The position numbers and the translations under genes are program-made. Shown here one piece after another: positions 1 through 64,000 of a DNA stretch of 64,000 nt. The stretch's first letter is position 1, and every line of letters starts with the position of its first letter. Source of the stretch: an uncultured Anaerolineae bacterium (GTDB lineage: Bacteria; Chloroflexota; Anaerolineae; CG2-30-64-16); NCBI GenBank assembly GCA_937124585.1, contig CAKZKT010000103.1, positions 1-64,000 of the forward strand, written 5' to 3'. The notes beneath the pieces were generated by a model. That model was given only the letters and a program-made list of their open reading frames with translations, made no database searches and was not told the DNA's origin.

Positions 1-804
1 GGCCGCGCCATCTTGCAGCTCTATCGGCCGACCGGCGGCGAGGTGATCTTCCAGGGCCGCGATCTGGTCAAATTGACGGAAAACGAGCTGCGGCCGATGC
101 GCCGGCAGATGCAAATGATCTTCCAAGATCCCTACGCTTCCCTCAACCCGCGCATGACCGTCGGCAGCATCATCTCCGAGCCGTTGGAGGTGCACAACAT
201 CGGCACCAAGGCCGAGCGGCTGGAACGCGTGCGCGAGTTGCTGCGCGTGGTGGGCCTGAACCCCTATTTCATCAATCGCTATCCGCACGAATTTTCCGGC
301 GGCCAGCGCCAGCGCATCGGCGTCGCGCGCGCATTGGCGGTCAACCCGTCTTTCATCGTCTGCGATGAGCCGATCTCGGCCCTGGACGTCTCGATTCAGG
401 CGCAGATCATCAATCTGTTGGAAGACCTCCAGGAGCAGTTCGGCCTGACCTATCTGTTCATCGCCCACGATCTCTCGGTCGTGCGCCACATCTCCGATCG
501 CATTGCCGTGATGTACCTGGGCAAGATCATGGAGATGGCCGATCGCGATGAGCTGTATCGGAACCCGATGCATCCTTACAGCCAGGCGCTCCTCTCGGCC
601 GTGCCGATCCCTGATCCGGTGGTCGAGGAGCAGCGCCAGCGCATCATCCTGGAAGGGGATGTGCCCACTCCCGTCAATCCGCCGAAGGGCTGCCACTTCT
701 GCACGCGCTGCCCGAAAGTGATGGCGATCTGCCGGGAGACCGAGCCCGAGTTCCGCGATTACGGCGGCGAGCACTATGTGGCTTGCTGGTTGTACCAAAA
801 ATAG
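1..804 (+). CDS. Oligopeptide ABC transporter ATP-binding protein (OppF/DppF type), 5' truncated by window
   Basis: This is the ATPase that powers an oligopeptide/dipeptide importer at the inner face of the membrane. The reading frame is open from the first base, so the true start and the Walker A motif lie upstream; the first visible residues ([15 protein letters not shown]) are those that normally follow Walker A. Visible are the Q-loop in [10 protein letters not shown], the ABC signature [15 protein letters not shown], Walker B ([12 protein letters not shown]) and the switch His in [11 protein letters not shown]. The C-terminal cysteine-containing tail ([15 protein letters not shown]) is the extension typical of the OppD/OppF class. 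It is followed by the binding protein and both permeases, so the transporter set is completed downstream. Peptide specificity cannot be read from the sequence. Confidence 0.93.
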
Positions 805-895
805 CCAGAAAGAGGGTGGTCGAGCTTTCCAGCGTCTGTAAAGCGTCATCAATCCAATCTTGCAGTTACTTTATTCTCTGTACAGGAGGAGACAT

Positions 896-2740
896 ATGTC
901 TACCAGGAAGTGGTCTGTCGCGCTCGGGATCGTGGTGATCTTGAGCATGCTCCTGTCGGCCTGCGCCGCGCCGACCCCGCAGGTCGTCGAGAAGGTCGTG
1001 ACCCAGGTCGTCACGCAGGAGAAAGTGGTCGAAAAGCCGGTCGAGAAGATCGTCGAGAAGGTCATCACGCCGACGCCGGCGCCGGTGGCTGTCCAGAAGA
1101 AGCTGCGCATCAATCTCGGCACCTATCCCGACATCATTGACCCGCAGAAGAGCTCCTTCGTCAACGAGATCGCCCACCTGCGGCTGATCTACGAAGGCCT
1201 CACCAAGCTGGATAAGGACCTGAAGACGGTGCCTGGCTCGGCGGAGAAGTGGGAGTACAACGCGGACGCCACCGAGTTGACCTTCACCCTGCGCAAGGGC
1301 TTGAAGTACAGCGATGGATCGCTGTTGAACGCGGCGCGCTTCGCCTATGCCATCAAGCGCAACATTGACCCGGAGACGGCCGGCGAGTATGCCCAGATCA
1401 CCGACGAGATCAAGGGCGCGCCGGAATGGCGTGGCTTCGAGGATGATCCTCAGAAGTCCAAGGAAGAGAACGCCAAGGCCAGGGCAGAGGCCAAGAAGGT
1501 CGTGGATCAGAGCGTGCTGCCGCTTCATCCCGACGGCAAGGCCTGCGTGGGCGAGAAGCCGGCCGATGTGTACAAGGATCCCGACTGTACCGTGCTGAAG
1601 CTGACCTTCTCGCGGCCAGCGCCTTACTTCCACACCGTGATGTCGCTGTGGGTCACCTTCCCGGCCAAGGAAGAGAACATCGCGGCCAGCGAGCAGTGGT
1701 GGAACAGCTCGAAATACCAGATCGGCAACGGTCCCTACATCCTGAAGGCGCTTGAGCCGTATGTGCGCGCCCACTTCGTGCCGAACCCGAATTACTACGG
1801 CGAGAAGGCCAAGACCGATATCGAGTATTCCTACATCGTTGATAGCAAGGTGGCCTTCGAGGCGTACAAGAACAACGAGTTCGACATCATCGGCGCGGCC
1901 GCCGAGGACCTGGAAGTCATCAAGAAGGATCCCAACCTGAGCAAGGAACTGATGACCTATCCTGGCTCCTGCACGTTCGCGGTGATGTTCCATCAGCTGA
2001 AAGAGCCGTTCACGGATCAGAAAGTGCGCCAGGCATTTGCGCAGGCATTCGATCGCGAAGCCTGGGTGCGCGATGTGCTCAAGGGCCTCGGCTCGCCGAC
2101 CCTCACCTGGATCCCGCCCGGGTTCCCTGGCTATGACCCCAATGAAAAGCGCTGGGGCTTCGATCCTGAGGCCGCTAAGAAAGCCTTGGCCGAGTCCAAG
2201 TACGGCGGCGCGGACAAGCTCCCGCCCATCAAGCTGACCTTCTCGGACAGCCCGCGCAACCGCACGCGCTACGAGTGGCTGGCCGCCAAGTGGAAGGAAG
2301 TGCTGGGCGTCTCCGTGACGCTTGACCCGGTGGAATCCACCACTTACACCGCGCTGACCAAGGACATCAAGACCGCTCCGCTGGCCTTCATCCTCGGCTG
2401 GTGCGCGGACTATCCTGACCCGCAGAACTGGTTGAGCGTGTACTGGAAGACCGGCGCGTTCGGTGAACGCATCGGCTATTCCAACAAGGACTTCGATGCT
2501 TTGGTGGACAAGGCCGATGTTGAGCTGGATGCGGCCAAGCGCATGGAGCTGTACGCGCAGGCACAGCGGCTGCTGACCGACGGCGTGCCGGTCGCGTTTG
2601 CCTGGAACAACGTCAACAACTACCTCGTCAAGCCGTGGGTCAAGGGCATCGTGACCACGCCGCAGGACTCTGAGTGGCCCGGCGCCATCGCCAGCCTGAC
2701 CAGCGTGGACATTGACACGGCCGCCCTGCCGAAGAAATAA
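896..2740 (+). CDS. Peptide ABC transporter substrate-binding lipoprotein (SBP family 5)
   Basis: Extracytoplasmic binding protein for an OppABCDF-like importer, 614 aa. The start at 896 is chosen because AGGAGGAG lies just upstream and the protein then begins with a lipoprotein signal (MSTRKW, hydrophobic stretch, lipobox LLSAC). After the cysteine comes a repetitive Val/Glu/Lys stalk (VVEKVVTQVVTQEKVVEK) and a TPTPAP hinge that would hold the domain off the membrane, a style common in Chloroflexota. The body has the family 5 pattern: INLGTYPDIIDPQ near residue 78, TLRKGLKYSDGS, GNGPYIL and the late LGWCADYPDPQNWL segment. In-frame ATGs upstream are possible but would place charged residues before the signal. 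It sits between the ATPase and permease genes of the same transporter. Confidence 0.94.
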   Translation: MSTRKWSVALGIVVILSMLLSACAAPTPQVVEKVVTQVVTQEKVVEKPVEKIVEKVITPTPAPVAVQKKLRINLGTYPDIIDPQKSSFVNEIAHLRLIYEGLTKLDKDLKTVPGSAEKWEYNADATELTFTLRKGLKYSDGSLLNAARFAYAIKRNIDPETAGEYAQITDEIKGAPEWRGFEDDPQKSKEENAKARAEAKKVVDQSVLPLHPDGKACVGEKPADVYKDPDCTVLKLTFSRPAPYFHTVMSLWVTFPAKEENIAASEQWWNSSKYQIGNGPYILKALEPYVRAHFVPNPNYYGEKAKTDIEYSYIVDSKVAFEAYKNNEFDIIGAAAEDLEVIKKDPNLSKELMTYPGSCTFAVMFHQLKEPFTDQKVRQAFAQAFDREAWVRDVLKGLGSPTLTWIPPGFPGYDPNEKRWGFDPEAAKKALAESKYGGADKLPPIKLTFSDSPRNRTRYEWLAAKWKEVLGVSVTLDPVESTTYTALTKDIKTAPLAFILGWCADYPDPQNWLSVYWKTGAFGERIGYSNKDFDALVDKADVELDAAKRMELYAQAQRLLTDGVPVAFAWNNVNNYLVKPWVKGIVTTPQDSEWPGAIASLTSVDIDTAALPKK

Positions 2741-2755
2741 GACAGGGCCGCTTGC

Positions 2756-2788
2756 GGAGATCGGCTGTCTCGAAAGCAGCCGATCTCC
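2756..2788 (+). promoter_or_regulatory. Perfect 12-bp hairpin between binding-protein and permease genes
   Basis: GGAGATCGGCTG (2756-2767) pairs perfectly with CAGCCGATCTCC (2777-2788) around a 9-nt loop. No T-run follows, so it is not a typical full terminator. Hairpins in this position in ABC importer operons often stabilise the upstream binding-protein mRNA or cause partial termination, giving more binding protein than permease. That role is inferred. Confidence 0.6.
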
Positions 2789-2869
2789 ACATCATATCGC
2801 AGAGATGAATGACCGGTATCGCCGAGGATGCCGGTCATTTGCATGATCATTTCCGTTATCGAGGCGTTC

Positions 2870-3865
2870 ATGATCACCTATTTGGTTCGCCGTATTTTGT
2901 GGCTGATACCGGTTCTTTTCTTTGTCGCGCTGATCACTTTTACGCTAATGCACTCCGCGCCCGGCGGGCCCTGGGATCGGGATCTGGAAGCGCGCCAGGT
3001 TGACAAACGCACGCAGGAATTGCTGAACCAGAAATTCGGGCTGGACAAACCGCTTTTTATCAACCTCAGCGGCGGCAATCCTTTTGACAGCCAATTCATC
3101 AACTACATTTGGGGCGCGGTGCGCGGCGACCTGGGGCCGTCATACCGGCAGCGTGGCCAGGATGTGCAGGATATTCTGTTCAAGCCGCCCGAAGACAAGC
3201 CGTTCTGGTACAGCAAATTCGGCTATTCGGCGCGGTTGGGCATATTGGCCGTCCTGTTTGCCGTGGTTTTCGGCATTCCTTTGGGCGTGATCGCTGCCCT
3301 CAACCGCAACACCTTGATAGATTATTTCACGCTCTTCATTTCGACGGTCGGAATTTCCGTGCCTAATTTCGTGCTGGCGATCTTCCTGATCATCCTGTTT
3401 GCCAGCCGCTTGAAGCTGATCAGAATCGTGCAGCAGAACTGGGACAGCCCTGGCGCCTGGATTATCCCGGCGGTGATTTTGGGCTTCGGCACCTTTGCCT
3501 ATGTCACCCGTCTCACCCGCTCCACCATGCTGGAGGTAATGCAGCAAGACTACATTCGCACCGCGCGCGCCAAAGGCCTGGCCGAGCGTGTGGTCGTCAT
3601 CCGGCACATGCTGCGCAATGCCCTCATCCCGGTGGTAACGATCCTCGGCCCGGCGCTGGCGGCCCTCGTCACAGGCTCTTTCATCATCGAGCAGATGTTC
3701 GCCTTCCCGGGCATGGGACGCGCCTTCGTCACCTCCATTACCCAGCGCGATTACTCGATGATCATGGGCACCGTGCTGGTCTATGCTTTCCTGGTGGCGA
3801 TCGCCAATCTTTCAGTGGACCTGGTGTACGGGATCCTGGACCCGCGCATCAAGGTGGGAGACTGA
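2870..3865 (+). CDS. Peptide ABC transporter permease (DppB/OppB type)
   Basis: Inner-membrane permease of the importer, 331 aa. The start at 2870 gives MITYLVRRILWLIPVLFFVALITF, the usual first transmembrane helix of this family, with GAGG just upstream; the frame is open earlier, but those residues (from 2828) do not look like the family start. After a large periplasmic segment come four to five further helices. The EAA-type loop that contacts the ATPase is visible as DYIRTARAKGL with the following VVIRHMLRNALIPV, near residues 223-245. It is followed six bases later by the second permease, so the two are co-transcribed and probably translated together. Confidence 0.95.
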   Translation: MITYLVRRILWLIPVLFFVALITFTLMHSAPGGPWDRDLEARQVDKRTQELLNQKFGLDKPLFINLSGGNPFDSQFINYIWGAVRGDLGPSYRQRGQDVQDILFKPPEDKPFWYSKFGYSARLGILAVLFAVVFGIPLGVIAALNRNTLIDYFTLFISTVGISVPNFVLAIFLIILFASRLKLIRIVQQNWDSPGAWIIPAVILGFGTFAYVTRLTRSTMLEVMQQDYIRTARAKGLAERVVVIRHMLRNALIPVVTILGPALAALVTGSFIIEQMFAFPGMGRAFVTSITQRDYSMIMGTVLVYAFLVAIANLSVDLVYGILDPRIKVGD

Positions 3866-3871
3866 GTCTCA

Positions 3872-4861
3872 ATGACTGCCCAAGCACCTACGATCGAGCA
3901 GAATTTGCTCACGCAGACCCTGAGCCGCCCCTCACGTTCGCTGTGGCGCGATGCGTGGCATCGTCTGCTGCGCAACCGGGCGGCGGTCGTCAGCGGGATC
4001 ATCATCCTGATTTTCATTTTCGTCGGCATTGCGGCACCGGTGCTGGCGCCACACAATCCGCTCAAAGTGCATGACGGCAAGGGCTATCTGCCGCCTGCCT
4101 GGGTCAAGGAAGGACCGACCGGCAAAAGCGGCGATCCGGCATTCCCGCTGGGCACAGACACGCTGGGCCGTGACGTGCTCAGCCGCACCATTTACGGCAC
4201 GCGGGTCTCGATGGTCGTCGGCATCATCCCCACGATCATCATCCTGGTCATCGGCGTATCTGTCGGCTTGTTTGCCGGCTATCGCGGTGGCCGGGTGGAC
4301 AACCTGCTCATGCGTTTCGCCGACATCATCTACGCCTTCCCGGACCTCCTGTTCTTCATCATCGTCATGGCCGCCCTGCGCGAGACGCCCATCGGCCGCC
4401 TCTTGAACGGCCTCCTCCTGTTGTTCGTGGCGCTCTCCCTGGTCAACTGGGTCGGGTTGGCGCGCCTGGTCCGCGGGCAGGTGTTGTCGTTGAAGGAGAA
4501 GGAGTTCGTGGAGGCCGGCCGCATGATCGGCGCGTCGAGCATACGCATCATGCTCAGACATCTCCTGCCCAACACGCTGGGCCCCATCATCGTCTCGACT
4601 GCGTTCCGCATCCCCGGCCTGATCATCACCGAGGCGATTTTGGGCTATCTGGGCATCGGCCTCCGACCCGCCACCGACCCCAACGCGATCTTCATCACCA
4701 GCTGGGGCGCCCTGATGCTCGACGGTCAGGCCGCGCTCAACTCTCAGCCGTGGGTGCTGTTGACGCCCGCCATCTGCGTGGCATTGGTCGTGCTGGCGTT
4801 CAACTATGTGGGCGACGGCCTGCGCGACGCGCTGGATCCTCGTCTGGCCGGAACGGAATAG
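3872..4861 (+). CDS. Peptide ABC transporter permease (DppC/OppC type)
   Basis: Second membrane subunit of the importer, 329 aa. It begins with a cytoplasmic N-terminus (SRPSRSLWRDAWHRLLRNRAAV) followed by the first helix, which is the OppC N-terminal arrangement. The segment HPLGTDTLGRD-like FPLGTDTLGRDVLSRTIYGTRVS and the EAA loop KEFVEAGRMIGASSIRIMLRHLLPNTLGPI are diagnostic. Starts six bases after the DppB stop and ends just before a strong intrinsic terminator, which closes this transcription unit. No ATPase gene follows, so the nucleotide-binding subunits come from upstream of the binding protein. Confidence 0.95.
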   Translation: MTAQAPTIEQNLLTQTLSRPSRSLWRDAWHRLLRNRAAVVSGIIILIFIFVGIAAPVLAPHNPLKVHDGKGYLPPAWVKEGPTGKSGDPAFPLGTDTLGRDVLSRTIYGTRVSMVVGIIPTIIILVIGVSVGLFAGYRGGRVDNLLMRFADIIYAFPDLLFFIIVMAALRETPIGRLLNGLLLLFVALSLVNWVGLARLVRGQVLSLKEKEFVEAGRMIGASSIRIMLRHLLPNTLGPIIVSTAFRIPGLIITEAILGYLGIGLRPATDPNAIFITSWGALMLDGQAALNSQPWVLLTPAICVALVVLAFNYVGDGLRDALDPRLAGTE

Positions 4862-4888
4862 GTCAGATACAATCCGCCCCGCCATGCC

Positions 4889-4930
4889 AGAGGGAGGGAG
4901 CCTGTGCGCCCTCCCTCTTTGTGTTTTGCG
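4889..4930 (+). terminator. Intrinsic terminator after the ABC permease genes
   Basis: AGAGGGAGGG (4889-4898) pairs with CCCTCCCTCT (4909-4918), a perfect 10-bp stem with a 10-nt loop, followed by the T-rich TTTGTGTTTT. It separates the transporter operon from the next binding-protein gene. Confidence 0.85.
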
Positions 4931-4978
4931 CCACTGTGCCGTAGAATAGACCCGCAATGTGTATGAGGAGGCATTGAG

Positions 4979-6763
4979 TTGAGGCAGACATGGATTGGCC
5001 TGCTGGCGACTCTGTTGGTCATCAGCCTGATCGCGTTGGGATGCGCCGTGCGGCAGCCTCAGGCCGTCGAAAAAACCGTGGAAAAGGCGGTCACCGTGGT
5101 GGTAACCGTGGTGCAAACGCGCACGGTCGTCGAAACGCGCCCCGTGCTCCAGACGGTGGTCGTCACGGCCACGCCGATGCCGACCCCCGCCTACCTCTCG
5201 ACCATCAACGCGCCTGCCGCCACGCTGATCTACCCGCTGAACGGCGATCCCCTCACGCTCAGCCCGCAAGAGGCGACCGACTCCACTTCGGCGCTGGTCG
5301 TTCAACAGCTGTACGAGGGGCTGTATCATCTGCGCGGGGATGGTTCAATCGTCCCTGCTGCCGCGACCGGTCACGAGGTCTCGGCAGACGGCAAAGTTTA
5401 CACGATTACTCTGCGCGCCGAAGCCCGCTGGTCGGACGGCCAGCCGGTGACGGCGCAGCACTTCGTGGACGGCGTGTGCACAGCCCTCGACCCGACGACC
5501 GGCAACGATTACTATTACCTGTTGACCGATGTCGTCGCAGTGACCGGCGCGCAGGCGTTTGCCAGCGGCAACATGGCCGATTGTGGCAAAGTCGGCGTCA
5601 AGGCCGTTGATGACCGGACATTGCAGATCTCGCTGGATCGTCCCGCGTCCTTCTTCCCGAAACTGCTGACCATGCAGATTTTCTTCCCGGCGCGGCGGGA
5701 GAGCACTCAGACGCCGACGGCCGGGCTGATCAGCAACGGCCCCTACACCCTGGCCGAGATCGTGCCTGGCCAACGCCTGATCCTCCAGGCCAATCCGATA
5801 TACTGGAACGCCGCCCAACGGCGCCTGCAGCGGATCGAGTTCTGGATCGTGCCGGGCCTTGCGGATCAACTCGCCCATTACCGCCGCGGCGACCTGGCCG
5901 TAGCCGAATTTCCGGCCGATCAGACGTCTGCCGTGATGGCCGACCCGGCGCTGTCCAGAGAGCTGCGCGTCCTGGTGCGTCCTGGCCTCAGCTACATCGG
6001 CCTGAACACTCAGGCCGGCCCGACGCAGAACGTCGCATTGCGCAAAGCCATCGCCAGCGCCATTGATCGCAAGAAGCTCATCGAGGAGACGCTTAAACAG
6101 CCCTGGCATGTGGCGGCGCAAGCAGCCGTGCCGCCCGACATCCCGGGCTCGCAGGCGGCCGATCCGTCCGTCGGCTATCCGTACAATCCCGACGCCGCCC
6201 GTCAGTTCCTGGCCGAGGCCGGCTACGGCCCGCAGAATCCTGTGCCGCCGGTCGAGATCTGGATCAATCAGGAGGGCAACAACGAGGCCATTTTTAAGGC
6301 CGTGGCCGCAATGCTCGAGGCGAGCGGCATCCCAACGCGGCTGAACATCAGCAAATGGGCGGTCTATCGGGCCGCGCTGGATGCGTGCAACAAGCCGAAT
6401 CATGCCGGCGCCGTCCGTTCGCCGGCCGAATGCGACTATAACCTCTATCGCATGGGCTGGGTGATGGATTACGCCGACCCGTCGGCCCTGCTCGACATGG
6501 TTTTCAGCCCGCGCTCGGCGTTCCAGTACACGGGCTGGCAATCCGCGAAATACGAAGAGCTCCTGGCGCAGGCACTGGTGGAAAAAGATGAGGCGAAGCG
6601 GCTGGCCCTCTACCAGGCTGCCGAAAAGGTGCTGCTCAACGAAGAGGTTGCCATCGTGCCGCTCCAGTATTACGACCGCACGGTGCTGGTGAAGGAAGGG
6701 GTTGAGTTCGACTATCCGTCGTTCGGGCCGCCGAACTTTCTGTACTGGGCGCGAGTCCGGTAG
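4979..6763 (+). CDS. Second peptide-type ABC substrate-binding lipoprotein (SBP family 5)
   Basis: A 594-aa paralogue of the binding protein at 896. TTG is the likely start: GAGGAG lies 9 nt upstream and the product begins with a short signal and lipobox (LIALGC). A Val/Thr/Glu stalk (VEKTVEKAVTVVVTVVQTRTVVETRPV) and ATPMPTP hinge follow. Family 5 landmarks are LIYPLNGDPLTLSPQEATDS, TLRAEARWSDGQPVTAQHFVDG, SNGPYTL and YRMGWVMDYADPSALLDMVF. It lies behind a terminator, so it is probably transcribed separately and may supply a second substrate range to the same permease. Its stop almost touches the stop of the convergent glycosyltransferase gene. Confidence 0.92.
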   Translation: MRQTWIGLLATLLVISLIALGCAVRQPQAVEKTVEKAVTVVVTVVQTRTVVETRPVLQTVVVTATPMPTPAYLSTINAPAATLIYPLNGDPLTLSPQEATDSTSALVVQQLYEGLYHLRGDGSIVPAAATGHEVSADGKVYTITLRAEARWSDGQPVTAQHFVDGVCTALDPTTGNDYYYLLTDVVAVTGAQAFASGNMADCGKVGVKAVDDRTLQISLDRPASFFPKLLTMQIFFPARRESTQTPTAGLISNGPYTLAEIVPGQRLILQANPIYWNAAQRRLQRIEFWIVPGLADQLAHYRRGDLAVAEFPADQTSAVMADPALSRELRVLVRPGLSYIGLNTQAGPTQNVALRKAIASAIDRKKLIEETLKQPWHVAAQAAVPPDIPGSQAADPSVGYPYNPDAARQFLAEAGYGPQNPVPPVEIWINQEGNNEAIFKAVAAMLEASGIPTRLNISKWAVYRAALDACNKPNHAGAVRSPAECDYNLYRMGWVMDYADPSALLDMVFSPRSAFQYTGWQSAKYEELLAQALVEKDEAKRLALYQAAEKVLLNEEVAIVPLQYYDRTVLVKEGVEFDYPSFGPPNFLYWARVR

Positions 6764-6765
6764 CT

Positions 6766-8592
6766 TCACTCCGCCGCGCCGACCCGGTACACCAGGAACA
6801 ACGGTCGGCCGCTGCGCTCGCCGAAGCGGGCGACTTCTTGCAGCTGCAGGCCCGCGCGCATCGTCAGTTCGTTGAGCGCTGCAACGCGTCCCTGAAAGAT
6901 CGTAAACTCCGCGGTGTGGGCGACATAGAGGTTGGCCGGATTGTCGAGAAACGGCCGGATGCGTTCCACGAAGCCGGCGTCCGGCCGATCCAGCCGCTCA
7001 TAGCCGAACACCTCCACCGGGTTGACCTGGCCCACGGTCAGGAAGCGCACCGGCGCGTCTATGCCCCAGTCGAGCGCCAGCGGCGCAGCCGGTTGGCGCA
7101 ACTGCAGAAAGTCCGCCAGCTGATAGATCGCGTCGGAATGTGATGCGTAGCCGCCTGCCAGGCTGAGTATCCGGTGATAGCGCAGCGTGTTCGCCAGGTC
7201 GGTGCCGGCCCACAGGAGAATAAAGCCGATCAGCAGGCCACGACCAACCAGACAGACCACTGTGCTTACGTGCCAGGGATCTCGCAGCGTGCCTGGCACG
7301 TGGCGAGGGGCCGTGGCGTCGGCCGTGTTCGTCTCCATACAGCCTTGGTCTGCCGGCCTGCATCCCGTGACCCATCTCCCCGCCGCAATGCCGATCCCCA
7401 GCGGGATCAGTGGCACGATCAGGGCGTAGTGTGTGATGAACAGATCGCTGACCGTGAATGCGCTTTGCGCGATGACCAGCGCCAGGAGGGCAAATGGGAG
7501 CAATATCCTGCCGGCCTGTGCCAATGACATCGTCGTCGGCTTGCGAAGCCGCCACACAGCCTCGATCAGGCTGACGAGCGCCGCGAGGGCCATCAGCGCA
7601 GGCGCCCAGCGGTTGGCATACACCTCGCCCAGATACCACAGATGATCTCCCCGCAGCAATGTGCGCAGTTGGTCGAGCCGCGTCAGCAGGTTCGGCAGAT
7701 ACGCGCGATTGTCCACGCCGTAGTACGACTGGCCCAAATTGCTCACAACGGAGATCACCGTCCCGCCGGTCTGCACATTGAACAGAATGAGCGGCAGCAG
7801 CGGCAGCAAAAAACACCCGGCCGCGATGAGCCCATCGCGCAGGATGTACCGCGTCATCCGCGGCGCGTGAAACGGGAGACGCGCAACGCGTCCTGCCAAT
7901 TCGTTGCCCTGTCGCTTCACCTCCTCGGTGTTTTGCTGCCTGGTCGCCTGGCCGCTTTGCCGTTTTTCCACCGCCCAAGCTATGATCGCGAGCGCCACCT
8001 GCGCGCCGATCGCCCAGACGAACAGCAGTTTGGCGTAAAGTCCCAGGCCCCAGAGGAAGGCCGTCGCCCACAGAGCGGCCGGCCGACGCGTGTGTTGCCA
8101 GCGCAGCGCGGTCCACAGGCTGGCCATGAACAGCAGCGCGGTGAGATTCGTCACAAAAATGCCCTGGCGGCTCCAAAAGACGAAGGTGGGATTGACAGCC
8201 AGCAGGATCACCGCGATCGCGGCCGCGAGCGGGCCTGCCAGCTGTCGCGCCACCTGGCCTGTGATGACCAGGGTCAACGCGGCGATGCAGATTGGCAGCC
8301 ACCGCAGCGCGCTCACGGTGGGGCCGCCGACTGCGAGGAAGGGGACGGCCAGTACGACGTTGAGTGCGCCGATGTAGTCCTGCACCATCAGCGGCAGCTG
8401 CCACGGCCCGACATGGATCGTCGCATCCCGAAATGCCGTGAGCGGCTGGCCGATCACCAGCTGCATGGCGTTCAGGCCGGCCTCTTTGGCCTCATCGTAG
8501 TGCAGGCCGGGCAGGGTGAGCTGATGCGCAGCGAGCAGAAGGAATGCCAGCAGCCCGCCGAGGATGGGGAGGAGGTGTGCGGCGCGAGACAT
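6766..8592 (-). CDS. Membrane glycosyltransferase-like protein (GT-C / ArnT-PMT fold)
   Basis: Polytopic protein of about 608 aa with around ten transmembrane helices. The N-terminal LPGLHYDEAKEAG carries the acidic pair found in the first extracytoplasmic loop of GT-C glycosyltransferases that use lipid-phosphate sugars. Later helices are interrupted by two odd hydrophilic stretches: one with AVEKRQSGQATRQQNTEEVK and one with ATAPRHVPGTLRDPWHV. The second is the direct translation of a GTGCC/GGCAC palindrome at 7268-7301. The start is uncertain. ATG 8592 is preferred because the residues upstream (FTFHVSRR) are just the translation of a 7-bp repeat array; the frame stays open to ATG 8724, which overlaps the upstream gene. 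Donor and acceptor are unknown. Confidence 0.75.
   Translation of the reverse strand: MSRAAHLLPILGGLLAFLLLAAHQLTLPGLHYDEAKEAGLNAMQLVIGQPLTAFRDATIHVGPWQLPLMVQDYIGALNVVLAVPFLAVGGPTVSALRWLPICIAALTLVITGQVARQLAGPLAAAIAVILLAVNPTFVFWSRQGIFVTNLTALLFMASLWTALRWQHTRRPAALWATAFLWGLGLYAKLLFVWAIGAQVALAIIAWAVEKRQSGQATRQQNTEEVKRQGNELAGRVARLPFHAPRMTRYILRDGLIAAGCFLLPLLPLILFNVQTGGTVISVVSNLGQSYYGVDNRAYLPNLLTRLDQLRTLLRGDHLWYLGEVYANRWAPALMALAALVSLIEAVWRLRKPTTMSLAQAGRILLPFALLALVIAQSAFTVSDLFITHYALIVPLIPLGIGIAAGRWVTGCRPADQGCMETNTADATAPRHVPGTLRDPWHVSTVVCLVGRGLLIGFILLWAGTDLANTLRYHRILSLAGGYASHSDAIYQLADFLQLRQPAAPLALDWGIDAPVRFLTVGQVNPVEVFGYERLDRPDAGFVERIRPFLDNPANLYVAHTAEFTIFQGRVAALNELTMRAGLQLQEVARFGERSGRPLFLVYRVGAAE
7268..7301. 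repeat. Dispersed GTGCCAGG/CCTGGCAC inverted repeat inside the GT-C gene
   Basis: ACGTGCCAGG (7268-7277) and CCTGGCACGT (7292-7301) form a 10-bp perfect inverted repeat with a 14-nt spacer. It lies inside the glycosyltransferase coding sequence and is read as part of an extra hydrophilic loop. Related palindromes occur at 28377, 41826 and 47495. Confidence 0.7.
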
Positions 8593-8596
8593 CCGG

Positions 8597-8626
8597 CGTG
8601 AAACGTGAAACGTGAAGCGTGAGGCG
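8597..8626. repeat. Array with 7-bp period (CGTGAAA type)
   Basis: Four consecutive heptamers (CGTGAAA, CGTGAAA, CGTGAAG, CGTGAGG) plus CG. It is located between the FecR-like gene and the likely start of the GT-C gene. Short pieces of the same type occur at 18143, 58741 and 60614. Confidence 0.75.
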
Positions 8627-8713
8627 GCGCGTGTCATGGCAGGAATCTGGTTTTGGGCTGGCGTTTGGGTGATAGCACCCGATTCGGCCATCTCGACTTT
8701 CACGCTTCCGGCT

Positions 8714-9946
8714 TCACCGCACATTCAACGCGATGTCCGCCACCAGGCTATCATAATCGTGGCCCGAGGCGTAAACCGTGATGCTGTTGATGCGGGCGGG
8801 CCGCGTATCCCGCAGCGCGTAGAAGAGATTGGGCGACTCGTAGGGATACCAGATGCCCTGCACGACTTTCTCGCCCGTCGGGGGCGCCCAGGTGCTGCCC
8901 GGCGGCAAATCCATGTAGTAGAAGCCCTGGTACCAGTGCAGGTCCTTGCCGTAGATATCGGTGTAGGCGATGTCTATCATCACCGGATATTCGGAGGCCA
9001 GATAGCCGCCGCCCGGCACCGATTGATAGAGCACTTTCAGGTCGAGTCGCAGGGTGAGCAGATCATAGCCCTGGACATCCCGGTTGATCTCCTGCCTCAG
9101 GCCGACTTCGTTGTGGGCGCCGTCCTCGGTTCGCCGGCTGAAGCGCACCACCTGGCGTTGATCCACGATCTCCTGGGTGATTTTGCCCGGTTCCAGGCCG
9201 GCGCCCACCTTGATCACCTCTTGCCAGGGCGGCGAGAGGCGTCCCTCCAGCTTGCCGTTCAGCACCAGGTTGAGCGCCGTCGGCACGGGCAGCTCCGGCG
9301 GCCGGCCCGCCAGCACGCTGACCCGCTCGCCCGCGCCGACGGTCACCTCGCGATTGGCGGCCAGCACCTGAGCGACGCCTGCGCGCACGCGCACCAGGGT
9401 GGCATCCCCTTCGATCGAAATGTCATATGCGCCGTTGCCCAGGGTGACGACGCTGTGCGGTGTGCTCAAACGCACCTGCACGGTTCTGTCGTCTGTGCTC
9501 TGCGCCGAGACCGCCACGCGGCCTTTTTGCAAAATCAGATCGAATTGCAGCGGACTGCTGTTCCACGTGAAGCGGGGCGCCCGGGCCGAGTTCAGGCGCA
9601 GATCGGTGTCCTGGTACAGTTGCACCGTCAGCACGAGCGGGCTGTTCGCGTCGGCCGCGAAGCTGGCAAGCAACGACCGGGCGCTGGCATCGGTCACCAT
9701 GCGACTGCGCTCGGCCACCGGTCGGCGCTCGGTGACCGCTGAGGGTTCTTCCGCGCCGGGCGGATAGAGCTGCACGGTGCCCGTGGTGGCGGTCAGGTAC
9801 GATTGAATCGGCCGGGTTGCGGTGAGCAAGTAGCTGCGGATGCCGAGTGGAACGGCGACTGCCAGCAAACAACACAGGGCAAAATTGACCCACAGGATCA
9901 GCCAGGCGATCCGTTCCGGATTTTCACGCCAGTTCATTGCTCTCAT
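8714..9946 (-). CDS. Membrane-anchored FecR-like domain protein
   Basis: About 410 aa. The start at 9946 overlaps the stop of the TPR gene as ATGA, which indicates translational coupling; a second ATG three codons later is possible. Residues 1-35 hold a single membrane helix (IAWLILWVNFALCCLLAVAVPLGI), so most of the protein is outside the membrane. A FecR-like beta region is visible from about 170 to 240 (TPHSVVTLGNGAYDISIEGDATLVRVRAGVAQVLAANREVTVGAGERV). The C-terminal 180 residues look like a carbohydrate-binding-type beta sandwich. No sigma factor is next to it, so a role as a signalling anti-sigma partner is not supported; function is unknown. Confidence 0.7.
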   Translation of the reverse strand: MRAMNWRENPERIAWLILWVNFALCCLLAVAVPLGIRSYLLTATRPIQSYLTATTGTVQLYPPGAEEPSAVTERRPVAERSRMVTDASARSLLASFAADANSPLVLTVQLYQDTDLRLNSARAPRFTWNSSPLQFDLILQKGRVAVSAQSTDDRTVQVRLSTPHSVVTLGNGAYDISIEGDATLVRVRAGVAQVLAANREVTVGAGERVSVLAGRPPELPVPTALNLVLNGKLEGRLSPPWQEVIKVGAGLEPGKITQEIVDQRQVVRFSRRTEDGAHNEVGLRQEINRDVQGYDLLTLRLDLKVLYQSVPGGGYLASEYPVMIDIAYTDIYGKDLHWYQGFYYMDLPPGSTWAPPTGEKVVQGIWYPYESPNLFYALRDTRPARINSITVYASGHDYDSLVADIALNVR

Positions 9947-10542
9947 CCGTTGTGCTGGTCGGCTGCATCGGCCCGAATGTCCATATGCCCCTGGCGGATC
10001 TTCTCCAGCCAGTAACGGGCATCGCGATCGTTCGGATCGGTTTCCAAAGCGCGGTAGAAATGCGCCGCGGCGTGCTCCGTGTCGCTGCGTTCCAGATAGA
10101 TCAGCCCCAGGTTGTAATGCACGTTGGGAGCATGGGGATCGAGGGCCAGCGCGCGTTCGTAGGCGGCGATGGCGCGTTCCTGCTGCGTCTGGGTCGAGAG
10201 CGGCAGCTTGCCCAGATACGCGGCGGCCAGATTGCTCCACACCATGGGATTGTCCGGCTCCAGGCGACTGGCGGCTTCCAGCGCCGGTACGGCGCGGTCG
10301 TGTTTCCCCTGCAAGATGAACGCGCCGCCCAGATTGATCGCCGCCGACACGTTGTCGGGCTCCAGGCGCAGCGCCTCTTCGAGCAGGGGGATCGCCTCGC
10401 CAGGCCGCTTGGCCGCCAAAAGCTGCGCGCCCTCGCTCACCAGGCGACGCACCTGCTTCGCGCGCGACATGGGCGGAGTTTCGTCCGTGGGCTCAGGCCG
10501 GTGTTGGGGGTTGGGAAGCTGGGCCTTGCGTGATTTACGCAT
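9943..10542 (-). CDS. Tetratricopeptide repeat protein
   Basis: 199 aa with a basic N-terminus (MRKSRKAQ) and no signal peptide, so probably cytoplasmic. From about residue 28 there are four to five TPR units, recognisable by repeats such as AIPLLEEALRLEPDN, AVPALEAASRLEPDN, AIAAYERALALDPHAPN and AAAHFYRALETDPND. TPRs mediate protein-protein contacts; the partner is unknown. It starts 14 bases after the AEC transporter gene and its stop overlaps the start of the FecR-like gene, which argues that the TPR and FecR-like proteins work together. Confidence 0.85.
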   Translation of the reverse strand: MRKSRKAQLPNPQHRPEPTDETPPMSRAKQVRRLVSEGAQLLAAKRPGEAIPLLEEALRLEPDNVSAAINLGGAFILQGKHDRAVPALEAASRLEPDNPMVWSNLAAAYLGKLPLSTQTQQERAIAAYERALALDPHAPNVHYNLGLIYLERSDTEHAAAHFYRALETDPNDRDARYWLEKIRQGHMDIRADAADQHNG

Positions 10543-10556
10543 CGTTTCTCACCGCA

Positions 10557-11468
10557 TCAATGCATCAGGCTCAACAGGATCGTCAGGGTGATCAGACTGA
10601 GCAGCGACGACGCCAGAACGCTGCCTGCCACCAGGTTTGGCTCGGTGTTGTAGCGGCTGGCGACGATGTTCGCCATCACCGCCGACGGCACGGCCGCCTC
10701 CAGAACGCTGACCTGGCGCGGCAAGCCGGTCAACCCGAAGGGCATGGTCAGGGCCAGAGCGATGAGCGGCGCGAGCACTAGGCGCAGGCTCGCCGTCAGG
10801 CCGATCAGACGCCAGTAGCTGCGGTCGAACGGCAGGGCCGCCAGCTGCATGCCGAGCACGACGAGCATCGTGGGCACGGTCGCCCGGCTGAGCATCTCCA
10901 GCGCCCGGCTGAGGGGCAGCGGCGGCGTCCAGCCGAACTGATGGGCTGCCAGGCCGAGCGGGAGCGCATAAACGGCCGGGTTGCGCAGCACCTGCTGGGC
11001 CGCGGCCCAGGCCGAGGTGTGGCCCCGTGCGGCCAGGTAGACACCGAGCGAATTGAGCATCAGGTTGTCGGTGACGAAGCAGATGAGCGCGAACGTCACG
11101 GCCTCTTTGCCGAACGCGAATTCCGTGACCGATAGCCCGAAATTGCCCGAATTGCAGAACACGGTCGCCAGGAGCACGGCGCTGGTCGTGCGCGCGGCCA
11201 GCTTCATCTGTGCGCTGATGGCCCGGCCGATCACCAGGATGATCAGGTTGGTGCAGACCTTCAGCAGAAACAGGCGGCCCAGCACATCCACGGTTACCGA
11301 CGTCGTGGACATGGTGACGAAGACCAGGGCCGGGTTCAGCAGATAAAACGCGGTGCTGGCCAGGGGTGTCGGGTCGAGGCCACGATAGCGACCGAGCAGA
11401 TACGCGGCGCCGGCGATCACCATCAACGGCAAGAGCACCGTGGCGAAGATATTCAGGAGCAGCGACAA
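10557..11468 (-). CDS. AEC family (auxin efflux carrier-type) transporter
   Basis: 303 aa with about ten transmembrane helices arranged as two similar halves, as in AEC/bile-acid-sodium-symporter-like carriers. Start codon is TTG at 11468, supported by GGAGG seven bases upstream. The conserved crossover motifs are visible as NPALVFVTMST in the first half, TVFCNSGNFGLSVTEFAFG in the middle (the N-x-G-N-x-G signature), and AVPSAVMANIVASRYNTEP in the second half. Bacterial AEC proteins usually export or exchange organic acids such as malate or malonate; the substrate here cannot be assigned. It lies within a leftward run of unrelated genes. Confidence 0.88.
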   Translation of the reverse strand: MSLLLNIFATVLLPLMVIAGAAYLLGRYRGLDPTPLASTAFYLLNPALVFVTMSTTSVTVDVLGRLFLLKVCTNLIILVIGRAISAQMKLAARTTSAVLLATVFCNSGNFGLSVTEFAFGKEAVTFALICFVTDNLMLNSLGVYLAARGHTSAWAAAQQVLRNPAVYALPLGLAAHQFGWTPPLPLSRALEMLSRATVPTMLVVLGMQLAALPFDRSYWRLIGLTASLRLVLAPLIALALTMPFGLTGLPRQVSVLEAAVPSAVMANIVASRYNTEPNLVAGSVLASSLLSLITLTILLSLMH

Positions 11469-11527
11469 AGGACCTCCGGCCGGCGATCAGTGTCACGCAA
11501 AACGGGCATGGTCACGCGCGCAGCGCC

Positions 11528-12769
11528 TCAACGCCGGCGCAGCCAGGAATCGTCTTCGTCGTCCTCGGCCTCGTCGTCCCAGTCCTCTTCATCCTCCATG
11601 TCGTACTCGTCTTCGTCCCAGTCCTCCTCTTCGTCGTCGAAACGCGTATCGGCGAACACATCGTCGGCAAGCTCCTGATCTTCGAGGTCGTCCGCCTCGA
11701 AGAAGGCCTCGTCTTCGGCGTCGTCCAGGATATCTTCGAAGAAGGTCTCGTCTTCGGCGTCCAGTTCCTCCTCGAAGAGTATCTCGTCCTCGGCGTCCGG
11801 CGTGTCCTCGACGGCCAACGCCTGGCGGCCGTTACGCGGGCTGTAGTCCATGAGCAGGGTTTCCAGGTCGTCGCTGTTGAATGTCAGTTCGTCCAGGGCA
11901 TCGGCGGCGGCTTCGGCCAGGCTGCGATCGCTCGAGTTCAGGCAGGCTTCCAGGGCGCGACGTGCCTGCGGGCCGCCGATTTTGCCCAGGGCGGCCGCGG
12001 CCATCTCGCGCACGGCGCTATCGGTGTCATCCAGGAGCTGGACGAGCGGTTTGACCGCCGCAGTCAGGGCGAGCTCGCCCGCTGCACCTGCCGCTTCGTA
12101 GCGCATCGCCGGGTCATGGCTCTTCAGCTCGGTCAGCACATGCCTGGCCCAGCGCCGATCGGCCGTGCGCCCCATGGCGAAGACGGCGCTCTGGCGCATC
12201 CGGTCATCCTCATCGTAGTAAGCTGCCTCGATCAGTTCTTCGATGCCGTCTTCGTCGGTGTAGGCCAGGCCTTCCAGTGCCCGACGACGCACCTCGGTCA
12301 CCTCGCCGGGGCGGGCCCAGGCGGCACGCATCGCCTGGGCGGCGCTCTGGGCATAGCTGTCGCTGATCTCGCCCAGTACGCCGAGGAGGATGAAGCGGCC
12401 GAGCGAGATGGCCGCGGCCGCGCGTACTTCGGCCGATGTGTCTTCGGCCAGCAAGCGGGCCAGCGGCACGATCAGATTCGGCCGTTCATCTTCCCACAGG
12501 CCGTCAATTGCCAGCCGGCGCACCTCCGGCTCGCTGTCGGCCAGACATTCACGCAGGATCGCCAGGAAGTTGAGATGTACGTTCGCCTCGGCCTGTTCGG
12601 TCATGGCGCGCACGACTTCCAGACGACGACGGGCGCTCAATCCGCTCAGGGTCGTGTAGACGGCAGCCGCTTCGTGGCGCCGTAGATCGGAGAGCCCGAC
12701 CAGGTTGATCGTGCGCACTGCACGGCTCTCGTCGGCCAGTTGTTGCAGTAAAACTTCGAGATTTGACAT
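11528..12769 (-). CDS. HEAT-repeat protein with highly acidic C-terminal tail
   Basis: 413 aa. Residues 1-290 consist of HEAT/PBS-lyase-type alpha-helical repeats (for example VRRLAIDGLWEDERPNLIVPLARLLAEDTSAEVRAAAAISLG and AVREMAAAALGKIGGPQARRALEACL). The last ~120 residues are dominated by Asp and Glu (DEEEEDWDEDEYDMEDEEDW), ending in RRR. There is no signal peptide or membrane segment. HEAT arrays form curved scaffolds for protein binding, and the acidic tail could bind basic proteins or mimic nucleic acid; both are inferences. The gene begins three bases after the zinc-ribbon/LysM gene and is probably translated together with it. Confidence 0.85.
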   Translation of the reverse strand: MSNLEVLLQQLADESRAVRTINLVGLSDLRRHEAAAVYTTLSGLSARRRLEVVRAMTEQAEANVHLNFLAILRECLADSEPEVRRLAIDGLWEDERPNLIVPLARLLAEDTSAEVRAAAAISLGRFILLGVLGEISDSYAQSAAQAMRAAWARPGEVTEVRRRALEGLAYTDEDGIEELIEAAYYDEDDRMRQSAVFAMGRTADRRWARHVLTELKSHDPAMRYEAAGAAGELALTAAVKPLVQLLDDTDSAVREMAAAALGKIGGPQARRALEACLNSSDRSLAEAAADALDELTFNSDDLETLLMDYSPRNGRQALAVEDTPDAEDEILFEEELDAEDETFFEDILDDAEDEAFFEADDLEDQELADDVFADTRFDDEEEDWDEDEYDMEDEEDWDDEAEDDEDDSWLRRR

Positions 12770-12772
12770 ACT

Positions 12773-13954
12773 TCAGTTCCAGTAAAACGTTCGTTTTTCG
12801 CTGGGCGGACTGAGTGGGATGACCCGTTCGCCGCCTTTGCCATCGGTGGCCAGCTGAACGATCTGCACCGACCAGGTGTACTGGCGGGCCGGCTGATCTG
12901 CCCGCTGCCAGAGCCAGCGCGCCACGTAGAGACTGGTCGTGGTGGTGTCCCACGACCAGGAGATGGGCGTGCCCTTCTCCACCCAGGAGATCGTCAGCCG
13001 ATACACGGCCCCGCGCGGCAGCCCATCGCGCGATTGCCATTCCAGCACGATCTGCTCGTTTTCGCCGCCGTAGGGCGTCTGATCGCCCGGACTGGTGAGC
13101 ACCGGCGCGGCGAGCAGCGGCGCCGGCGTGCTGGTAGTCGTGACAGTCGGCGCCGGCGGTCGTGTGGACGTGGATGTCGGCCGCGGCGTCGCGGTCGGGG
13201 TGACAGAGGGCGAACCGGCCGCGGTCGGAGAAGCCGTCGGGCTCGGGCCGATTGCCGATGCCGTGGCTGTGGCCGTGAGCATTAGGCTGGCAGTGGGAGA
13301 TGGGGTCGCCGTGGCCGTTGGGGTGGGCACAGGCGTCTGGGTGGGCAAGCGCAGTTTGTCCCCAGGCCGCAGCAGGGAATACTCGGTCAGCCCGTTCAGC
13401 GCCGCGATCGTGCGCCACGGCAGGTCCAGCTTTTCGCCGATCAGGGCCAGCGAGTCACCGGGCTGGATGATGTACTCGCGCACGGCGCCGGTGGCCGTCG
13501 GCGTGGGCGACGACGTGACCGTGGGCGACGGCGATGGCGTAGCCGTGGCCGTGCGCGTGGGCGAAGGAGTTGGCGTGAACGGCGTCAATCGCGCAGCGGT
13601 CAGGCCTGGCGCCGGCGTGATTGTCGGCGTCGGGAATGTGGGGAGCCGGATCATGCTAGCGAGTTCGGCTTGCGTTGTGGCCGCGCGTTGTCTGATCTGT
13701 TCGATGGGCAGCCTGTCGCGGCCCCAGTACGCGACGAAGACGAGCAGCAGCCCCAAGGGCAGCCACAGGGCCCACCGCGGCCCGGCCGGCACGAGGTTGC
13801 GGCCACAGTGCGGGCAGACGGTCATTTCGATGGAGGCCCGTCCCCAACAACGAGCGCAACGCACGTAGCGCGTGGGCCGGCGCTGGCGCGCGCCGCATTC
13901 GGGACAGATGACTGCCCCTTGTTGCAGACGAACGCCACAACGATTGCAGTACAC
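12773..13954 (-). CDS. Double zinc-ribbon, membrane-anchored LysM protein
   Basis: About 393 aa. GTG 13954 is the likely start because the first zinc ribbon (CNRCG...CPECG) then begins at residue 3; an ATG at 13993 would overlap the rseP stop. A second ribbon (CARC...CPHCG) follows near residue 34, then one membrane helix (WALWLPLGLLLVFVAYW). Outside the membrane come Thr/Pro-rich stalks around a single LysM domain (EYIIQPGDSLALIGEKLDLPW, LRPGDKLRLP), which normally binds peptidoglycan, and a C-terminal Fn3-like region. The layout suggests a protein linking cytoplasmic contacts to the cell wall. It directly follows the intramembrane protease gene. A precise role is not known. Confidence 0.82.
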   Translation of the reverse strand: MYCNRCGVRLQQGAVICPECGARQRRPTRYVRCARCWGRASIEMTVCPHCGRNLVPAGPRWALWLPLGLLLVFVAYWGRDRLPIEQIRQRAATTQAELASMIRLPTFPTPTITPAPGLTAARLTPFTPTPSPTRTATATPSPSPTVTSSPTPTATGAVREYIIQPGDSLALIGEKLDLPWRTIAALNGLTEYSLLRPGDKLRLPTQTPVPTPTATATPSPTASLMLTATATASAIGPSPTASPTAAGSPSVTPTATPRPTSTSTRPPAPTVTTTSTPAPLLAAPVLTSPGDQTPYGGENEQIVLEWQSRDGLPRGAVYRLTISWVEKGTPISWSWDTTTTSLYVARWLWQRADQPARQYTWSVQIVQLATDGKGGERVIPLSPPSEKRTFYWN

Positions 13955-13964
13955 AGCGTGTTCC

Positions 13965-15059
13965 CTAGGGGATGAGCGAGGGGAAGGTGCCACTGACCAA
14001 TGCAGTGATCTCCCGAATGGTCAGAATGCTGACCAGGAGCAGCAGGAGCCCCATCCCCACCAGATGTACCAGGCCCTCTTGAGCCGGTTCGACACGGCGA
14101 CCGCGCACGGCTTCCAGCAGGACGAACATCAGCCGGCCGCCGTCCAGGCCGGGAATCGGCAGCAGGTTGGTGATGCCGAGCGCCGCGCTGAGCAGCGCCA
14201 CGAAGATCAGCACCGGTTCGACCGTCTGGCGCGCCGCTGCAGAGCGCACCACGTCCCCTGTGGTGACCGCGATGCCGACCGGGCCCATGAAACCGGCGTC
14301 CGAGATGGGACGGCCCTCGCGGATCAGCGTAGCGGGGATCAGGAAGGTCATCACGATCACTTCGCCGGTGCTGCGGATCCCGTTCCAGGCGGCTTCGGGC
14401 AAAGTTGTCGGTCGAATGGCCACGCCGATGCTCACTCCCAATGCGCCCTGGCCTGGCGGCGGATCGGTGCGAGGGACGATGGTGAAGGTCAGCAGTTGCT
14501 CCGCGGCGCCAGTACCGCCGGCGCGGGCAATGGTGTAGACGACCGGCTGGCCCAACCGTGCCCGCGTGTATTTTTGCAAGTCGGCCGGCGCGGCGATGGG
14601 CGTCTCGTCGGCCTTGATGATGCGGTCGCCAGGCAGCAGGCCGGCCTGCGCGGCCGGTGATGCCGGCGCCACTTCTTTGATCAGCGCGCCCGGCTTCGCT
14701 GCGTCGGGCGTGCCAGTGAGCAGCGTGACCACCGCGAACAGGATGATCGCCAGCAGGAAATTCATGCCCACGCCGGCGAGCAGTGTGGCCGTGCGCGCCA
14801 GTTTCGAGGCAGCGGCAAAGCTGCCCGGCTCGGTCGGGTCTTCTTCACCGCGCAATTTGACATAACCACCGAACGGGATGGCGTTAATGGCGTAGACTGT
14901 TCCACTGCGCTCGCCCAGCTTGATGAGGCGAGGCGGATAGCCGAAAGCGAACTCCTCGACGATGATCTTGTTGCGTTTGGCGACCAGAAAATGCCCCAAC
15001 TCATGCACGAAAACCAGGATACTGATCACGACCAGAAACGATACGGCTGTAACGAACAT
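13965..15059 (-). CDS. rseP: Site-2 intramembrane zinc metalloprotease RseP (M50B)
   Basis: 364 aa. The zinc-binding HExxH motif is present in the first helix (FVHELGHFLVAKR), the second metal ligand motif in LLPIPGLDGGRL near residue 315, and a PDZ domain lies between (ALIKEVAPASPAAQAGLLPGDRII). RseP-type proteases cut membrane anchors such as anti-sigma factors or remnant signal peptides. GAGGATG precedes the ATG, and a good promoter is found at 15129-15157. It heads a leftward run of genes with membrane and scaffold proteins. Which substrate it cleaves is unknown; the DUF5667 protein near 46 kb is a conceivable but untested target. Confidence 0.93.
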   Translation of the reverse strand: MFVTAVSFLVVISILVFVHELGHFLVAKRNKIIVEEFAFGYPPRLIKLGERSGTVYAINAIPFGGYVKLRGEEDPTEPGSFAAASKLARTATLLAGVGMNFLLAIILFAVVTLLTGTPDAAKPGALIKEVAPASPAAQAGLLPGDRIIKADETPIAAPADLQKYTRARLGQPVVYTIARAGGTGAAEQLLTFTIVPRTDPPPGQGALGVSIGVAIRPTTLPEAAWNGIRSTGEVIVMTFLIPATLIREGRPISDAGFMGPVGIAVTTGDVVRSAAARQTVEPVLIFVALLSAALGITNLLPIPGLDGGRLMFVLLEAVRGRRVEPAQEGLVHLVGMGLLLLLVSILTIREITALVSGTFPSLIP

Positions 15060-15128
15060 GACATCCTCACATCGCGATCCCGCCGCATAGTCTGTCGCAG
15101 CGGGGGTGAAATGGCCTGTACAAAATCC

Positions 15129-15157
15129 ATTATACTGGCAGACCGTCCATCCTGCAA
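15129..15157 (-). promoter_or_regulatory. Promoter for the rseP run
   Basis: On the minus strand TTGCAG (15157-15152), 17 bp, then TATAAT (15134-15129), about 70 bases before the rseP ATG. Confidence 0.7.
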
Positions 15158-15236
15158 AGGTTGAGAGGCGCGAGGCGGAATGGGCCAGACGGCGGACAGG
15201 GATGCTCCGCTCCGGCGGTTCCGGCGCGCATTCAGC

Positions 15237-16070
15237 TCAGTGTGGCGCTTGAGCGGTCCGGACGATGCGGGTGCCGGTGTGGAGGGCGGGGTCGGCCAGT
15301 GTGGTTCGTACCAGGTCGGGGACCAGGCCCGAAATAATTTGAACGGCATCCAGCGTCGGCTGCGCCTGAACCAGCGCCAGCATGGCCGCGACTTTGGCCG
15401 CCATCCCGCCCGTGACGTCCACTCCGCGCGAGCCGCCCAGGGCCTGGATCAGGGCCGGCAGGTTGTCTGGCGTGATCGTAGGGATCAGTTCGCCAGCCAC
15501 GCCGCTCGCCGGGTCGGCCGTGAGCACGCCGGGCACCTCGCCCACCAGGACGATGCGACGCGGGGCCAGCCGCAGGGCCAGCCAGGCGAAGATCTCCTCG
15601 GTGGAGATGATCGTCCCACCGCGCACGCTGTCCAGCGCCACATCGCCATAGACCACGGGGGTCAGTCCCTGGGCGAGCGCCACACGTATGGGACGTTCAT
15701 CGAGTGCCAGCAGTTCCCCATCGCGGCACTGGGCCGATGCCGAGGGCTGGATGCTCAGCGCGGGCACGCCGGCTTCCCACAGGGCATCCACGACGTGCCG
15801 GTGGAGCAGTGCGGCGGCGCGCGCGGTCTCGGCATAGCCGCGCCAGCCCGCGGGCGAAGTCACGCCCGCGCGCGTGTTGTGCTTGCGGGCTGCCACGTGG
15901 CCGAACGAGCCGCTGCCGTGTCCGATCAGCAGGCGCAGGTGGGGCCGGGCCGCCAGGGCGGCCGCGATTTCACCTGCCAGCCGCGCCAGCACTGCGCTGC
16001 GCAGCGCCTGCGGCTGCGTCTTGTCGGTCAGCAGTGAACCGCCGAGTTTCAGGAAGACGATCTCAGACAT
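15237..16070 (-). CDS. Isopentenyl phosphate kinase
   Basis: 277 aa, amino-acid-kinase fold. It phosphorylates isopentenyl phosphate to isopentenyl diphosphate with ATP, the last step of the alternative mevalonate routes. Evidence is the N-terminal FLKLGGSLLTDK, the HGSGSFGH motif whose His contacts the substrate phosphate in characterised enzymes, then YGDVALD, GTIISTEEI and the ATP-site region DVTGGMAAKV. This set separates it from glutamate-5-kinase and UMP kinase. The gene follows the DUF126 gene by nine bases, an arrangement that makes sense for the archaeal-type pathway in which DUF126 proteins form part of phosphomevalonate dehydratase. Isopentenyl phosphate kinase is known from Roseiflexus, another member of this phylum. 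Confidence 0.9.
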   Translation of the reverse strand: MSEIVFLKLGGSLLTDKTQPQALRSAVLARLAGEIAAALAARPHLRLLIGHGSGSFGHVAARKHNTRAGVTSPAGWRGYAETARAAALLHRHVVDALWEAGVPALSIQPSASAQCRDGELLALDERPIRVALAQGLTPVVYGDVALDSVRGGTIISTEEIFAWLALRLAPRRIVLVGEVPGVLTADPASGVAGELIPTITPDNLPALIQALGGSRGVDVTGGMAAKVAAMLALVQAQPTLDAVQIISGLVPDLVRTTLADPALHTGTRIVRTAQAPH

Positions 16071-16079
16071 GGACAGGGA

Positions 16080-16535
16080 TCAGGCTGCGGGGGCTGTTGA
16101 TGTGGGCGGCCGCCAGCTTTCGGGCTCCGCTGCCGCCGCGCGGTAGACGGTGACGACGCCATCTGCCACGGTCACCCAGTCGCCGGTGTGGATCAGGCTG
16201 ATGTCTATTTGATCCACCATCGGGATGTCGGCGATGATGGCGCCGACCGCGACGATGGCCTCGCTTTCGGCGTTGATGATGGCAGCCGGGCCGTGACCGC
16301 TGCGTCCCAGGCGCAGGATGGTGTAGGAACCGACAGTGCTGCCTTTGCCCGTGGGGAAGACCAGCACTTTTCCGGCTACCGATTGTCCCTGGAGCGGATG
16401 CCCGGGCTCCAGGACGATGCCCGTGTCGGGGTTCACGCCGCCCAAAAAGCCGATGGGCGCCGGCGATACGAGCGCCGGCCCTTCGCCGCGGCCCGATTTG
16501 ATCACGCGGCCTCGCAGGATGATCGGTTCGGACAT
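16080..16535 (-). CDS. DUF126 / aconitase-X swivel domain protein (phosphomevalonate dehydratase small subunit-like)
   Basis: 151 aa. The sequence follows the DUF126 pattern closely: GGVNPDTGIVLEPGHPLQGQS, then KVLVFPTGKGSTVGSYTILRL, and AIIADIPMVDQID. In archaea such a protein is the small subunit of phosphomevalonate dehydratase, paired with the DUF521 catalytic subunit, and feeds a decarboxylase and isopentenyl phosphate kinase. Other aconitase-X members act on cis-3-hydroxyproline, so the domain alone does not fix the substrate, but the next gene is isopentenyl phosphate kinase. The expected large subunit is not in this window. ATG 16535 has GAGG six bases upstream; GTG 16541 is an alternative. 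Confidence 0.88.
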   Translation of the reverse strand: MSEPIILRGRVIKSGRGEGPALVSPAPIGFLGGVNPDTGIVLEPGHPLQGQSVAGKVLVFPTGKGSTVGSYTILRLGRSGHGPAAIINAESEAIVAVGAIIADIPMVDQIDISLIHTGDWVTVADGVVTVYRAAAAEPESWRPPTSTAPAA

Positions 16536-16557
16536 CGTCACCTCGCGGCACGTCCTC

Positions 16558-17952
16558 TCATTTGGCCATGTGCTGCCAGGCCGCGATGAGCGCCTGGATC
16601 AGCGTTGCGTCTGTCTCCGGCAGCACGGTGCGCGGATCGAGGAGCAGGAGGCCGTCGGCGATGCGGCCGACGACGGCTGGCCGACCCTGGCGCAAGGCTT
16701 TCGCTAGCCCGTCGAGGTTCTGGTGCGCGAGCGCCAGCGCGCGCGTCGGCAGGGTCTCGCCCGGCAGCGAGCCGCCGCCGACCGTCGAACTTGCCGCGAC
16801 GACCGTGGCCGGAATGCCCTGTTCTTGTAGCCGGCCGGCCCAGGCGGCCGCACGCGCTTCCAGTGCCTGGAGGGGTGTGGCGATCATGCGCCAGATCGGC
16901 ACTTCGCGTTCGGCCTCTCGGCGCAGGTAATGGAGCAGGGTGGCCTGGAGCGCGGCCAGGGTGCTTTTGTCCACGCGCAGCGCGCGCGCCAGCGGGTGAT
17001 GACGCAGTCGGCCGACCAGTTCGGCCCGACCCACGATCAGGCCGGCTTGCGGGCCGCCGAGCAACTTGTCGCCGCTGAAGGTGACCAGATCGGCGCCGGC
17101 GGCCACGCTGGCCTGCACCATCGGCTCAGGCGCCAGGCCAAAGCGAGAGGTGTCCAGCAGGCTGCCGCTGCCCAGGTCATCCAGCACCGGGATGCCGCGC
17201 GCGTGGGCCAGCTCTACCATCTCGGCCAGCGACACCTCGGACACGAAGCCGATCTGTTTGAAGTTCGAGGAGTGGACGCGTAGCAGGAGAGCCGTCTCCT
17301 CGTTGATGGCAGCCTCGAAGTCACGGCGATGTGTGCGGTTGGTGGTGCCGACTTCGATCAGGCGGGCGCCGCTCTGGCGCATCACATCGGGGATGCGGAA
17401 GCCGCCGCCGATTTCGACCAGCTGGCCGCGCGAGATCACGACCGGTCGGCCTTGCGCCAGGGCGGTCAGCGCCAGGAAGACAGCGCCGGCATTGTTGTTG
17501 ACGGCCAGCGCGGCCTCTGCGCCGGTCAGCTGGCACAGCAGGCGCTCGGCGTGGAGATAGCGAGAGCCGCGCTCGCCGGCTTCCAGGTCGTATTCCAGGT
17601 TGCTGTAGCCGCCGGCGACGGCATCCATGGCGCTGCGGGCGGCCGCGCTCAGAGGCGCGCGGCCCAGATTGGTGTGGATGATCACGCCGGTGGCGTTGAT
17701 GACGGGGTAAAGTGTGCCGGCCGTCAGTTCTTCCAGGCGTTGCGCCACATCGGCCGCCAGCGAGATCAGGGTGGGCGACGCCTGACCCGCCTGGATGCGC
17801 GCTCGCGCGTCGTCCAGGGCCGCGCGGGCCGCGTTGACGGCCAGTTCACGGCCGTTTGCGGCGATGGCCGCGCGCAAGGCAGGATGCGCCAGCAGGCGGT
17901 CCACGCTGGGCAGGGTGCGTCTTTTATCTCCGGTGGCTGGCTCGTCTGCCAT
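16558..17952 (-). CDS. selA: L-seryl-tRNA(Sec) selenium transferase
   Basis: 464 aa from the preferred start (MADEPATGDKRRTLPSVDRLL), PLP-dependent. It converts Ser-tRNA(Sec) to Sec-tRNA(Sec) using selenophosphate. The N-terminal domain (LPSVDRLLAHPALRAAI) is typical of bacterial SelA, the PLP lysine is seen in LVTFSGDKLLGGPQAG, and VINATGVIIHTNLGRAPLS matches the family core. The full length and domain content argue against the shorter archaeal SelA-like proteins. Neither selB, selD nor a tRNA-Sec gene is in the window; the nearby tRNA is tRNA-Val. It is followed by DUF126 after 22 bases, so it may share a transcript with unrelated isoprenoid genes. Confidence 0.92.
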   Translation of the reverse strand: MADEPATGDKRRTLPSVDRLLAHPALRAAIAANGRELAVNAARAALDDARARIQAGQASPTLISLAADVAQRLEELTAGTLYPVINATGVIIHTNLGRAPLSAAARSAMDAVAGGYSNLEYDLEAGERGSRYLHAERLLCQLTGAEAALAVNNNAGAVFLALTALAQGRPVVISRGQLVEIGGGFRIPDVMRQSGARLIEVGTTNRTHRRDFEAAINEETALLLRVHSSNFKQIGFVSEVSLAEMVELAHARGIPVLDDLGSGSLLDTSRFGLAPEPMVQASVAAGADLVTFSGDKLLGGPQAGLIVGRAELVGRLRHHPLARALRVDKSTLAALQATLLHYLRREAEREVPIWRMIATPLQALEARAAAWAGRLQEQGIPATVVAASSTVGGGSLPGETLPTRALALAHQNLDGLAKALRQGRPAVVGRIADGLLLLDPRTVLPETDATLIQALIAAWQHMAK

Positions 17953-18023
17953 ATTCGGGGCCAAACAACATGATTCACTGCGGGCGATCGCCGCACACGA
18001 GCGAATGGCTCGCCGTCTCAAAA

Positions 18024-18098
<75 letters not shown>

Positions 18099-18107
18099 GA
18101 TGGAGAG

Positions 18108-18137
18108 ATTATACCGCCGTCGGGCAGGGTGTGTCAA
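18108..18137 (-). promoter_or_regulatory. Consensus promoter for tRNA-Val
   Basis: Minus-strand TTGACA (18137-18132), 18 bp, TATAAT (18113-18108), ten bases before the mature tRNA 5' end. Both hexamers match consensus exactly. Confidence 0.85.
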
Positions 18138-18185
18138 AACATGAAGCGTGAGGCGTTATCGGCGCCTCGGCGGTGAGCTTTCCGG

Positions 18186-19235
18186 TCAGGCCGGGTGTTT
18201 TTTCAGCTCGGCCAGGAGGTCGTTCAGCCGCGTCTTTGCCAGCGCCACACAGCGGTCGGCCCCGCCGTAGGAGATGTACAGGTCGCCATCGTATACATAG
18301 CCGCCGACCGGGAAGACCACGTTTCCCACGTCGCCGTATAGCTCGTAGTCTTCTTCCGGCTCCAGGATCGGGTAGGGCAGGCGGGCGATCACGCGTGTGG
18401 GGTTCTTCGCATCGAGCAGCGCCGCGCCCGCGCGATAGATAAAGGGCCGGGTCGCGTAGAACTGGGTCGCTTTCTCCCGGTCGCGCAGCAGGGAGGCCAC
18501 CTCTCGCCAATCGAACTGGCGATCGGGGAAGGTTTCCACGGCATGGTAGATCAGCAGCCAGCCATCCTCGGTGCGGATCGGCGGCACGCTGCCGCCCACT
18601 TTGCCGCATTCCCACGGGAACGCGGCCCGCAACACTGTGGCCGCTTCGACTCGCTGCTCGTAGTCTGCCCAATTGCGTGGGTCGAGCAGCGCGTCGAACG
18701 AGTCGAAGGTGTCAATCTGAATATTCGGGGAGACGCGGTGCACGTAGGCGATCTTGCCGCCGATGCGTTCGGGGAAGATGAAGGCGTCTTTGTCCCACGT
18801 GTAATGATCTATAAAGCCGAGCTTCTGCGCGGTGATGAAGTCCGTTGTGCGGGCGACGCCCACCCGGGCCCGATCCTGGCCGGCCGGCGCGATGTCTTTG
18901 TCCCAGCCGCAGTAGAACAGGTAGTACGCGCCCTCGAACGGGATGATGCGTGCATCCTGGCAACCGGATGCGTCCCAGGGCTCCGAGGGCGCCAGCAGCG
19001 CCCGGTTGGAGTCGAAGAGCAGCTGGCCTGTCGGCGTCAGGCGGGCGTAGCGCGTCTCATCCACCGCGTAGTTGGATTGTGTGGTCAGATCGAACTCCGA
19101 CCGCCACTCGGTGTAGCGATAGACCATGTGCACGATATCGCCGGCCAGGGTCATGCCCGCGTTGAATTTGGCGACGGTGCGAAACTGTGGCGTGTCGGGC
19201 TGCAGGACGACGCCGAGACGTTGGAGTTTGAGCAT
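18186..19235 (-). CDS. GH130-like glycoside phosphorylase/hydrolase
   Basis: 349 aa, predicted five-bladed beta-propeller. Family landmarks include KFNAGMTLAGDIVHMVYRYTEW at the N-terminus, the central CQDARIIPFEGAYYLFYCGWD, KDAFIFPERIGGKIAYVHR, and GGSVPPIRTEDGWLLIYHAVE, then VVFPVGGYVYDGDLYISYGGADR. GH130 enzymes phosphorolyse beta-mannosides; others in the clan are hydrolases. The usual EDPR around the catalytic Asp reads QDAR here, so this may be an atypical subgroup and the substrate (likely a beta-mannoside) is uncertain. There is no signal peptide, so it is cytoplasmic. It follows ftsK by 34 bases and precedes the tRNA. Confidence 0.82.
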   Translation of the reverse strand: MLKLQRLGVVLQPDTPQFRTVAKFNAGMTLAGDIVHMVYRYTEWRSEFDLTTQSNYAVDETRYARLTPTGQLLFDSNRALLAPSEPWDASGCQDARIIPFEGAYYLFYCGWDKDIAPAGQDRARVGVARTTDFITAQKLGFIDHYTWDKDAFIFPERIGGKIAYVHRVSPNIQIDTFDSFDALLDPRNWADYEQRVEAATVLRAAFPWECGKVGGSVPPIRTEDGWLLIYHAVETFPDRQFDWREVASLLRDREKATQFYATRPFIYRAGAALLDAKNPTRVIARLPYPILEPEEDYELYGDVGNVVFPVGGYVYDGDLYISYGGADRCVALAKTRLNDLLAELKKHPA

Positions 19236-19269
19236 AGGTACGGACCTCTGTTCTGCCGATTTTTGGTTT

Positions 19270-21594
19270 TCAACCGTCTACCAACACTTCGCGGCTGCGG
19301 CCGCCGCCTTCATCCGGGCCGACCGCGCCCATTTCTTCGAGCTGTTCCATCAGCCGGGCCGCGCGCGGATAGCCGATCCGCAACTGGCGTTGCAGCAGCG
19401 ACGTGGAGACCTGGCGCTTGCCCTGGAGCAGCTCGAGCGCCCGGGTCAGCAATTCATCCTTTTCGTCGTCCGCGGCCATGATCATGCCGGCCCAGGGCAC
19501 ATCGGCCTCGTCGGCCGGCGGCGGATCGTCGGCGTCGCGGCCGCCGCGCCAAAAGCTCACGATCCCGTCAATTTCCTCATCGGAGACGAAGCAGCCCTGG
19601 ATGCGCACCAGCCTGGCCGAATCGGGCGCCATGTACAGCATATCGCCGCGGCCCAGCAATCGCTCGGCGCCCGGCGTGTCCAGGATGACCCGGCTGTCAA
19701 TCTGCGAGGTGACCGCGAAGGCGATGCGTGCCGGAAAGTTGGCTTTGATCAGCCCGGTGATGACGTCCACGCTCGGTCGCTGCGTGGCAAGCACCAGGTG
19801 AATGCCCGTGGCGCGCGACATCTGCGCCAGGCGGCAGATCTGGCGTTCCACGTCATACGCGGCGGTCATCATTAGGTCGGCCAGCTCGTCAATCACCAGG
19901 ACGATGTAGGGCAGCGGCTCGGCCGACTTCGAGCGGCCCAGCTTGTGGTTGTATTCTTCGATGTTGCGCGCGCCGCGCGCGGCGAACAGCCGATAGCGGT
20001 CATCCATTTGCAACGTCAGCCAGGCGAGCGCGGCCGGCACCTGTGCGACATCGGTGATAACGTTGCCGTAGAGATGCGGAATGCCGTTGTAGGTCGGCAA
20101 TTCCACCATCTTCGGGTCTACCATCAGAAAGCGCACGCGCTCCGGGCCGTTGTTCATCAGGAGCGCAGAGACGATGGCATTGATGCACACCGATTTGCCG
20201 GAGCCGGTAGCGCCCGCGATGAGCAGGTGCGGCAGGCGGGCCAGGTCGGCGATGACCGGATCGCCGGCCACATCGCGGCCGAGCGCAATCGCCAGCGGTG
20301 ACCGCACCCTGGCGAATTCGGCCGATTCCAGCAGGCCGCGCAGCGTCACGGTCGTCTTGGCCGGATTGGGGATCTCGATGCCGACGTAGGGTCGGCCCGG
20401 CACCGGCGCCTCGATGCGGATGGAAGCCGCGGCCAGGGCCAGCGCCAGGTCATTGCTCAGCCGCTGAATTTTATGCACAGACACGCGACGTCGAACGATC
20501 TCGCCATCGCGCAGTTCGCGCACGATCTCCCCCGGCTCCAGGCCGAACTGCGTGACGGTCGGCCCCTCTTTGATGCTGACGATTTCGACCGGGACGCCGA
20601 ACTCGGCCAGCGTTTGTTTCAGGATCTGGGCGCGCTGGCGGGCGTCGGCCTGGCTGTTTGCCCTGTGCGTCTCTGCTCGCAAGAGGTCGAGGGGCGGCAG
20701 GTTGTCGGGCCGGGTTTTGAGCCGCGAGGGCCGGCCGACGCCTTTGGCCGTGTCGCGCGTGGAGGGTTCTGCGGTCGGCCGGTCGCGCGGCCCGGCATCG
20801 GCTGCTGCGGGCGTCTGGGCTGCGGGGGGAGCCGGCCGGGCCACCGATCGCGCGACGGGTTTGGATGCCGGTTTCTCTCGGCCCTGATTTGTGGCGCGTG
20901 ATTGCGGCGTTTCCTCCGGAGCAGTTGGCGGAGAAGGCAGCAGGGAAGCACCGATCGCGCGCAGTGTGCCAGCAGCTGCTGCCGCCCATCGGCTCAGCCG
21001 CTCGCTCGCCGAGACAGCAGCCGGCCGGTCTGGTCGCGTCGCGCGTGGCGTCTGCGGAGAGACCGTCCGTGTGCTGCGGCCGGCCAGTCTGTGGGCCACG
21101 CTCGTCAGCCCTGCGACGGCGCGGTGCAGCCATAGCGTCGGCCGGCGTGTCCAGGTCGGGGGCAGATCGCGCCAGAAGAACCAGCCGGCGCCCAGGCCCA
21201 CAGCCACCAGAACTGCCCAGGCCAGCGGCCGCGGCAGCACGACCGTCAACGCCTGGCTGAGCGCCCAGCCGATCAGCCCGCCGCCTCCACCGGCGCGCGC
21301 GACAGTCAGCGGGTCGGCGAGGCCCAGATGGGTGATCGTCAGCAGTACCAGGAAGATCACCTCGGCCGCCGCAATGGCCTGCCAGCGCACCTGCCAGCCC
21401 AGCTTGTCGGCGAAGAGCATCATCACGCCGCCCAGCACAGCGACCAGGACGAACGGCGACGCGCTCCAGCCGAGGAGCACGCGCAAAGGCGCCGTCCCGG
21501 TGCCGTGCAGCGAATCGGGCAGAAGCAGCGCCAGGGCGATCAGGCCGATGACGGCCAGGATCAGGCCGATAGCCCGATGAAGCGGCAGATTCAC
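19270..21594 (-). CDS. ftsK: DNA translocase FtsK/SpoIIIE
   Basis: 774 aa. Four to five N-terminal helices (residues 1-150) anchor it at the septum; a Pro/Arg-rich linker follows to about 290; the motor follows. Walker A is IAGATGSGKSVCINAIV, Walker B LVIDELADLMM, and the RecA-like core contains RFLMVDPKMVELPTYNGIPHL and LATQRPSVDVITGLIKANFP. The C-terminal gamma winged helix that reads KOPS/SRS sequences is present (LLQRQLRIGYPRAARLMEQLEEMGAVG). It pumps chromosomal DNA during division. The start codon is GTG 21594 with no strong ribosome site, 15 bases after the S1 gene, so translation probably depends on coupling. Confidence 0.95.
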   Translation of the reverse strand: MNLPLHRAIGLILAVIGLIALALLLPDSLHGTGTAPLRVLLGWSASPFVLVAVLGGVMMLFADKLGWQVRWQAIAAAEVIFLVLLTITHLGLADPLTVARAGGGGGLIGWALSQALTVVLPRPLAWAVLVAVGLGAGWFFWRDLPPTWTRRPTLWLHRAVAGLTSVAHRLAGRSTRTVSPQTPRATRPDRPAAVSASERLSRWAAAAAGTLRAIGASLLPSPPTAPEETPQSRATNQGREKPASKPVARSVARPAPPAAQTPAAADAGPRDRPTAEPSTRDTAKGVGRPSRLKTRPDNLPPLDLLRAETHRANSQADARQRAQILKQTLAEFGVPVEIVSIKEGPTVTQFGLEPGEIVRELRDGEIVRRRVSVHKIQRLSNDLALALAAASIRIEAPVPGRPYVGIEIPNPAKTTVTLRGLLESAEFARVRSPLAIALGRDVAGDPVIADLARLPHLLIAGATGSGKSVCINAIVSALLMNNGPERVRFLMVDPKMVELPTYNGIPHLYGNVITDVAQVPAALAWLTLQMDDRYRLFAARGARNIEEYNHKLGRSKSAEPLPYIVLVIDELADLMMTAAYDVERQICRLAQMSRATGIHLVLATQRPSVDVITGLIKANFPARIAFAVTSQIDSRVILDTPGAERLLGRGDMLYMAPDSARLVRIQGCFVSDEEIDGIVSFWRGGRDADDPPPADEADVPWAGMIMAADDEKDELLTRALELLQGKRQVSTSLLQRQLRIGYPRAARLMEQLEEMGAVGPDEGGGRSREVLVDG

Positions 21595-21609
21595 GGCCGT
21601 TGCGCCATC

Positions 21610-22614
21610 TTATGCCGCCAGTCTTGCGGCAGTGGTCGGCAGTGCCGTGCTGCGCGCGCGCGTCGATTCCGCGCTGCGCAGCGAGAGCGCGATGCGCCGT
21701 TTCGCGCCATCCACCTGCAGGACGCGCGCGCGCACCCGATCGCCTTCGCGCACGACGTTGCGCGGATGCATGAAGCTGCCCTCGGCCAGCTCTGAGACGT
21801 GCACCAGCCCTTCCAGCCCTTCTTCCAGCCGGGCAAAGGCGCCGAAGTTGACCACGTTGGTGATCACGGCCTCAACCATTTGTCCCACGGTGTAGCGTTG
21901 TTCCACACCTTGCCAGGGATCGGGCCGCAGCCGTTTGAGGCTGAGCGACACTTTGCGCTCTTCTGGACTGACTTCCATGACCAGCAATTGGAGTTCGTCG
22001 CCTGGTCGAACGACTTCATCGGGCGCGCCCACGCGGCCCCACGACAATTCCGAGATGTGGATCAGGCCCTCGTAGCCGCCCAGATCTACGAACGCGCCGA
22101 AGGGGCAGAGGTTCGTCACGCGGCCCTGGCAGATCTGGCCGGGGCGCAGTGAGGCGATCAGCTCGTCCACGTGGCCGTCTTGTTGCGCCAGCCGCTCGGA
22201 TAGGATCAGACGTCGGCGCTCGCGATCGATCTCGACGATGCGCACGTTCAGGCTCTCGCCGATGCGCGCGGCCAGCGCTGCCGTGCGCTGCATCGGCGTC
22301 TGCGCGAAGGGCGCGTTGAGCAGATGCGAAGCCGGGATGAAGCCCTGAATTGTGCCGAAGTCAGCCAGCAAGCCGCCCCGGTTGTGGCCGGTCACGGTCA
22401 CTTGCACGATCTCGCCGCTTGCGAGCAGGTCGGCAGCTCTTTCCCAATCCGCCTCATCTTCGTGCGGCGGTTCTACCGGTCGCCGTGCGGCCGGGACCGG
22501 TTCGACACTGTGCCATTCCCCCAAAGTCTCCTCGATTTCTCCTTTGGGCCGCCATGACCCACATTCTTCTTCTGCATCCTGGAGCAATGATTCCCAGTAG
22601 CCTTCGTCCAACAT
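21610..22614 (-). CDS. Three-domain S1 RNA-binding protein
   Basis: 334 aa from ATG 22614, which has AGGAGGAAGG directly upstream. After an acidic N-terminal ~70 residues there are three S1 domains: EIVQVTVTGHNRGGLLADFGTIQGFIPASHL, then GQICQGRVTNLCPFGAFVDLGGYEGLIHISEL, and GQMVEAVITNVVNFGAFARLEEGLEGLVHVSEL. This resembles ribosomal protein S1 or S1-like translation factors, but another, four-domain S1 protein at 40.3 kb is a better candidate for RpsA. The gene is 16 bases downstream of the multi-TM sensor gene and directly upstream of ftsK, so it is in an operon with them. Target RNA is unknown. Confidence 0.88.
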   Translation of the reverse strand: MLDEGYWESLLQDAEEECGSWRPKGEIEETLGEWHSVEPVPAARRPVEPPHEDEADWERAADLLASGEIVQVTVTGHNRGGLLADFGTIQGFIPASHLLNAPFAQTPMQRTAALAARIGESLNVRIVEIDRERRRLILSERLAQQDGHVDELIASLRPGQICQGRVTNLCPFGAFVDLGGYEGLIHISELSWGRVGAPDEVVRPGDELQLLVMEVSPEERKVSLSLKRLRPDPWQGVEQRYTVGQMVEAVITNVVNFGAFARLEEGLEGLVHVSELAEGSFMHPRNVVREGDRVRARVLQVDGAKRRIALSLRSAESTRARSTALPTTAARLAA

Positions 22615-22630
22615 TCCTTCCTCCTCAGAT

Positions 22631-24622
22631 TCATTCTTTACTATTTGAATCGTGCGTTGCCTTTGTTCCAAGCGCCAGGACCGCGGCCTCCATCTCGGCG
22701 AGGGTCTTCGCAACTTCGGCCACAGCAGCGCGTTGTTTGCGGTAGAGATCGGACTCGCTCATCGAGAGGCGCATCGCGATATCACGTACCCGTTGACCCT
22801 GAATGAAACGCATGTCCAGAATATTATACAACAACCATTCGGAGGCGGTCAGTTTGCGTTCGCCGGCCGGCCGTTGACGTTCGATGGCCTCGCGCAGCAC
22901 CGCGCGCACGGCTCGGGGCACATTGCCGTCGTGTATTTCGAGCGCGCGTCGCACCAGGCGCATGCTCGCCAGCGGGCTTTCGCTGAGCTTCGGGCCGCCC
23001 CAGTAGTGGCTGAGCGCGTCTTTGACCCAGGTGTAGAACGTATGGTCATGGATGGGAGGGACGCTTTCGGGCGGCGCGCTGTCGCTTTCACCGGTTTTGG
23101 GTTCCGCTGTCGCAGGCAGCGGCGGCGCGTAGCGCAGTTCGCTGCGCCATTCCTGGATCCGTTCCAGGTCGGGCAGGATACGCTGCAGAGTGGCGAAGAC
23201 TCCCTCCTGCACATAGCGGTCGGCGATGGCGGCCGTGGCCTGGGCCAGCAGTTTCTCCACCTCGACTTCTTCGGCCGGATCCAGCTCGACCTGGGGGCTG
23301 CGGCCACGCACGGCCAGCAGCCCCAACATCTTCGCGCCGTCCTCGCCGCGCAACGGACACAGCCAGAAGAGGCCGTTGGGGTAAAAATGCGGCTCCTCGT
23401 CGCGCGTTTCCTGCTCCAGTGCCTGCCAGTTTGCGCGCCCCTCTGGGCCGGCAGCAAACTGACGGGCCAGCTCCAGATCGCCGATCCCGACCTCGACGCG
23501 CAAGCCTGCGGCGGTTTGCACCAGGACGAAGCCAGAATCCACGCGCAGCAGTTCGCACAGGCTGATCAGGATGTTGGTGAGGAACTGATGGAGGTCGCTG
23601 CTGGTGAGCAATCGGCGGTCCAGGGTCTGGATCCAGGCCAGCTCTTCGCGATCCTGGCGGAAGATCAGACGGTCGAGATAGGGTTTGGACAGGCCGAGCG
23701 CGAGCTGGCCGAGCACGATCATGCCGACGACGACGAAGATCAGCGCCGTATCGCGCGGCAGGCCCAGGATCAGCTCGACCCGGGGGATCACCAGCATCAC
23801 GATGATCACCATCGTGCCGAGGATCGGCCCGCGCAGCAGGTAGTGCAGCATGTCGTGGCGGATGACGCGGTCGGGCGTCAGCACGCCGTAATAGGCGACC
23901 GTGTAGGCCATCAGCACCAGCATGGCGCCGACCAGCACGCTGGCCAGCATGGCCAGCAACAATATCGGGATCGGCCCGATGTGCATGAGCAGGCCCGAGC
24001 TGACGATCAGGTAGGGGAAGACGCCCAGGCCCGGCGCGGCAAATGAGACCGCCAGATAGAGCATCCGCCGGCGCAGCGCGGGCGTCAGACAGCGTCGCCG
24101 CGCGCGAATGACATTGTAGGCGCCATAAACGGCGGTGGTGACGAAATAGGCGACGAAAAGAGGGAACAACGGCCCGGCGGCGAGGTAGCTGATCTGAGGC
24201 CAGACATTGCCATCGCTCACGACGATGTCGGTGAAAAGCGCCAGCGCCACCAGGCTCGCGCTGAAGATGTAGCTGCCGATCACGACCAGCCGACGCCGTT
24301 GCGAGAAATGGCGCGTGCTGCGCAACAGCGCATCGGAGAAGTGAAGATAGGCAGCCGGCACCATGGCGATGCCGATCCACTGCACGCGCAGCCATACCAC
24401 CACGGCCTCAGCGCCCTCAACACGGGGAATGATGATGTCGCAGGCGTAGACCAGCGACACACACGCCAGCAACACGCTGAAGGCCTGCGCCACGCTGCTG
24501 CGGAGATTGTGCGTCAGCACGTAACCGAGCAGCGAAAAAGCCGTGATGACAATGGCGGAAGAGAGGATGAGATTGACAAAACCCAATACAACGAGCCAGC
24601 TCAGGCCCGGAAATTCTATCAT
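22631..24622 (-). CDS. Multi-TM sensor protein with GAF-like region and C-terminal helix-turn-helix-like segment
   Basis: 663 aa. Residues 1-310 form roughly nine transmembrane helices resembling the histidine-kinase-type multi-TM sensor region. Residues ~330-480 resemble a GAF domain (LLTSSDLHQFLTNILISLCELLRVDSGFVLVQTAAGLRVEVGIG). No H-box or ATPase follows. Instead, the C-terminus has a segment like a sigma/HTH unit (LLYNILDMRFIQGQRVRDIAMRLSMSESDLYRKQRAAVAEVAKTL). It may therefore sense a signal and act by binding DNA or protein while membrane-bound, rather than by phosphorylation; this is inferred. It starts three bases after the GNAT gene and precedes the S1 gene by 16 bases. Confidence 0.75.
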   Translation of the reverse strand: MIEFPGLSWLVVLGFVNLILSSAIVITAFSLLGYVLTHNLRSSVAQAFSVLLACVSLVYACDIIIPRVEGAEAVVVWLRVQWIGIAMVPAAYLHFSDALLRSTRHFSQRRRLVVIGSYIFSASLVALALFTDIVVSDGNVWPQISYLAAGPLFPLFVAYFVTTAVYGAYNVIRARRRCLTPALRRRMLYLAVSFAAPGLGVFPYLIVSSGLLMHIGPIPILLLAMLASVLVGAMLVLMAYTVAYYGVLTPDRVIRHDMLHYLLRGPILGTMVIIVMLVIPRVELILGLPRDTALIFVVVGMIVLGQLALGLSKPYLDRLIFRQDREELAWIQTLDRRLLTSSDLHQFLTNILISLCELLRVDSGFVLVQTAAGLRVEVGIGDLELARQFAAGPEGRANWQALEQETRDEEPHFYPNGLFWLCPLRGEDGAKMLGLLAVRGRSPQVELDPAEEVEVEKLLAQATAAIADRYVQEGVFATLQRILPDLERIQEWRSELRYAPPLPATAEPKTGESDSAPPESVPPIHDHTFYTWVKDALSHYWGGPKLSESPLASMRLVRRALEIHDGNVPRAVRAVLREAIERQRPAGERKLTASEWLLYNILDMRFIQGQRVRDIAMRLSMSESDLYRKQRAAVAEVAKTLAEMEAAVLALGTKATHDSNSKE

Positions 24623-24625
24623 ACC

Positions 24626-25153
24626 CTACAGCCCACGCCCGAAATACAGTCCGATGTCCTGATTGCGATAGAAACGTTCGTTATAGCCGCAAAACGTGAA
24701 ACCATGTCGCTGGAAGAAATTGATGGCCGGATAGTTCTTGCTTTGCACGATCACCATCATCTGCGCCAGGCCCTCCTGGCGGGCATGTTGAATGCCGCGC
24801 TGCAGAAGCGCGGTGCCGATCCCTTTGCGTCGGTGGGGCGCCGCGACCACCAGATGATGGATCCAGGCGATATCCTGGTCGGGCTGTGTCTCCTGGTCTA
24901 TGTAGCCGAGCACCTCGGTGGCCTGGGCCGCCACGAGAATGAGGTCTCCGCGCTCCTGATGCGCCAGCAGCGCCTCGTTCCAGCTCGGATAGCGGACGCG
25001 CGTGGTGCGGGGCAGCTGCGCCAGGCGGAACCGGGCCACCATATCCTGCTCTTCCTGTTGCTGGACAACCTGCCAGACGCGGTCGGTCTCATACGAACCG
25101 TCCAACATCAGACAGGCCGTCAAGTCTCGCAGATCGGCGCGGTAGATATGCAT
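24626..25153 (-). CDS. GNAT family N-acetyltransferase
   Basis: 175 aa from ATG 25153. The acetyl-CoA binding motif A is clear: IHHLVVAAPHRRKGIGTALLQRGIQHARQEGL (R/Q-x-x-G-x-G/A), followed by the motif B segment NYPAINFFQRHGFTFCGY. Substrate is unknown; GNAT enzymes acetylate amino groups of small molecules, peptides or proteins. It is the first gene of a leftward operon with the multi-TM sensor, S1 protein and ftsK. A promoter is found at 25189-25217, back to back with that of the GH31 gene. The frame is open further upstream, but those residues do not look coding. Confidence 0.88.
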   Translation of the reverse strand: MHIYRADLRDLTACLMLDGSYETDRVWQVVQQQEEQDMVARFRLAQLPRTTRVRYPSWNEALLAHQERGDLILVAAQATEVLGYIDQETQPDQDIAWIHHLVVAAPHRRKGIGTALLQRGIQHARQEGLAQMMVIVQSKNYPAINFFQRHGFTFCGYNERFYRNQDIGLYFGRGL

Positions 25154-25188
25154 GGCAGGCGCATTCTCCCATAGATCGAAGTATGTAA

Positions 25189-25217
25189 ATTCTATCACTG
25201 GCGCGAATGTTTGGCAA
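25189..25217 (-). promoter_or_regulatory. Promoter for the GNAT-sensor-S1-ftsK operon
   Basis: Minus-strand TTGCCA (25217-25212), 17 bp, TAGAAT (25194-25189), about 36 bases before the GNAT start. Confidence 0.65.
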
Positions 25218-25255
25218 AGTGGAAGAGGATTGTCGTGAGGCCGCCCAAGGCACTT

Positions 25256-25284
25256 TTGCGCCGGGGCCAGGGAGGAGATACAAT
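25256..25284 (+). promoter_or_regulatory. Promoter for the GH31 gene
   Basis: TTGCGC (25256-25261), 17 bp, TACAAT (25279-25284), 38 bases before the GH31 ATG. It diverges from the GNAT promoter. Confidence 0.65.
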
Positions 25285-25322
25285 GAACGCCATCTGATTT
25301 TGTGCTTTGAGGACAGATCCCG

Positions 25323-27761
25323 ATGCGTTCACTTTCTATTCCCAGATCGTTCCCATCCCAGGCGGATCCGGCCGCAATGGTCAGCGGGCCGGGCGTGCGC
25401 TTCACCGTGTTGACCGATCGTCTGCTCCGCCTGGAGTACAGCCGGACGAACCGTTTCGAGGATCGTGCCAGCCAGGCGTTTTGGTATCGCCGTCAGCCGC
25501 CGCCGCCCTTCAGGGTCGCGCAGACGCCGGAGCAGATCGAGATCGAGACCGACGCACTGCTGCTGCGCTATCGCATCACGGAGGAAGGCTTCACGCCCAG
25601 CACGCTCTCGATTCGGCTCAAGGCCAGCGGCGTCACCTGGCATTTCGGCGACCACGATCCCCACAATCTACGTGGCACCGCGCGCACCCTCGACGGCGCC
25701 GACGGCGAGATCCCTCTGGAACCAGGGCTGATGTCGCGCGCGGGCTGGTCGGTCGTGGACGACTCGCAGAGCCTGGTCTTCAACGAGGACGGCTGGCTCG
25801 AGCAGCGGCCGGCTGCCCGCCCGACGGACTATCGCGATCTCTATTTCTTCGGCTACAGCCATGATTACATCGGTTGCCTACAGGATTTCACGCGCGTGGC
25901 CGGCCGCGTGCCGTTGCCCCCGCGCTTCGTGCTGGGCAACTGGTGGAGCCGCTACTGGGCCTATCGCCAGGACGAACTGCGCGATCTGATGATGGCGTTT
26001 CGGGAGCGGCAGATCCCGCTGTCGGTGTGCATCATTGACATGGACTGGCACATCACCGAGACCGGCAATGCATCCTCCGGCTGGACGGGCTACACCTGGA
26101 ATCGCGATCTGTGGCCTGCTCCCGAGGAATTCATTGCCTGGCTGCACGACCAGGGGCTGCGGACGGCGCTCAACCTGCATCCGGCCGACGGCGTCTGGCC
26201 GCACGAGGCGCAGTACGAGGCAATGGCGCGCTGGATGGGCCAGGACCCGACGCGCCAGGAGCCGGTTCGCTTCGACCTGGCCGATCCGCACTTCGCCGAG
26301 GGTTATTTCGCCATCCTGCATCACCCCTACGAGGAAAAAGGCGTGGACTTCTGGTGGCTGGACTGGCAGCAGGGCCAGCGCATGGTGTACTCGAAGCAGC
26401 CCGTGGCCGAGGTGATGGATCCGCTATGGTGGCTGAATCATCTTCATTTCTACGATCTCGGCCGCGACGGTGTCAAACGGCCGTTCATCTTCTCGCGCTG
26501 GGGTGGCCTGGGCAATCATCGCTATCCCATCGGCTTCTCCGGCGACAGCCATGTGACATGGGCCTCGCTGGCGTTCCAGCCCTACTTCACGGCCACGGCT
26601 GCGAATGTCGCGTTCGGTTGGTGGAGCCACGACATCGGCGGCCACTGTGCGGGCATGGAAGAGCCCGAACTGTACGCGCGCTGGGTTCAGCTCGGTGTGT
26701 TCAGCCCGATCCTGCGCCTGCACAGCACGAACAATCCGTTCCACGACCGTCGGCCGTGGGGCAACGGCGAGGAAGCGCTGCGGGTGGCGCGCGCGGCCAT
26801 GCAGCTGCGCCACGCGCTGATCCCGTACATCTACAGCATGGCCTGGCGCATGACCCAGGCGAGCATTCCGCTCATCACACCGCTCTATTATTCGCACGGC
26901 GAGCGCGAGGAAGCCTACCGTTGTCGCAATCAGTTCTGGTTCGGCAGCGAGCTGATGGTCGCGCCGTTCGTGTCCCCACGACATCCGGAGACCAACCTCA
27001 GCCGCCATACCGTCTGGTTCCCGCCGGGCGCCTGGTTTGACTTCGCCACGGGCGAATATTTTGCCGGCGACCGCACCGTAGCGATTTACGGCACGCTCGA
27101 CGATATCCCGGTTTTCGCGAAGGCCGGCGCAATCGTGCCGTTGGGCCCGCTGGTCGGCTGGGGCGGCGTGGACAATCCGGCTGAACTGACCGTTTATATC
27201 TTCCCCGGCGCGGATGGCGCGTTCAACCTCTACGAAGATGATGGCGTCTCCGTGGCTTACGAGCAGGGCGATTACGCCATCACGCCCATGGCGCAGAGCT
27301 GGCACGGCAATCGGCTCCGCTTCACCATCGGCCGGGTGGTGGACAACAGCCGACATATCCCGGCCGACCGCCGCTATCAGCTGGTCTTGCGCGGTGTGCG
27401 CCGGCCCGATATGTTGACGCTGAAGATCAACGACGCGATCCGGCCGGTTGCCTGGACCTATGATGAGGCGACCGAGTCGTTGCAGTTGCCTTCCCTCCAG
27501 GTCGGCCCGACCGATGCGCTGGAGCTCACGATCGCGGCCGATGCCGGCTCGCTGCTCGCGCAACGGGATCGCCGCCTGGAGACGTGCCGCGCGCTGCTGC
27601 GACACTTCCGCCTCGCTTCTCTGGCCAAGTGGGCGCTCGACCGCGCCCTGCCGGAACTGGTGGAAGACCCGCGGCGGCTGGAGGCATTCGCCGGCGAGCT
27701 GGATCAGGTGAGCGATGCGCAGTGGATGGCGCTGCGCAACGTGCTGGCGCGCAGACCCTGA
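25323..27761 (+). CDS. Glycoside hydrolase family 31 (alpha-glucosidase/alpha-xylosidase type)
   Basis: 812 aa, no signal peptide, so cytoplasmic. It releases alpha-linked sugars from non-reducing ends. The GH31 nucleophile motif appears as GVDFWWLDWQQG (the Asp after Leu), and the acid/base Asp in IGFSGDSHVTWASLAFQPYFTATAANV. The domain order is the N-terminal beta sandwich, the (beta/alpha)8 barrel with PRFVLGNWWSRYW and VCIIDMDWH, then C-terminal beta domains including VWFPPGAWFDFATGEYFAGD. An extra ~65-residue helical tail ends the protein. GAGG lies ten bases before the ATG. Exact substrate specificity cannot be read; with the GH130-like gene nearby, it fits use of oligosaccharides. Confidence 0.92.
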   Translation: MRSLSIPRSFPSQADPAAMVSGPGVRFTVLTDRLLRLEYSRTNRFEDRASQAFWYRRQPPPPFRVAQTPEQIEIETDALLLRYRITEEGFTPSTLSIRLKASGVTWHFGDHDPHNLRGTARTLDGADGEIPLEPGLMSRAGWSVVDDSQSLVFNEDGWLEQRPAARPTDYRDLYFFGYSHDYIGCLQDFTRVAGRVPLPPRFVLGNWWSRYWAYRQDELRDLMMAFRERQIPLSVCIIDMDWHITETGNASSGWTGYTWNRDLWPAPEEFIAWLHDQGLRTALNLHPADGVWPHEAQYEAMARWMGQDPTRQEPVRFDLADPHFAEGYFAILHHPYEEKGVDFWWLDWQQGQRMVYSKQPVAEVMDPLWWLNHLHFYDLGRDGVKRPFIFSRWGGLGNHRYPIGFSGDSHVTWASLAFQPYFTATAANVAFGWWSHDIGGHCAGMEEPELYARWVQLGVFSPILRLHSTNNPFHDRRPWGNGEEALRVARAAMQLRHALIPYIYSMAWRMTQASIPLITPLYYSHGEREEAYRCRNQFWFGSELMVAPFVSPRHPETNLSRHTVWFPPGAWFDFATGEYFAGDRTVAIYGTLDDIPVFAKAGAIVPLGPLVGWGGVDNPAELTVYIFPGADGAFNLYEDDGVSVAYEQGDYAITPMAQSWHGNRLRFTIGRVVDNSRHIPADRRYQLVLRGVRRPDMLTLKINDAIRPVAWTYDEATESLQLPSLQVGPTDALELTIAADAGSLLAQRDRRLETCRALLRHFRLASLAKWALDRALPELVEDPRRLEAFAGELDQVSDAQWMALRNVLARRP

Positions 27762-27772
27762 TCGGATCTGCG

Positions 27773-27799
27773 GCAGGTCTTGCAGGCTTTGCAGGTCTG
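27773..27799. repeat. Array with 9-bp period (GCAGGTCTT type)
   Basis: Three consecutive 9-mers: GCAGGTCTT, GCAGGCTTT, GCAGGTCTG, directly after the GH31 stop and before the terminator hairpin. Confidence 0.65.
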
Positions 27800-27804
27800 T
27801 CACA

Positions 27805-27841
27805 AACAACAGGCCGACGCTCAATGCGTCGGCCTGTTGTT
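27805..27841 (-). terminator. Shared terminator between convergent genes
   Basis: A perfect 16-bp stem (27805-27820 with 27826-27841, core CAACAGGCCGACGC) with a 5-nt loop. On the minus strand it is followed by TTTGTG, so it works best for the small secreted protein gene, but its position between convergent stops allows it to serve both. Confidence 0.75.
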
Positions 27842-27865
27842 GGGTTGGGGGAGACCCGGAGTGAT

Positions 27866-28324
27866 TTACTTCCAGCCGCGGCGACCGCCGAAGAAGAAGG
27901 GCCTCGTCCAGCCGTTTTCCAGGCCCTTTAACAGCCAATCGGCGCGTTCTTTGGAGATTCTGCCGCTTTCCAGCGCCTTTTGAATGGCTTCGCGCTCACG
28001 CGCCAGGCGCGCGTCCTTCACCGCTTGCTGGATAGCACTCATTTCAACGTTTTGGGCTGCGGCGATTTCTTGCAGAGTCTTGCCGCTGTGGAGCTGCTCG
28101 AACAATTGGGTCGGCGTCAGATTCAGGGCCTTGGCGATCGCGTCGAACGTTTGCCAGTCGCCGAACGGCATGCCGGGCCAGCGGAACCAGAAGCCACCCT
28201 TCAGCGCTTTGGTGGCCGGATCCGGCGTGGCGGGCGGTTGTGTGCCCTGAGCGGCCACAGTCCCCACGAACAGCAACACCAGCACAAGGCTCAAACCTAT
28301 CGTCAACAGTGCCCTTCTTTTCAT
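27866..28324 (-). CDS. Small secreted helical protein of unknown function
   Basis: 152 aa. It has a clear Sec signal peptide (MKRRALLTIGLSLVLVLLFVGTVAAQ) followed by a TPPATPDP linker. The mature part holds short helices with the repeated logic LNLTPTQLFEQLHSGKTLQEIAAAQNV and ISKERADWLLKGLENG, a pattern seen in small DUF2680-like exported proteins of Gram-positives and Chloroflexota. The C-terminus is Phe/Gly/Arg-rich (FFFGGRRGWK). GGAGGG precedes the ATG. It lies downstream of a histidine kinase gene on the same strand but is separated by a palindromic element, so it may be independently expressed. No enzymatic motif is seen. Confidence 0.75.
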   Translation of the reverse strand: MKRRALLTIGLSLVLVLLFVGTVAAQGTQPPATPDPATKALKGGFWFRWPGMPFGDWQTFDAIAKALNLTPTQLFEQLHSGKTLQEIAAAQNVEMSAIQQAVKDARLAREREAIQKALESGRISKERADWLLKGLENGWTRPFFFGGRRGWK

Positions 28325-28373
28325 GCCCTATTCCCTCCTTTCTCGCGCAGCGAAAACCTTTTTTCCCATTGCT

Positions 28374-28466
28374 CACGTGCCAGGCACTCTCGCCTGCTCG
28401 AGCGAGGTCTCCTGACCAAGCCACTCTTCGACGGTCGGGAGACCGCCTCGAACAACGGAGCACGTG
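28374..28466. repeat. Palindrome-rich intergenic element
   Basis: A 93-bp element bounded by CACGTG at both ends (28374 and 28461). It contains the palindrome GTGCCAGGCAC (28377-28387) and a 12-bp stem, GGTCTCCTGACC (28406-28417) with GGTCGGGAGACC (28433-28444), with one T-G wobble. It sits between the histidine kinase and the small secreted gene. Confidence 0.6.
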
Positions 28467-28571
28467 GCGACTTTTACCCGCCGCGGCGTCGGCCGCGGCA
28501 TGAGCATCTATCCTGTGCTCAATCTAGCACGCAAATGTGAGAAAAGCATGAGAAGAACAGGCAGGATCGCA

Positions 28572-29981
28572 TCAGCCAGGCGTCACGCGCGGCAGGCGCA
28601 CGGTGAAGCGGCTGCCTTGCCCCGGCGTGCTCTCCGCCGTGATCTCGCCGCCGTGCGCGTGCGCGATCACCTGCGCGATGCTCAGTCCCAGGCCGACATG
28701 ATCCCGGCCGTCGCTCGTGCGCGCTTTGTCGCCGCGATAGAAACGGTCGAAGATGTGCGCCAGGTCTTCGGCCGCGATGCCCGGCCCTGTGTCCGCCACC
28801 GTCACGGTGATCTGACCGGCCGTCGCGGCGGCGGTCACCCGAATGGTGCCGCCTGCCGGCGTGTATTGCATGGCGTTGTCCAGCAGATTGAGGAAGAGCC
28901 GGGTCAGGTAATCACGGTCGCCGCGCACCCAGAGCTGTGCGGATATCTCGCAGGTCAGAGATTGGCCGAATTCCTCCTGGGCATACACGGCCGACGTTTC
29001 CACCAGGTCGGTGAGCAGCTCACTGAGGTCCAGCATCGTGAAATGCGCCTGCAACTGGCCGCTGTCCACGCGCGCCAGCATCAGCGCGGCGTCGAGCAGG
29101 CTCGAGAGGCGGTCTATCTGGCCGTTCGCCTCGATCAATGTGGCGCGCAGCTCCTCGGCGCTGCGCGGCCGGTTGAGGGCGACCTCGATATTGCTCTTGA
29201 TGAGCGCCAGCGGCGTGCGCAGATCGTGTGCGATGTCGGCGGTGAAGCGGCGCTCTCGCTGAAAGGCAGCCTGGAGCCGGTCGAGCAGTTGGTTGAAGGT
29301 GCGCGCCAGGTGGCCGAGCTCATCGTTGTGCTTCGGTTCCGGCAGGCGTTCGGCCAGATTTTCGGCTTCGATGCGATTGGCGGTCTCGACCATGGCTCGC
29401 ACCGGCGCCAACGCGCGGCCGGCCAGCCACCAGCCGCCCAGTGCCGCCAACGGCAGGCCCAGCGCCAGTGCCCCTACCAGAGTGGTGATCAGCAGCGTGC
29501 GCAGGCGCAGCAGATCTGCCTCGACTTTGCCCACCTGGAGGATGGCACGCGGCGGCCTGCCCAGCGGAACCGACAGCACGCGCACCGGCGGGGCCAGCAC
29601 GGCAGACAGCCACAGGCCCGAATCCGCCTGGGTGACATCGGGCGGCACCAGCGGTGTCCGCACGGTCTCCCGCCAGGAACGGCCCTGGCGGGCAGCCTCC
29701 AGCGCCTCGACGGAAATCGGAATGCGCCGCGCCGGCAGACCGGACGAGCGGATGATCTGTCCGTCCAGCGTCAGCAGACGATAGGAGGTGTCCACCACCA
29801 GCGGGTCTTCCCCGCGCAGGAGCGGCCCGGTCAGCTGGCGGGCAATGGTCTGGATCTCGCGATCGGTCGTGCTCTGCAATTGCCAGGCGCCGCCGATGAA
29901 GATGACCGCGGCGAAACCGATCAGCGCGATCATCAACACGAAGGTGTACCACAGCGTCAGGCGCAGGCGAATGGAGAGCAT
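28572..29981 (-). CDS. Two-component sensor histidine kinase
   Basis: 469 aa, EnvZ/CusS-like layout. Helix 1 is at residues 8-32, an extracytoplasmic domain follows to ~160, helix 2 is at ~165-185, then a HAMP domain (RALAPVRAMVETANRIEAENLAERLP). The HisKA H-box is FTADIAHDLRTPLALIKSNIE, with the phosphorylated His. The ATPase domain has N, G1 and G2 boxes (FLNLLDNAMQYTP, VADTGPGIAAEDL, HVGLGLSIAQVIAHAHGG). The gene lies 10 bases downstream of the response regulator, so they are a cognate pair. The signal is unknown; genes linked to such pairs often respond to envelope stress or metals. Confidence 0.95.
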   Translation of the reverse strand: MLSIRLRLTLWYTFVLMIALIGFAAVIFIGGAWQLQSTTDREIQTIARQLTGPLLRGEDPLVVDTSYRLLTLDGQIIRSSGLPARRIPISVEALEAARQGRSWRETVRTPLVPPDVTQADSGLWLSAVLAPPVRVLSVPLGRPPRAILQVGKVEADLLRLRTLLITTLVGALALGLPLAALGGWWLAGRALAPVRAMVETANRIEAENLAERLPEPKHNDELGHLARTFNQLLDRLQAAFQRERRFTADIAHDLRTPLALIKSNIEVALNRPRSAEELRATLIEANGQIDRLSSLLDAALMLARVDSGQLQAHFTMLDLSELLTDLVETSAVYAQEEFGQSLTCEISAQLWVRGDRDYLTRLFLNLLDNAMQYTPAGGTIRVTAAATAGQITVTVADTGPGIAAEDLAHIFDRFYRGDKARTSDGRDHVGLGLSIAQVIAHAHGGEITAESTPGQGSRFTVRLPRVTPG

Positions 29982-29991
29982 GGCGGTTTAT

Positions 29992-30675
29992 CTACTCGGT
30001 CTCGGCCAGCTTGTAGCCGACCCCGCGCACGGTGTGCAACAATTTGGGTTCTCCCGGCGTCTCGATCTTGTGGCGCAAATAGCGAATGTACACATCCACC
30101 ACGTTAGAGCCACCGGCGTAATCGAAGCTCCAGACCTGACTCAGGATCGCATCGCGCGACAGCACCTGGCGGGCATGACGCATCAGACAGCGCAGGAGGC
30201 GAAATTCCAGTGGGCTGAGCTCGATCACGCGATTGCCGCGGCGCACTTCGTGTCTGGTTTCGTCGAGCACGAGATCGCCCACGCGCAGTGGACCCACCTG
30301 CATTTCACGGACGCGTCGGCTCAGCGCGCGCAGCCGCGCCAGCAGTTCCTTGAAGGCGAACGGCTTTGTCAGATAGTCGTCGGCGCCGCTGTCGAGCCCA
30401 TGGACGCGGTCGTCCACGTCGCCCAACGCGGTGAGCATCAGGATATGGCCGGTGAACCCGGCCTCTCGCAGCCGACGACATACCGTCAGCCCATCCATGC
30501 CGGGCAGCATGATGTCCAGAATGATCACATCGTAAGGCGCGGCCAGCGCGTAGTCCAGCGCATCGCGGCCGTTGGTCACGATGTCTACGACGTAATGTTC
30601 CTCGGTCAGGCCACGGCGCAGCGTTTCGGCCAGCGCAACTTCATCTTCGACGATCAGGATTCGCATCGGATTCAC
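29992..30675 (-). CDS. OmpR/PhoB family response regulator
   Basis: 227 aa. The receiver domain has the acidic pair EDE near residue 10, the phospho-acceptor Asp in VIILDIMLPGMDG, the Thr/Ser position LMLTAL, and the conserved Lys in DDYLTKPFAFKEL. A winged-helix DNA-binding domain follows (VIELSPLEFRLLRCLMRHARQVLSRDAILSQVW and VVDVYIRYLRHKIE, GVGYKL). It is transcribed with the adjacent histidine kinase. Genes regulated are not identifiable from the sequence, though the downstream small secreted protein is a plausible target by position. Confidence 0.96.
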   Translation of the reverse strand: MNPMRILIVEDEVALAETLRRGLTEEHYVVDIVTNGRDALDYALAAPYDVIILDIMLPGMDGLTVCRRLREAGFTGHILMLTALGDVDDRVHGLDSGADDYLTKPFAFKELLARLRALSRRVREMQVGPLRVGDLVLDETRHEVRRGNRVIELSPLEFRLLRCLMRHARQVLSRDAILSQVWSFDYAGGSNVVDVYIRYLRHKIETPGEPKLLHTVRGVGYKLAETE

Positions 30676-30836
30676 CGGACAGGTCGAGACGGCCCGGGCT
30701 GCTGTTCAAGCACGGATTGCCGTGAGCGTCCGGAGGCTTCCCAGATCTACGCGCAACCGGTGTCGAACACAGCCGATTCCCCTTTGTATCGTCGCGCGAG
30801 AAGATGAGAGACGGGTGAGAACATTGTGGCCGCAGC

Positions 30837-30868
30837 AAAAAGGCCCTGCCGGCATCTCCAACAGGGCC
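30837..30868 (-). terminator. Intrinsic terminator after rplI
   Basis: On the minus strand GGCCCTG (30868-30862) pairs with CAGGGCC (30848-30842) and is followed by TTTTT (30841-30837). Confidence 0.8.
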
Positions 30869-30910
30869 ACGGGACGGACGATGCCATGCGGCACTGCGGT
30901 CGCAGCAGCC

Positions 30911-31369
30911 TCATGCGGTCTCGGCGGCGCGTTCCACCCGCACATGGATCGTGGCAACGGTCCCCGCCGCGATGCGGAGGGTGAGCGTATGCTCGCCCAG
31001 CGTTTTGATCGGATGCTCCAGCTCGACCAGGCGTCGTTCGATCGGCCGGCCGACCATGCGGCTCAGCTCATCGGCGATATCCGCGCTGGTGATCGAGCCG
31101 TACAGCCGTTCGCCCTCGCCGGCGCGCGCCCGCAAGACGACGACTTTGCCGTCGAGCTGCTCGGCCAGGCGTTTGGCCTCGTGCGCACGACGCTCTTTGC
31201 GGCGTGCTTCCGCCTCTTTGGCCGACTCGGCCTGTTTGAGCGCGGCCTCCGAGGCCGGCACTGCCAGTTTGCGGGGAAACAGGAAGTTATGGGCATATCC
31301 GCCGGCCACCTCTTTGACATCGCCGGCGCGTCCCAATCCTTCCACGTTTTTGATCAGTAGGACTTGCAT
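30911..31369 (-). CDS. rplI: 50S ribosomal protein L9
   Basis: 152 aa from ATG 31369, which has AAGGAGA upstream. It starts with the L9 signature MQVLLIKNVEGLGRAGDVKEVAGGYAHNFLFPRKLA, then the long connecting helix (ESAKEAEARRKERRAHEAKRL) and the C-terminal domain (RLYGSITSADIADEL). It binds 23S rRNA near the base of the L1 stalk. The gene stands alone with its own promoter and terminator rather than in the usual rpsF-ssb-rpsR-rplI cluster. Confidence 0.96.
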   Translation of the reverse strand: MQVLLIKNVEGLGRAGDVKEVAGGYAHNFLFPRKLAVPASEAALKQAESAKEAEARRKERRAHEAKRLAEQLDGKVVVLRARAGEGERLYGSITSADIADELSRMVGRPIERRLVELEHPIKTLGEHTLTLRIAAGTVATIHVRVERAAETA

Positions 31370-31411
31370 GACCTGATTTCTCCTTGTCGAGACGAGGATA
31401 CAACGGTCTCC

Positions 31412-31440
31412 ATGATACATCAGAACCGGCCAGACTTCAA
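31412..31440 (-). promoter_or_regulatory. Promoter for rplI
   Basis: Minus-strand TTGAAG (31440-31435), 17 bp, TATCAT (31417-31412), about 43 bases before the rplI ATG. Confidence 0.6.
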
Positions 31441-31513
31441 GCGCGGTTGCGGCCCGTGGAGGTCAACCCCGCTGAAGCCCGCCGATGGCCTCAGCACGGC
31501 CGCTGTTGGCCGG

Positions 31514-31543
31514 TTGCCGCGCGCAGGCAATCTGTGTTATACT
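31514..31543 (+). promoter_or_regulatory. Promoter for the SH3 lipoprotein operon
   Basis: TTGCCG (31514-31519), 18 bp, TATACT (31538-31543). The sequence around the -10 (CTGTGTTATACT) is repeated almost exactly at the promoter at 48944-48973. Confidence 0.7.
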
Positions 31544-31606
31544 CGGAGCAATGCGAGATGTGCAGATGAGTCCATCTTTGGGCAGCGGAAATAAGCCGTG
31601 GAAACG

Positions 31607-32791
31607 ATGAAGCAAACGCGCGCTGCGCTTGCGCTCATCGCCGCGTTGCTGGTGCTCGCGGTCGGGGTTTGGGGCTGCTCGGCGACGCAGCTGCTGGCCG
31701 GCCAGCTGGCGGCGACGGTGACGCCGACGCGCACGCCGCGTCCCACGTGGACGCCCGCGCCGCCTGCCGCGGTGGTCGCCACGCCGACCCTGGACACCAC
31801 GCGCTTCCCCGGCGTGGCGCTGCCCACCGCGCCGCCGCCCACACCGGTGATCCTGATACCCGGCGCCGGCCAGACGATCTTCTTGCCCCAGCCGGCCGGC
31901 GCGCCGCCGGTTCAGACCGTGGTCGTGATCATCGTCACCGCAACGCCGGTGCCCACGCCCACGCCCACTCTGGCGCCGTTCATGACACCGGTCAGGCCGA
32001 CCGCCACCCCGACCCCTGGGCCGCCGACCCCTACGCCTCTCCCCACGGCCACGCCGCTGCCGCCGGTTTACGTGGTGACGAAAGAGCAGGCCAACGTGCG
32101 CCAGGGGCCGGGCGTGGTCTATCCGGTGGTGACGCAGCTCGATGCAGGCACCCAGGTCACGGTCGTCGGCCGCAATCAGGCGGGCGACTGGTGGAAGATC
32201 TGCTGCGTGAACGGCGCCGACGTGTGGATCTCCGATGCGTTGGTACGGGTCGAGGGGCCGCTATGGACTGTGGCCGAGGTGGTAAATATCCCACCGACGC
32301 CCGTGCCGCCGCCGCCGACTGCACCTTCGCCGACACCTACACCAACTCCAACCCCTGTCTGGACTTTTCGCGTGGAGAGCATGGAAGAGTTTCCGCTGGG
32401 CATGGACCTTTTCCGCATAGATGCGGTCATCTACAACGGCGCGGTGCCGCTGTGGGGCTATCGGCTGCGCATCCGCAACGTCGCCCTCGGCCAGGAGTGG
32501 ATCAGCGGCGAATCTCAATCGGCCGGCTGGGATTGGACCATCGTGCAGTGGCCCGATGATGGCCTGGTGGTTGCCAACGCGGGCGTCGAGTGCCCCAATC
32601 CGGTTCGCAAGGGGCTGCGCTGCGTCAGGACCAACCTGAAATGGGATAGCTACAAGGCCAATCTGCCCGGCGGTACCGGGCCGTGGGAAGTCACTGTCAT
32701 AGATCGGGCCGGCAATCCGCTCTCGGCGACGCTGCAATTTCACACCAATCCCGGCAATCCCGAATGGTACTACGTCGTGTTTCGGAGATGA
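31607..32791 (+). CDS. Bacterial-SH3 domain lipoprotein (first of three)
   Basis: 394 aa from ATG 31607; GTG 31598 is an alternative start. It has a lipoprotein signal (ALIAALLVLAVGVWGC) and a ~130-residue Pro/Thr-rich stalk. A bacterial SH3 domain lies near residues 150-215 (YVVTKEQANVRQGPGVVYPVVTQLDAGTQVTVVGRNQAGDWWKIC). A second Pro/Thr linker leads to a C-terminal beta domain. SH3_3 domains often bind cell wall or mediate surface contacts. The two following genes encode paralogues, and the stop overlaps the start of the second as ATGA, so they are translated together. Function of the group is unknown. Confidence 0.82.
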   Translation: MKQTRAALALIAALLVLAVGVWGCSATQLLAGQLAATVTPTRTPRPTWTPAPPAAVVATPTLDTTRFPGVALPTAPPPTPVILIPGAGQTIFLPQPAGAPPVQTVVVIIVTATPVPTPTPTLAPFMTPVRPTATPTPGPPTPTPLPTATPLPPVYVVTKEQANVRQGPGVVYPVVTQLDAGTQVTVVGRNQAGDWWKICCVNGADVWISDALVRVEGPLWTVAEVVNIPPTPVPPPPTAPSPTPTPTPTPVWTFRVESMEEFPLGMDLFRIDAVIYNGAVPLWGYRLRIRNVALGQEWISGESQSAGWDWTIVQWPDDGLVVANAGVECPNPVRKGLRCVRTNLKWDSYKANLPGGTGPWEVTVIDRAGNPLSATLQFHTNPGNPEWYYVVFRR

Positions 32792-33924
32792 GCCAGACGA
32801 TGAAAGCATCGTGTCGGCGCATTGGGATATTGCTGCTCGTGGCGTTTGCGCTCGCCGGCCTGAGCCTGGCCTGTTCGGCAGGCCAGGCAATCGTCGGTCG
32901 GCCCAGAGCGGCGGCCGCACCGACTGCGACCAAGACGCCGCGTCCCACCTTCACGCCGTTGCCGGGATTGGGGACGCCGGCCGGAGCCAATGCGCCGCTG
33001 CCGATCCGCGGCGAATTGCCGCCAGGCGTCATCGTCGAGGCGTCGACCGCGCCGGCCGTCATCACTCCGGCCGCAACTTTCGGCGCGGTCAGCGTTGTCC
33101 TGTATGCCACCGAGACCCCCACGATCAGCCCGACGCCGGGGCCGACCGCGCCGCCGACTGCGTCGCCAGAGGCGACCCCCGATGTCGAGACCAACCGGCC
33201 CACTCGTGTGACCGGACCGCGGCCGCGGCCGACGCCGTTCGTCGTGGTCAATGCCGACAGCCTGCGCGGCCGGCGCGGGCCAGATGTCGCCTTTCCCGCG
33301 GTGGGGCAGGCCCTGCGCGGGGCCGAACTGATGATCCTGGGGAAGACTTCGGCAGAGGACTGGTGGTGGGTGTGTTGCCTGGCGAATCAGCCGGTATGGG
33401 TGCCGGCCGATCAGGTGACGGCCAACGGCCCGCTGGAGGCCGTGCCGGTGCTCACCCCGGCGCCGACGCCTTCGCCGACGCCGGTGCCGCCTCCCACGCT
33501 CACGCCCACGCCGACTCCGACGCCGTTGCCGCCGTTCGACATCGCGCGCGGGCCGGAGTTCCCGATCAAGGTGGACACCGGCATCCTCACCATCTGGGTG
33601 AAGGTTTATGAAGGCTCCGGCAACTACGAGAAACCGCTGCCGGACTATATCCTCAAGGTGTTTCGCAACGGCGTGGATGTCAGCAGCGATCGTCGCTCCA
33701 TGGGCGACCGCTTCGATGAGATCGCGTCGGGCAGCGGGGCTTCGCGCACTATCCATTACCTCTACAACCTGAAGTTCGAGATGTACAACGCCGGCGAGGC
33801 GGACTGGGAGATCTACCTGGCTCGGCCCGGCGGCATTCGCGTCTCGCCGATCACGCGCTTTACCACGATGGGCGACTCGTATCGCAATCTGGTGGTGTAT
33901 ATCGCCTACTGGTTGGCGCGCTGA
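32788..33924 (+). CDS. Bacterial-SH3 domain lipoprotein (second of three)
   Basis: 378 aa; the start overlaps the previous stop (ATGA). Lipoprotein signal LLVAFALAGLSLAC, then a Pro/Thr-rich stalk. The SH3-like domain is recognisable but diverged (PFVVVNADSLRGRRGPDVAFPAVGQALRGAELMILGKTSAEDWWWVC). The second linker (PTPSPTPVPPPTLTPTPTPTP) leads to a C-terminal domain (FDIARGPEFPIKVDTGILTIWVKVYEGSGNY) that differs from that of its neighbours, so the three proteins share anchor, stalk and SH3 but present different tips. Confidence 0.8.
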   Translation: MSQTMKASCRRIGILLLVAFALAGLSLACSAGQAIVGRPRAAAAPTATKTPRPTFTPLPGLGTPAGANAPLPIRGELPPGVIVEASTAPAVITPAATFGAVSVVLYATETPTISPTPGPTAPPTASPEATPDVETNRPTRVTGPRPRPTPFVVVNADSLRGRRGPDVAFPAVGQALRGAELMILGKTSAEDWWWVCCLANQPVWVPADQVTANGPLEAVPVLTPAPTPSPTPVPPPTLTPTPTPTPLPPFDIARGPEFPIKVDTGILTIWVKVYEGSGNYEKPLPDYILKVFRNGVDVSSDRRSMGDRFDEIASGSGASRTIHYLYNLKFEMYNAGEADWEIYLARPGGIRVSPITRFTTMGDSYRNLVVYIAYWLAR

Positions 33925-33958
33925 ATGGGAATCACACGTCTAGCAAGGAGATGCTTCG

Positions 33959-34894
33959 ATGCGGTTGCGTATTCTGGTTCTCTTCATCGTGGCTCTGGCC
34001 CTGGCAGCCTGTGCCGGTATGCGCCCTGGCCGGGCCCCCACCCCGACGCCTGCACCGGTCAAGACGCAGCGGCCCACCTTCACCGCGACGCCGATCAGGC
34101 AGACGGCGCTGCCTGCCGCAACCCGCAGCGCACCGGTCTCGGCGCAGGGGGCGACGGCCACACCTGTGCCGCCTTCCCCGACGCCGGTGCCCCCCTCGCC
34201 GACCCCTGTCCCGCCCAGCCCGACGCCTGAGAAGGCCAGCTTCACCGTGTCGAGCCCTGGCGTGAGCAACGTGCGCGCCGGGCCGGGCACCAACTATCCG
34301 CGCATCGGCGAGGTGCGCCAGGGCCAGACGTTCGAGATCATCGCCAAGAATCAGACCGGCACCTGGTGGCAGTTCGACTTCAATGGCCAGAACGGCTGGA
34401 TCTCCGGCGAGCTGGTGAGCGCCAATGCGGCCGCCAGAGATGTGCCAGTGGCGACGAACATCCCCGCGCCGCCGACCGCGCCGCCGGCGCCGACTCGGCC
34501 GCCGCAGCCGACCAGCCCGCCGCCTCCGCCGCCTGCCCTCTTCGTGCAGGCCGGCATCGAATCACGGGATGCCGGCAACACCAACTTCGATCTGGTCACC
34601 TTCTGGGGACGCCTGGGCAAGACCGGCGACTATCCCATCAGCGGCGGTTATCGCTTCCGGGTGAGCGCGCCGAGCGGCACGGCCGAAGTGCCGTTCGGAG
34701 ATGCCTGGCACAATGCCTATCCGGGTCTGGGCAACGCCGAGTTTCGCTACAACGCCAAGATCGAGCTGCCGCGCACGGTCGGCGGCTACCGCGCGGTCGT
34801 GGTGGATGGCAGCGGCAAGGAAGTCGGCGAGGTGATCTCCGGCGCATTGAACGAGCGCACCCACGATGTGATCCTGAGCTGGTGGCCGCGGTAA
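33959..34894 (+). CDS. Bacterial-SH3 domain lipoprotein (third of three)
   Basis: 311 aa; AAGGAG lies nine bases before the ATG. The signal is MRLRILVLFIVALALAAC, followed by a Pro/Thr-rich stalk with three near-perfect repeats of VPPSPTP. The SH3 domain near residues 95-155 is the best conserved of the three (SNVRAGPGTNYPRIGEVRQGQTFEIIAKNQTGTWWQFDFNGQNGWISGELV). The C-terminal domain (ALFVQAGIESRDAGNTNFDLVTFWGRLGKTGDYPISGGYRF) resembles that of the first paralogue. It precedes the large GT-C gene by eight bases, so the operon continues. Confidence 0.82.
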   Translation: MRLRILVLFIVALALAACAGMRPGRAPTPTPAPVKTQRPTFTATPIRQTALPAATRSAPVSAQGATATPVPPSPTPVPPSPTPVPPSPTPEKASFTVSSPGVSNVRAGPGTNYPRIGEVRQGQTFEIIAKNQTGTWWQFDFNGQNGWISGELVSANAAARDVPVATNIPAPPTAPPAPTRPPQPTSPPPPPPALFVQAGIESRDAGNTNFDLVTFWGRLGKTGDYPISGGYRFRVSAPSGTAEVPFGDAWHNAYPGLGNAEFRYNAKIELPRTVGGYRAVVVDGSGKEVGEVISGALNERTHDVILSWWPR

Positions 34895-34902
34895 TCCGGG
34901 CG

Positions 34903-37800
34903 ATGGAGAACCGCCGACGTTTGTTGTGGTTGGCCGCGTTCGCCTTTCTCGGGCTGGCGCTCCGGCTGGTGCAACTCGATTTCCAGCCGCTCTGGTGGGA
35001 TGAGGGCTATTCCGTCTGGTTTGCCACGCATCCCCTGGCGCAGATGGCTACGCTGACCGCGGCAGACATCCATCCGCCGCTGTACTACGCGTTGCTGCAC
35101 GGCTGGATCGGCCTGCTGGGGGCCGGGCCGATCAGCCTGCGGCTCCTTTCGGTGCTTTGCGGCGTTCTGGCGATCCCGGCCATCTATGTGGCCGGCCGAC
35201 GTTTCTTCGGCCCATGGCAAGGCTTGCTGGCCGCGCTCCTGTTGGCGATCAATCCGCTGCACATCTATTACAGCCAGGAAGTACGCATGTACGGCCTGGT
35301 GGCGCTGTTGAGCATCGGGATGATGGTCGCGGGGTGGGAAGCGAATCGGCGAATCGGCAGATGGGCAGATGGGCAAGGTGGCGGCGCAGCGCGGTGGTGG
35401 GCAGCGTATGTGCTATTTGTGCTCGCCGGGCTCTACACTCAATATTACGCGGTTTTCTTGCCCATCGGCCTGACGCTGTACGTGCTCTGGCAGCGCCGCC
35501 GCGACGCCCTCGCGATGGCGCGCTGGCTGGCCGTGCAGGCGGTCGCGGCGCTGCTGTACCTGCCGTGGGTGCTTTATGCCGCGCCGAAACTGACCCTCTA
35601 TGTGTCGCAGAAAGTGATCCAGGATGCCGACCGGCCGCTCGGGCTGTCGGAGTATATGGCACGTCACCTGGCGGCTTTTTTGGCCGGGCATCTCGCCGGG
35701 CCATTGGCGCCCTGGTGGCCGCTGGCACTGCTGGTCCTGGTGCCGCTGGCGTTTATCCCGCTGCGCCGGCGGCGTGATCGGCAGGCGAGAGCGTCTCAGC
35801 CATGGACGGCGTCCGCTGCATTTGCGATTGTCGGGCCGACGACATCTTCCGCAGGCGTGGCGCTCGGCGTCGTCCTGCTTACAGCCCTCGTCTTCGGCTG
35901 GCTGATCGGCCTCCGCTATCCGTTTTTCCCCGAACACGGCGAACGATTGCTGCTGCTGGCGCTGCCGGTCTTCCTGTTGCTGCTGGCGACCGGGCTGATC
36001 GCTCTCTGGCGACGCGTCCGGTCGGCGGCGCTGGTCGCAGCGGTTTTGTTGGCCGGGATGAGCGCGGCCAGCCTGGCCGCGTTCTACACCGTGCCGCGTT
36101 ACCCTGGCGATGATTATCGGCCGCTGATCGCCCGCACGATCGAGCAGGGGCTGCCGGAGGACACCGTTTTTGCGATCTATCCGTGGCAGGTGGGCTACTG
36201 GCGCGCCTATGGCCACGCGGCCGGCCCGACGGCCGAACTCACGCCGGACGCCGACTGGACGCCGGCCGTGGCCGCCCGGCTCGATGCGGCGCTGGCGCGC
36301 GGCAAAGTCTGGTTCCCGGCGCATTTGGCGCTGGGCGCGATCCTGGAAACGAAGGTGGAGGATTATCTGGCCGACCGCAGCCTGGCCTTCATCAATGAGT
36401 GGTATGGGCCGGGCACGCGGCTCAGTGGCTGGGCCGTGACGCCGCCGGCAGACGACACGGTCACGCCGGGGGTGCGTTTCCCCCTGCGGGAGACCGACGC
36501 CGCGGTGGAGCTGGTCGAGGCGGCCGTTGCCCGTCGGCCGACGCCCGCAGCCAACGCGGCGACGACGGTCCGTTTGCGCTGGCGCGTGGCAGCGACCGCG
36601 CCCACCCTGGGCGTGAGCGTACGGCTGGTGGACGACATCGGCCAGATCTGGGCGCAGCACGATTACGAGCCGCTGGGCATGGCCCGCTGTCGGCCGTCCG
36701 CGGCCGGGCCGTCGCCGGAGCGCGAGGAAAGCGGCACGAGACCTGCTTCCGTCAATCCGGCAGAGGACTGCCTGGGCCTGCTGGTCCCGGCCGGCACGCC
36801 GCCGGGCCGTTATTTCGTGGATGTGATCGTGCAGCCGAAAGGGGAAGCGCGGCCGCTGGACGCAGTGGCGGCCGACGGGCGTGTGCTGGGCACGGCTGCT
36901 CGTCTGGCCGAAGTGTCGGTCGCAGCGGCCGATCGCGTGCTCGGCGTCGAGCGGCTGCCCATCGGCCTCCGCCAGGAGCGCGATTTTGCCGATGGGATGC
37001 GCCTGCTCGGCCATACGGTGGATGTCCGACCGCTAGCGCCGGGCGAAACCCGGCCGGTGAACCTCTTTTGGCAGGCGACCGACCGGCCGACCGCGGATTA
37101 CGTGGCGTTCGTGCAGCTGCTGGACGGGGCCGGCCAGGTGGCTTCTGGCTGGGAAGCGCCGCCCGGCGGCCCCTACGCCACCACAGCCTGGGCGCCCGGC
37201 ACGCTGATGCGCACGCAGGCAACGATCCGGCCGCGCGCCGACCTGCCCGACGGCCGTTACCGTTTGATCGCGGGCCTGTTTCGCAGCGACGACAAAGCGC
37301 GTCTGCACACGGCCGACGGCGCCGATCACGTCGTCCTGGGCCAGGTCACGGTGCGCGGCCGACCGCACGACCGCACGCCTCCACAGCCACAGCAGCCGGC
37401 CGACGTCGCGTTCGGTTCGATCGGCCGCCTCATCGGCTATGAGCTGGCGACTCCGGCTGCGGGCGTGCAGGCTGGCGCCGCGATCTCGCTCACCCTCTAC
37501 TGGCAGGCTGCCGCAGCCACCGAGCGGCCGCTCACGGTCTTCGTGCACCTGGTGAACGAGGCGGGGGAAATCCGCGGCTACGGCGACAGCGAGCCGGGGT
37601 ACGGCCGCCTGCCCACGACCAGCTGGCTGGCCGGCGAATATCTGACCGATCCGCATCAGGTGAGCGTAGATGCTGCTGCCGCGCCCGGCTCCTATCGCCT
37701 GCGGATCGGCCTGTACGACCGCGCGACCGGCCAGCGGCTGCTTACGCCGGACGGCCGGGATCACGCGGAGATCGGCCCGGTGCTGGTCGGGCCGCCGTGA
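34903..37800 (+). CDS. Large membrane glycosyltransferase-like protein (GT-C) with C-terminal beta domains
   Basis: 965 aa from ATG 34903. The N-terminal ~510 residues form about eleven transmembrane helices. The first loop has the acidic motif LWWDEGYSVWF and the following HPPLYYALLHGWI typical of GT-C/PMT-type enzymes, with YYSQEVRMYGL later. Residues ~520-965 are extracytoplasmic and contain repeated beta-sandwich units (for example LFWQATDRPTADYVAFVQLLDGAGQVASG and LYWQAAAATERPLTVFVHLVNEAGEIRGYG). It probably glycosylates exported molecules; its operon partners are three surface lipoproteins, which are plausible substrates. A 40-bp array with 8-bp period lies inside the gene and encodes a hydrophilic insertion. 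Confidence 0.82.
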   Translation: MENRRRLLWLAAFAFLGLALRLVQLDFQPLWWDEGYSVWFATHPLAQMATLTAADIHPPLYYALLHGWIGLLGAGPISLRLLSVLCGVLAIPAIYVAGRRFFGPWQGLLAALLLAINPLHIYYSQEVRMYGLVALLSIGMMVAGWEANRRIGRWADGQGGGAARWWAAYVLFVLAGLYTQYYAVFLPIGLTLYVLWQRRRDALAMARWLAVQAVAALLYLPWVLYAAPKLTLYVSQKVIQDADRPLGLSEYMARHLAAFLAGHLAGPLAPWWPLALLVLVPLAFIPLRRRRDRQARASQPWTASAAFAIVGPTTSSAGVALGVVLLTALVFGWLIGLRYPFFPEHGERLLLLALPVFLLLLATGLIALWRRVRSAALVAAVLLAGMSAASLAAFYTVPRYPGDDYRPLIARTIEQGLPEDTVFAIYPWQVGYWRAYGHAAGPTAELTPDADWTPAVAARLDAALARGKVWFPAHLALGAILETKVEDYLADRSLAFINEWYGPGTRLSGWAVTPPADDTVTPGVRFPLRETDAAVELVEAAVARRPTPAANAATTVRLRWRVAATAPTLGVSVRLVDDIGQIWAQHDYEPLGMARCRPSAAGPSPEREESGTRPASVNPAEDCLGLLVPAGTPPGRYFVDVIVQPKGEARPLDAVAADGRVLGTAARLAEVSVAAADRVLGVERLPIGLRQERDFADGMRLLGHTVDVRPLAPGETRPVNLFWQATDRPTADYVAFVQLLDGAGQVASGWEAPPGGPYATTAWAPGTLMRTQATIRPRADLPDGRYRLIAGLFRSDDKARLHTADGADHVVLGQVTVRGRPHDRTPPQPQQPADVAFGSIGRLIGYELATPAAGVQAGAAISLTLYWQAAAATERPLTVFVHLVNEAGEIRGYGDSEPGYGRLPTTSWLAGEYLTDPHQVSVDAAAAPGSYRLRIGLYDRATGQRLLTPDGRDHAEIGPVLVGPP
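35339..35378. repeat. Array with 8-bp period inside the GT-C gene
   Basis: Five degenerate octamers: AAGCGAAT, CGGCGAAT, CGGCAGAT, GGGCAGAT, GGGCAAGG. Read in frame they give ANRRIGRWADGQGGG, a hydrophilic stretch between two helices. An equivalent array lies inside hisC at 58764-58811. Confidence 0.75.
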
Positions 37801-37934
37801 GGTCGGCGCTGCGAGAAAGGCAGTGCGAACCGGCGCCCGCATAGCGTTCCCGGCGGCCTCGGCACACTGAAACCGTGTGGACCGCACATTGCCGGCAGCA
37901 AACCGCGTGCTGCGACGGCCGGCACGGTCACCCT

Positions 37935-37964
37935 TTGCGCCTCGCGGCGCCCTCATGGTATACT
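37935..37964 (+). promoter_or_regulatory. Promoter for etfBA
   Basis: TTGCGC (37935-37940), 18 bp, TATACT (37959-37964), about 100 bases before the etfB ATG. It is the only clear signal in the 264-bp gap after the GT-C gene. Confidence 0.65.
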
Positions 37965-38064
37965 CGCGGCATCCAGCGCCTGTCGGAATGCTCCGGCTGC
38001 AGCCAGAGCGCGGCCAGCCTGGCTCGCGGACAGGCGTGCAGCGCGCATAGAGGAGGTTTCGCTC

Positions 38065-38862
38065 ATGAAATTCATCGTCTGCGTCAAACTGACCCCCGAC
38101 ACAGAGCAACTGGCCGAAGTTCAGCCGCAGGACGTGGGCTCCGATGACCTGGGGGTGACCATGGTGCTCAATCCCTGGGATGAATTTGCCGTCGAAGAGG
38201 CGTTGCAGCTTCAGGAGCGTTTCGACGGCACCGCGGTCGTGGTGACTCTGGGCGGCCCGGATGCCACCGAGGCGCTGAAACGCGCCGTGGCCATGGGCAT
38301 CGAAGAGGCGGTTTTCCTGTCCGATCCGGCCTTCGCAGGCAGCGACGCCTGGGGCGTGGCCCATGTGCTGGCACAGGCCATTAAGCGCATCGGCGATGCC
38401 ACCCTGATCTTGACCGGCAGGCAATCGGTGGATGGCGGCAGCGGCCTGGTGGGGCCCGGACTGGCGGCCAGCCTGGGCGTGCCGTTCGTCTCTCAGGTCG
38501 CCAAAGTCCTGGACGTGACCGCGACGCACGCGACGTTCCTGCGGTCCCTGGACGAGGGAATGCAGACCGTGCGGGTGAAGACGCCCGCGGTGATCTCGGT
38601 AAGCAAAGAGATCAACGAACCGCGCTACCCGAACTTCATGGGCATCCGCAAGGCTTCGCGCATGCAGTATCCGGCCATCACAGCGGCGCAACTTCCCGGC
38701 CTCGATCGCGCTCAGATCGGCGCGGCCGCCGCGCGCATCGCGTGGACGAACCTGCGCACGCCGCCCGCGCGCACCGGCGTATGCGAGTTCATCCAGGGGG
38801 CGACTGTCAGTGAGCAGGCCCGCATCCTGGTCGAGAAGCTGATCGCCGAGAAGGTGATCTGA
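38065..38862 (+). CDS. etfB: Electron transfer flavoprotein subunit beta
   Basis: 265 aa; AGGAGG precedes the ATG. With EtfA it forms the FAD-containing heterodimer that passes electrons from acyl-CoA and other dehydrogenases to the quinone pool. The N-terminus [15 protein letters not shown], the segment [16 protein letters not shown] and the signature [33 protein letters not shown] are family landmarks, and [23 protein letters not shown] lies in the AMP/nucleotide site. etfA starts 28 bases after its stop. No ETF-quinone oxidoreductase gene is in the window. Confidence 0.95.
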
Positions 38863-38890
38863 CCGATTCGCACGATTCAAGGAGCCAGCT

Positions 38891-39877
38891 ATGAGCATTC
38901 TGGTTTACATAGCACAGCATAACGGCCAGGCCAGGCCCGTCTCCTGGGAAGTTCTGGGCAAAGCGCGCAGCATGGCCGATCGCCTGGCCGTGCCGCTCGT
39001 CGGCCTGGTTGTGGGACACGACGTCCAAAAGATCGCGCAGCAAGCGATCGCTTACGGTGCGGATAAAGCGCTGACGGCCGATGCACCGCACTTCGTCGCC
39101 TTTCGTGCCTACGCCTGGGCCGATGCTCTGAAAGCCGCGATTGCGGCGACGCAGCCGCACATTATCCTGGCGCCTGCCACATCCGGCGTGCGCGATGCAG
39201 TTGCGCTGGCCGCGTGTCAGCTGGGCATCGGCCTGGCTGCGGAGTGTCAGGCGCTCGACCTGGACGCCGACGGCAACCTGCTGGCCGAGCGGCCGATCTT
39301 CGCCGGCAACATCCTGACTACGGTCACCTTCAAAGGGCGACCGCAAGCGGCGACCGTGCGCAGCCGCAGCTTCCCGTTGCCGGCCCGAGATGACGCGCGC
39401 ACGGGCGAGATCATCCCTCTGGCTGTGACGCTGAGTGACCTGGCCGCGCAAGAAGAGGTTCTGGATTTTGCGGCCGGCGCCGCAGGCGAGCTGGGCGTCG
39501 AGAATGCCAGCATCATCGTCTCCGGCGGCCGCGGGGTCAAAGGGCCGGCCGGTTTCGAACCCCTGCGCGACCTGGCGCGGGTGCTCGGTGCCGCGGTCGG
39601 CGCCTCGCGCGCGGCTGTGGATGCGGGCTGGATTCCCTATCCGCACCAGGTCGGCCAGACCGGCAAGACGGTGCGGCCCGATCTGTACATCGCGTGTGGC
39701 ATTTCGGGCGCCATTCAGCACCTGGCGGGCATGAGCAATGCCAAAGTGATCGTTGCCATCAACAAAGACAAAGATGCGCCGATCTTCGGCGTGGCTCGCT
39801 ACGGCATCGTCGGCGACCTGTTCGAGGTCGTGCCCGCCCTGACCGAGGCGTTCAAGGCGCGGCTGGGCCGCCAATAA
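38891..39877 (+). CDS. etfA: Electron transfer flavoprotein subunit alpha
   Basis: 328 aa; AAGGAG lies before the ATG. The C-terminal FAD-binding domain is clear: [74 protein letters not shown], then [28 protein letters not shown]. The N-terminal domain ([27 protein letters not shown]) matches EtfA. Partner of the upstream etfB. The stop is followed within 20 bases by a consensus promoter for the next unit; no terminator is obvious between them. Confidence 0.96.
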
Positions 39878-39895
39878 AAAAGCATCAGCGGCGCG

Positions 39896-39924
39896 TTGAC
39901 AAGCGCCTCAGGCTGGAGTATAAT
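39896..39924 (+). promoter_or_regulatory. Perfect consensus promoter of the structured leader and S1 gene
   Basis: TTGACA (39896-39901), exactly 17 bp, TATAAT (39919-39924). Transcription should start near 39931. This is the strongest promoter by sequence in the window. Confidence 0.85.
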
Positions 39925-39930
39925 AGCGAT

Positions 39931-40277
39931 CACTGTCCCGGTGCCTATTCGCACGTCCGGCCGGCCTGATCTGTGTCGTGGTCGCCGCGGGGTTGGACGC
40001 GCCTGTTGTGAGCGCGCCGCAGTCCATCGCCCACACAACGAGCCGGCCGGAGCCGATATGCGAATGGGCTTTTACCGTTTCTGAAGCAGGCCCTGCAGGA
40101 CGGGCTGCGTTGATAGGTCAGGCCTTGGACCAGGCACAGTGCGGCATCGGTTGCGCCTCCTGGTTCCATTCTTCATCTGTCGGGCATCGTGCGCGCGCGA
40201 CAGAGATGGATCGTTTGTGGTCGAAGGCCCGGCTGCTACGCCATGCGAAAGCGGTGTGACAGGCGGGCTGTTTTTTT
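39931..40277 (+). ncRNA. Candidate structured RNA (long leader or independent ncRNA) upstream of the S1 gene
   Basis: The 455 bases between etfA and the S1 gene hold no convincing coding region but are full of pairings. The first ~140 nt form one long interrupted hairpin: 39939-39942 with 40074-40077, 39943-39953 with 40059-40069, 39956-39965 with 40042-40051, 39972-39976 with 40033-40037, and 39994-39998 with 40022-40026. Further stem-loops lie at 40086-40108, 40127-40166 and 40176-40204. The segment ends in a terminator-like hairpin and T7. The overall rod shape of the first part is reminiscent of 6S RNA, but none of the conserved features of 6S, RNase P, tmRNA or SRP RNA was recognised. 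It may be a free RNA of about 350 nt, an attenuating leader, or both. Confidence 0.55.
40226..40277 (+). terminator. GNRA-capped terminator-like hairpin before the S1 gene
   Basis: GCCCG (40227-40231) pairs with CGGGC (40064-40068 counted as 40264-40268). CTG (40233-40235) pairs with CAG (40260-40262), ACGCC (40238-40242) with GGTGT (40253-40257), and GC with GC around a GAAA tetraloop (40247-40250). Seven Ts follow (40271-40277). The S1 ATG is 56 bases further on, so this can end a short RNA or act as an attenuator. Confidence 0.65.
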
Positions 40278-40332
40278 CATGTCGAAGACCCTTTGGGTCA
40301 TGTCAACCTTATCGTTTGGAGGTTCTTTTCCC

Positions 40333-41673
40333 ATGAGTACTACTCTACCGCCGACCAAGCCCCCGGCTGAAGTCCACCCGATGCAGGCCCTGTTGGAGCA
40401 GGGTGGTTATGACATGCCGCAGCGTGGGGATATCCGCGAGGGCACCATCCTCTCCGTCTCGCCTCAGGAGATCGTCATTGACCTGGGCCTGAAACGAGAG
40501 GCAATTGTCCCGGCCAATGACCTGGCCCGGATTGATAAGGCCACCCTGGCGGAGATCACGGTGGGCACCACCTGGCCCGTCTACATCCTTCAGCCGTCGG
40601 ATCGGGAAGGGAACCTGATCGTCTCATTGTCGCGGGCGCTCCAGGAAAAGGACTGGCTGGTAGCGCAGCAGATGATGGAACGGAACGAGATGTTCGAGGC
40701 GCAGGTCAGCAGCCATAACGCGGGCGGGCTGGAGGTGATCTTCGGCAAGCTGCGCGGCTTCGTGCCGGCCTCTCACATCTCGACCCTGCCGCGCGCGGCG
40801 ACGCCTGAAGAACGCAAGGCGCAGCTTGCCTCCTATGTCGGTCAGAAGATCCCTGTCAAGATCGTCGAAGTAGATCGGCGCAAACGTCGGCTGATCATGT
40901 CGGAACGGGCAGTGCATCGCCGCTGGCAACGCGAGCATCGCAAGCATCTGTTGGAGGAGATCCAGCCCGGCGACATCCGCACCGGCATCGTCCGCAGCCT
41001 GTCCAACTTCGGCGTCTTCGTTGATCTCGGCGGCGCAGACGGCCTGATCCATGTCTCGGAGCTAGCCTGGTTCCCTGTGGCGCATCCCAGCGATGTGGTG
41101 AAGGTGGGGCAACAGGTCACCGTCAAGGTGCTGCGCGTCGACAAGCAACGCGAACGCATTGGCTTGAGCTTGAAGCGCGTGCAGCCAGATCCCTGGAGCA
41201 CTGCGCAAGAGGACTACAAAGTCGGCGAGCTCGTTGAGGCGGTGGTCACGCGCGTCAGCGACTTCGGCGCGTTCACCCGACTGCGCACCGGCGTCGAGGG
41301 CCTGCTGCACGTCACCGAAATGGCCGACATCCGGCCCGACCATCCGCAGAGCCTGGTCTCGCCTGGCGACCTTCTCTTGCTGCGCGTCCTGCGCGTCGAG
41401 CCGGAACGCCGACGCATCGGACTGAGCCTGCGCCAGGTTTCCGAGACCGAATGGGCGGAGTGGGCGGCCAGCTATCGCGAGAAACATGCGGCGGCGCAGG
41501 CCGCCGAGGCCGCGGCGATCGAGGAAGCTGCCGAGACCGCGACGATCGAGGAAGCTGCCGAGCAGATCGTTCAGGAAGAATGGCCCGTCTTCGAAGAGGA
41601 AACCGTCAGTTTCGATCAGGGTCCAGATCAGGACGGCTCCGAGGACGAAGCCATTCCCGCTGCTGTTGACTGA
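40333..41673 (+). CDS. Four-domain S1 RNA-binding protein (30S ribosomal protein S1-like)
   Basis: 446 aa from ATG 40333, with GGAGG about 12 bases upstream. Four S1 domains are seen: GDIREGTILSVSPQEIVIDLGLKREAIVPANDL, then FEAQVSSHNAGGLEVIFGKLRGFVPASHI, GDIRTGIVRSLSNFGVFVDLGGADGLIHVSEL, and GELVEAVVTRVSDFGAFTRLRTGVEGLLHVTEM. The order and spacing match four-domain RpsA of Gram-positive-type bacteria, which helps mRNA docking on the 30S subunit. The C-terminus is acidic with a repeated IEEAAETAT unit. It is the best RpsA candidate of the three S1 proteins here. The long structured leader suggests post-transcriptional control. Confidence 0.9.
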   Translation: MSTTLPPTKPPAEVHPMQALLEQGGYDMPQRGDIREGTILSVSPQEIVIDLGLKREAIVPANDLARIDKATLAEITVGTTWPVYILQPSDREGNLIVSLSRALQEKDWLVAQQMMERNEMFEAQVSSHNAGGLEVIFGKLRGFVPASHISTLPRAATPEERKAQLASYVGQKIPVKIVEVDRRKRRLIMSERAVHRRWQREHRKHLLEEIQPGDIRTGIVRSLSNFGVFVDLGGADGLIHVSELAWFPVAHPSDVVKVGQQVTVKVLRVDKQRERIGLSLKRVQPDPWSTAQEDYKVGELVEAVVTRVSDFGAFTRLRTGVEGLLHVTEMADIRPDHPQSLVSPGDLLLLRVLRVEPERRRIGLSLRQVSETEWAEWAASYREKHAAAQAAEAAAIEEAAETATIEEAAEQIVQEEWPVFEEETVSFDQGPDQDGSEDEAIPAAVD

Positions 41674-41825
41674 ACAAACGAGACGGTTGGGGGGCTACGC
41701 GTCTCAGCTGCGCTCAACGATGCAGTGCCGATCCGGACGATCTCTCTGATTTGAATTTGTGCACATACTGCCTCTGTCGGAACAACATCGGCCCGACAGC
41801 ATAGCAGGGTATTACTTCGGTTACC

Positions 41826-41855
41826 GGTGCCAGGAGCGACCTCGCTCCTGGCACC
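41826..41855. repeat. Perfect 14-bp GTGCC/GGCAC hairpin
   Basis: GGTGCCAGGAGCGA (41826-41839) and TCGCTCCTGGCACC (41842-41855) with a CC loop. It lies between the S1 gene and the DksA/TraR-type gene. There is no T-run, so it is more likely a member of the dispersed palindrome family than a terminator. Confidence 0.7.
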
Positions 41856-41885
41856 TTCAGATGGGAATAAACCAGGCCAGCTACG

Positions 41886-42224
41886 ATGACAGTCCAGGAC
41901 GATAGCATTGCCGAAGCACGCGCTCGGCTGCTGGCCGAACGCGCCGAAGTGCTGAGCGAAGTAGAAAGCCTGCGCGCCCGCTTGGAAACGAAGGGCGACT
42001 ATAGCCTGGGAGTCGGCGACCCCATGATCTATCAGTGGGAGCTGAACCTGGCGCTGCTTGAGCGCGCCCAGCAGCATCTCGCCGAGATCGAAGCCGCCCT
42101 CGAGCAGCTGGAACTGGGGATCTATGGTCGCTGTGAACGGTGCGGCAAGCCCATCGAGCCGGAACGGTTGGCCGTGCTGAGCCACACCACTGTGTGCAGC
42201 CAATGCGCTCAACGCCGACGCTGA
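41886..42224 (+). CDS. DksA/TraR family C4-type zinc finger protein
   Basis: 112 aa. An N-terminal coiled coil (AEARARLLAERAEVLSEVESLRARLE and LALLERAQQHLAEIEAALEQLELG) is followed by the four-cysteine zinc finger CERCGKPIEPERLAVLSHTTVCSQC. DksA-like proteins reach into the RNA polymerase secondary channel and modulate initiation, often with ppGpp; short relatives such as TraR act alone. The coiled-coil tip acidic residues that DksA uses cannot be placed confidently, so the role is by family only. The next gene begins four bases after its stop. Confidence 0.88.
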   Translation: MTVQDDSIAEARARLLAERAEVLSEVESLRARLETKGDYSLGVGDPMIYQWELNLALLERAQQHLAEIEAALEQLELGIYGRCERCGKPIEPERLAVLSHTTVCSQCAQRRR

Positions 42225-42227
42225 TCT

Positions 42228-44879
42228 GTGCCCAAAGCCGCTGCGTCCCCCTACACCCTGATCCTGACGCACGAACATGCGGATTTCGATGCACTGGCCA
42301 GCCTCCTGGCGGCCGCCCGACTCTATCCGCAGGCCGTGCCCGTTTTGCCGCGCCAGCGTAACCGCAATCTCGACGCCTTCCTCGCCGTCTATCGCGATTC
42401 CCTTCCCTTCGTCCACATGGAAGATCTGCCGCGGCACCATGTGGACCACGTTATCCTGGTGGATACGCAAACCGCCCAGCCGATGCGCGGCATGGGCCCC
42501 CACACCACCGGCCTGATCATTGATCATCACCCTCAGATGCGCGAGCTGCCCCTCAACTGGAGCTTCATCGGCGAAGAAGTGGGCGCCACCACCACCCTGC
42601 TGATCGAACAGCTCGCTGAGACCCACGTCACCGTGAATGTCATCGAAGCGACCTTGTTGCTTCTGGGCATCTACGAGGATACCGGTGCGCTCAGCTATCA
42701 GACCACGACCGCGCGCGACCTGCGTGCGGCGGCCTGGCTGCTCGAACACGGCGCCAACTTGCTCCTCCTTCATCGCTTTTTGCATCATCCGCTGACGGAT
42801 GAACAGCGCGCCCTCTACCAGCAGCTGGCGGATAACAGCCACCCCTATCAGTTCCACGGCCACTCGGTCATCGTGGCGACCGCCAGAGTGAACGAGACGG
42901 TCGAGGAGATCTCGACCCTGGCGCACAAGCTGCAGGACCTGTACGAGCCAGATGCCATTTTCATGCTCGTGCAGATGGCCGACGATATCCAGCTCGTCGC
43001 GCGCAGCACCACCGAGGCCATAGACGTCGGTGTGATCGCCGCAGCCCTGGGCGGCGGCGGCCATGGTCGCGCGGCCGCCGCCTTGATCCGCAACAACTCC
43101 CTGCCGAGCGTGCTCGAAACGCTGGTCTACCTCCTGCAGAGCCACGTCAAACCCATCGTGACCGTAGGGCAGATCATGTCGTATGGCACGCCCCAAACCC
43201 TGGCGCCCGACCAGACGATCGCCGAGGCCGCCGAACGCGCTCACCGCTATGGCTTCGAGGGCTTTCCGGTCGTCGAAAACGGCCGCATCGTCGGCATGTT
43301 GACGCGCCGCGAGATAGATCGCGCCATGCGCCATGGCCTCGGACGCCATCCGGTCAGCCGCTACATGCGCCGCGGCGAGGTTTACGTCACGCCCGATGAC
43401 TCCATCGAGACGCTGCGCCACGTGATGACCGAACAGGACTGGGGCCAGGTCCCCGTGCTCGATCCGCACAACGGCGCCCTGCTCGGCATCGTCACCCGCA
43501 CCGACCTGCTCAAGCAGTGGGTCGGCGGCGTCGCCGAACGCGCCGAGACGCTCGATCAGCAGATGGCCGCTGCCCTGCCTCCTGGCCTGCTCGCTCTGCT
43601 CAAACAGACCGGCGCGCTGGCCGACGAACTCGGCTTTCCGCTGTATGCGGTCGGCGGCTTCGTGCGCGATCTGCTGCTGGGCCATCCCAACCTGGACGTA
43701 GACCTGGTCGTGGAGGGAGATGCCATCCGCCTGGCACATGAGCTGGCGCGGCGGTTCGGCGGCGACGTGCGCAGCCATCGTCGCTTCGGCACTGCCAAGT
43801 GGCTTTTGCCGGCCGACCTTTCCGGTTTCGGAGCGCAGTCTGATTTGCCCGCCACGCTCGATTTCGCCACCGCGCGCACCGAATTCTATGAACGGCCCTC
43901 GGCGCTGCCCACGGTCGAGCGCAGCAGCATCAAACTCGACCTGCACCGCCGAGATTTCACCATCAACACCCTGGCGATCCGTCTCTCGCCGCGCCGTTGG
44001 GGCGAGCTGCTCGATTTCTACGGCGGCCGCCGCGATCTCGACGAGGGGCTCATTCGCGTCCTGCACAGCCTGAGCTTCGTCGAAGACCCCACGCGCATCC
44101 TGCGGGCGGTGCGTTTCGAGCAGCGGTTCGACTTCCAGATCGAACCGCGCACCGCCGAGCTGATCGGCAACGCGCTTGACTTGCTGGAACGCGTCAGCCC
44201 GGAGCGGGTGCGCCATGAGCTTGAGCTGATCCTGGCCGAGGCGGAGCCCGAACGCGCGCTCTGCCGCCTGGACGAGCTCGGCATTCTCCCGATCCTCCAT
44301 CCCGACCTGCGCTGCAGCGAGTGGTTCAAGGCCAAAGCCGGCGAGCTGCGCAAACAGGCGCTGCTGGCCCGCAGCGAAGGCGATCAGCCGGTTCCGGCCA
44401 TGGCCCTCGCCGACGACGCGCTGCCGCGGCTCACCCTGGCGCTGTTGACCTATCCCATGGCTCCCGCCAGCCTGCGGGCCCTCATCGAAAAGCTTCACCT
44501 GCGCACAGCCTACCGTAACCTCCTGACCGAGGTCGCGCGACTGCGGGAGATGCTGCCCCGGCTCGACCGCAACGGCCTGAAGCCGAGCGAGATCGTCGCG
44601 ATTCTAGATGAGACGAGCGACGAAGCGCGCCTGGTGTTGCGGGTGGCGACCGATTCCTGGCTGGTGCGCCAGCATCTCGACCTGTATCAGCGGCGGCTGC
44701 GCCATGTGCGGCCGTTGCTCACCGGCGACGACCTGCGGCGCATGGGACTGCCGCCCGGTCGGCTCTACAGCCAGCTTTTGCGGCGTCTGCGCGCGGCGCG
44801 GCTGGACGGCGAGATCAGCAGTCGCGCTGACGAGGAGCGCCTGGTGGCGGCTTTCTGCGCCGGGCATCCGGTCGGTTGA
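42228..44879 (+). CDS. DHH phosphoesterase - CBS pair - CCA/poly(A) nucleotidyltransferase fusion
   Basis: 883 aa with GTG start. Domain order: DHH (HEHADFDALASLLAAARLY, ILVDTQTA, LIIDHHPQM) and DHHA1 (AAALGGGGHGRAAAALIR) to about residue 305; two CBS motifs at ~310-430 (VGQIMSYGTPQTLAPDQTIAEAAERAHRYGFEGFPVVENGRIVGMLTRRE and VPVLDPHNGALLGIVTRTDLLKQW); then a class II nucleotidyltransferase head from ~465 (YAVGGFVRDLLLGHPNLDVDLVVEGDA with the metal-binding DVD, and RRDFTINTLAIRLSP), and the RNA-binding part (DPTRILRAVRFEQRFDF). It may add CCA or A to tRNA ends while the CBS pair senses adenine nucleotides. Fusions of this layout exist in several phyla. Whether it adds CC, A or CCA cannot be told. 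Confidence 0.88.
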   Translation: MPKAAASPYTLILTHEHADFDALASLLAAARLYPQAVPVLPRQRNRNLDAFLAVYRDSLPFVHMEDLPRHHVDHVILVDTQTAQPMRGMGPHTTGLIIDHHPQMRELPLNWSFIGEEVGATTTLLIEQLAETHVTVNVIEATLLLLGIYEDTGALSYQTTTARDLRAAAWLLEHGANLLLLHRFLHHPLTDEQRALYQQLADNSHPYQFHGHSVIVATARVNETVEEISTLAHKLQDLYEPDAIFMLVQMADDIQLVARSTTEAIDVGVIAAALGGGGHGRAAAALIRNNSLPSVLETLVYLLQSHVKPIVTVGQIMSYGTPQTLAPDQTIAEAAERAHRYGFEGFPVVENGRIVGMLTRREIDRAMRHGLGRHPVSRYMRRGEVYVTPDDSIETLRHVMTEQDWGQVPVLDPHNGALLGIVTRTDLLKQWVGGVAERAETLDQQMAAALPPGLLALLKQTGALADELGFPLYAVGGFVRDLLLGHPNLDVDLVVEGDAIRLAHELARRFGGDVRSHRRFGTAKWLLPADLSGFGAQSDLPATLDFATARTEFYERPSALPTVERSSIKLDLHRRDFTINTLAIRLSPRRWGELLDFYGGRRDLDEGLIRVLHSLSFVEDPTRILRAVRFEQRFDFQIEPRTAELIGNALDLLERVSPERVRHELELILAEAEPERALCRLDELGILPILHPDLRCSEWFKAKAGELRKQALLARSEGDQPVPAMALADDALPRLTLALLTYPMAPASLRALIEKLHLRTAYRNLLTEVARLREMLPRLDRNGLKPSEIVAILDETSDEARLVLRVATDSWLVRQHLDLYQRRLRHVRPLLTGDDLRRMGLPPGRLYSQLLRRLRAARLDGEISSRADEERLVAAFCAGHPVG

Positions 44880-44988
44880 GACGCCGCAATCGGCTCATCT
44901 GTCGCAGCTCCTGATAGCTGCGCATGGCATACGTGTCCCCATCGGTTCCCCGTATCTTCTGGACGACATCGGCGTTGATTTAAGTAGC

Positions 44989-45573
44989 ATGGCCATGCCC
45001 ACACCGATCACCGACGACCAGGTGATCTCGCTCGTCCCACGCTGTCAACGCGGCGATCAGGCTGCTGTCGAAACGTTGTACATGCTTTACGCCGACCGCA
45101 TCTATCGCTATCTGCTGGCGCGCGTGGGCGACGCTGAGCAGGCGGCCGATCTGACGACCGAGGTCTTCGTGCGCATGATCGAGCGTCTGCCCGGTTTTTG
45201 GCTGAACCGGCAACGGCCGGCGGCCTCATTCAGCGCCTGGCTCTATCGCATCGCGGGGAACCTGGCCGTGGATTACCATCGGCGTCGCGAGCGGCTCGAG
45301 CACGTGAGCCTGGAAGCTGAACCAACTTTGCCGGCGACAGATCCCGATCCGGACGTCGTGGCCGAGCATCATGAATCTGCGCAGCGGCTGGCGCAGGCGT
45401 TGCAGGCCCTGAGCGAAGATCAGCGGCTGGTGATCATCGGAAAGTTCGTGGAAGAGATGAGCAATTCGGAAGTGGCCGCCTGGCTGGGCAAAACCGAGGG
45501 CGCGGTTAAATCGCTGCAGCATCGGGCGCTCCAGGCCCTGGGCCGTCTGCTGCGCATCACGGAGGGAATATGA
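44989..45573 (+). CDS. ECF-type RNA polymerase sigma factor
   Basis: 194 aa from ATG 44989 (a second ATG lies six bases on). Region 2 is YMLYADRIYRYLLARVGDAEQAADLTTEVFVRMIERLP with SAWLYRIAGNLAVDYHRRR; region 4 is LSEDQRLVIIGKFVEEMSNSEVAAWLGKTEGAVKSLQHRALQALGRLL, with the helix-turn-helix. No region 1 or 3 is present, as in ECF factors. Its stop overlaps the start of the DUF5667-type gene (ATGA), which is the usual arrangement of a sigma factor with its regulator. Target promoters are not identified. Confidence 0.93.
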   Translation: MAMPTPITDDQVISLVPRCQRGDQAAVETLYMLYADRIYRYLLARVGDAEQAADLTTEVFVRMIERLPGFWLNRQRPAASFSAWLYRIAGNLAVDYHRRRERLEHVSLEAEPTLPATDPDPDVVAEHHESAQRLAQALQALSEDQRLVIIGKFVEEMSNSEVAAWLGKTEGAVKSLQHRALQALGRLLRITEGI

Positions 45574-46832
45574 TGAACGTAGCCGAGATCCTGGACGAGT
45601 GCCTGGCTCGGCTGCGCCGCGGCGAAACGGTCGGCGACTGCCTGGCGCGCTATCCCGATCAGGCGGCCGAGCTGGCGCCCATGTTGGAGGCGGCCGCGCA
45701 GCTGCGCGGCCTGGCGGCCCACCGGCTCAGCCCGGCGCAACGGCTGGCCGGTCAGATGGTGTTGCGTGCCGCGCTGGCCCGACGCACGTCGCGTCGCAGC
45801 GCAGCGGATTGGCTGTTCCGGCCCGTGCAGTGGATGGGCCGGCCCGCTCTGGCTGCCGCCGTCGCGTTGTGTCTGTTCGTCGTGCTGTCGGTGGGCGCAG
45901 TGGCCGCCAGCCGGCCAGGCGACCTGACCTACAGCGTGCGCGTCATGGTCGAGCGCGCGCCGTTGCTGGTGATCTTCGACGCCGACGCGCGGGCATCAGC
46001 CGAGCTGTATCTCGCAGAGCGCCGCCTCGCGGATGTGCAGCAGGCCCTGCAGCACAGTCGCTCGGCCGACGCGACGGCGCTGCGCGCGCTCATCCGCAGC
46101 GCCGAGGCTGCGGCCGGCGCGGCCGGCGGCCTTGCCGAGGCAGAGCGATTGCAGGTGGCCGCGCGCATCGAGGAACATGTGACGCAGCTGGAGCGGCTGG
46201 CCGCAACCGTCGGTGAGCCCGCGGCAGCCCGTTCTCTCGTAGAGACGGCCCGGCAAGCACGCGCCATTGCGGTGCAGCTGCGAGCAGAGAAGCCGCCGGC
46301 GCTCGATCCACAGCGCCCGGCCCCGACCGAGACAGCTGTCCCGTCCTTCACGCCGACCTCAGCGCTGACCGCAACGCCTCAGCCCGAGGCGACAGCCACG
46401 CTGACCCCAGAGACGACACCGGTCAGAAGCCACGGCAGCCCTGTGCCACAGCCGTCACGGGACGCCACGACCACGCGGCGGCCCGATCTCCGGCCTCGTC
46501 AGACTGAGCCGCGGCCTCCGGTCTCGTCGGTCACGCCGTTGCAGCCGGGGGCGCCGATCACACCGACGATCCGGCCAACGCACATGATGCCGACTCCTTC
46601 TGCCACGCGTCGGGTCGGGCCAACTGCTGTGCCGCAACCGGCCACGGTTGCGCCACAGCCGACGGCCGAACCGCCGCCCGGCATCGCCACGCGACGTCCA
46701 GAGCCGACCGCCGGTCCGCCGGCGACCGCGCAGCCCCGGCCGACCGAGGGGCCGGGCGATCCTGGCGGCAGGCCGCCGGACATTACACCCGGGCCGCCGC
46801 CCGAACCCCGTCCCACGCGACGGGGCGGCTAG
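45570..46832 (+). CDS. DUF5667-type membrane protein, probable anti-sigma partner
   Basis: 420 aa, overlapping the sigma factor stop; GGAGGG is just upstream. The cytoplasmic N-terminus (NVAEILDECLARLRRGETVGDCLARYPDQAAELAPMLEAA) is the short motif common to these sigma-linked proteins. One membrane helix follows near residue 95 (LAAAVALCLFVVLSVGAVAA), then the extracytoplasmic DUF5667-like helical region (PGDLTYSVRVMVERAPLLVIFDADARASAELYLAERRLADVQQAL). The last ~180 residues are a Thr/Pro-rich low-complexity tail. Position and topology suggest it controls the ECF factor; this is not proven, and a zinc-binding anti-sigma motif is absent. Confidence 0.8.
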   Translation: MMNVAEILDECLARLRRGETVGDCLARYPDQAAELAPMLEAAAQLRGLAAHRLSPAQRLAGQMVLRAALARRTSRRSAADWLFRPVQWMGRPALAAAVALCLFVVLSVGAVAASRPGDLTYSVRVMVERAPLLVIFDADARASAELYLAERRLADVQQALQHSRSADATALRALIRSAEAAAGAAGGLAEAERLQVAARIEEHVTQLERLAATVGEPAAARSLVETARQARAIAVQLRAEKPPALDPQRPAPTETAVPSFTPTSALTATPQPEATATLTPETTPVRSHGSPVPQPSRDATTTRRPDLRPRQTEPRPPVSSVTPLQPGAPITPTIRPTHMMPTPSATRRVGPTAVPQPATVAPQPTAEPPPGIATRRPEPTAGPPATAQPRPTEGPGDPGGRPPDITPGPPPEPRPTRRGG

Positions 46833-46853
46833 AATATCGGAGGGAGCGGACAC

Positions 46854-47474
46854 ATGGGAAAGCAACCGGTCATTGCATGGCTCCTGATCATGGCGCTGGT
46901 CGTTCCGCCGCACTTCGTGAGCGCATCGGCGGCCGCGCGGCCCGGCCGCGGCGATGGTCGCGTGATCTGCGGCGAGCGTCTCATCAACGGCGGCTTCGAG
47001 CAGGGCAGCCTGGGCTGGTCGCAAAGCAGTGCCGCCGGTCACGATCTGATTAGCGATTTCTACCCGCGTTCTGGCGCATGGGCCGCATATCTGGCCGGAA
47101 CCAACAACGCCGATGACCGGCTGTCCCAGACGATCACCCTGCCGGCGAACGCGATCAGCAGTATCCTGACGGCCTGGTGGGCCATCGCCACGGAAGAGCC
47201 AGAGGTCGGCTTCGACCGGCTGACGGCCTCTGTGCTGAACGCCGACGGCGAGCTCCTGGCCGACCTGTGGACGGCCGACAGCAGCGCAATGGTGAACGTG
47301 TGGGCGCCGATCGAGGCCGATCTGCTCGCCTACCGCGGCCGGACGGTGATCCTGCGGCTGCGCGCGATCACCGATGCCAGCAACCCGACCGATTTCTATG
47401 TGGACGATGTCAGCCTGCTGGTTTGCGCGCCGATGCAGGTTGTCTATTTGCCGATGATGACGCTCGCGCGCTGA
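46854..47474 (+). CDS. Secreted protein with carbohydrate-binding-like beta domain
   Basis: 206 aa. A signal peptide (VIAWLLIMALVVPPHFVSASAAA) is followed by one beta-sandwich unit that begins CGERLINGGFEQGSLGWSQSS, a start very common in CBM-type or PEP-CTERM-like surface domains, and ends DASNPTDFYVDDVSLLVC. No catalytic motif or sorting signal is present; the C-terminus VYLPMMTLAR is a common ending of exported proteins in this phylum. It is the third gene of the sigma-factor unit, 21 bases after the DUF5667-type gene, and could be a product of that regulon. Confidence 0.75.
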   Translation: MGKQPVIAWLLIMALVVPPHFVSASAAARPGRGDGRVICGERLINGGFEQGSLGWSQSSAAGHDLISDFYPRSGAWAAYLAGTNNADDRLSQTITLPANAISSILTAWWAIATEEPEVGFDRLTASVLNADGELLADLWTADSSAMVNVWAPIEADLLAYRGRTVILRLRAITDASNPTDFYVDDVSLLVCAPMQVVYLPMMTLAR

Positions 47475-47494
47475 GCGGAAAATCGTCGCCGGAT

Positions 47495-47524
47495 GTGCCG
47501 GGCACTTTCCCGGATGCCCGGCAC
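47495..47524. repeat. GTGCCGGGCA/TGCCCGGCAC inverted repeat
   Basis: A perfect 10-bp inverted repeat (47495-47504 and 47515-47524) with a 10-nt loop, 20 bases after the secreted-protein stop. It belongs to the same palindrome family as those at 7268, 28377 and 41826. Confidence 0.7.
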
Positions 47525-47572
47525 GTGGACACGGCTCATTTGTGCCGACTGAAACACTTCGGAGGTGAAACC

Positions 47573-48769
47573 ATGAAACAGCACGTTCGGGTCAAATGGT
47601 ACTGTTTGTTCGTTGTAGCGTTGCTGACAGCGCTGGTGGGGGTGCCGTCCCAGTCCGCCCAGGCGCAATCTGCCGCGCGACCCGAAATCAGGTTCGCCGG
47701 CGTGATCCGGGTCGTGCCCGCTGCTCCTGACTATCCGCTCGGTGTCTGGCAAGTGGCCGGCCAGGAGGTCATCGTGGACGCAGGCACACGCCTGCAGCCG
47801 CGCTCTGCGACGGCAGCTGTGGGCATGTGGGCCAACGTCACGGCTCGCCGCGCCGCCGATGGCGCGCTGATCGCCCAGCATCTGGTCGTCATGCCGGCCG
47901 AGATCCGCATCAAAGGGCCTATCGGGGCCAGGCCGACCGAGGGCAATGTCGGCGAGTGGATGATCGCCGGACAGAAGGTCACGGTCAACGCGGATACACG
48001 CATCAGCCAGCGCGGCGCGGCGCTGGAGGTGGGCAATTGGGCCGAGGTCTTCGCGGACAAAACCGCCGATGGGCTGCTCGCCCTGCGCCTGCGCGGCATC
48101 GAGTATCAGGAAGATGTTGAGGTTTTCGGCGTCATCGAGTCGTTCGGCGCCTCGGGTTGGGTCGTCAGCGGCATCTCGTTGACCGTGGTCACCGACACGC
48201 TGATTCTCGGCGCGCCGGCCGTGGACCTGTTGGTGCAGGCCAGTGCTGCGTTGCAGGAGGACGGCACGCTGCTGGCGCTGCGGCTGAAGGTGGCCGCGCA
48301 TACGCCGGAGGGCCTACGGCAGCCTGTCTCTTTCGACGGCGTGGTGGAGTCGCTGCCGGAGCGCGGCCTGATCGGGCAATGGGTCGTGTCGGGCCGAGAG
48401 GTCATCGTGTCGGCTGCGACGGTCGTCAATCAGGCGAAGGGGCTGGCCGTCGTCGGTTCGCAGGTGCATGCGGTCGGCTGGCAGGCCGATGACCGCGTTA
48501 TTGCGGTCCTGATCGTGGTCCTGGAAAGCCCGACGCCCGGCGGCCGGTTCGTCCGCTTTCGGGGGCCGATCGAGCAATTGCCGGAGGGCGGCCTGATCGG
48601 CGACTGGCAGGTCGCCGGCCGCACCGTGCGGGTGACCGAAAACACACGGGTGGCATCGACGCGCTACGCCAAAGTGGGCGCCATTGCCGAGGTGGGCGGT
48701 ATGCAGGCTGCGGACGGTGTTGTCACGGCCGTTTGGGTGAAGATTGCACCGCAATTCGGCCCCCGCTGA
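47573..48769 (+). CDS. Secreted DUF5666-repeat protein
   Basis: 398 aa; GGAGGTG lies six bases before the ATG. Signal peptide: YCLFVVALLTALVGVPSQSAQAQ. The mature protein is built from five repeats of about 70 residues, each containing a variation of GVW-Q-VAGQEVIVDAGTRL and G-WANVTA (for example GEWMIAGQKVTVNADTRI, SGWVVSGISLTVVTDTLI, GQWVVSGREVIVSAATVV, GDWQVAGRTVRVTENTRV). These are DUF5666 beta units. Proteins of this kind are regularly encoded beside ECF sigma/DUF5667 genes; the biochemical role is unknown. It closes the sigma-linked group. Confidence 0.82.
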   Translation: MKQHVRVKWYCLFVVALLTALVGVPSQSAQAQSAARPEIRFAGVIRVVPAAPDYPLGVWQVAGQEVIVDAGTRLQPRSATAAVGMWANVTARRAADGALIAQHLVVMPAEIRIKGPIGARPTEGNVGEWMIAGQKVTVNADTRISQRGAALEVGNWAEVFADKTADGLLALRLRGIEYQEDVEVFGVIESFGASGWVVSGISLTVVTDTLILGAPAVDLLVQASAALQEDGTLLALRLKVAAHTPEGLRQPVSFDGVVESLPERGLIGQWVVSGREVIVSAATVVNQAKGLAVVGSQVHAVGWQADDRVIAVLIVVLESPTPGGRFVRFRGPIEQLPEGGLIGDWQVAGRTVRVTENTRVASTRYAKVGAIAEVGGMQAADGVVTAVWVKIAPQFGPR

Positions 48770-48790
48770 TCTGAAGCCTGCTTCACGTTC

Positions 48791-48850
48791 AACGCAGAGA
48801 CGCAGAGATACGCAGACGCAAGGAGCGAAGACGGGCTCCTTGCGTCTGCG
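48791..48850. repeat. CGCAGAGA-type array ending in a 16-bp hairpin
   Basis: ACGCAGAGA units with a period of about 8 bp (48791-48820) run into a perfect inverted repeat: 48811-48826 with 48835-48850, 8-nt loop. It lies downstream of the DUF5666 gene. No T-run follows, so a terminator role is uncertain. Confidence 0.65.
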
Positions 48851-48943
48851 CGTTGTGTTCGCGTTTGTCTGCACAGCGCGTCATCCCACAGGGAGGCTTC
48901 ACGCTAAACGGGGCTGTGTTTGGCGCCGCTTGCGCTAAAGTAC

Positions 48944-48973
48944 TTGCAGGGGTTTACCGGCCTGTGTTATACT
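48944..48973 (+). promoter_or_regulatory. Promoter for the Yip1-like pair
   Basis: TTGCAG (48944-48949), 18 bp, TATACT (48968-48973), about 70 bases before the first Yip1-like ATG. Confidence 0.7.
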
Positions 48974-49043
48974 GAGAGCCGTTCTCGCAGTGTCGTGGCC
49001 GCAGGCGCATCTGCGGCATTCACATCGCGTGAAGGAGGCCGAC

Positions 49044-49772
49044 ATGGGCAATCGGACACTGTCGTTGGGCCTCGTTTTCGGAGCGCTCTTCCTCGACAAC
49101 GACGCCTACGATCAGTTACGTGAGGACGATAACCCCTTCGTCGAGGGGCTGTTTCTCATCGTGTTGATCGGTGTCGTTACTGCGTTGCTTCATTTCATCG
49201 GCCAGGTCGTGGCGTGGGCCGGCACCCCTTCGCTGGACGCCATCAAGGAGGCCGTCTGGCAGAGCTTTCCGACCATGTCGTGGTGGTCACAGGTGGCGGG
49301 CAATTCCGAATTCCTGGAGCAATTCAGGATGTATTACGACCTGGGGTGGCAGATCTTCCCCCGGCTGTTCGGCGCGCCGGATCCGGCTGGGGCAGTGCTG
49401 AATGTGGTGCTGTGGCCGGTCGGGGCAGTGCTGAGCTGGCTGATCTACGGCACGCTGGCGCACTGGTTCGCGCGGCTGCTGGGCGGAGACGGCAGTTATG
49501 GCCAGACCCTCGGCGTTCTGGCGCTGTCGTTTACACCGCTTCTGCTGCGCGGTTTCGGATTTCTGCCCTACTTCACCGTAGGCGCCGTGATGAACACCTG
49601 GCAGCTCATCTGCCGCTACAAGGCCGTGCGCTCGGCCCATCAGCTGCCCTGGGGACGCGCCTTTTGGGCGACGTTGTTGCCTTTCCTGGTCTATCTCGTC
49701 TTCTGGGTGGTCGTCGGCGTGATCGGCAGCCTGGGCATCGCCGCTGCCATTGCCGCGGCGCAGGGGAGGTGA
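49044..49772 (+). CDS. Yip1-like membrane protein (first of pair)
   Basis: 242 aa; GGAGG lies seven bases before the ATG. About five transmembrane helices with the Yip1 layout: LFLIVLIGVVTALLHFIGQVVAW, VLNVVLWPVGAVLSWLIYGTLAHWFARLLGG, TLGVLALSFTPLLL, then a Pro/Trp turn and a C-terminal pair (FWATLLPFLVYLVFWVVVGVIGSLGIAAAIAAA). The GGDGSYGQTLGVLALSF segment is the most characteristic. Bacterial Yip1 proteins have no known function. The next gene, four bases on, encodes a paralogue, so they may act as a heteromer. Confidence 0.8.
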   Translation: MGNRTLSLGLVFGALFLDNDAYDQLREDDNPFVEGLFLIVLIGVVTALLHFIGQVVAWAGTPSLDAIKEAVWQSFPTMSWWSQVAGNSEFLEQFRMYYDLGWQIFPRLFGAPDPAGAVLNVVLWPVGAVLSWLIYGTLAHWFARLLGGDGSYGQTLGVLALSFTPLLLRGFGFLPYFTVGAVMNTWQLICRYKAVRSAHQLPWGRAFWATLLPFLVYLVFWVVVGVIGSLGIAAAIAAAQGR

Positions 49773-49775
49773 GCC

Positions 49776-50570
49776 ATGTCCGAATGGGTGCGCACTCTGT
49801 TGCACGCCGCGCTCTTTCGCGAACACGTGTTCAGCGACTTGAGCCGACGCCGTGATGCCTTCTTGCAGGGCGTGGTGATCGTCCTCGTGGTCGGCCTGGT
49901 GGTCGGCCTGCCCGGCCTGATTCGCGATATCGTGGTCGGTCTTCGGCCCGCGACAACCGAAGTCGAGATGGCCGAGGTGAGAACCGAGCTGAATCGCCTG
50001 CTCGAGCAGATGCAACCGTTCTTCGGCAATATGCCCGCCGAGGAAATGAACGCACTGATGGCCCAGATCGAAGAGAACATGCAGTTCGGTCTCGCCATTG
50101 CCGGTAAAGTCGAGGCAATGCCGACGATGTTGCCGAAGCCGCTCGATCGCTCTTTTCAGGCAATCGGCACATGGACCTCGAAACCGTTCGCCGGCAGCAG
50201 TCTGCCGCTCGGTGCAGCGGCGCTGGGCACCTGGCTGGGTTACGGTACCTGGGTCATGCTGTTCGCGAAGTTGCTGGGCGGCCGTGGTTCACTGGTGGGC
50301 TTCTTCGGCGCCACCGCGTTTTATGCCGTGCCGCACCTTCTCAACGTTCTCGGCCTGGTTCCGGTGCTGGGCGGGGTGCTGAGCGTCATCGCCTATTTCT
50401 GGGGACTGGCGCTCTATGTGAAGGGGACGGCTGTCAGCCATCAGTTGAGTGTCGAGCGCGCGTTGCTCGCTGTGCTTTTGCCGGCGCTCATCGCGCTGGT
50501 GATCCTGATCATCCTGGCGACCGGCGTCGCTACGCTGATCGCGATTGCGATCTCCGGCGCCGCGCCGTGA
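49776..50570 (+). CDS. Yip1-like membrane protein (second of pair)
   Basis: 264 aa; GGGAGGTGAG overlaps the end of the upstream gene and serves as its ribosome site. Same five-helix layout as its neighbour, with LGTWLGYGTWVMLFAKLLGGRGSLVGFFGATAFYAVPHLL as the core motif. An extra ~70-residue extramembrane segment rich in Glu/Met (VEMAEVRTELNRLLEQMQPFFGNMPAEEMNALMAQIEENMQFG) lies between helices 1 and 2. It is followed within 20 bases by moeA, so the three may be co-transcribed. Confidence 0.8.
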   Translation: MSEWVRTLLHAALFREHVFSDLSRRRDAFLQGVVIVLVVGLVVGLPGLIRDIVVGLRPATTEVEMAEVRTELNRLLEQMQPFFGNMPAEEMNALMAQIEENMQFGLAIAGKVEAMPTMLPKPLDRSFQAIGTWTSKPFAGSSLPLGAAALGTWLGYGTWVMLFAKLLGGRGSLVGFFGATAFYAVPHLLNVLGLVPVLGGVLSVIAYFWGLALYVKGTAVSHQLSVERALLAVLLPALIALVILIILATGVATLIAIAISGAAP

Positions 50571-50588
50571 AATCGTGCGTGATTGTCT

Positions 50589-51875
50589 ATGGCCGAGTTT
50601 TTGAAGCTTCGTACGGCTGAGGAAGCCTGGGAGATCTTTCGGGCGCATTTCACCCCCATCATCCGGGATGAGCCGATTCGGGTGGTGGATGCACTCGATC
50701 GGGTGCTGGCGCAGGCCGCGGTTGCGCCGCACGACCTGCCGACGTTCGTTCGCAGCACGGTGGACGGCTATGCCGTGCGTGCAGCCGACACGCATGGCGC
50801 GTCGGCCGGGCTGCCGGCCTATCTGGATGTGGTGGCCGAGGTGCCGATGGGCGCGCGCGCCGGATTTGTCCTCGAATCCGGGCAGGCCGCGCTGGTGCAC
50901 ACGGGCGGTCACGTGCCCGACGGCGCGGATGCGGTCGTGATGCTGGAAAACACGCACCCGGTGGGCCAGCCCCTCAGCATGGCGCCTGAGGTCAGTGAGG
51001 ATGCTGCGGCCTGGGCGCCCTATGCCATCGAGGTGTATCGGCCAGTGGCCGGCGGCGAGAATTGCATTCAGATCGGCGAAGATGTGCGCGCGGGCGAGCT
51101 GATCCTGCCGGCCGGCCACACATTGCGGCCGCAGGATATCGGCGGGCTGCTGGCGGTAGGCATCACCGAGGTGCGCGTGGCCCGGCCGCCGCGCGTGGCC
51201 ATCGTGAGCCAGGGAGATGAGGTGGTGCCGCCCGATCAGGAGCCGGGCCCCGGTCAGGTGCGCGACATCAATAGCTACACGTTGGCTGGGTTCGTCCGTC
51301 GGGCCGGCGGCATCCCGCTCAACTATCCGATTGTACCGGATCAGCAGGAGGCGCTGGATGCGGCGGTCCAGCGCGCGTTCGACGACGCCGATGTGGTGGT
51401 GATCACGGCGGGCAGCTCGGTCAGTTATCGCGATCTGACGGCGAACGCCATCAACAAGCTGGGCCTGCCCGGCGTGCTCGTGCACGGGGTCGCCATCCGG
51501 CCGGGCAAACCGACGATCCTGGCGATGTGCAACGGCAAACCTGTCTTCGGCCTGCCGGGCAACCCGGTGTCCTGCATCAACATCTTTCGCCGTTTCGTCA
51601 CGCCGACGATCCGGATGCTGCTCGGTGCGGTGGATGAGCCGCCCATCACGGTGCAGGCGCGGTTGGCGCGCAACATCCCTGCGGCCAGCGGCCGGGCCGA
51701 TTATGTGCGCGTGCGCGTGGAGCAGCGCGATGGCGAGACCTGGGCGGTGCCGGTTTTCGGCAAATCCAACCTGATCTACACGCTGGTGCGCTCGAACGGC
51801 GTGGTAGAAGTCCCGTTGAACAGCAGCGGTCTGCCTGCGGGCATGGTTGTCTCAGTCCTGCTCGATCCTCGCTGA
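50589..51875 (+). CDS. moeA: Molybdopterin molybdenumtransferase
   Basis: 428 aa from ATG 50589 (TTG 50583 is an alternative). MoeA inserts molybdate into adenylylated molybdopterin. Landmarks are the N-terminal RVLAQAAVAPHDLPTFVRSTVDGYAV, VHTGGHVPDGADAVVMLENT, the central PRVAIVSQGDEVV with the acidic/GG region, DVVVITAGSSVSYRD (MoCF motif), and VFGLPGNPVSCINIFRRFV. Domain order (linker/beta, MPT-binding, C-terminal beta) is that of bacterial MoeA. No other molybdenum cofactor gene is in the window. Confidence 0.93.
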   Translation: MAEFLKLRTAEEAWEIFRAHFTPIIRDEPIRVVDALDRVLAQAAVAPHDLPTFVRSTVDGYAVRAADTHGASAGLPAYLDVVAEVPMGARAGFVLESGQAALVHTGGHVPDGADAVVMLENTHPVGQPLSMAPEVSEDAAAWAPYAIEVYRPVAGGENCIQIGEDVRAGELILPAGHTLRPQDIGGLLAVGITEVRVARPPRVAIVSQGDEVVPPDQEPGPGQVRDINSYTLAGFVRRAGGIPLNYPIVPDQQEALDAAVQRAFDDADVVVITAGSSVSYRDLTANAINKLGLPGVLVHGVAIRPGKPTILAMCNGKPVFGLPGNPVSCINIFRRFVTPTIRMLLGAVDEPPITVQARLARNIPAASGRADYVRVRVEQRDGETWAVPVFGKSNLIYTLVRSNGVVEVPLNSSGLPAGMVVSVLLDPR

Positions 51876-51890
51876 TCGAATCGCAGGCGC

Positions 51891-51925
51891 GAAAAAACGG
51901 TGTGGGCCAAACGGCTCACACCGTT
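51891..51925 (-). terminator. Intrinsic terminator shared by moeA and the convergent S1 gene
   Basis: A 13-bp stem with one wobble (51896-51908 with 51913-51925, core AACGGTGTG) and AAAC loop. On the minus strand it is followed by TTTTTT (51897-51892), a strong terminator for the S1 gene; it lies just after moeA on the other strand. Confidence 0.85.
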
Positions 51926-51966
51926 GCTCGCTCTCCTCTCGATGCCATCTGGCCGTCAGCGCGGCG

Positions 51967-52743
51967 TCAGCTCCGGCGTCCGTGCGCTAACGTGCGCTCG
52001 ATGATATCCTCTTCTTCGTCGTAGTATTCCCACGAGCGCTTCTTCTTGCTGCGTTCGCGACGCTGGTTGCGCCGACCGGTGCTGGCCTCTTGGAAGGCAA
52101 GCTCGAAGGGGGAGATGAAGTCATCTTCGGAGACGGCTTCGGAGACGGCGAAGGGTTCTTCTTGCGAGACGGATGCCGCAGTTGTCTCAATGACCGGCTG
52201 CTCCTCGGGCTTAGGGAGCAATTCTTTGATGCTCAGGTCAATGCGCCCGCGGCGGCGGTCCACGCCCACGATCTGCACCTGCAGGTCCTGGCCGACCTGG
52301 ACCACATCCTCCGGCTTCTGGACGTAGCCATGACCCATTTCTTTGACGTGCAGCATCCCCTCACGTCCCACGCCGATATCTACGAAAGCGCCGTAGCGTT
52401 CCAGGCGAGTGACCTTTCCCGTTACGATCATGCCTTCTTCGAGATCGCGCATGGTCAGCGTGCCCGGTGCGATCATGCTCAAGCTGATGCGGTTTTTCTC
52501 TCGATCCAGCTCTTTGATCCACACCCTGACTTTGTCGCCCTGGCTGACGACGTCTGACGGCTTGGTGATGCGGCCGGTGCTCATCTCAGAAACATGCACC
52601 AGACCATCGCGCCCGACGCCGATGTCCACGAAAGCGCCGAAGTCAGTCACGCGCTTCACGACTCCTTCCACCTCTTGACCGACAGCAAGGGTCTTGACGA
52701 CCTTGCGAGGTGGAATGTTCAGAGCACTTTCTTCCTGCCCCAC
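51967..52743 (-). CDS. Two-domain S1 RNA-binding protein
   Basis: 258 aa from GTG 52743, with GGAGG and AGGAAAG upstream. Two S1 domains: GQEVEGVVKRVTDFGAFVDIGVGRDGLVHVSEMSTGRITKPSDVV and GMIVTGKVTRLERYGAFVDIGVGREGMLHVKEMGHGYVQKPEDVV, at residues ~25-95 and ~105-180. The C-terminal ~70 residues are mixed-charge and end in a basic, Arg/Lys-rich stretch. The domains resemble those of S1-like RNA-binding factors rather than RpsA. The gene is alone, with its own terminator. The third S1 protein of this window. Confidence 0.88.
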   Translation of the reverse strand: MGQEESALNIPPRKVVKTLAVGQEVEGVVKRVTDFGAFVDIGVGRDGLVHVSEMSTGRITKPSDVVSQGDKVRVWIKELDREKNRISLSMIAPGTLTMRDLEEGMIVTGKVTRLERYGAFVDIGVGREGMLHVKEMGHGYVQKPEDVVQVGQDLQVQIVGVDRRRGRIDLSIKELLPKPEEQPVIETTAASVSQEEPFAVSEAVSEDDFISPFELAFQEASTGRRNQRRERSKKKRSWEYYDEEEDIIERTLAHGRRS

Positions 52744-52912
52744 GACTTTCCTGCTCCTCCAAAAATAAGCGCTGCGCGACAATTCATCGCTAAGCGCACA
52801 TTATACCCACAAACAGGTTCATGTCAAAATAGGCAGAGTCTGTGCTTTCACGTCTACCTGGGCCAGAAAGCGTTGGATCGCCTAAATCCATGTCCGGACG
52901 GCCGCGAATGAC

Positions 52913-52941
52913 TTGACACCCTCCTGATTCGCCGCTATGAT
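52913..52941 (+). promoter_or_regulatory. Promoter for the small gene at 53003
   Basis: TTGACA (52913-52918), 17 bp, TATGAT (52936-52941), about 60 bases before the ATG. Confidence 0.75.
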
Positions 52942-53002
52942 AGCGTCTACGTTCGCGATGACGGATGGGCCGATTGCACGATGCGCAGAGGGATCGGATA
53001 CG

Positions 53003-53311
53003 ATGGATGAACAGGTGAAGTTGCTGGTTTCCTATGATATTCGCGCCGGACAGGAGAACGCCTATCGGCGCTTTATTCTGGAGGAATTCTTACCCCAGGC
53101 ACAGGAGCTCGGCTTGATTCCTTCCGATGCCTGGCACACTGCCTATGGCCGCTATCCGTTGCGGTTGCTCGGTTTCATCGCCAGCGATCTGGAAGCCGCG
53201 CGCGCGGCGCGCGCTACGCAGCAATGGCAGGAGCTGATCCGAAGACTGGAAAGCTACACCGTCAATTTGCGCCAAAAGCTGGTGCCACTGCGCGGCGGTT
53301 TTCAGTGGTAG
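53003..53311 (+). CDS. Small conserved-looking protein of unknown function
   Basis: 102 aa from ATG 53003. The pattern KLLVSYDIRAGQENAYRRFILEEFLPQAQELGL followed by YPLRLLGFIASDLEAARAARATQQWQELIRRLESYTVNLRQKLVPLRGGFQW suggests a compact alpha/beta fold like a dimeric alpha/beta barrel (ferredoxin-like) protein, but no catalytic residues are recognised. A strong promoter precedes it. Its stop lies three bases from the convergent hisE stop. Confidence 0.7.
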   Translation: MDEQVKLLVSYDIRAGQENAYRRFILEEFLPQAQELGLIPSDAWHTAYGRYPLRLLGFIASDLEAARAARATQQWQELIRRLESYTVNLRQKLVPLRGGFQW

Positions 53312-53314
53312 TCC

Positions 53315-53596
53315 TCAGTGAAAGCGGCGGGCCAGCTCATCTTCCACGTCGTGCCAGCGCATTTCGCGCATCGCCAGCAATACCAGACAGTGGTAGATCA
53401 GGTCGGCCATTTCGGCGGCTACGCGCTCGTTCTCCTGGCTGAGCGCAGCCACCACCGTCTCCACGCCCTCTTCGCCGACCTTCTGCGCGATGCGCGGCAG
53501 CCCGGCCGCGAACAGGCTGGCGGTATACGACCCGACCGGTGGATTGCGTTTGCGCGCCGCGATGATGGCCTCTAGTCGCTCGATGACGTTTTCCAT
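53315..53596 (-). CDS. hisE: Phosphoribosyl-ATP pyrophosphatase
   Basis: 93 aa from ATG 53596 (GTG 53602 is possible). Second step of histidine synthesis: hydrolyses PR-ATP to PR-AMP. The MazG-like helical motif is GSYTASLFAAGLPRIAQKVGEEGVETVVAALSQENERVAAEMADLIYHCLVLLAMR, with the E-E-x-x-E and E-x-x-D metal ligands. Last gene of the hisBHAFIE unit, twelve bases after hisI. hisE and hisI are separate here, not fused. Confidence 0.95.
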   Translation of the reverse strand: MENVIERLEAIIAARKRNPPVGSYTASLFAAGLPRIAQKVGEEGVETVVAALSQENERVAAEMADLIYHCLVLLAMREMRWHDVEDELARRFH

Positions 53597-53608
53597 GTTC
53601 ACTTTGCC

Positions 53609-53935
53609 TCAAATTGTCGTGAGTTGGCGAAAGAAACAGCTGACCGCGCCCGTGTGACAGGCCGGGCCGGCCGGCTCGACCTGCACCAGCAGGGTGTCGC
53701 CGTCGCAGTCAGCCCAAATGCCGATGACGCGTTGCGTGTTGCCCGATGTGGCGCCTTTGTGCCACAGTGTACCCCGGCTGCGGCTCCAGAAGTGCGTCTC
53801 GCCGGTCGCCAACGTCAGGCGCAGCGCTTCAGCGTTCATCCAGGCCACCATCAACACCTGGCCGCTGCGGGCATCCTGTACCACTGCCGGGATCAGGCCG
53901 GCCGCATCCCATTTGAGTTCGGATATCTCGGACAT
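53609..53935 (-). CDS. hisI: Phosphoribosyl-AMP cyclohydrolase
   Basis: 108 aa. Third step, opening the adenine ring of PR-AMP. The start [21 protein letters not shown] is supported by GGGAGG upstream. Family motifs are [45 protein letters not shown] and the zinc-binding [27 protein letters not shown] with Cys residues. It lies between hisF and hisE. Confidence 0.95.
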
Positions 53936-54003
53936 CGTGAATGATGGCCTCCCCGCGGTAGACGCCCGCGAGACGTGCGCCGCGTCGTCGAATATGCCGC
54001 GCG

Positions 54004-54765
54004 TCAATCGGTCAGTCGCACCGGCACGCCTCTTGCGGCGAGGTAGCGTTTCACCTCGCCCACCGACAGGCGCCGATAGTGAAACAGCGAGGCCGCCAGC
54101 GCCGCGTCCGCGCCGCCGAGCGCGAACGCATCGTAGAAATGCGCGAGCGCGCCGGCACCTCCCGACGCGATGACCGGGATCGAGATCGCGTCGGCCACGG
54201 CCCGCAGCATCGGCAGATCGTAGCCGGCCTGGGTGCCGTCTGTGTCCATGCTGGTCAGGAGGATCTCGCCGGCGCCCAGAGCCTCGACACGCTGCGCCCA
54301 GGCTACCACCTCCAGCCCGGTCGGCGTCCGGCCGCCGTTGACGAACACCTCCCACCGATCGCCGACCCGTTTGCCATCTATGGCGACTACAATGCACTGG
54401 CTGCCAAAGCGGGCGGCGCCGGCCGCGATCAGCTCGGGCGTGCGGACGGCCGGCGTGTTGATCGAGACCTTGTCCGCGCCGGCGAGCAGCAGGCTGCGCA
54501 TGTCCTCCACGGTGCGAATGCCGCCGCCGACGGTGAACGGGATGAAGACGCTATCGGCCACGCGGCGCACCATCTCGATCACGATGTCGCGGCGTTCGTG
54601 GCTGGCCGTGATGTCCAGGAAGACCAGTTCGTCGGCGCCTTCGCGGTCGTATACCTGCGCCTGCTCCACCGGATCGCCGGCATCACGGAGCTGCAGGAAG
54701 TTGACCCCCTTCACCACCCGGCCATCCTTCACGTCCAGGCAGGGGATGATGCGTTTGGCGAGCAT
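54004..54765 (-). CDS. hisF: Imidazole glycerol phosphate synthase cyclase subunit
   Basis: 253 aa from ATG 54765, with AAGGAG upstream. TIM barrel that, with HisH, makes imidazole glycerol phosphate and AICAR. Catalytic Asp residues lie in [18 protein letters not shown] and [14 protein letters not shown]; phosphate-binding loops are VGGGIRT and [11 protein letters not shown]. The order hisB-hisH-hisA-hisF-hisI-hisE is the canonical one. Confidence 0.97.
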
Positions 54766-54781
54766 CGAAAAGAGACTCCTT

Positions 54782-55558
54782 TCATGTTTCCTGCTGCACG
54801 CCCACCGCAAGCGCTTCGGCCAGATCGAGCGCGCCCGTGTAGAGCGCCTGGCCGACGATCACGCCCTCGATGCCGTCGGCCTGGTGGGCGGCCAGGCTGC
54901 GGATGTCGTCCAGGCCGGCGACGCCGCCGCTGGCGATGACTGCCAGGCCGGTGGCACGCGCCAGCGCGAGGGTGGCCGTCAGGTTGACCCCAGTCAACAT
55001 GCCATCGCGCGCGATGTCGGTGTAGACCACGCGCCGCACACCCAGGCCGGTCATGCGGCGCGCCACAGTCATCACGTCCAGCGCCGCAGTCTCGCGCCAG
55101 CCGTGTGTGGACACCCAGCCGTTGCGCGCATCCAGGCCCACGACAATCCGTTCGGGACCGAAGCGGGCCAGCGCCTGCGCCACGATTTCCGGATGGCGGA
55201 CGGCCACCGTGCCGAGTACGACGCGCGTTGCGCCCAGTGCCAGCGCCTGCGCGATATCGGCCACATCGCGCAGCCCGCCGCCGAACTGGATCGGCAGGTT
55301 GACCGCGGCGCGTATCTCGGCCAGTCGCCGGAGATTGAGCGCCACGTCCGTGGCCCCAGCCGCTTGCGACGACGGCTGAGGCGTCAGGGCGCCGTCCAGG
55401 TTGACGACATGGAGCCACGTCGCGCCGCGCGCAGCCCATGCGCGCGCGACCTCCGCCGGATCGTCGCCGTACACCGTCTGCGCGGACGGATCGCCCTGGC
55501 GCAGGCGCACGACCCGGCCCTGGCGCAGATCAATGGCCGGATAGATAGTGAATGTCAT
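54782..55558 (-). CDS. hisA: ProFAR isomerase (phosphoribosylformimino-5-aminoimidazole carboxamide ribotide isomerase)
   Basis: 258 aa; the ATG overlaps the hisH stop (ATGA). Half-barrel duplicated TIM fold. The first catalytic Asp is in [15 protein letters not shown], the second in [14 protein letters not shown]; phosphate loops are QFGGGLRDV and [11 protein letters not shown]. It catalyses the Amadori rearrangement of ProFAR to PRFAR, the substrate of HisFH. The related PriA of actinobacteria does both HisA and TrpF reactions; nothing here points to that. Confidence 0.96.
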
Positions 55559-56325
55559 GCGCTGTCTTTCTCCCTGTCCACGATCGCCATGAAATTGCGC
55601 AGGATCCGCAATCCCACAGCCTGGCTCTTCTCCGGATGGCACTGGATGCCCCAGACGCGGCCGCGGCGCACGACCGAGGCGTAGGAGATGCCATAGTCAG
55701 TCGTCGCCACGACGTGGCTCGGCTCGGCCGGCGCGCAGTAGTACGAATGCACGAAGTACGCGTAGGCGCCGTCGGGCACGCCGGCCAGCAGCGGGTCGTT
55801 GCCCGCATGGTGGAGCTGGTTCCAGCCGATCTGCGGGATCTTCAGCGGGCGGGAGGACTGCTCCTCTGGCTCCTTCCCGGCGGGATGACCGGGTTCCGGC
55901 ATGAGGTCGGCCGCGAATCTGACCACGCGGCCCGGTATGATCCCCAGCCCGGCATGGCGGCCCATCTCCTCGCTCTCATCGAAGAGCAGCTGCATCCCCA
56001 CGCAGATGCCGAGCAGCGGCGTGCCCGCGGCCACAGCAGCGAGGAGCGGCTGTTCGAAGCCCGCGGCGCGCAGATTCGCGGCCGCGTCGCCGAATGCGCC
56101 CACGCCCGGCAACACGATGCCGGCGGCGCCGGCCAATTCCGTCGGCGCCGTGATCACGCGTGCGGCCGCGCCCACGGCCTCGAAAGCCTTGTACACATTG
56201 CGCAGGTTGCCGACGCCGTAGTCCACGATGACGAGCGGCAGGCGCGGCGTGGACCGAGACGCTCCGGCCATGCTCTCTGCCGCCCATTCCCCTATCGTGG
56301 TCATAGATTGCCGATCGGTGATCAT
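55555..56325 (-). CDS. hisH: Imidazole glycerol phosphate synthase glutaminase subunit
   Basis: 256 aa; the start overlaps the hisB stop (ATGA), supporting ATG 56325, although the first ~28 residues are not typical and an internal start is possible. Class I glutamine amidotransferase: nucleophile Cys in [12 protein letters not shown], and His-Pro-Glu in [10 protein letters not shown]. The oxyanion region [15 protein letters not shown] is also clear. Supplies ammonia to HisF. A Pro/Glu-rich loop ([13 protein letters not shown]) is inserted after the central strand and is not part of the usual core. Confidence 0.95.
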
Positions 56326-56909
56326 ACCAGCATCCCCTTCGTGCTCGGCACGCCCTGTCGCCGTGGCTCAATGGCCGTGGCCGCATCCAGTGCACGGCCC
56401 AATGCCTTGAAGAGCGCCTCGGCCTGGTGATGATCGTTCCGGCCATACAGCACGCGGGCGTGGAGGTTCAGCCGGCCGTGGATGGCCACGGTTTCCAGGA
56501 AATGGCGCACCAAGTCCGGCTCCATGCCGCCGAGCATCGCGCCATGCCACACCACGTCAATCACGGCATAGGGCCGGCCACTCAGGTCAACGGCGACGAA
56601 GCCGAGGGCTTCGTCCATCGGCACGTAGCTGTGCGCCGTCCGCACGATGCCCGCGCGCTCGGCGAGCGCGCGATCCAGCGCCTGGCCCAGGCAAATTGCC
56701 ACATCTTCGACCGTGTGATGCACATCCACTGCCAGGTCGCCCTGCGCCTGGATCGTCAGATCGAACAGGCCGTGATGGGCGAAAAGGCTCAACATGTGAT
56801 CCAGGAAGCCGATTCCCGTGTTCACTCGGGCGTGTCCCCGGCCCTCCAGCAGCAGGGTCAGGTGAATTTCCGTTTCTCCGGTGATCCGATCAATGGTTGC
56901 TGTCCGCAT
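56322..56909 (-). CDS. hisB: Imidazoleglycerol-phosphate dehydratase
   Basis: 195 aa, monofunctional (no N-terminal histidinol-phosphatase part as in Escherichia coli HisB). Metal-binding and catalytic motifs: [38 protein letters not shown] and [39 protein letters not shown] lies just before ATG 56909. It begins the hisBHAFIE unit and is divergent from the HAD gene. Because phosphatase activity is missing here, another enzyme must dephosphorylate histidinol phosphate. Confidence 0.97.
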
Positions 56910-56962
56910 GACACCTCCCCGGCAGATGATGTGTGCTGCGCGTGGAACGCGGCACGATCTGT

Positions 56963-56991
56963 TTGACAAATCCACGACAGTCAATCAGAAT
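56963..56991 (+). promoter_or_regulatory. Candidate promoter for the HAD gene in the his cluster
   Basis: TTGACA (56963-56968), 17 bp, CAGAAT (56986-56991), about 60 bases before the HAD ATG, in the divergent hisB/HAD gap. No equally good minus-strand promoter for hisB was seen in the same gap. Confidence 0.55.
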
Positions 56992-57049
56992 AGCCTGGCT
57001 GTCGGCGGCCAAAGCCGCGCGGCTGCGATACGTTGACGATGGAGCCGAT

Positions 57050-58066
57050 ATGACGCCACGCCCACTGCCCCGTCCCGATGTGATCGTTTTCGATGCCGAC
57101 GGGACGCTGATCGACGTGACCCATTCCTATCGCGAGACCGCGCCCACCGCAGCGGGCATCTATCTGCGCCTGCTTGGACTGAATCCTCCGCCGCTGACCG
57201 GCGACCTCTACGACACGTTCAAGCGCATGACCGGCTTCAACGACGACTGGGATCTGACGGCCGGGCTGTTGCTGGCGCTGGTGGCCGGGCTGCCGCCGGC
57301 TCGACCCCTGTCCGCGGGCACCTGGGCCACGCAAGACGCGCTGCTGGCCGCACTGCGTGCAGCCTGCGCACCGCTCGCCGGGGCCACGCCGCCCCTGCCC
57401 GATTGGGAGGCCCTCGTCGCGGCGGTGCGGGCGGCGGGCGGCGGCCTGAGCGGCCTGACGGCCGTGCTGCCGATGCACAACGCGCACCTGGTCTGGCGCA
57501 CCGGAGACGCGGCCACAACCGACCTGGTCCAGCGCATCTTCTCCGAGGTGTACCTGGGCGCCGACCTGTTTGCCGAGGGCTACGGCTATTCCGTACGTTT
57601 CTGGCCGGCCCCCGGCCTGATCGAAACCGAACGGCTGCTCATCAGCCGTGAAACCCTGGCCGGCCTGGGCCGCTACGCGCGACTCGGCATCGCCACCGGC
57701 CGCACCCGCTTCGAGATGGCCCATCCCTTGCGGCATATGGCCCTGGCCGGCTTTTTCGGCGCCATCGCCACCATGACCGATGCGCTGGAGGCGCCCGGCG
57801 GCGCGTCGTGGCTGAAGCCACATCCTTTTCTGCTCCAGCGGGCTGCCGATGCGCTCGACCCGACCGGCGCGTTGTTGGCAGCCTACGTGGGCGACGCGCC
57901 CGATGATATCATGGCCGCGCGACGGGCTGCGGCGGCCGGCGGTCGGCACTGGCTCGCCATCGGCATCGCGACCACACCGGCCCAGGCCGAGCACTATCGT
58001 CAGCTGGGCGCCGACCACATCATCGCGCATCCCGACGAGCTGGCGGAGCTGTGGCACGCGCCGTGA
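57050..58066 (+). CDS. HAD-superfamily phosphatase within the his cluster (candidate histidinol-phosphatase)
   Basis: 338 aa; GGAG six bases before the ATG. HAD motifs are complete: motif I VIVFDADGTLIDVTHSYRET, motif II region LGIATGRTRFEM, motif III Lys in SWLKPHPFLLQ, and motif IV AYVGDAPDDIMAARRA. A large helical cap (residues ~45-200) suggests a sizeable or specific substrate. It is encoded on the opposite strand between hisC and hisB, and the cluster otherwise lacks a histidinol-phosphate phosphatase, so this is the best candidate for that step. The assignment is by position; the superfamily alone does not give the substrate. Confidence 0.8.
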   Translation: MTPRPLPRPDVIVFDADGTLIDVTHSYRETAPTAAGIYLRLLGLNPPPLTGDLYDTFKRMTGFNDDWDLTAGLLLALVAGLPPARPLSAGTWATQDALLAALRAACAPLAGATPPLPDWEALVAAVRAAGGGLSGLTAVLPMHNAHLVWRTGDAATTDLVQRIFSEVYLGADLFAEGYGYSVRFWPAPGLIETERLLISRETLAGLGRYARLGIATGRTRFEMAHPLRHMALAGFFGAIATMTDALEAPGGASWLKPHPFLLQRAADALDPTGALLAAYVGDAPDDIMAARRAAAAGGRHWLAIGIATTPAQAEHYRQLGADHIIAHPDELAELWHAP

Positions 58067-58113
58067 GGCATCTCCCGGGAAGCGCAGGGCGCGCCGCGCG
58101 TCCCTCACCTCGC

Positions 58114-59262
58114 TCACACCTGCTTTAGCGCGGCCAGCAGCGCATCTGTTTGCTCTGGTCGGCCCGCGCTGATGCGGATGCAGTTTTCCAGGCCGGGTTT
58201 TGCATAGTGACGCACCAAAATGCCGCGAGCCGCCAGCGCTGCTTTCAATTCCCGGGCATCGCGGCCTTCGACCCGACACAGCACGAAGTTCGCCCGGCTC
58301 GGGTAGGGACGCAGGAAAGGCACGGCTGCGAGCTCCCGATACAGTCGTTCCCGTTCCGCGATCAGCGCCTCCACCGTGGGCCGGATCTCCTGCCGATGCG
58401 CCAGCGAGACGAGACCGGCCACGGTGGCCGCCACGTTGACGTTGTAGGGCTGCTTGGCCTTCCACAAGGTCGGCATCAGCCAGGCCGGGAAAATGCCGTA
58501 GCCCAGCCGCAGCCCGGCGATCCCTGCCCACTTGCTGAAGGTGCGCAGCACGATCAGATTCTCGTATTCGGGCACCCAGCGCGCGGCCGAATGCTCCAGC
58601 CCGGCAAACTCGATGTATGCCTCGTCCAGGATCACCAGCAGCGGCAACGTCAGCAGCCATTTCAGATCGGCCGGGTCGAGCAGGCTGCCATCTGGATTGT
58701 TGGGCGAGGTGAGGAAGAGGAGCTTGGGCGGCCGGGAAGCGGGAAACGGCAAGCGTGAGGCGTCATTTGCCGCTTTGCTGATCTGCCCGTTTGCCCATTT
58801 GCCGATTTCCTCTGCATCCACGCTGAAATCGGGCCGGCGCCAGACCTGGAGCACGCGGGCGCCGGTGAGGCCGGCGTCGAAGCCGTACATGCCGAAGGTC
58901 GGCGGACAGTCAATGATGGCGTCGCCGGGCGCCAGCGTGAGCCGGCAGATCAGGTCAATCAGCTCGTCGGCGCCGCTGCCGGCCAGGATGTGCTCGGCCG
59001 GCACGCCCGTGTAGTCGGCCAGCGCCGCGCGCAGCTCGCGCTGTTCCGGGTCCGGATAGATGTGAACAAACGGATAGCGCGCCAGCGCCTCGCGCACGGC
59101 CGGGGCCGGGCCGTAGGGATTCTCGTTGGCATCCAGCTTGACGATCTGCTCCGGAGGCCGGCCCAGCTGGTGGCTGAGCACCTCAAACGGCACGATCGGC
59201 GTGTACGGTTCCATGGCCGTGATGTGCGGCAGGAGAAAGCGGGCGAAAGTCGAGTCGCTCAA
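58114..59262 (-). CDS. hisC: Histidinol-phosphate aminotransferase
   Basis: 382 aa. TTG 59262 overlaps the hisD stop (TTGA) and keeps the usual [18 protein letters not shown] start of the family; ATG 59214 would cut this. PLP-dependent fold [43 protein letters not shown] and the PLP lysine in [18 protein letters not shown]. It makes histidinol phosphate from imidazole acetol phosphate. In the middle, [29 protein letters not shown] is a non-conserved insertion that is the translation of a periodic DNA array (58741-58811). Confidence 0.95.
58741..58811. repeat. Combined 7-bp and 8-bp period array inside hisC
   Basis: A heptamer-type stretch (58741-58763, related to CGTGAGG) is followed by six octamers at 58764-58811: CATTTGCC, GCTTTGCT, GATCTGCC, CGTTTGCC, CATTTGCC, GATTTCCT. 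The array is read through in the hisC frame. Confidence 0.8.
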
Positions 59263-60602
59263 TGTGTTCCCCCGTTGCCCGCGCGAAACTCGGCTGCGGC
59301 CGCATGGGCCGTCAAGCCTTCGCCGCGCGCCAGGAGCGCGGCCGGCCCGGCGAGTTGCGCGCCCGCGCCGGCGTTGAGCGCGACCAGGCTGATGCGCTTG
59401 ACGAAATCGGCAACGCTGAGCGGGCTGCTGTAGCGCGCGCTGCCCTCGGTAGGCATGACATGGCTCGGCCCGGCGACGTAGTCGCCCAGCACCTCGAACG
59501 AATGATCGCCGACGAAGATGCCGCCCGCGTTGCGCACGCGACCCACCCACGCCCACGGATCGGCGACCAGCAGGCACAGGTGCTCCGGCGCGTAGGCATT
59601 GGCCAGATCAATGGCTTCCTCCAGATCGGCCGTCAGCACGATCCCGCCTCGTGCGGCCAGCGCGGCCGCCGCGATGTCGCGACGGCTCAAGCCCTCGAGC
59701 TGCTGCGCCAGCTGCGCGGCCACGGCCTCGGCCAGGCGGCGTGAGGGGGTGAGCAGCAAGGGCGAGGCCAGGACGTCGTGTTCGGCCTGTGCCAGCATGT
59801 CGGCGGCCGCCCAGGCCGGATCGGCGGTGTCGTCCGCGATGACCAGCGTCTCGGTTGGCCCGTAAAAGCCGTCAATTCCGACGCTGCCGATCACCTGACG
59901 TTTGGCGAGGGTGACGAACAGGCCGCCGGCGCCGACGATCTTGTCTACTTTCGGCACGCTCGCTGTGCCGTAGGCCAGGCCGGCGATGGCCTGCGCGCCG
60001 CCGAGCGCGAAGAGGCGATCCACGCCGGCAACATGGGCGGCCGCCAGGATCAGGTCGTGCACGGTGCCGTCGCGGCCCGGCGGGGTGCAGGCCACGATCA
60101 GCGCCACACCGGCCACGCGGGCCGGGATGGCGGCCATCAGCAGCGAGGAGGGTAGCGGCGCGGTGCCGCCCGGCACGTAGACGCCGACGCGCTCGATGGG
60201 ACGGATGAGCTGGCCGAGCGTGCCTTCAGGGCCGCTGTCCACCCAGGAATCCAGCGGCTGTTTGCGATGGAAGTCGGCGATGCGCTGGCCCGCCAGGTCG
60301 AGCGCGGCCCGTTCGGCGGTCGGCAGGCGGTCGTAGGCAGCGCGCCAGGCAGCTGCCGGGATCTCCAGCTCGGTGGCGGCGCGGCCGTCAATGCGCGCCG
60401 ACCATTCGTGCAGCGCGGCATCGCCGCGACGACGGACATCGGCCAGAATGCGCGCCACTGCCTCAGCCGGCGCCAATCGTTCGCCGAAAATGCGCTCGAT
60501 GCCGTCCAGCACGCGGGCCGGCATCTCTTGATCTTCCCATGGCCTGCGCGCCAGCACGGTCGCGCGCGCCTCGGCCGCATCGTAAATCCTGATTACCGAC
60601 AT
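59259..60602 (-). CDS. hisD: Histidinol dehydrogenase
   Basis: 447 aa from ATG 60602, with AAGGAG upstream. Oxidises histidinol to histidine in two NAD-dependent steps. Typical motifs: [72 protein letters not shown] and [26 protein letters not shown], including the catalytic Glu/His pair near the end of the core ([12 protein letters not shown]). It lies between hisG and hisC. A heptamer array sits in the short gap upstream. Confidence 0.97.
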
Positions 60603-60613
60603 GGTGCTCCTTT

Positions 60614-60648
60614 CGTCAGACGTCAGGCGTGAACGCGAGACGTCACCG
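60614..60648. repeat. Array with 7-bp period between hisG and hisD
   Basis: Five degenerate heptamers: CGTCAGA, CGTCAGG, CGTGAAC, GCGAGAC, GTCACCG. Same family as 8597-8626. It fills most of the 70-bp hisG-hisD gap. Confidence 0.7.
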
Positions 60649-60673
60649 GAATGCCCGAGTCGTTCTACTGTGT

Positions 60674-61318
60674 TCATGCTTCCCGCGCTGCGTTCGCCAG
60701 CCCGTCAATCAATGCGCGCACGTCGCCGGCACGCAGCCGGTAGCTGGCACGATTGGCGATCAGCAGGGCCTGGCTTTCGAGGATGGTGCGCAGCTCGACC
60801 AGGCCGTTTTCGCGCAGCGTGGCGCCCGTCTGCACCAGGTCCACGATCAGGTCGGCCAGGCCAACGAGGGGCGCCAGCTCCACCGATCCGGCCATGACGA
60901 TCAGCTCGGCCGCCACACCGCGTTTGCGGAAGAACGCCTCGGTGAGGCGCGGGAATTTCGTGGCGACGCGCGGACTGCGCTCCAGACGCAACGGCAGATC
61001 GGGGCGGTCGCGGCGGCCGGCCACCACCAGCCGACAGTAGCCGAAGGGGAGCCGGAGCGGCTCATAGACATCGCGCTCTGCCTCGCGGACGACATCCAGC
61101 CCGGCGATCCCCACGTCGGCCGCGCCGTATTCGACGAAGATCGGGACGTCGGCCGGCTTCACCATGACGAACCGCAACCGGCCATCCGCGCCGTCCAGGA
61201 TCAGCTTGCGGCCGCCATCGCCGTTGACCGGCGTCGCATAGCCGGCGCGCGCCAAAAAGCCCAGTGCATCTTCCATCAGCCGCCCTTTGGGCAGCGCCAG
61301 GGTCAACGGTTCAGCCAT
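60674..61318 (-). CDS. hisG: ATP phosphoribosyltransferase, short form
   Basis: 214 aa, short HisG lacking the C-terminal regulatory domain. First step, joining ATP and PRPP. Motifs: [15 protein letters not shown], the binding-protein-like core [10 protein letters not shown], and the PRPP loop in [19 protein letters not shown]. Short HisG needs HisZ for activity and feedback control; hisZ overlaps its start by 16 bases, in agreement. Confidence 0.97.
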
Positions 61319-62580
61319 GAGGCCACCTCCTGCCAGTCATCTGCGGCCAACGTGTGCGTGCCCGAGCGGTCCTGCACGTGCAGGAGATGTGCATCGGTGT
61401 GATAGACCGCGCGTGGGATGCCGCGCGCCTGTGCGGCCTGCCAGAGCGCCTCCGGTGTCAGGCCCAGCGGATCGGTCTCGACCTTCAGGCCCAGGTTGCG
61501 CGCGCGGGCTGCCCAGGCCAGACAACGCGCGCAATTTTGCGCGGCGAGAAGCACGTCGACGCGCGGCTCGGCATAGACCACGCCCTGGAGCTCGCGCGCC
61601 AGCAGCACGCGATCTAGCGTCAGCGCCCAGCCGACCGCGGCCAGCGGCGGGCCGAAATGTCCGATCAGCTCGTCGTAGCGGCCGCCGGAGATCAGGTTGA
61701 AGCCCAGGCCAGGGGCGAACCCTTCGAAAGTGATGCCGGTGTAGTAGTCCAGGTCGCGCACCTCGGCCAGGTCGTAGGTCACGTGCTCGGCCACGCCATA
61801 GGCGGTCAGCAGTTCGGCGACGGCGCGCAGATCGGACAGGGCGCGCATCATTGTCGTGTTCAGGCAGATCGCCTCGGCCTCGGCCAGGATGCGGCCGTCG
61901 CCGGTGAGCCGTGGCAAGGTGAGGACAGCATTGCGGGCCAGCGGCGGCAAACTCGGATTTTCGACCAGCAGCCGGGCCAGCTCGGCCTCGGCTTTGCGAT
62001 CCACTGCAACGCGCAGCTGATGCGCCGCGCGTTCCGGCAGGTTCAGCGCGGCGAGCAGGCCGCGGAAGAAACCGATATGTCCTACGGTGATGCTAAACTC
62101 GGGCAGGCCCACGGCCTGGAGCGCGGCAACGGCCAGCGCTACCGACTCCGCGTCGGCCAGCGCGCCTGCCGCGCCGATCAATTCGACGCCGGCCTGCGTG
62201 AATTCGTGCTGTCGGCCGGCCCGCGGGGGCTCGTAGCGGAAGACGCTGCCCACATACGCCACGCGCAGCGGCATCGGTTGATCGTACAGCCGCGTGCCCA
62301 CCACACGGGCGGTGGGGATGGTCATGTCGGGGCGCAGGGCCAGGGTGCGACCATGGCGATCGAAGAAGCGATACATCTCCGCATCCACCGTCGCGCCGAC
62401 GTCGGTGGCCAGAGTGTCGGCGTACTCGAAGGTGGGCAGGCTGATTTCACGATAGCCCCAGGCCGACCAGGTCGCCTGCAGCGCGGCCGTCATGGCGCGG
62501 AAGGCCGCGGTATCGGCAAACAGCAGGTCGCGCACCCCTTCGGGCAGCGGTCGGTCCGTGAATCGGTTGCGGTCAGTCAT
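61303..62580 (-). CDS. hisZ: ATP phosphoribosyltransferase regulatory subunit
   Basis: 425 aa from ATG 62580 (TTG 62589 is possible). It resembles histidyl-tRNA synthetase: motif 1-like PEGVRDLLFADTAAF, motif 2 VGSVFRYEPPRAGRQHEFTQAGVELIG and the YYTGITFEGFAPGLGFNLISGGRYDEL region. It follows a his-specific attenuator and directly overlaps hisG, so it is HisZ rather than an active HisRS; it gives short HisG its histidine feedback site. A C-terminal extension (VDVLLAAQNCARCLAWAARAR) resembles the anticodon-binding fold, which some HisZ retain. Confidence 0.92.
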   Translation of the reverse strand: MTDRNRFTDRPLPEGVRDLLFADTAAFRAMTAALQATWSAWGYREISLPTFEYADTLATDVGATVDAEMYRFFDRHGRTLALRPDMTIPTARVVGTRLYDQPMPLRVAYVGSVFRYEPPRAGRQHEFTQAGVELIGAAGALADAESVALAVAALQAVGLPEFSITVGHIGFFRGLLAALNLPERAAHQLRVAVDRKAEAELARLLVENPSLPPLARNAVLTLPRLTGDGRILAEAEAICLNTTMMRALSDLRAVAELLTAYGVAEHVTYDLAEVRDLDYYTGITFEGFAPGLGFNLISGGRYDELIGHFGPPLAAVGWALTLDRVLLARELQGVVYAEPRVDVLLAAQNCARCLAWAARARNLGLKVETDPLGLTPEALWQAAQARGIPRAVYHTDAHLLHVQDRSGTHTLAADDWQEVASWLNR

Positions 62581-62600
62581 AGGTTGCAATCCCGTTTAAC

Positions 62601-62632
62601 AAAAAAGGACTGGTTGAAATTCAACCAGTCCT
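62601..62632 (-). terminator. Attenuator terminator of the his operon
   Basis: On the minus strand AGGACTGGTTG (62632-62622) pairs perfectly with CAACCAGTCCT (62616-62606), 5-nt loop, followed by TTTTT (62605-62601). It lies between the leader peptide and hisZ, 20 bases before the hisZ ATG. Confidence 0.9.
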
Positions 62633-62657
62633 GGGGCAAGCACGAAGAAGACGCCGA

Positions 62658-62717
62658 CTATGCCGTGCGCCTGCCCCCTGCATCGTGATGATGGCGACGA
62701 GTATTGTTCTGCGACAT
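62658..62717 (-). CDS. hisL: His operon leader peptide
   Basis: A 19-codon reading frame, MSQNNTRRHHHDAGGRRTA, with three consecutive His codons (CAT CAT CAC) at codons 9-11, ending in TAG. AAGGA lies nine bases before its ATG. An upstream in-frame ATG at 62735 would give 25 residues but would begin almost at the transcription start. Together with the promoter and the terminator downstream it forms a classical translation-coupled attenuator: ribosome stalling at the His codons when charged tRNA-His is scarce would favour read-through into hisZ. One pairing in the spacer is GGGGCA/GCACG (62677-62672, 62668-62664) with CGTGC/TGCCCC (62644-62640, 62638-62633); the antiterminator form was not resolved. 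Confidence 0.8.
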   Translation of the reverse strand: MSQNNTRRHHHDAGGRRTA

Positions 62718-62743
62718 TTCCAGGTTTTCCTTCATCGAGGGCG

Positions 62744-62772
62744 AGTGTAGCACAACGGCGTGAGGTTGTCAA
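62744..62772 (-). promoter_or_regulatory. Promoter of the his operon
   Basis: Minus-strand TTGACA (62772-62767), exactly 17 bp, TACACT (62749-62744). Transcription would start near 62737, about 20 bases before the leader peptide ATG. Confidence 0.85.
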
Positions 62773-62954
62773 TTTTGCGGCGCGCAGCAGCGTGGGGCGG
62801 CTGTCAGGTCGAATCTGTATGACCGAACGCATAGCCGGAGGCAGCGCGTTGCGTTACAATGACGAAATGGGCAGATGCTGTTGCCCCGGCCGGGAGCGGA
62901 GCAGCGTCTGCCGGAGCGCTTCTTCCAGGACTGGCCGGAGAACGGTGTCGCATC

Positions 62955-64000
<1,046 letters not shown>

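Follow-up and report, generated by a model that had tools for sequence, protein, structure and literature searches.

The hisZGDC genes on the minus strand of the 64,000-nucleotide stretch of Anaerolineae DNA analysed here (hereafter, the window) are preceded by a promoter, a leader ORF with three tandem His codons, two mutually exclusive hairpins and an intrinsic terminator. Counting the window's genome, 46 genomes in 13 Anaerolineae families have upstream of hisZ a leader with two to five tandem His codons, the same hairpins and a covarying terminator. That ribosome-mediated histidine attenuation exists outside the Proteobacteria and Firmicutes is well supported by these conserved His-codon leaders and hairpins, by their covariation and by their placement before hisZ, and regulation by histidine is very likely. 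The best explanation, in our assessment with an even chance of being correct, is ribosome-mediated attenuation of histidine-gene transcription, in which a hairpin that we call P1, rather than a classical antiterminator, would oppose the terminator.

The leader region and the genes that it precedes

The features of the locus, all on the minus strand, are as follows.

62744–62772, minus strand: sigma-70-type promoter TTGACA-17-TACACT, by sequence reading (−35 at 62772–62767, 17-nt spacer, −10 at 62749–62744)
62658–62717, minus strand: leader peptide ORF, MSQNNTRRHHHDAGGRRTA and stop codon, placed by the AGGA upstream and by the leaders of relatives
62685–62693, minus strand: three tandem His codons, CAT CAT CAC, by sequence reading
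62649–62672, minus strand: hairpin X, AGGCGC (62672–62667) with GCGTCT (62654–62649) and CGGC (62665–62662) with GTCG (62658–62655); mutually exclusive with P1
62633–62677, minus strand: hairpin P1, proposed antiterminator, 5′ arm GGGGCAGGCGC (62677–62667), 3′ arm GTGCTTGCCCC (62643–62633), with the terminator immediately 3′
62601–62632, minus strand: intrinsic terminator, perfect 12-bp stem AGGACTGGTTGA/TCAACCAGTCCT (62632–62606), loop ATT, T6 (62606–62601)
61303–62580, minus strand: hisZ, ATP phosphoribosyltransferase regulatory subunit, first structural gene (TIGR00443, 7e-99, above cut-off)
60674–61318, minus strand: hisG (TIGR00070)
59259–60677, minus strand: hisD (TIGR00069)
58114–59265, minus strand: hisC, start codon provisional (TIGR01141)

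A preliminary description of this DNA had placed TTGACA-17-TACACT, a 19-codon leader with CAT CAT CAC, a terminator and hisZ in this order on the minus strand, all of which direct reading confirmed; the terminator, given there as 11 bp with T5, is indeed a perfect hairpin, with a stem of 12 bp when the outermost A-T pair is counted and a T6 tract. The genes hisZ, hisG, hisD and hisC, identified by NCBIfam, are consecutive. A HAD-type hydrolase gene (window positions 56933–58066, plus strand) splits the his cluster into hisZGDC and hisBH onwards; beyond it lies a second group, formed by hisB-hisH and then putative hisA, hisF and hisI, the latter assigned by reading. Since the HAD-type gene is on the opposite strand and hisB-hisH form a separate group after hisC, the leader directly serves hisZGDC.

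Downstream of the promoter, then, lies a short ORF with tandem codons for the amino acid of the pathway, and an intrinsic terminator separates it from the pathway genes. The leader of the window runs from the ATG at 62717 to the TAG at 62660–62658 (19 codons). This ATG has an AGGA ribosome-binding site and lies at position +20, like those of its family relatives; a second in-frame ATG, at 62735, lies at about +2 of the predicted transcription start. A comparably good promoter is present in 41 of the 46 leaders. Most members of families f1, f24 and f32, and some of f36, have a ribosome-binding site before a start codon that is about 20 nt away from the point where transcription is predicted to begin. 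Leaderless mRNA is the probable template of the leader peptides of f39 and f43, whose ATG sits at roughly +1 to +3 of the predicted start; some members of f1 and f15 share this position and likewise look leaderless. Individual loci upstream of hisZ with the ATG at this position are L043, L050, L052, L057, L063 and L071, together with the f43 loci.

The His runs of the 46 leaders are two, three, four or five codons long and total 149 codons, 113 CAT and 36 CAC. Read from these sequences, what the tandem codons conserve is histidine as an amino acid: their third bases are free, the runs differ in length by whole codons, and they are in frame with the start.

Distribution among the Anaerolineae

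The HisZ sequence of the window was used as a query against 298 genomes of the class Anaerolineae, and the DNA upstream of some 100 hisZ genes was read; the named relatives in this set are Anaerolineae and Chloroflexi MAGs. A leader was scored by script as an ORF with tandem His codons followed by a terminator. The 13 families with a leader are f1, f8, f12, f14, f15, f17, f19, f24, f27 (represented by G026), f32, f36, f39 and f43. In f1 it is found in all eight genomes that have a true HisZ, and f15 and f17 are mixed, with hisZ genes both with and without it. No leader was found in the hisZ upstream regions read from f10, f21, f25, f30, f33, f38 and f49.

A covariance model gave 50 matches at E ≤ 1e-5 in 396 genomes of the class: 47 directly before hisZ (adjacency being judged from the hisZ places of the HisZ search, and in two cases by direct reading), two before hisD (in G007, and a second copy in G137) and one at a contig end. 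Beyond the class, the complete arrangement, with HHH and followed by hisZ, was found in a single genome, G409, which belongs to another Chloroflexota class. Weak model matches (E 1e-4 to 1e-2) in G027, G030, G047, G133, G478 and G430 were read and proved to be without a tandem-His leader; neither these nor those in G055, G161, G180, G317 and G381 were included in the counts.

A few loci depart from the common form. G137, which has one leader before hisZ, carries its second copy (L151:2216–2320; C102:24215–24319) before hisD-hisC; the peptide of this copy, MLTERFAFKYHFTSGVDR, has a single His between Tyr and Phe in place of HHH, and its hairpins are retained. The leader before hisZ in G234 (L159; C21:18269–18368) has HLH in place of HHH and retains both hairpins and terminator. 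In G047 (L156:2437–2510, minus strand; C196), a tRNA-Thr(CGT) gene with a GACTAGTC-type terminator directly after it stands immediately upstream of hisC, in the position occupied elsewhere by the leader hairpins.

The terminator covaries, with compensatory changes among relatives. The sequence of its arm (GACTAGT and variants) shows unusual conservation. A generic terminator of the lineage was ruled out as the source of this motif, the exact patterns occurring at most once per genome, at the leader locus, in the genomes tested; one terminator alike to that of the leader is the tRNA-Thr terminator before hisC in G047. Because the arrangement of the window is found in 46 genomes, with compensatory changes in a terminator whose sequence occurs once in the window's genome, it is more than chance. 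The proposal that a His-codon leader and terminator precede hisZGDC in a Chloroflexota genome was thus borne out by conservation in relatives, which retain His codons, frame and hairpin except for two doubtful cases (the one-His copy before hisD in G137 and the HLH of G234); the compensatory changes that the preliminary description had suggested looking for were found.

Two mutually exclusive hairpins

Hairpin P1 is located between the His codons and the terminator; its arms are typically GGGGTGAG...CTCACCCC, and GGGGCAGGCGCA...TGCGCTTGCCCC in f1. Its 3′ arm ends 0–5 nt (mean 1.4) before the terminator, with which it has no bases in common. Hairpin X lies inside the P1 region and pairs the 5′ strand of P1 with a 3′ partner closer by; since this strand is common to both, X and P1 are mutually exclusive. 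For P1 and the terminator together, 86% of cells are paired, against 37–54% when slid, and double-change cells number 57, against 6–18 slid (28 sequences), covariation being seen also helix by helix; for X, 89% of cells are paired and 13 show double changes (18 sequences), and all these counts take in related sequences and are not numbers of independent events. At five columns common to X and P1, the 5′ base can pair with both partners in 13–18 of the 18 sequences. Folding of the X region is more favourable than that of dinucleotide shuffles (mean z −1.49, s.e.m. 0.16, 46 leaders). A minority of leaders, those of f36 and isolated ones elsewhere, have a predicted X that takes little of the P1 arm.

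A protector strand upstream of P1 was considered and ruled out: no upstream strand pairing with the P1 5′ arm was found (mean z −0.16 against shuffles).

Search for a classical antiterminator

In a duplex test, each terminator 5′ arm was set against its own upstream region and the result compared with shuffled regions, with the E. coli his leader as positive control. Across the 46 leaders no upstream partner for the arm was found beyond chance (mean z −0.04), whereas the E. coli his control scored z −4.2, with the partner located where expected. Nor did sequence 5′ of the His codons pair with the arm in consistent excess over shuffles in the 46 leaders. The arm-upstream pairing probability was 0.82 for E. 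coli his and 0.08 for the Anaerolineae with a ribosome on the first His codon. Since arm pairing is at chance level here and the same test detects E. coli his, the classical element is missing outright and not just unresolved. The duplex test with its control and the pairing probabilities together rule out a classical 2:3 antiterminator, and no antiterminator shares bases with the terminator 5′ arm; we therefore file the leader as a variant that works alike, not as a classical attenuator. The preliminary description, which had called it classical and left the antiterminator pairing open, is to be revised on both points: in place of the classical form stand the two mutually exclusive middle hairpins.

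Ribosome position and the proposed mechanism

The ribosome of E. coli covers 13 nt ahead of the A-site codon. With this footprint, a ribosome stalled on the first His codon would end short of P1, which begins 13–28 nt past that codon; on the last His codon it would mask 3 P1 bases (median), and at the stop codon, on average, 76% of the P1 5′ arm. Partition functions gave a P1 occupancy of 0.95 with no ribosome, 0.97 with the ribosome on the first His codon, 0.65 on the last and 0.02 at the stop codon. As computed, therefore, the choice between alternative structures depends on whether the ribosome is at the regulatory codons or at the stop codon, and P1, high with the ribosome at the first His codon and low at the stop, behaves as an antiterminator would; the drop to 0.65 on the last His codon counts against this reading. 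For most f43 leaders, whose stop codon is past the P1 5′ arm, a ribosome at that codon would mask the arm in part or not at all.

The computed probability of the terminator is about 0.92 on average in every ribosome state. As the terminator thus forms thermodynamically in all of them, any effect of P1 on it must be steric or kinetic. A ribosome close upstream represses a terminator, and closing of the last 2–3 bp of the terminator hairpin is essential (PMC4824070). The distance from stop codon to terminator, 24–84 nt in the 46 leaders, is in keeping with the more than 20 bp of published amino-acid attenuators (PMC4824070), so that a ribosome at the stop codon need not block the terminator itself.

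In the scheme that we propose, the leader has its own promoter, and its transcript is translated. With charged tRNA-His plentiful, the ribosome would pass the His codons, halt at the stop codon and cover the 5′ arm common to X and P1, so that neither would form and the terminator would fold freely. With charged tRNA-His scarce, it would wait on the His codons with its leading edge just before the P1 5′ arm; because the edge would end short of this arm, X would form first and would then yield to the longer P1. X is probably, from its position, a pause hairpin that lets the ribosome catch up, and P1 would be the antiterminator, blocking termination by abutting the terminator. The balance tips slightly towards P1 being the antitermination state; that abutment is the physical means by which it acts seems to us a little doubtful. 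Since no upstream strand pairs with the P1 5′ arm, the model predicts readthrough without translation, unlike enteric attenuators. More tentatively still, we suggest that this is the attenuator of a whole lineage, in which a ribosome-gated hairpin would close against the base of a terminator with which it has no base in common, a second hairpin on the same 5′ arm would serve as a timer, and an untranslated leader would read through.

The same hairpins could be used in the opposite sense, with P1 as a classical protector (1:2) favouring termination; a ribosome on the last His codon would then cover the base of P1, X would take over, and the freed 3′ arm of P1 would pair weakly with the terminator 5′ arm and disturb it. 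A ribosome at that codon does cover the first few bases of P1, lowering its occupancy from 0.97 to 0.65, and spares X, which starts deeper; in this state, some pairing of the terminator 5′ arm with upstream sequence appears in f1 (0.2–0.8). P1 is intact, however, as long as the ribosome is held at the first His codon, and the complementarity called for is no better than in shuffles, and we consider this reading unlikely. We are similarly sceptical of a canonical antiterminator that is present but weak, tertiary or dependent on a factor (NusA, NusG or an RNA-binding protein) and so missed by energy models: the terminator arm (GACTAGT and variants) is conserved as if it had a second partner, its exact hairpin not recurring in the genomes tested, but the 46 leaders offer no consistent partner to a test that recovers the one in E. 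coli his.

Two further explanations are very improbable. The structured and conserved P1, X and terminator would suit a riboswitch or a protein-binding element to which the His-rich ORF is incidental; against it, His is kept at the amino-acid level despite CAT/CAC exchange, in frame with the start, and no Rfam riboswitch or T-box matches. Nor does a constitutive partial terminator without regulation, with which the predicted formation in all states agrees, account for the conserved His codons, their spacing and the mutually exclusive hairpins.

Comparison with known attenuators

The leader of the window has no match in Rfam: His_leader (RF00514) gave none even at E ≤ 10, and there was no T-box match. 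It resembles the enteric his attenuator (E. coli hisL; RF00514) in its promoter, short tandem-His ORF, intrinsic terminator and downstream histidine genes. The strand strongly complementary to the terminator arm in E. coli his has no counterpart in the Anaerolineae leaders, whose His codons lie upstream of the first switch strand and not, as in E. coli his, inside it; the first gene of the operon is hisZ, unlike in the enteric his operon. The Anaerolineae covariance model scored E. coli hisL (L177:1533–1647) at E 0.028, which is not significant and too weak for a claim of homology. Histidine T-box leaders are alike in placing histidine genes under RNA control by tRNA charging; the Anaerolineae leader differs in having no T-box match, its proposed sensor being the translating ribosome.

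The preliminary description saw in this locus an extension of leader-peptide attenuation from enteric his operons to a distant lineage; this holds for the Chloroflexota, but not for the purely enteric background, as His leader peptides have already been predicted in Firmicutes upstream of hisZ/hisS and of his operons (PMC2965389, PMC9413887). The Firmicutes leaders are alike in their predicted peptide with three to five His codons, attenuator and terminator, and in having hisZ among their targets; they belong to another phylum and have alternative antiterminator structures, a distinction that we draw from their description (PMC2965389, PMC9413887). The actinobacterial trp and leuS attenuators are also leader-peptide attenuators outside the Proteobacteria, but in the trp case antiterminator and terminator have conserved complementary triples in common, unlike in the Anaerolineae; the survey of Actinobacteria found no histidine attenuators (PMC1262725). 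No published account of a histidine attenuator in Chloroflexota was found in the literature searched, most subscription papers lying outside it, and priority is not certain. A broad survey of attenuation is reportedly that of Lopatovskaya et al. (2010).

Histidine attenuation by the ribosome thus very probably extends to the Chloroflexota, as an old trait shared across a large part of one class. The leaders form an RNA family that is missing from Rfam and ready for a covariance model, and they make it possible to ask cleanly, in a natural system, whether an intrinsic terminator can be switched off by a helix that does no more than abut it.
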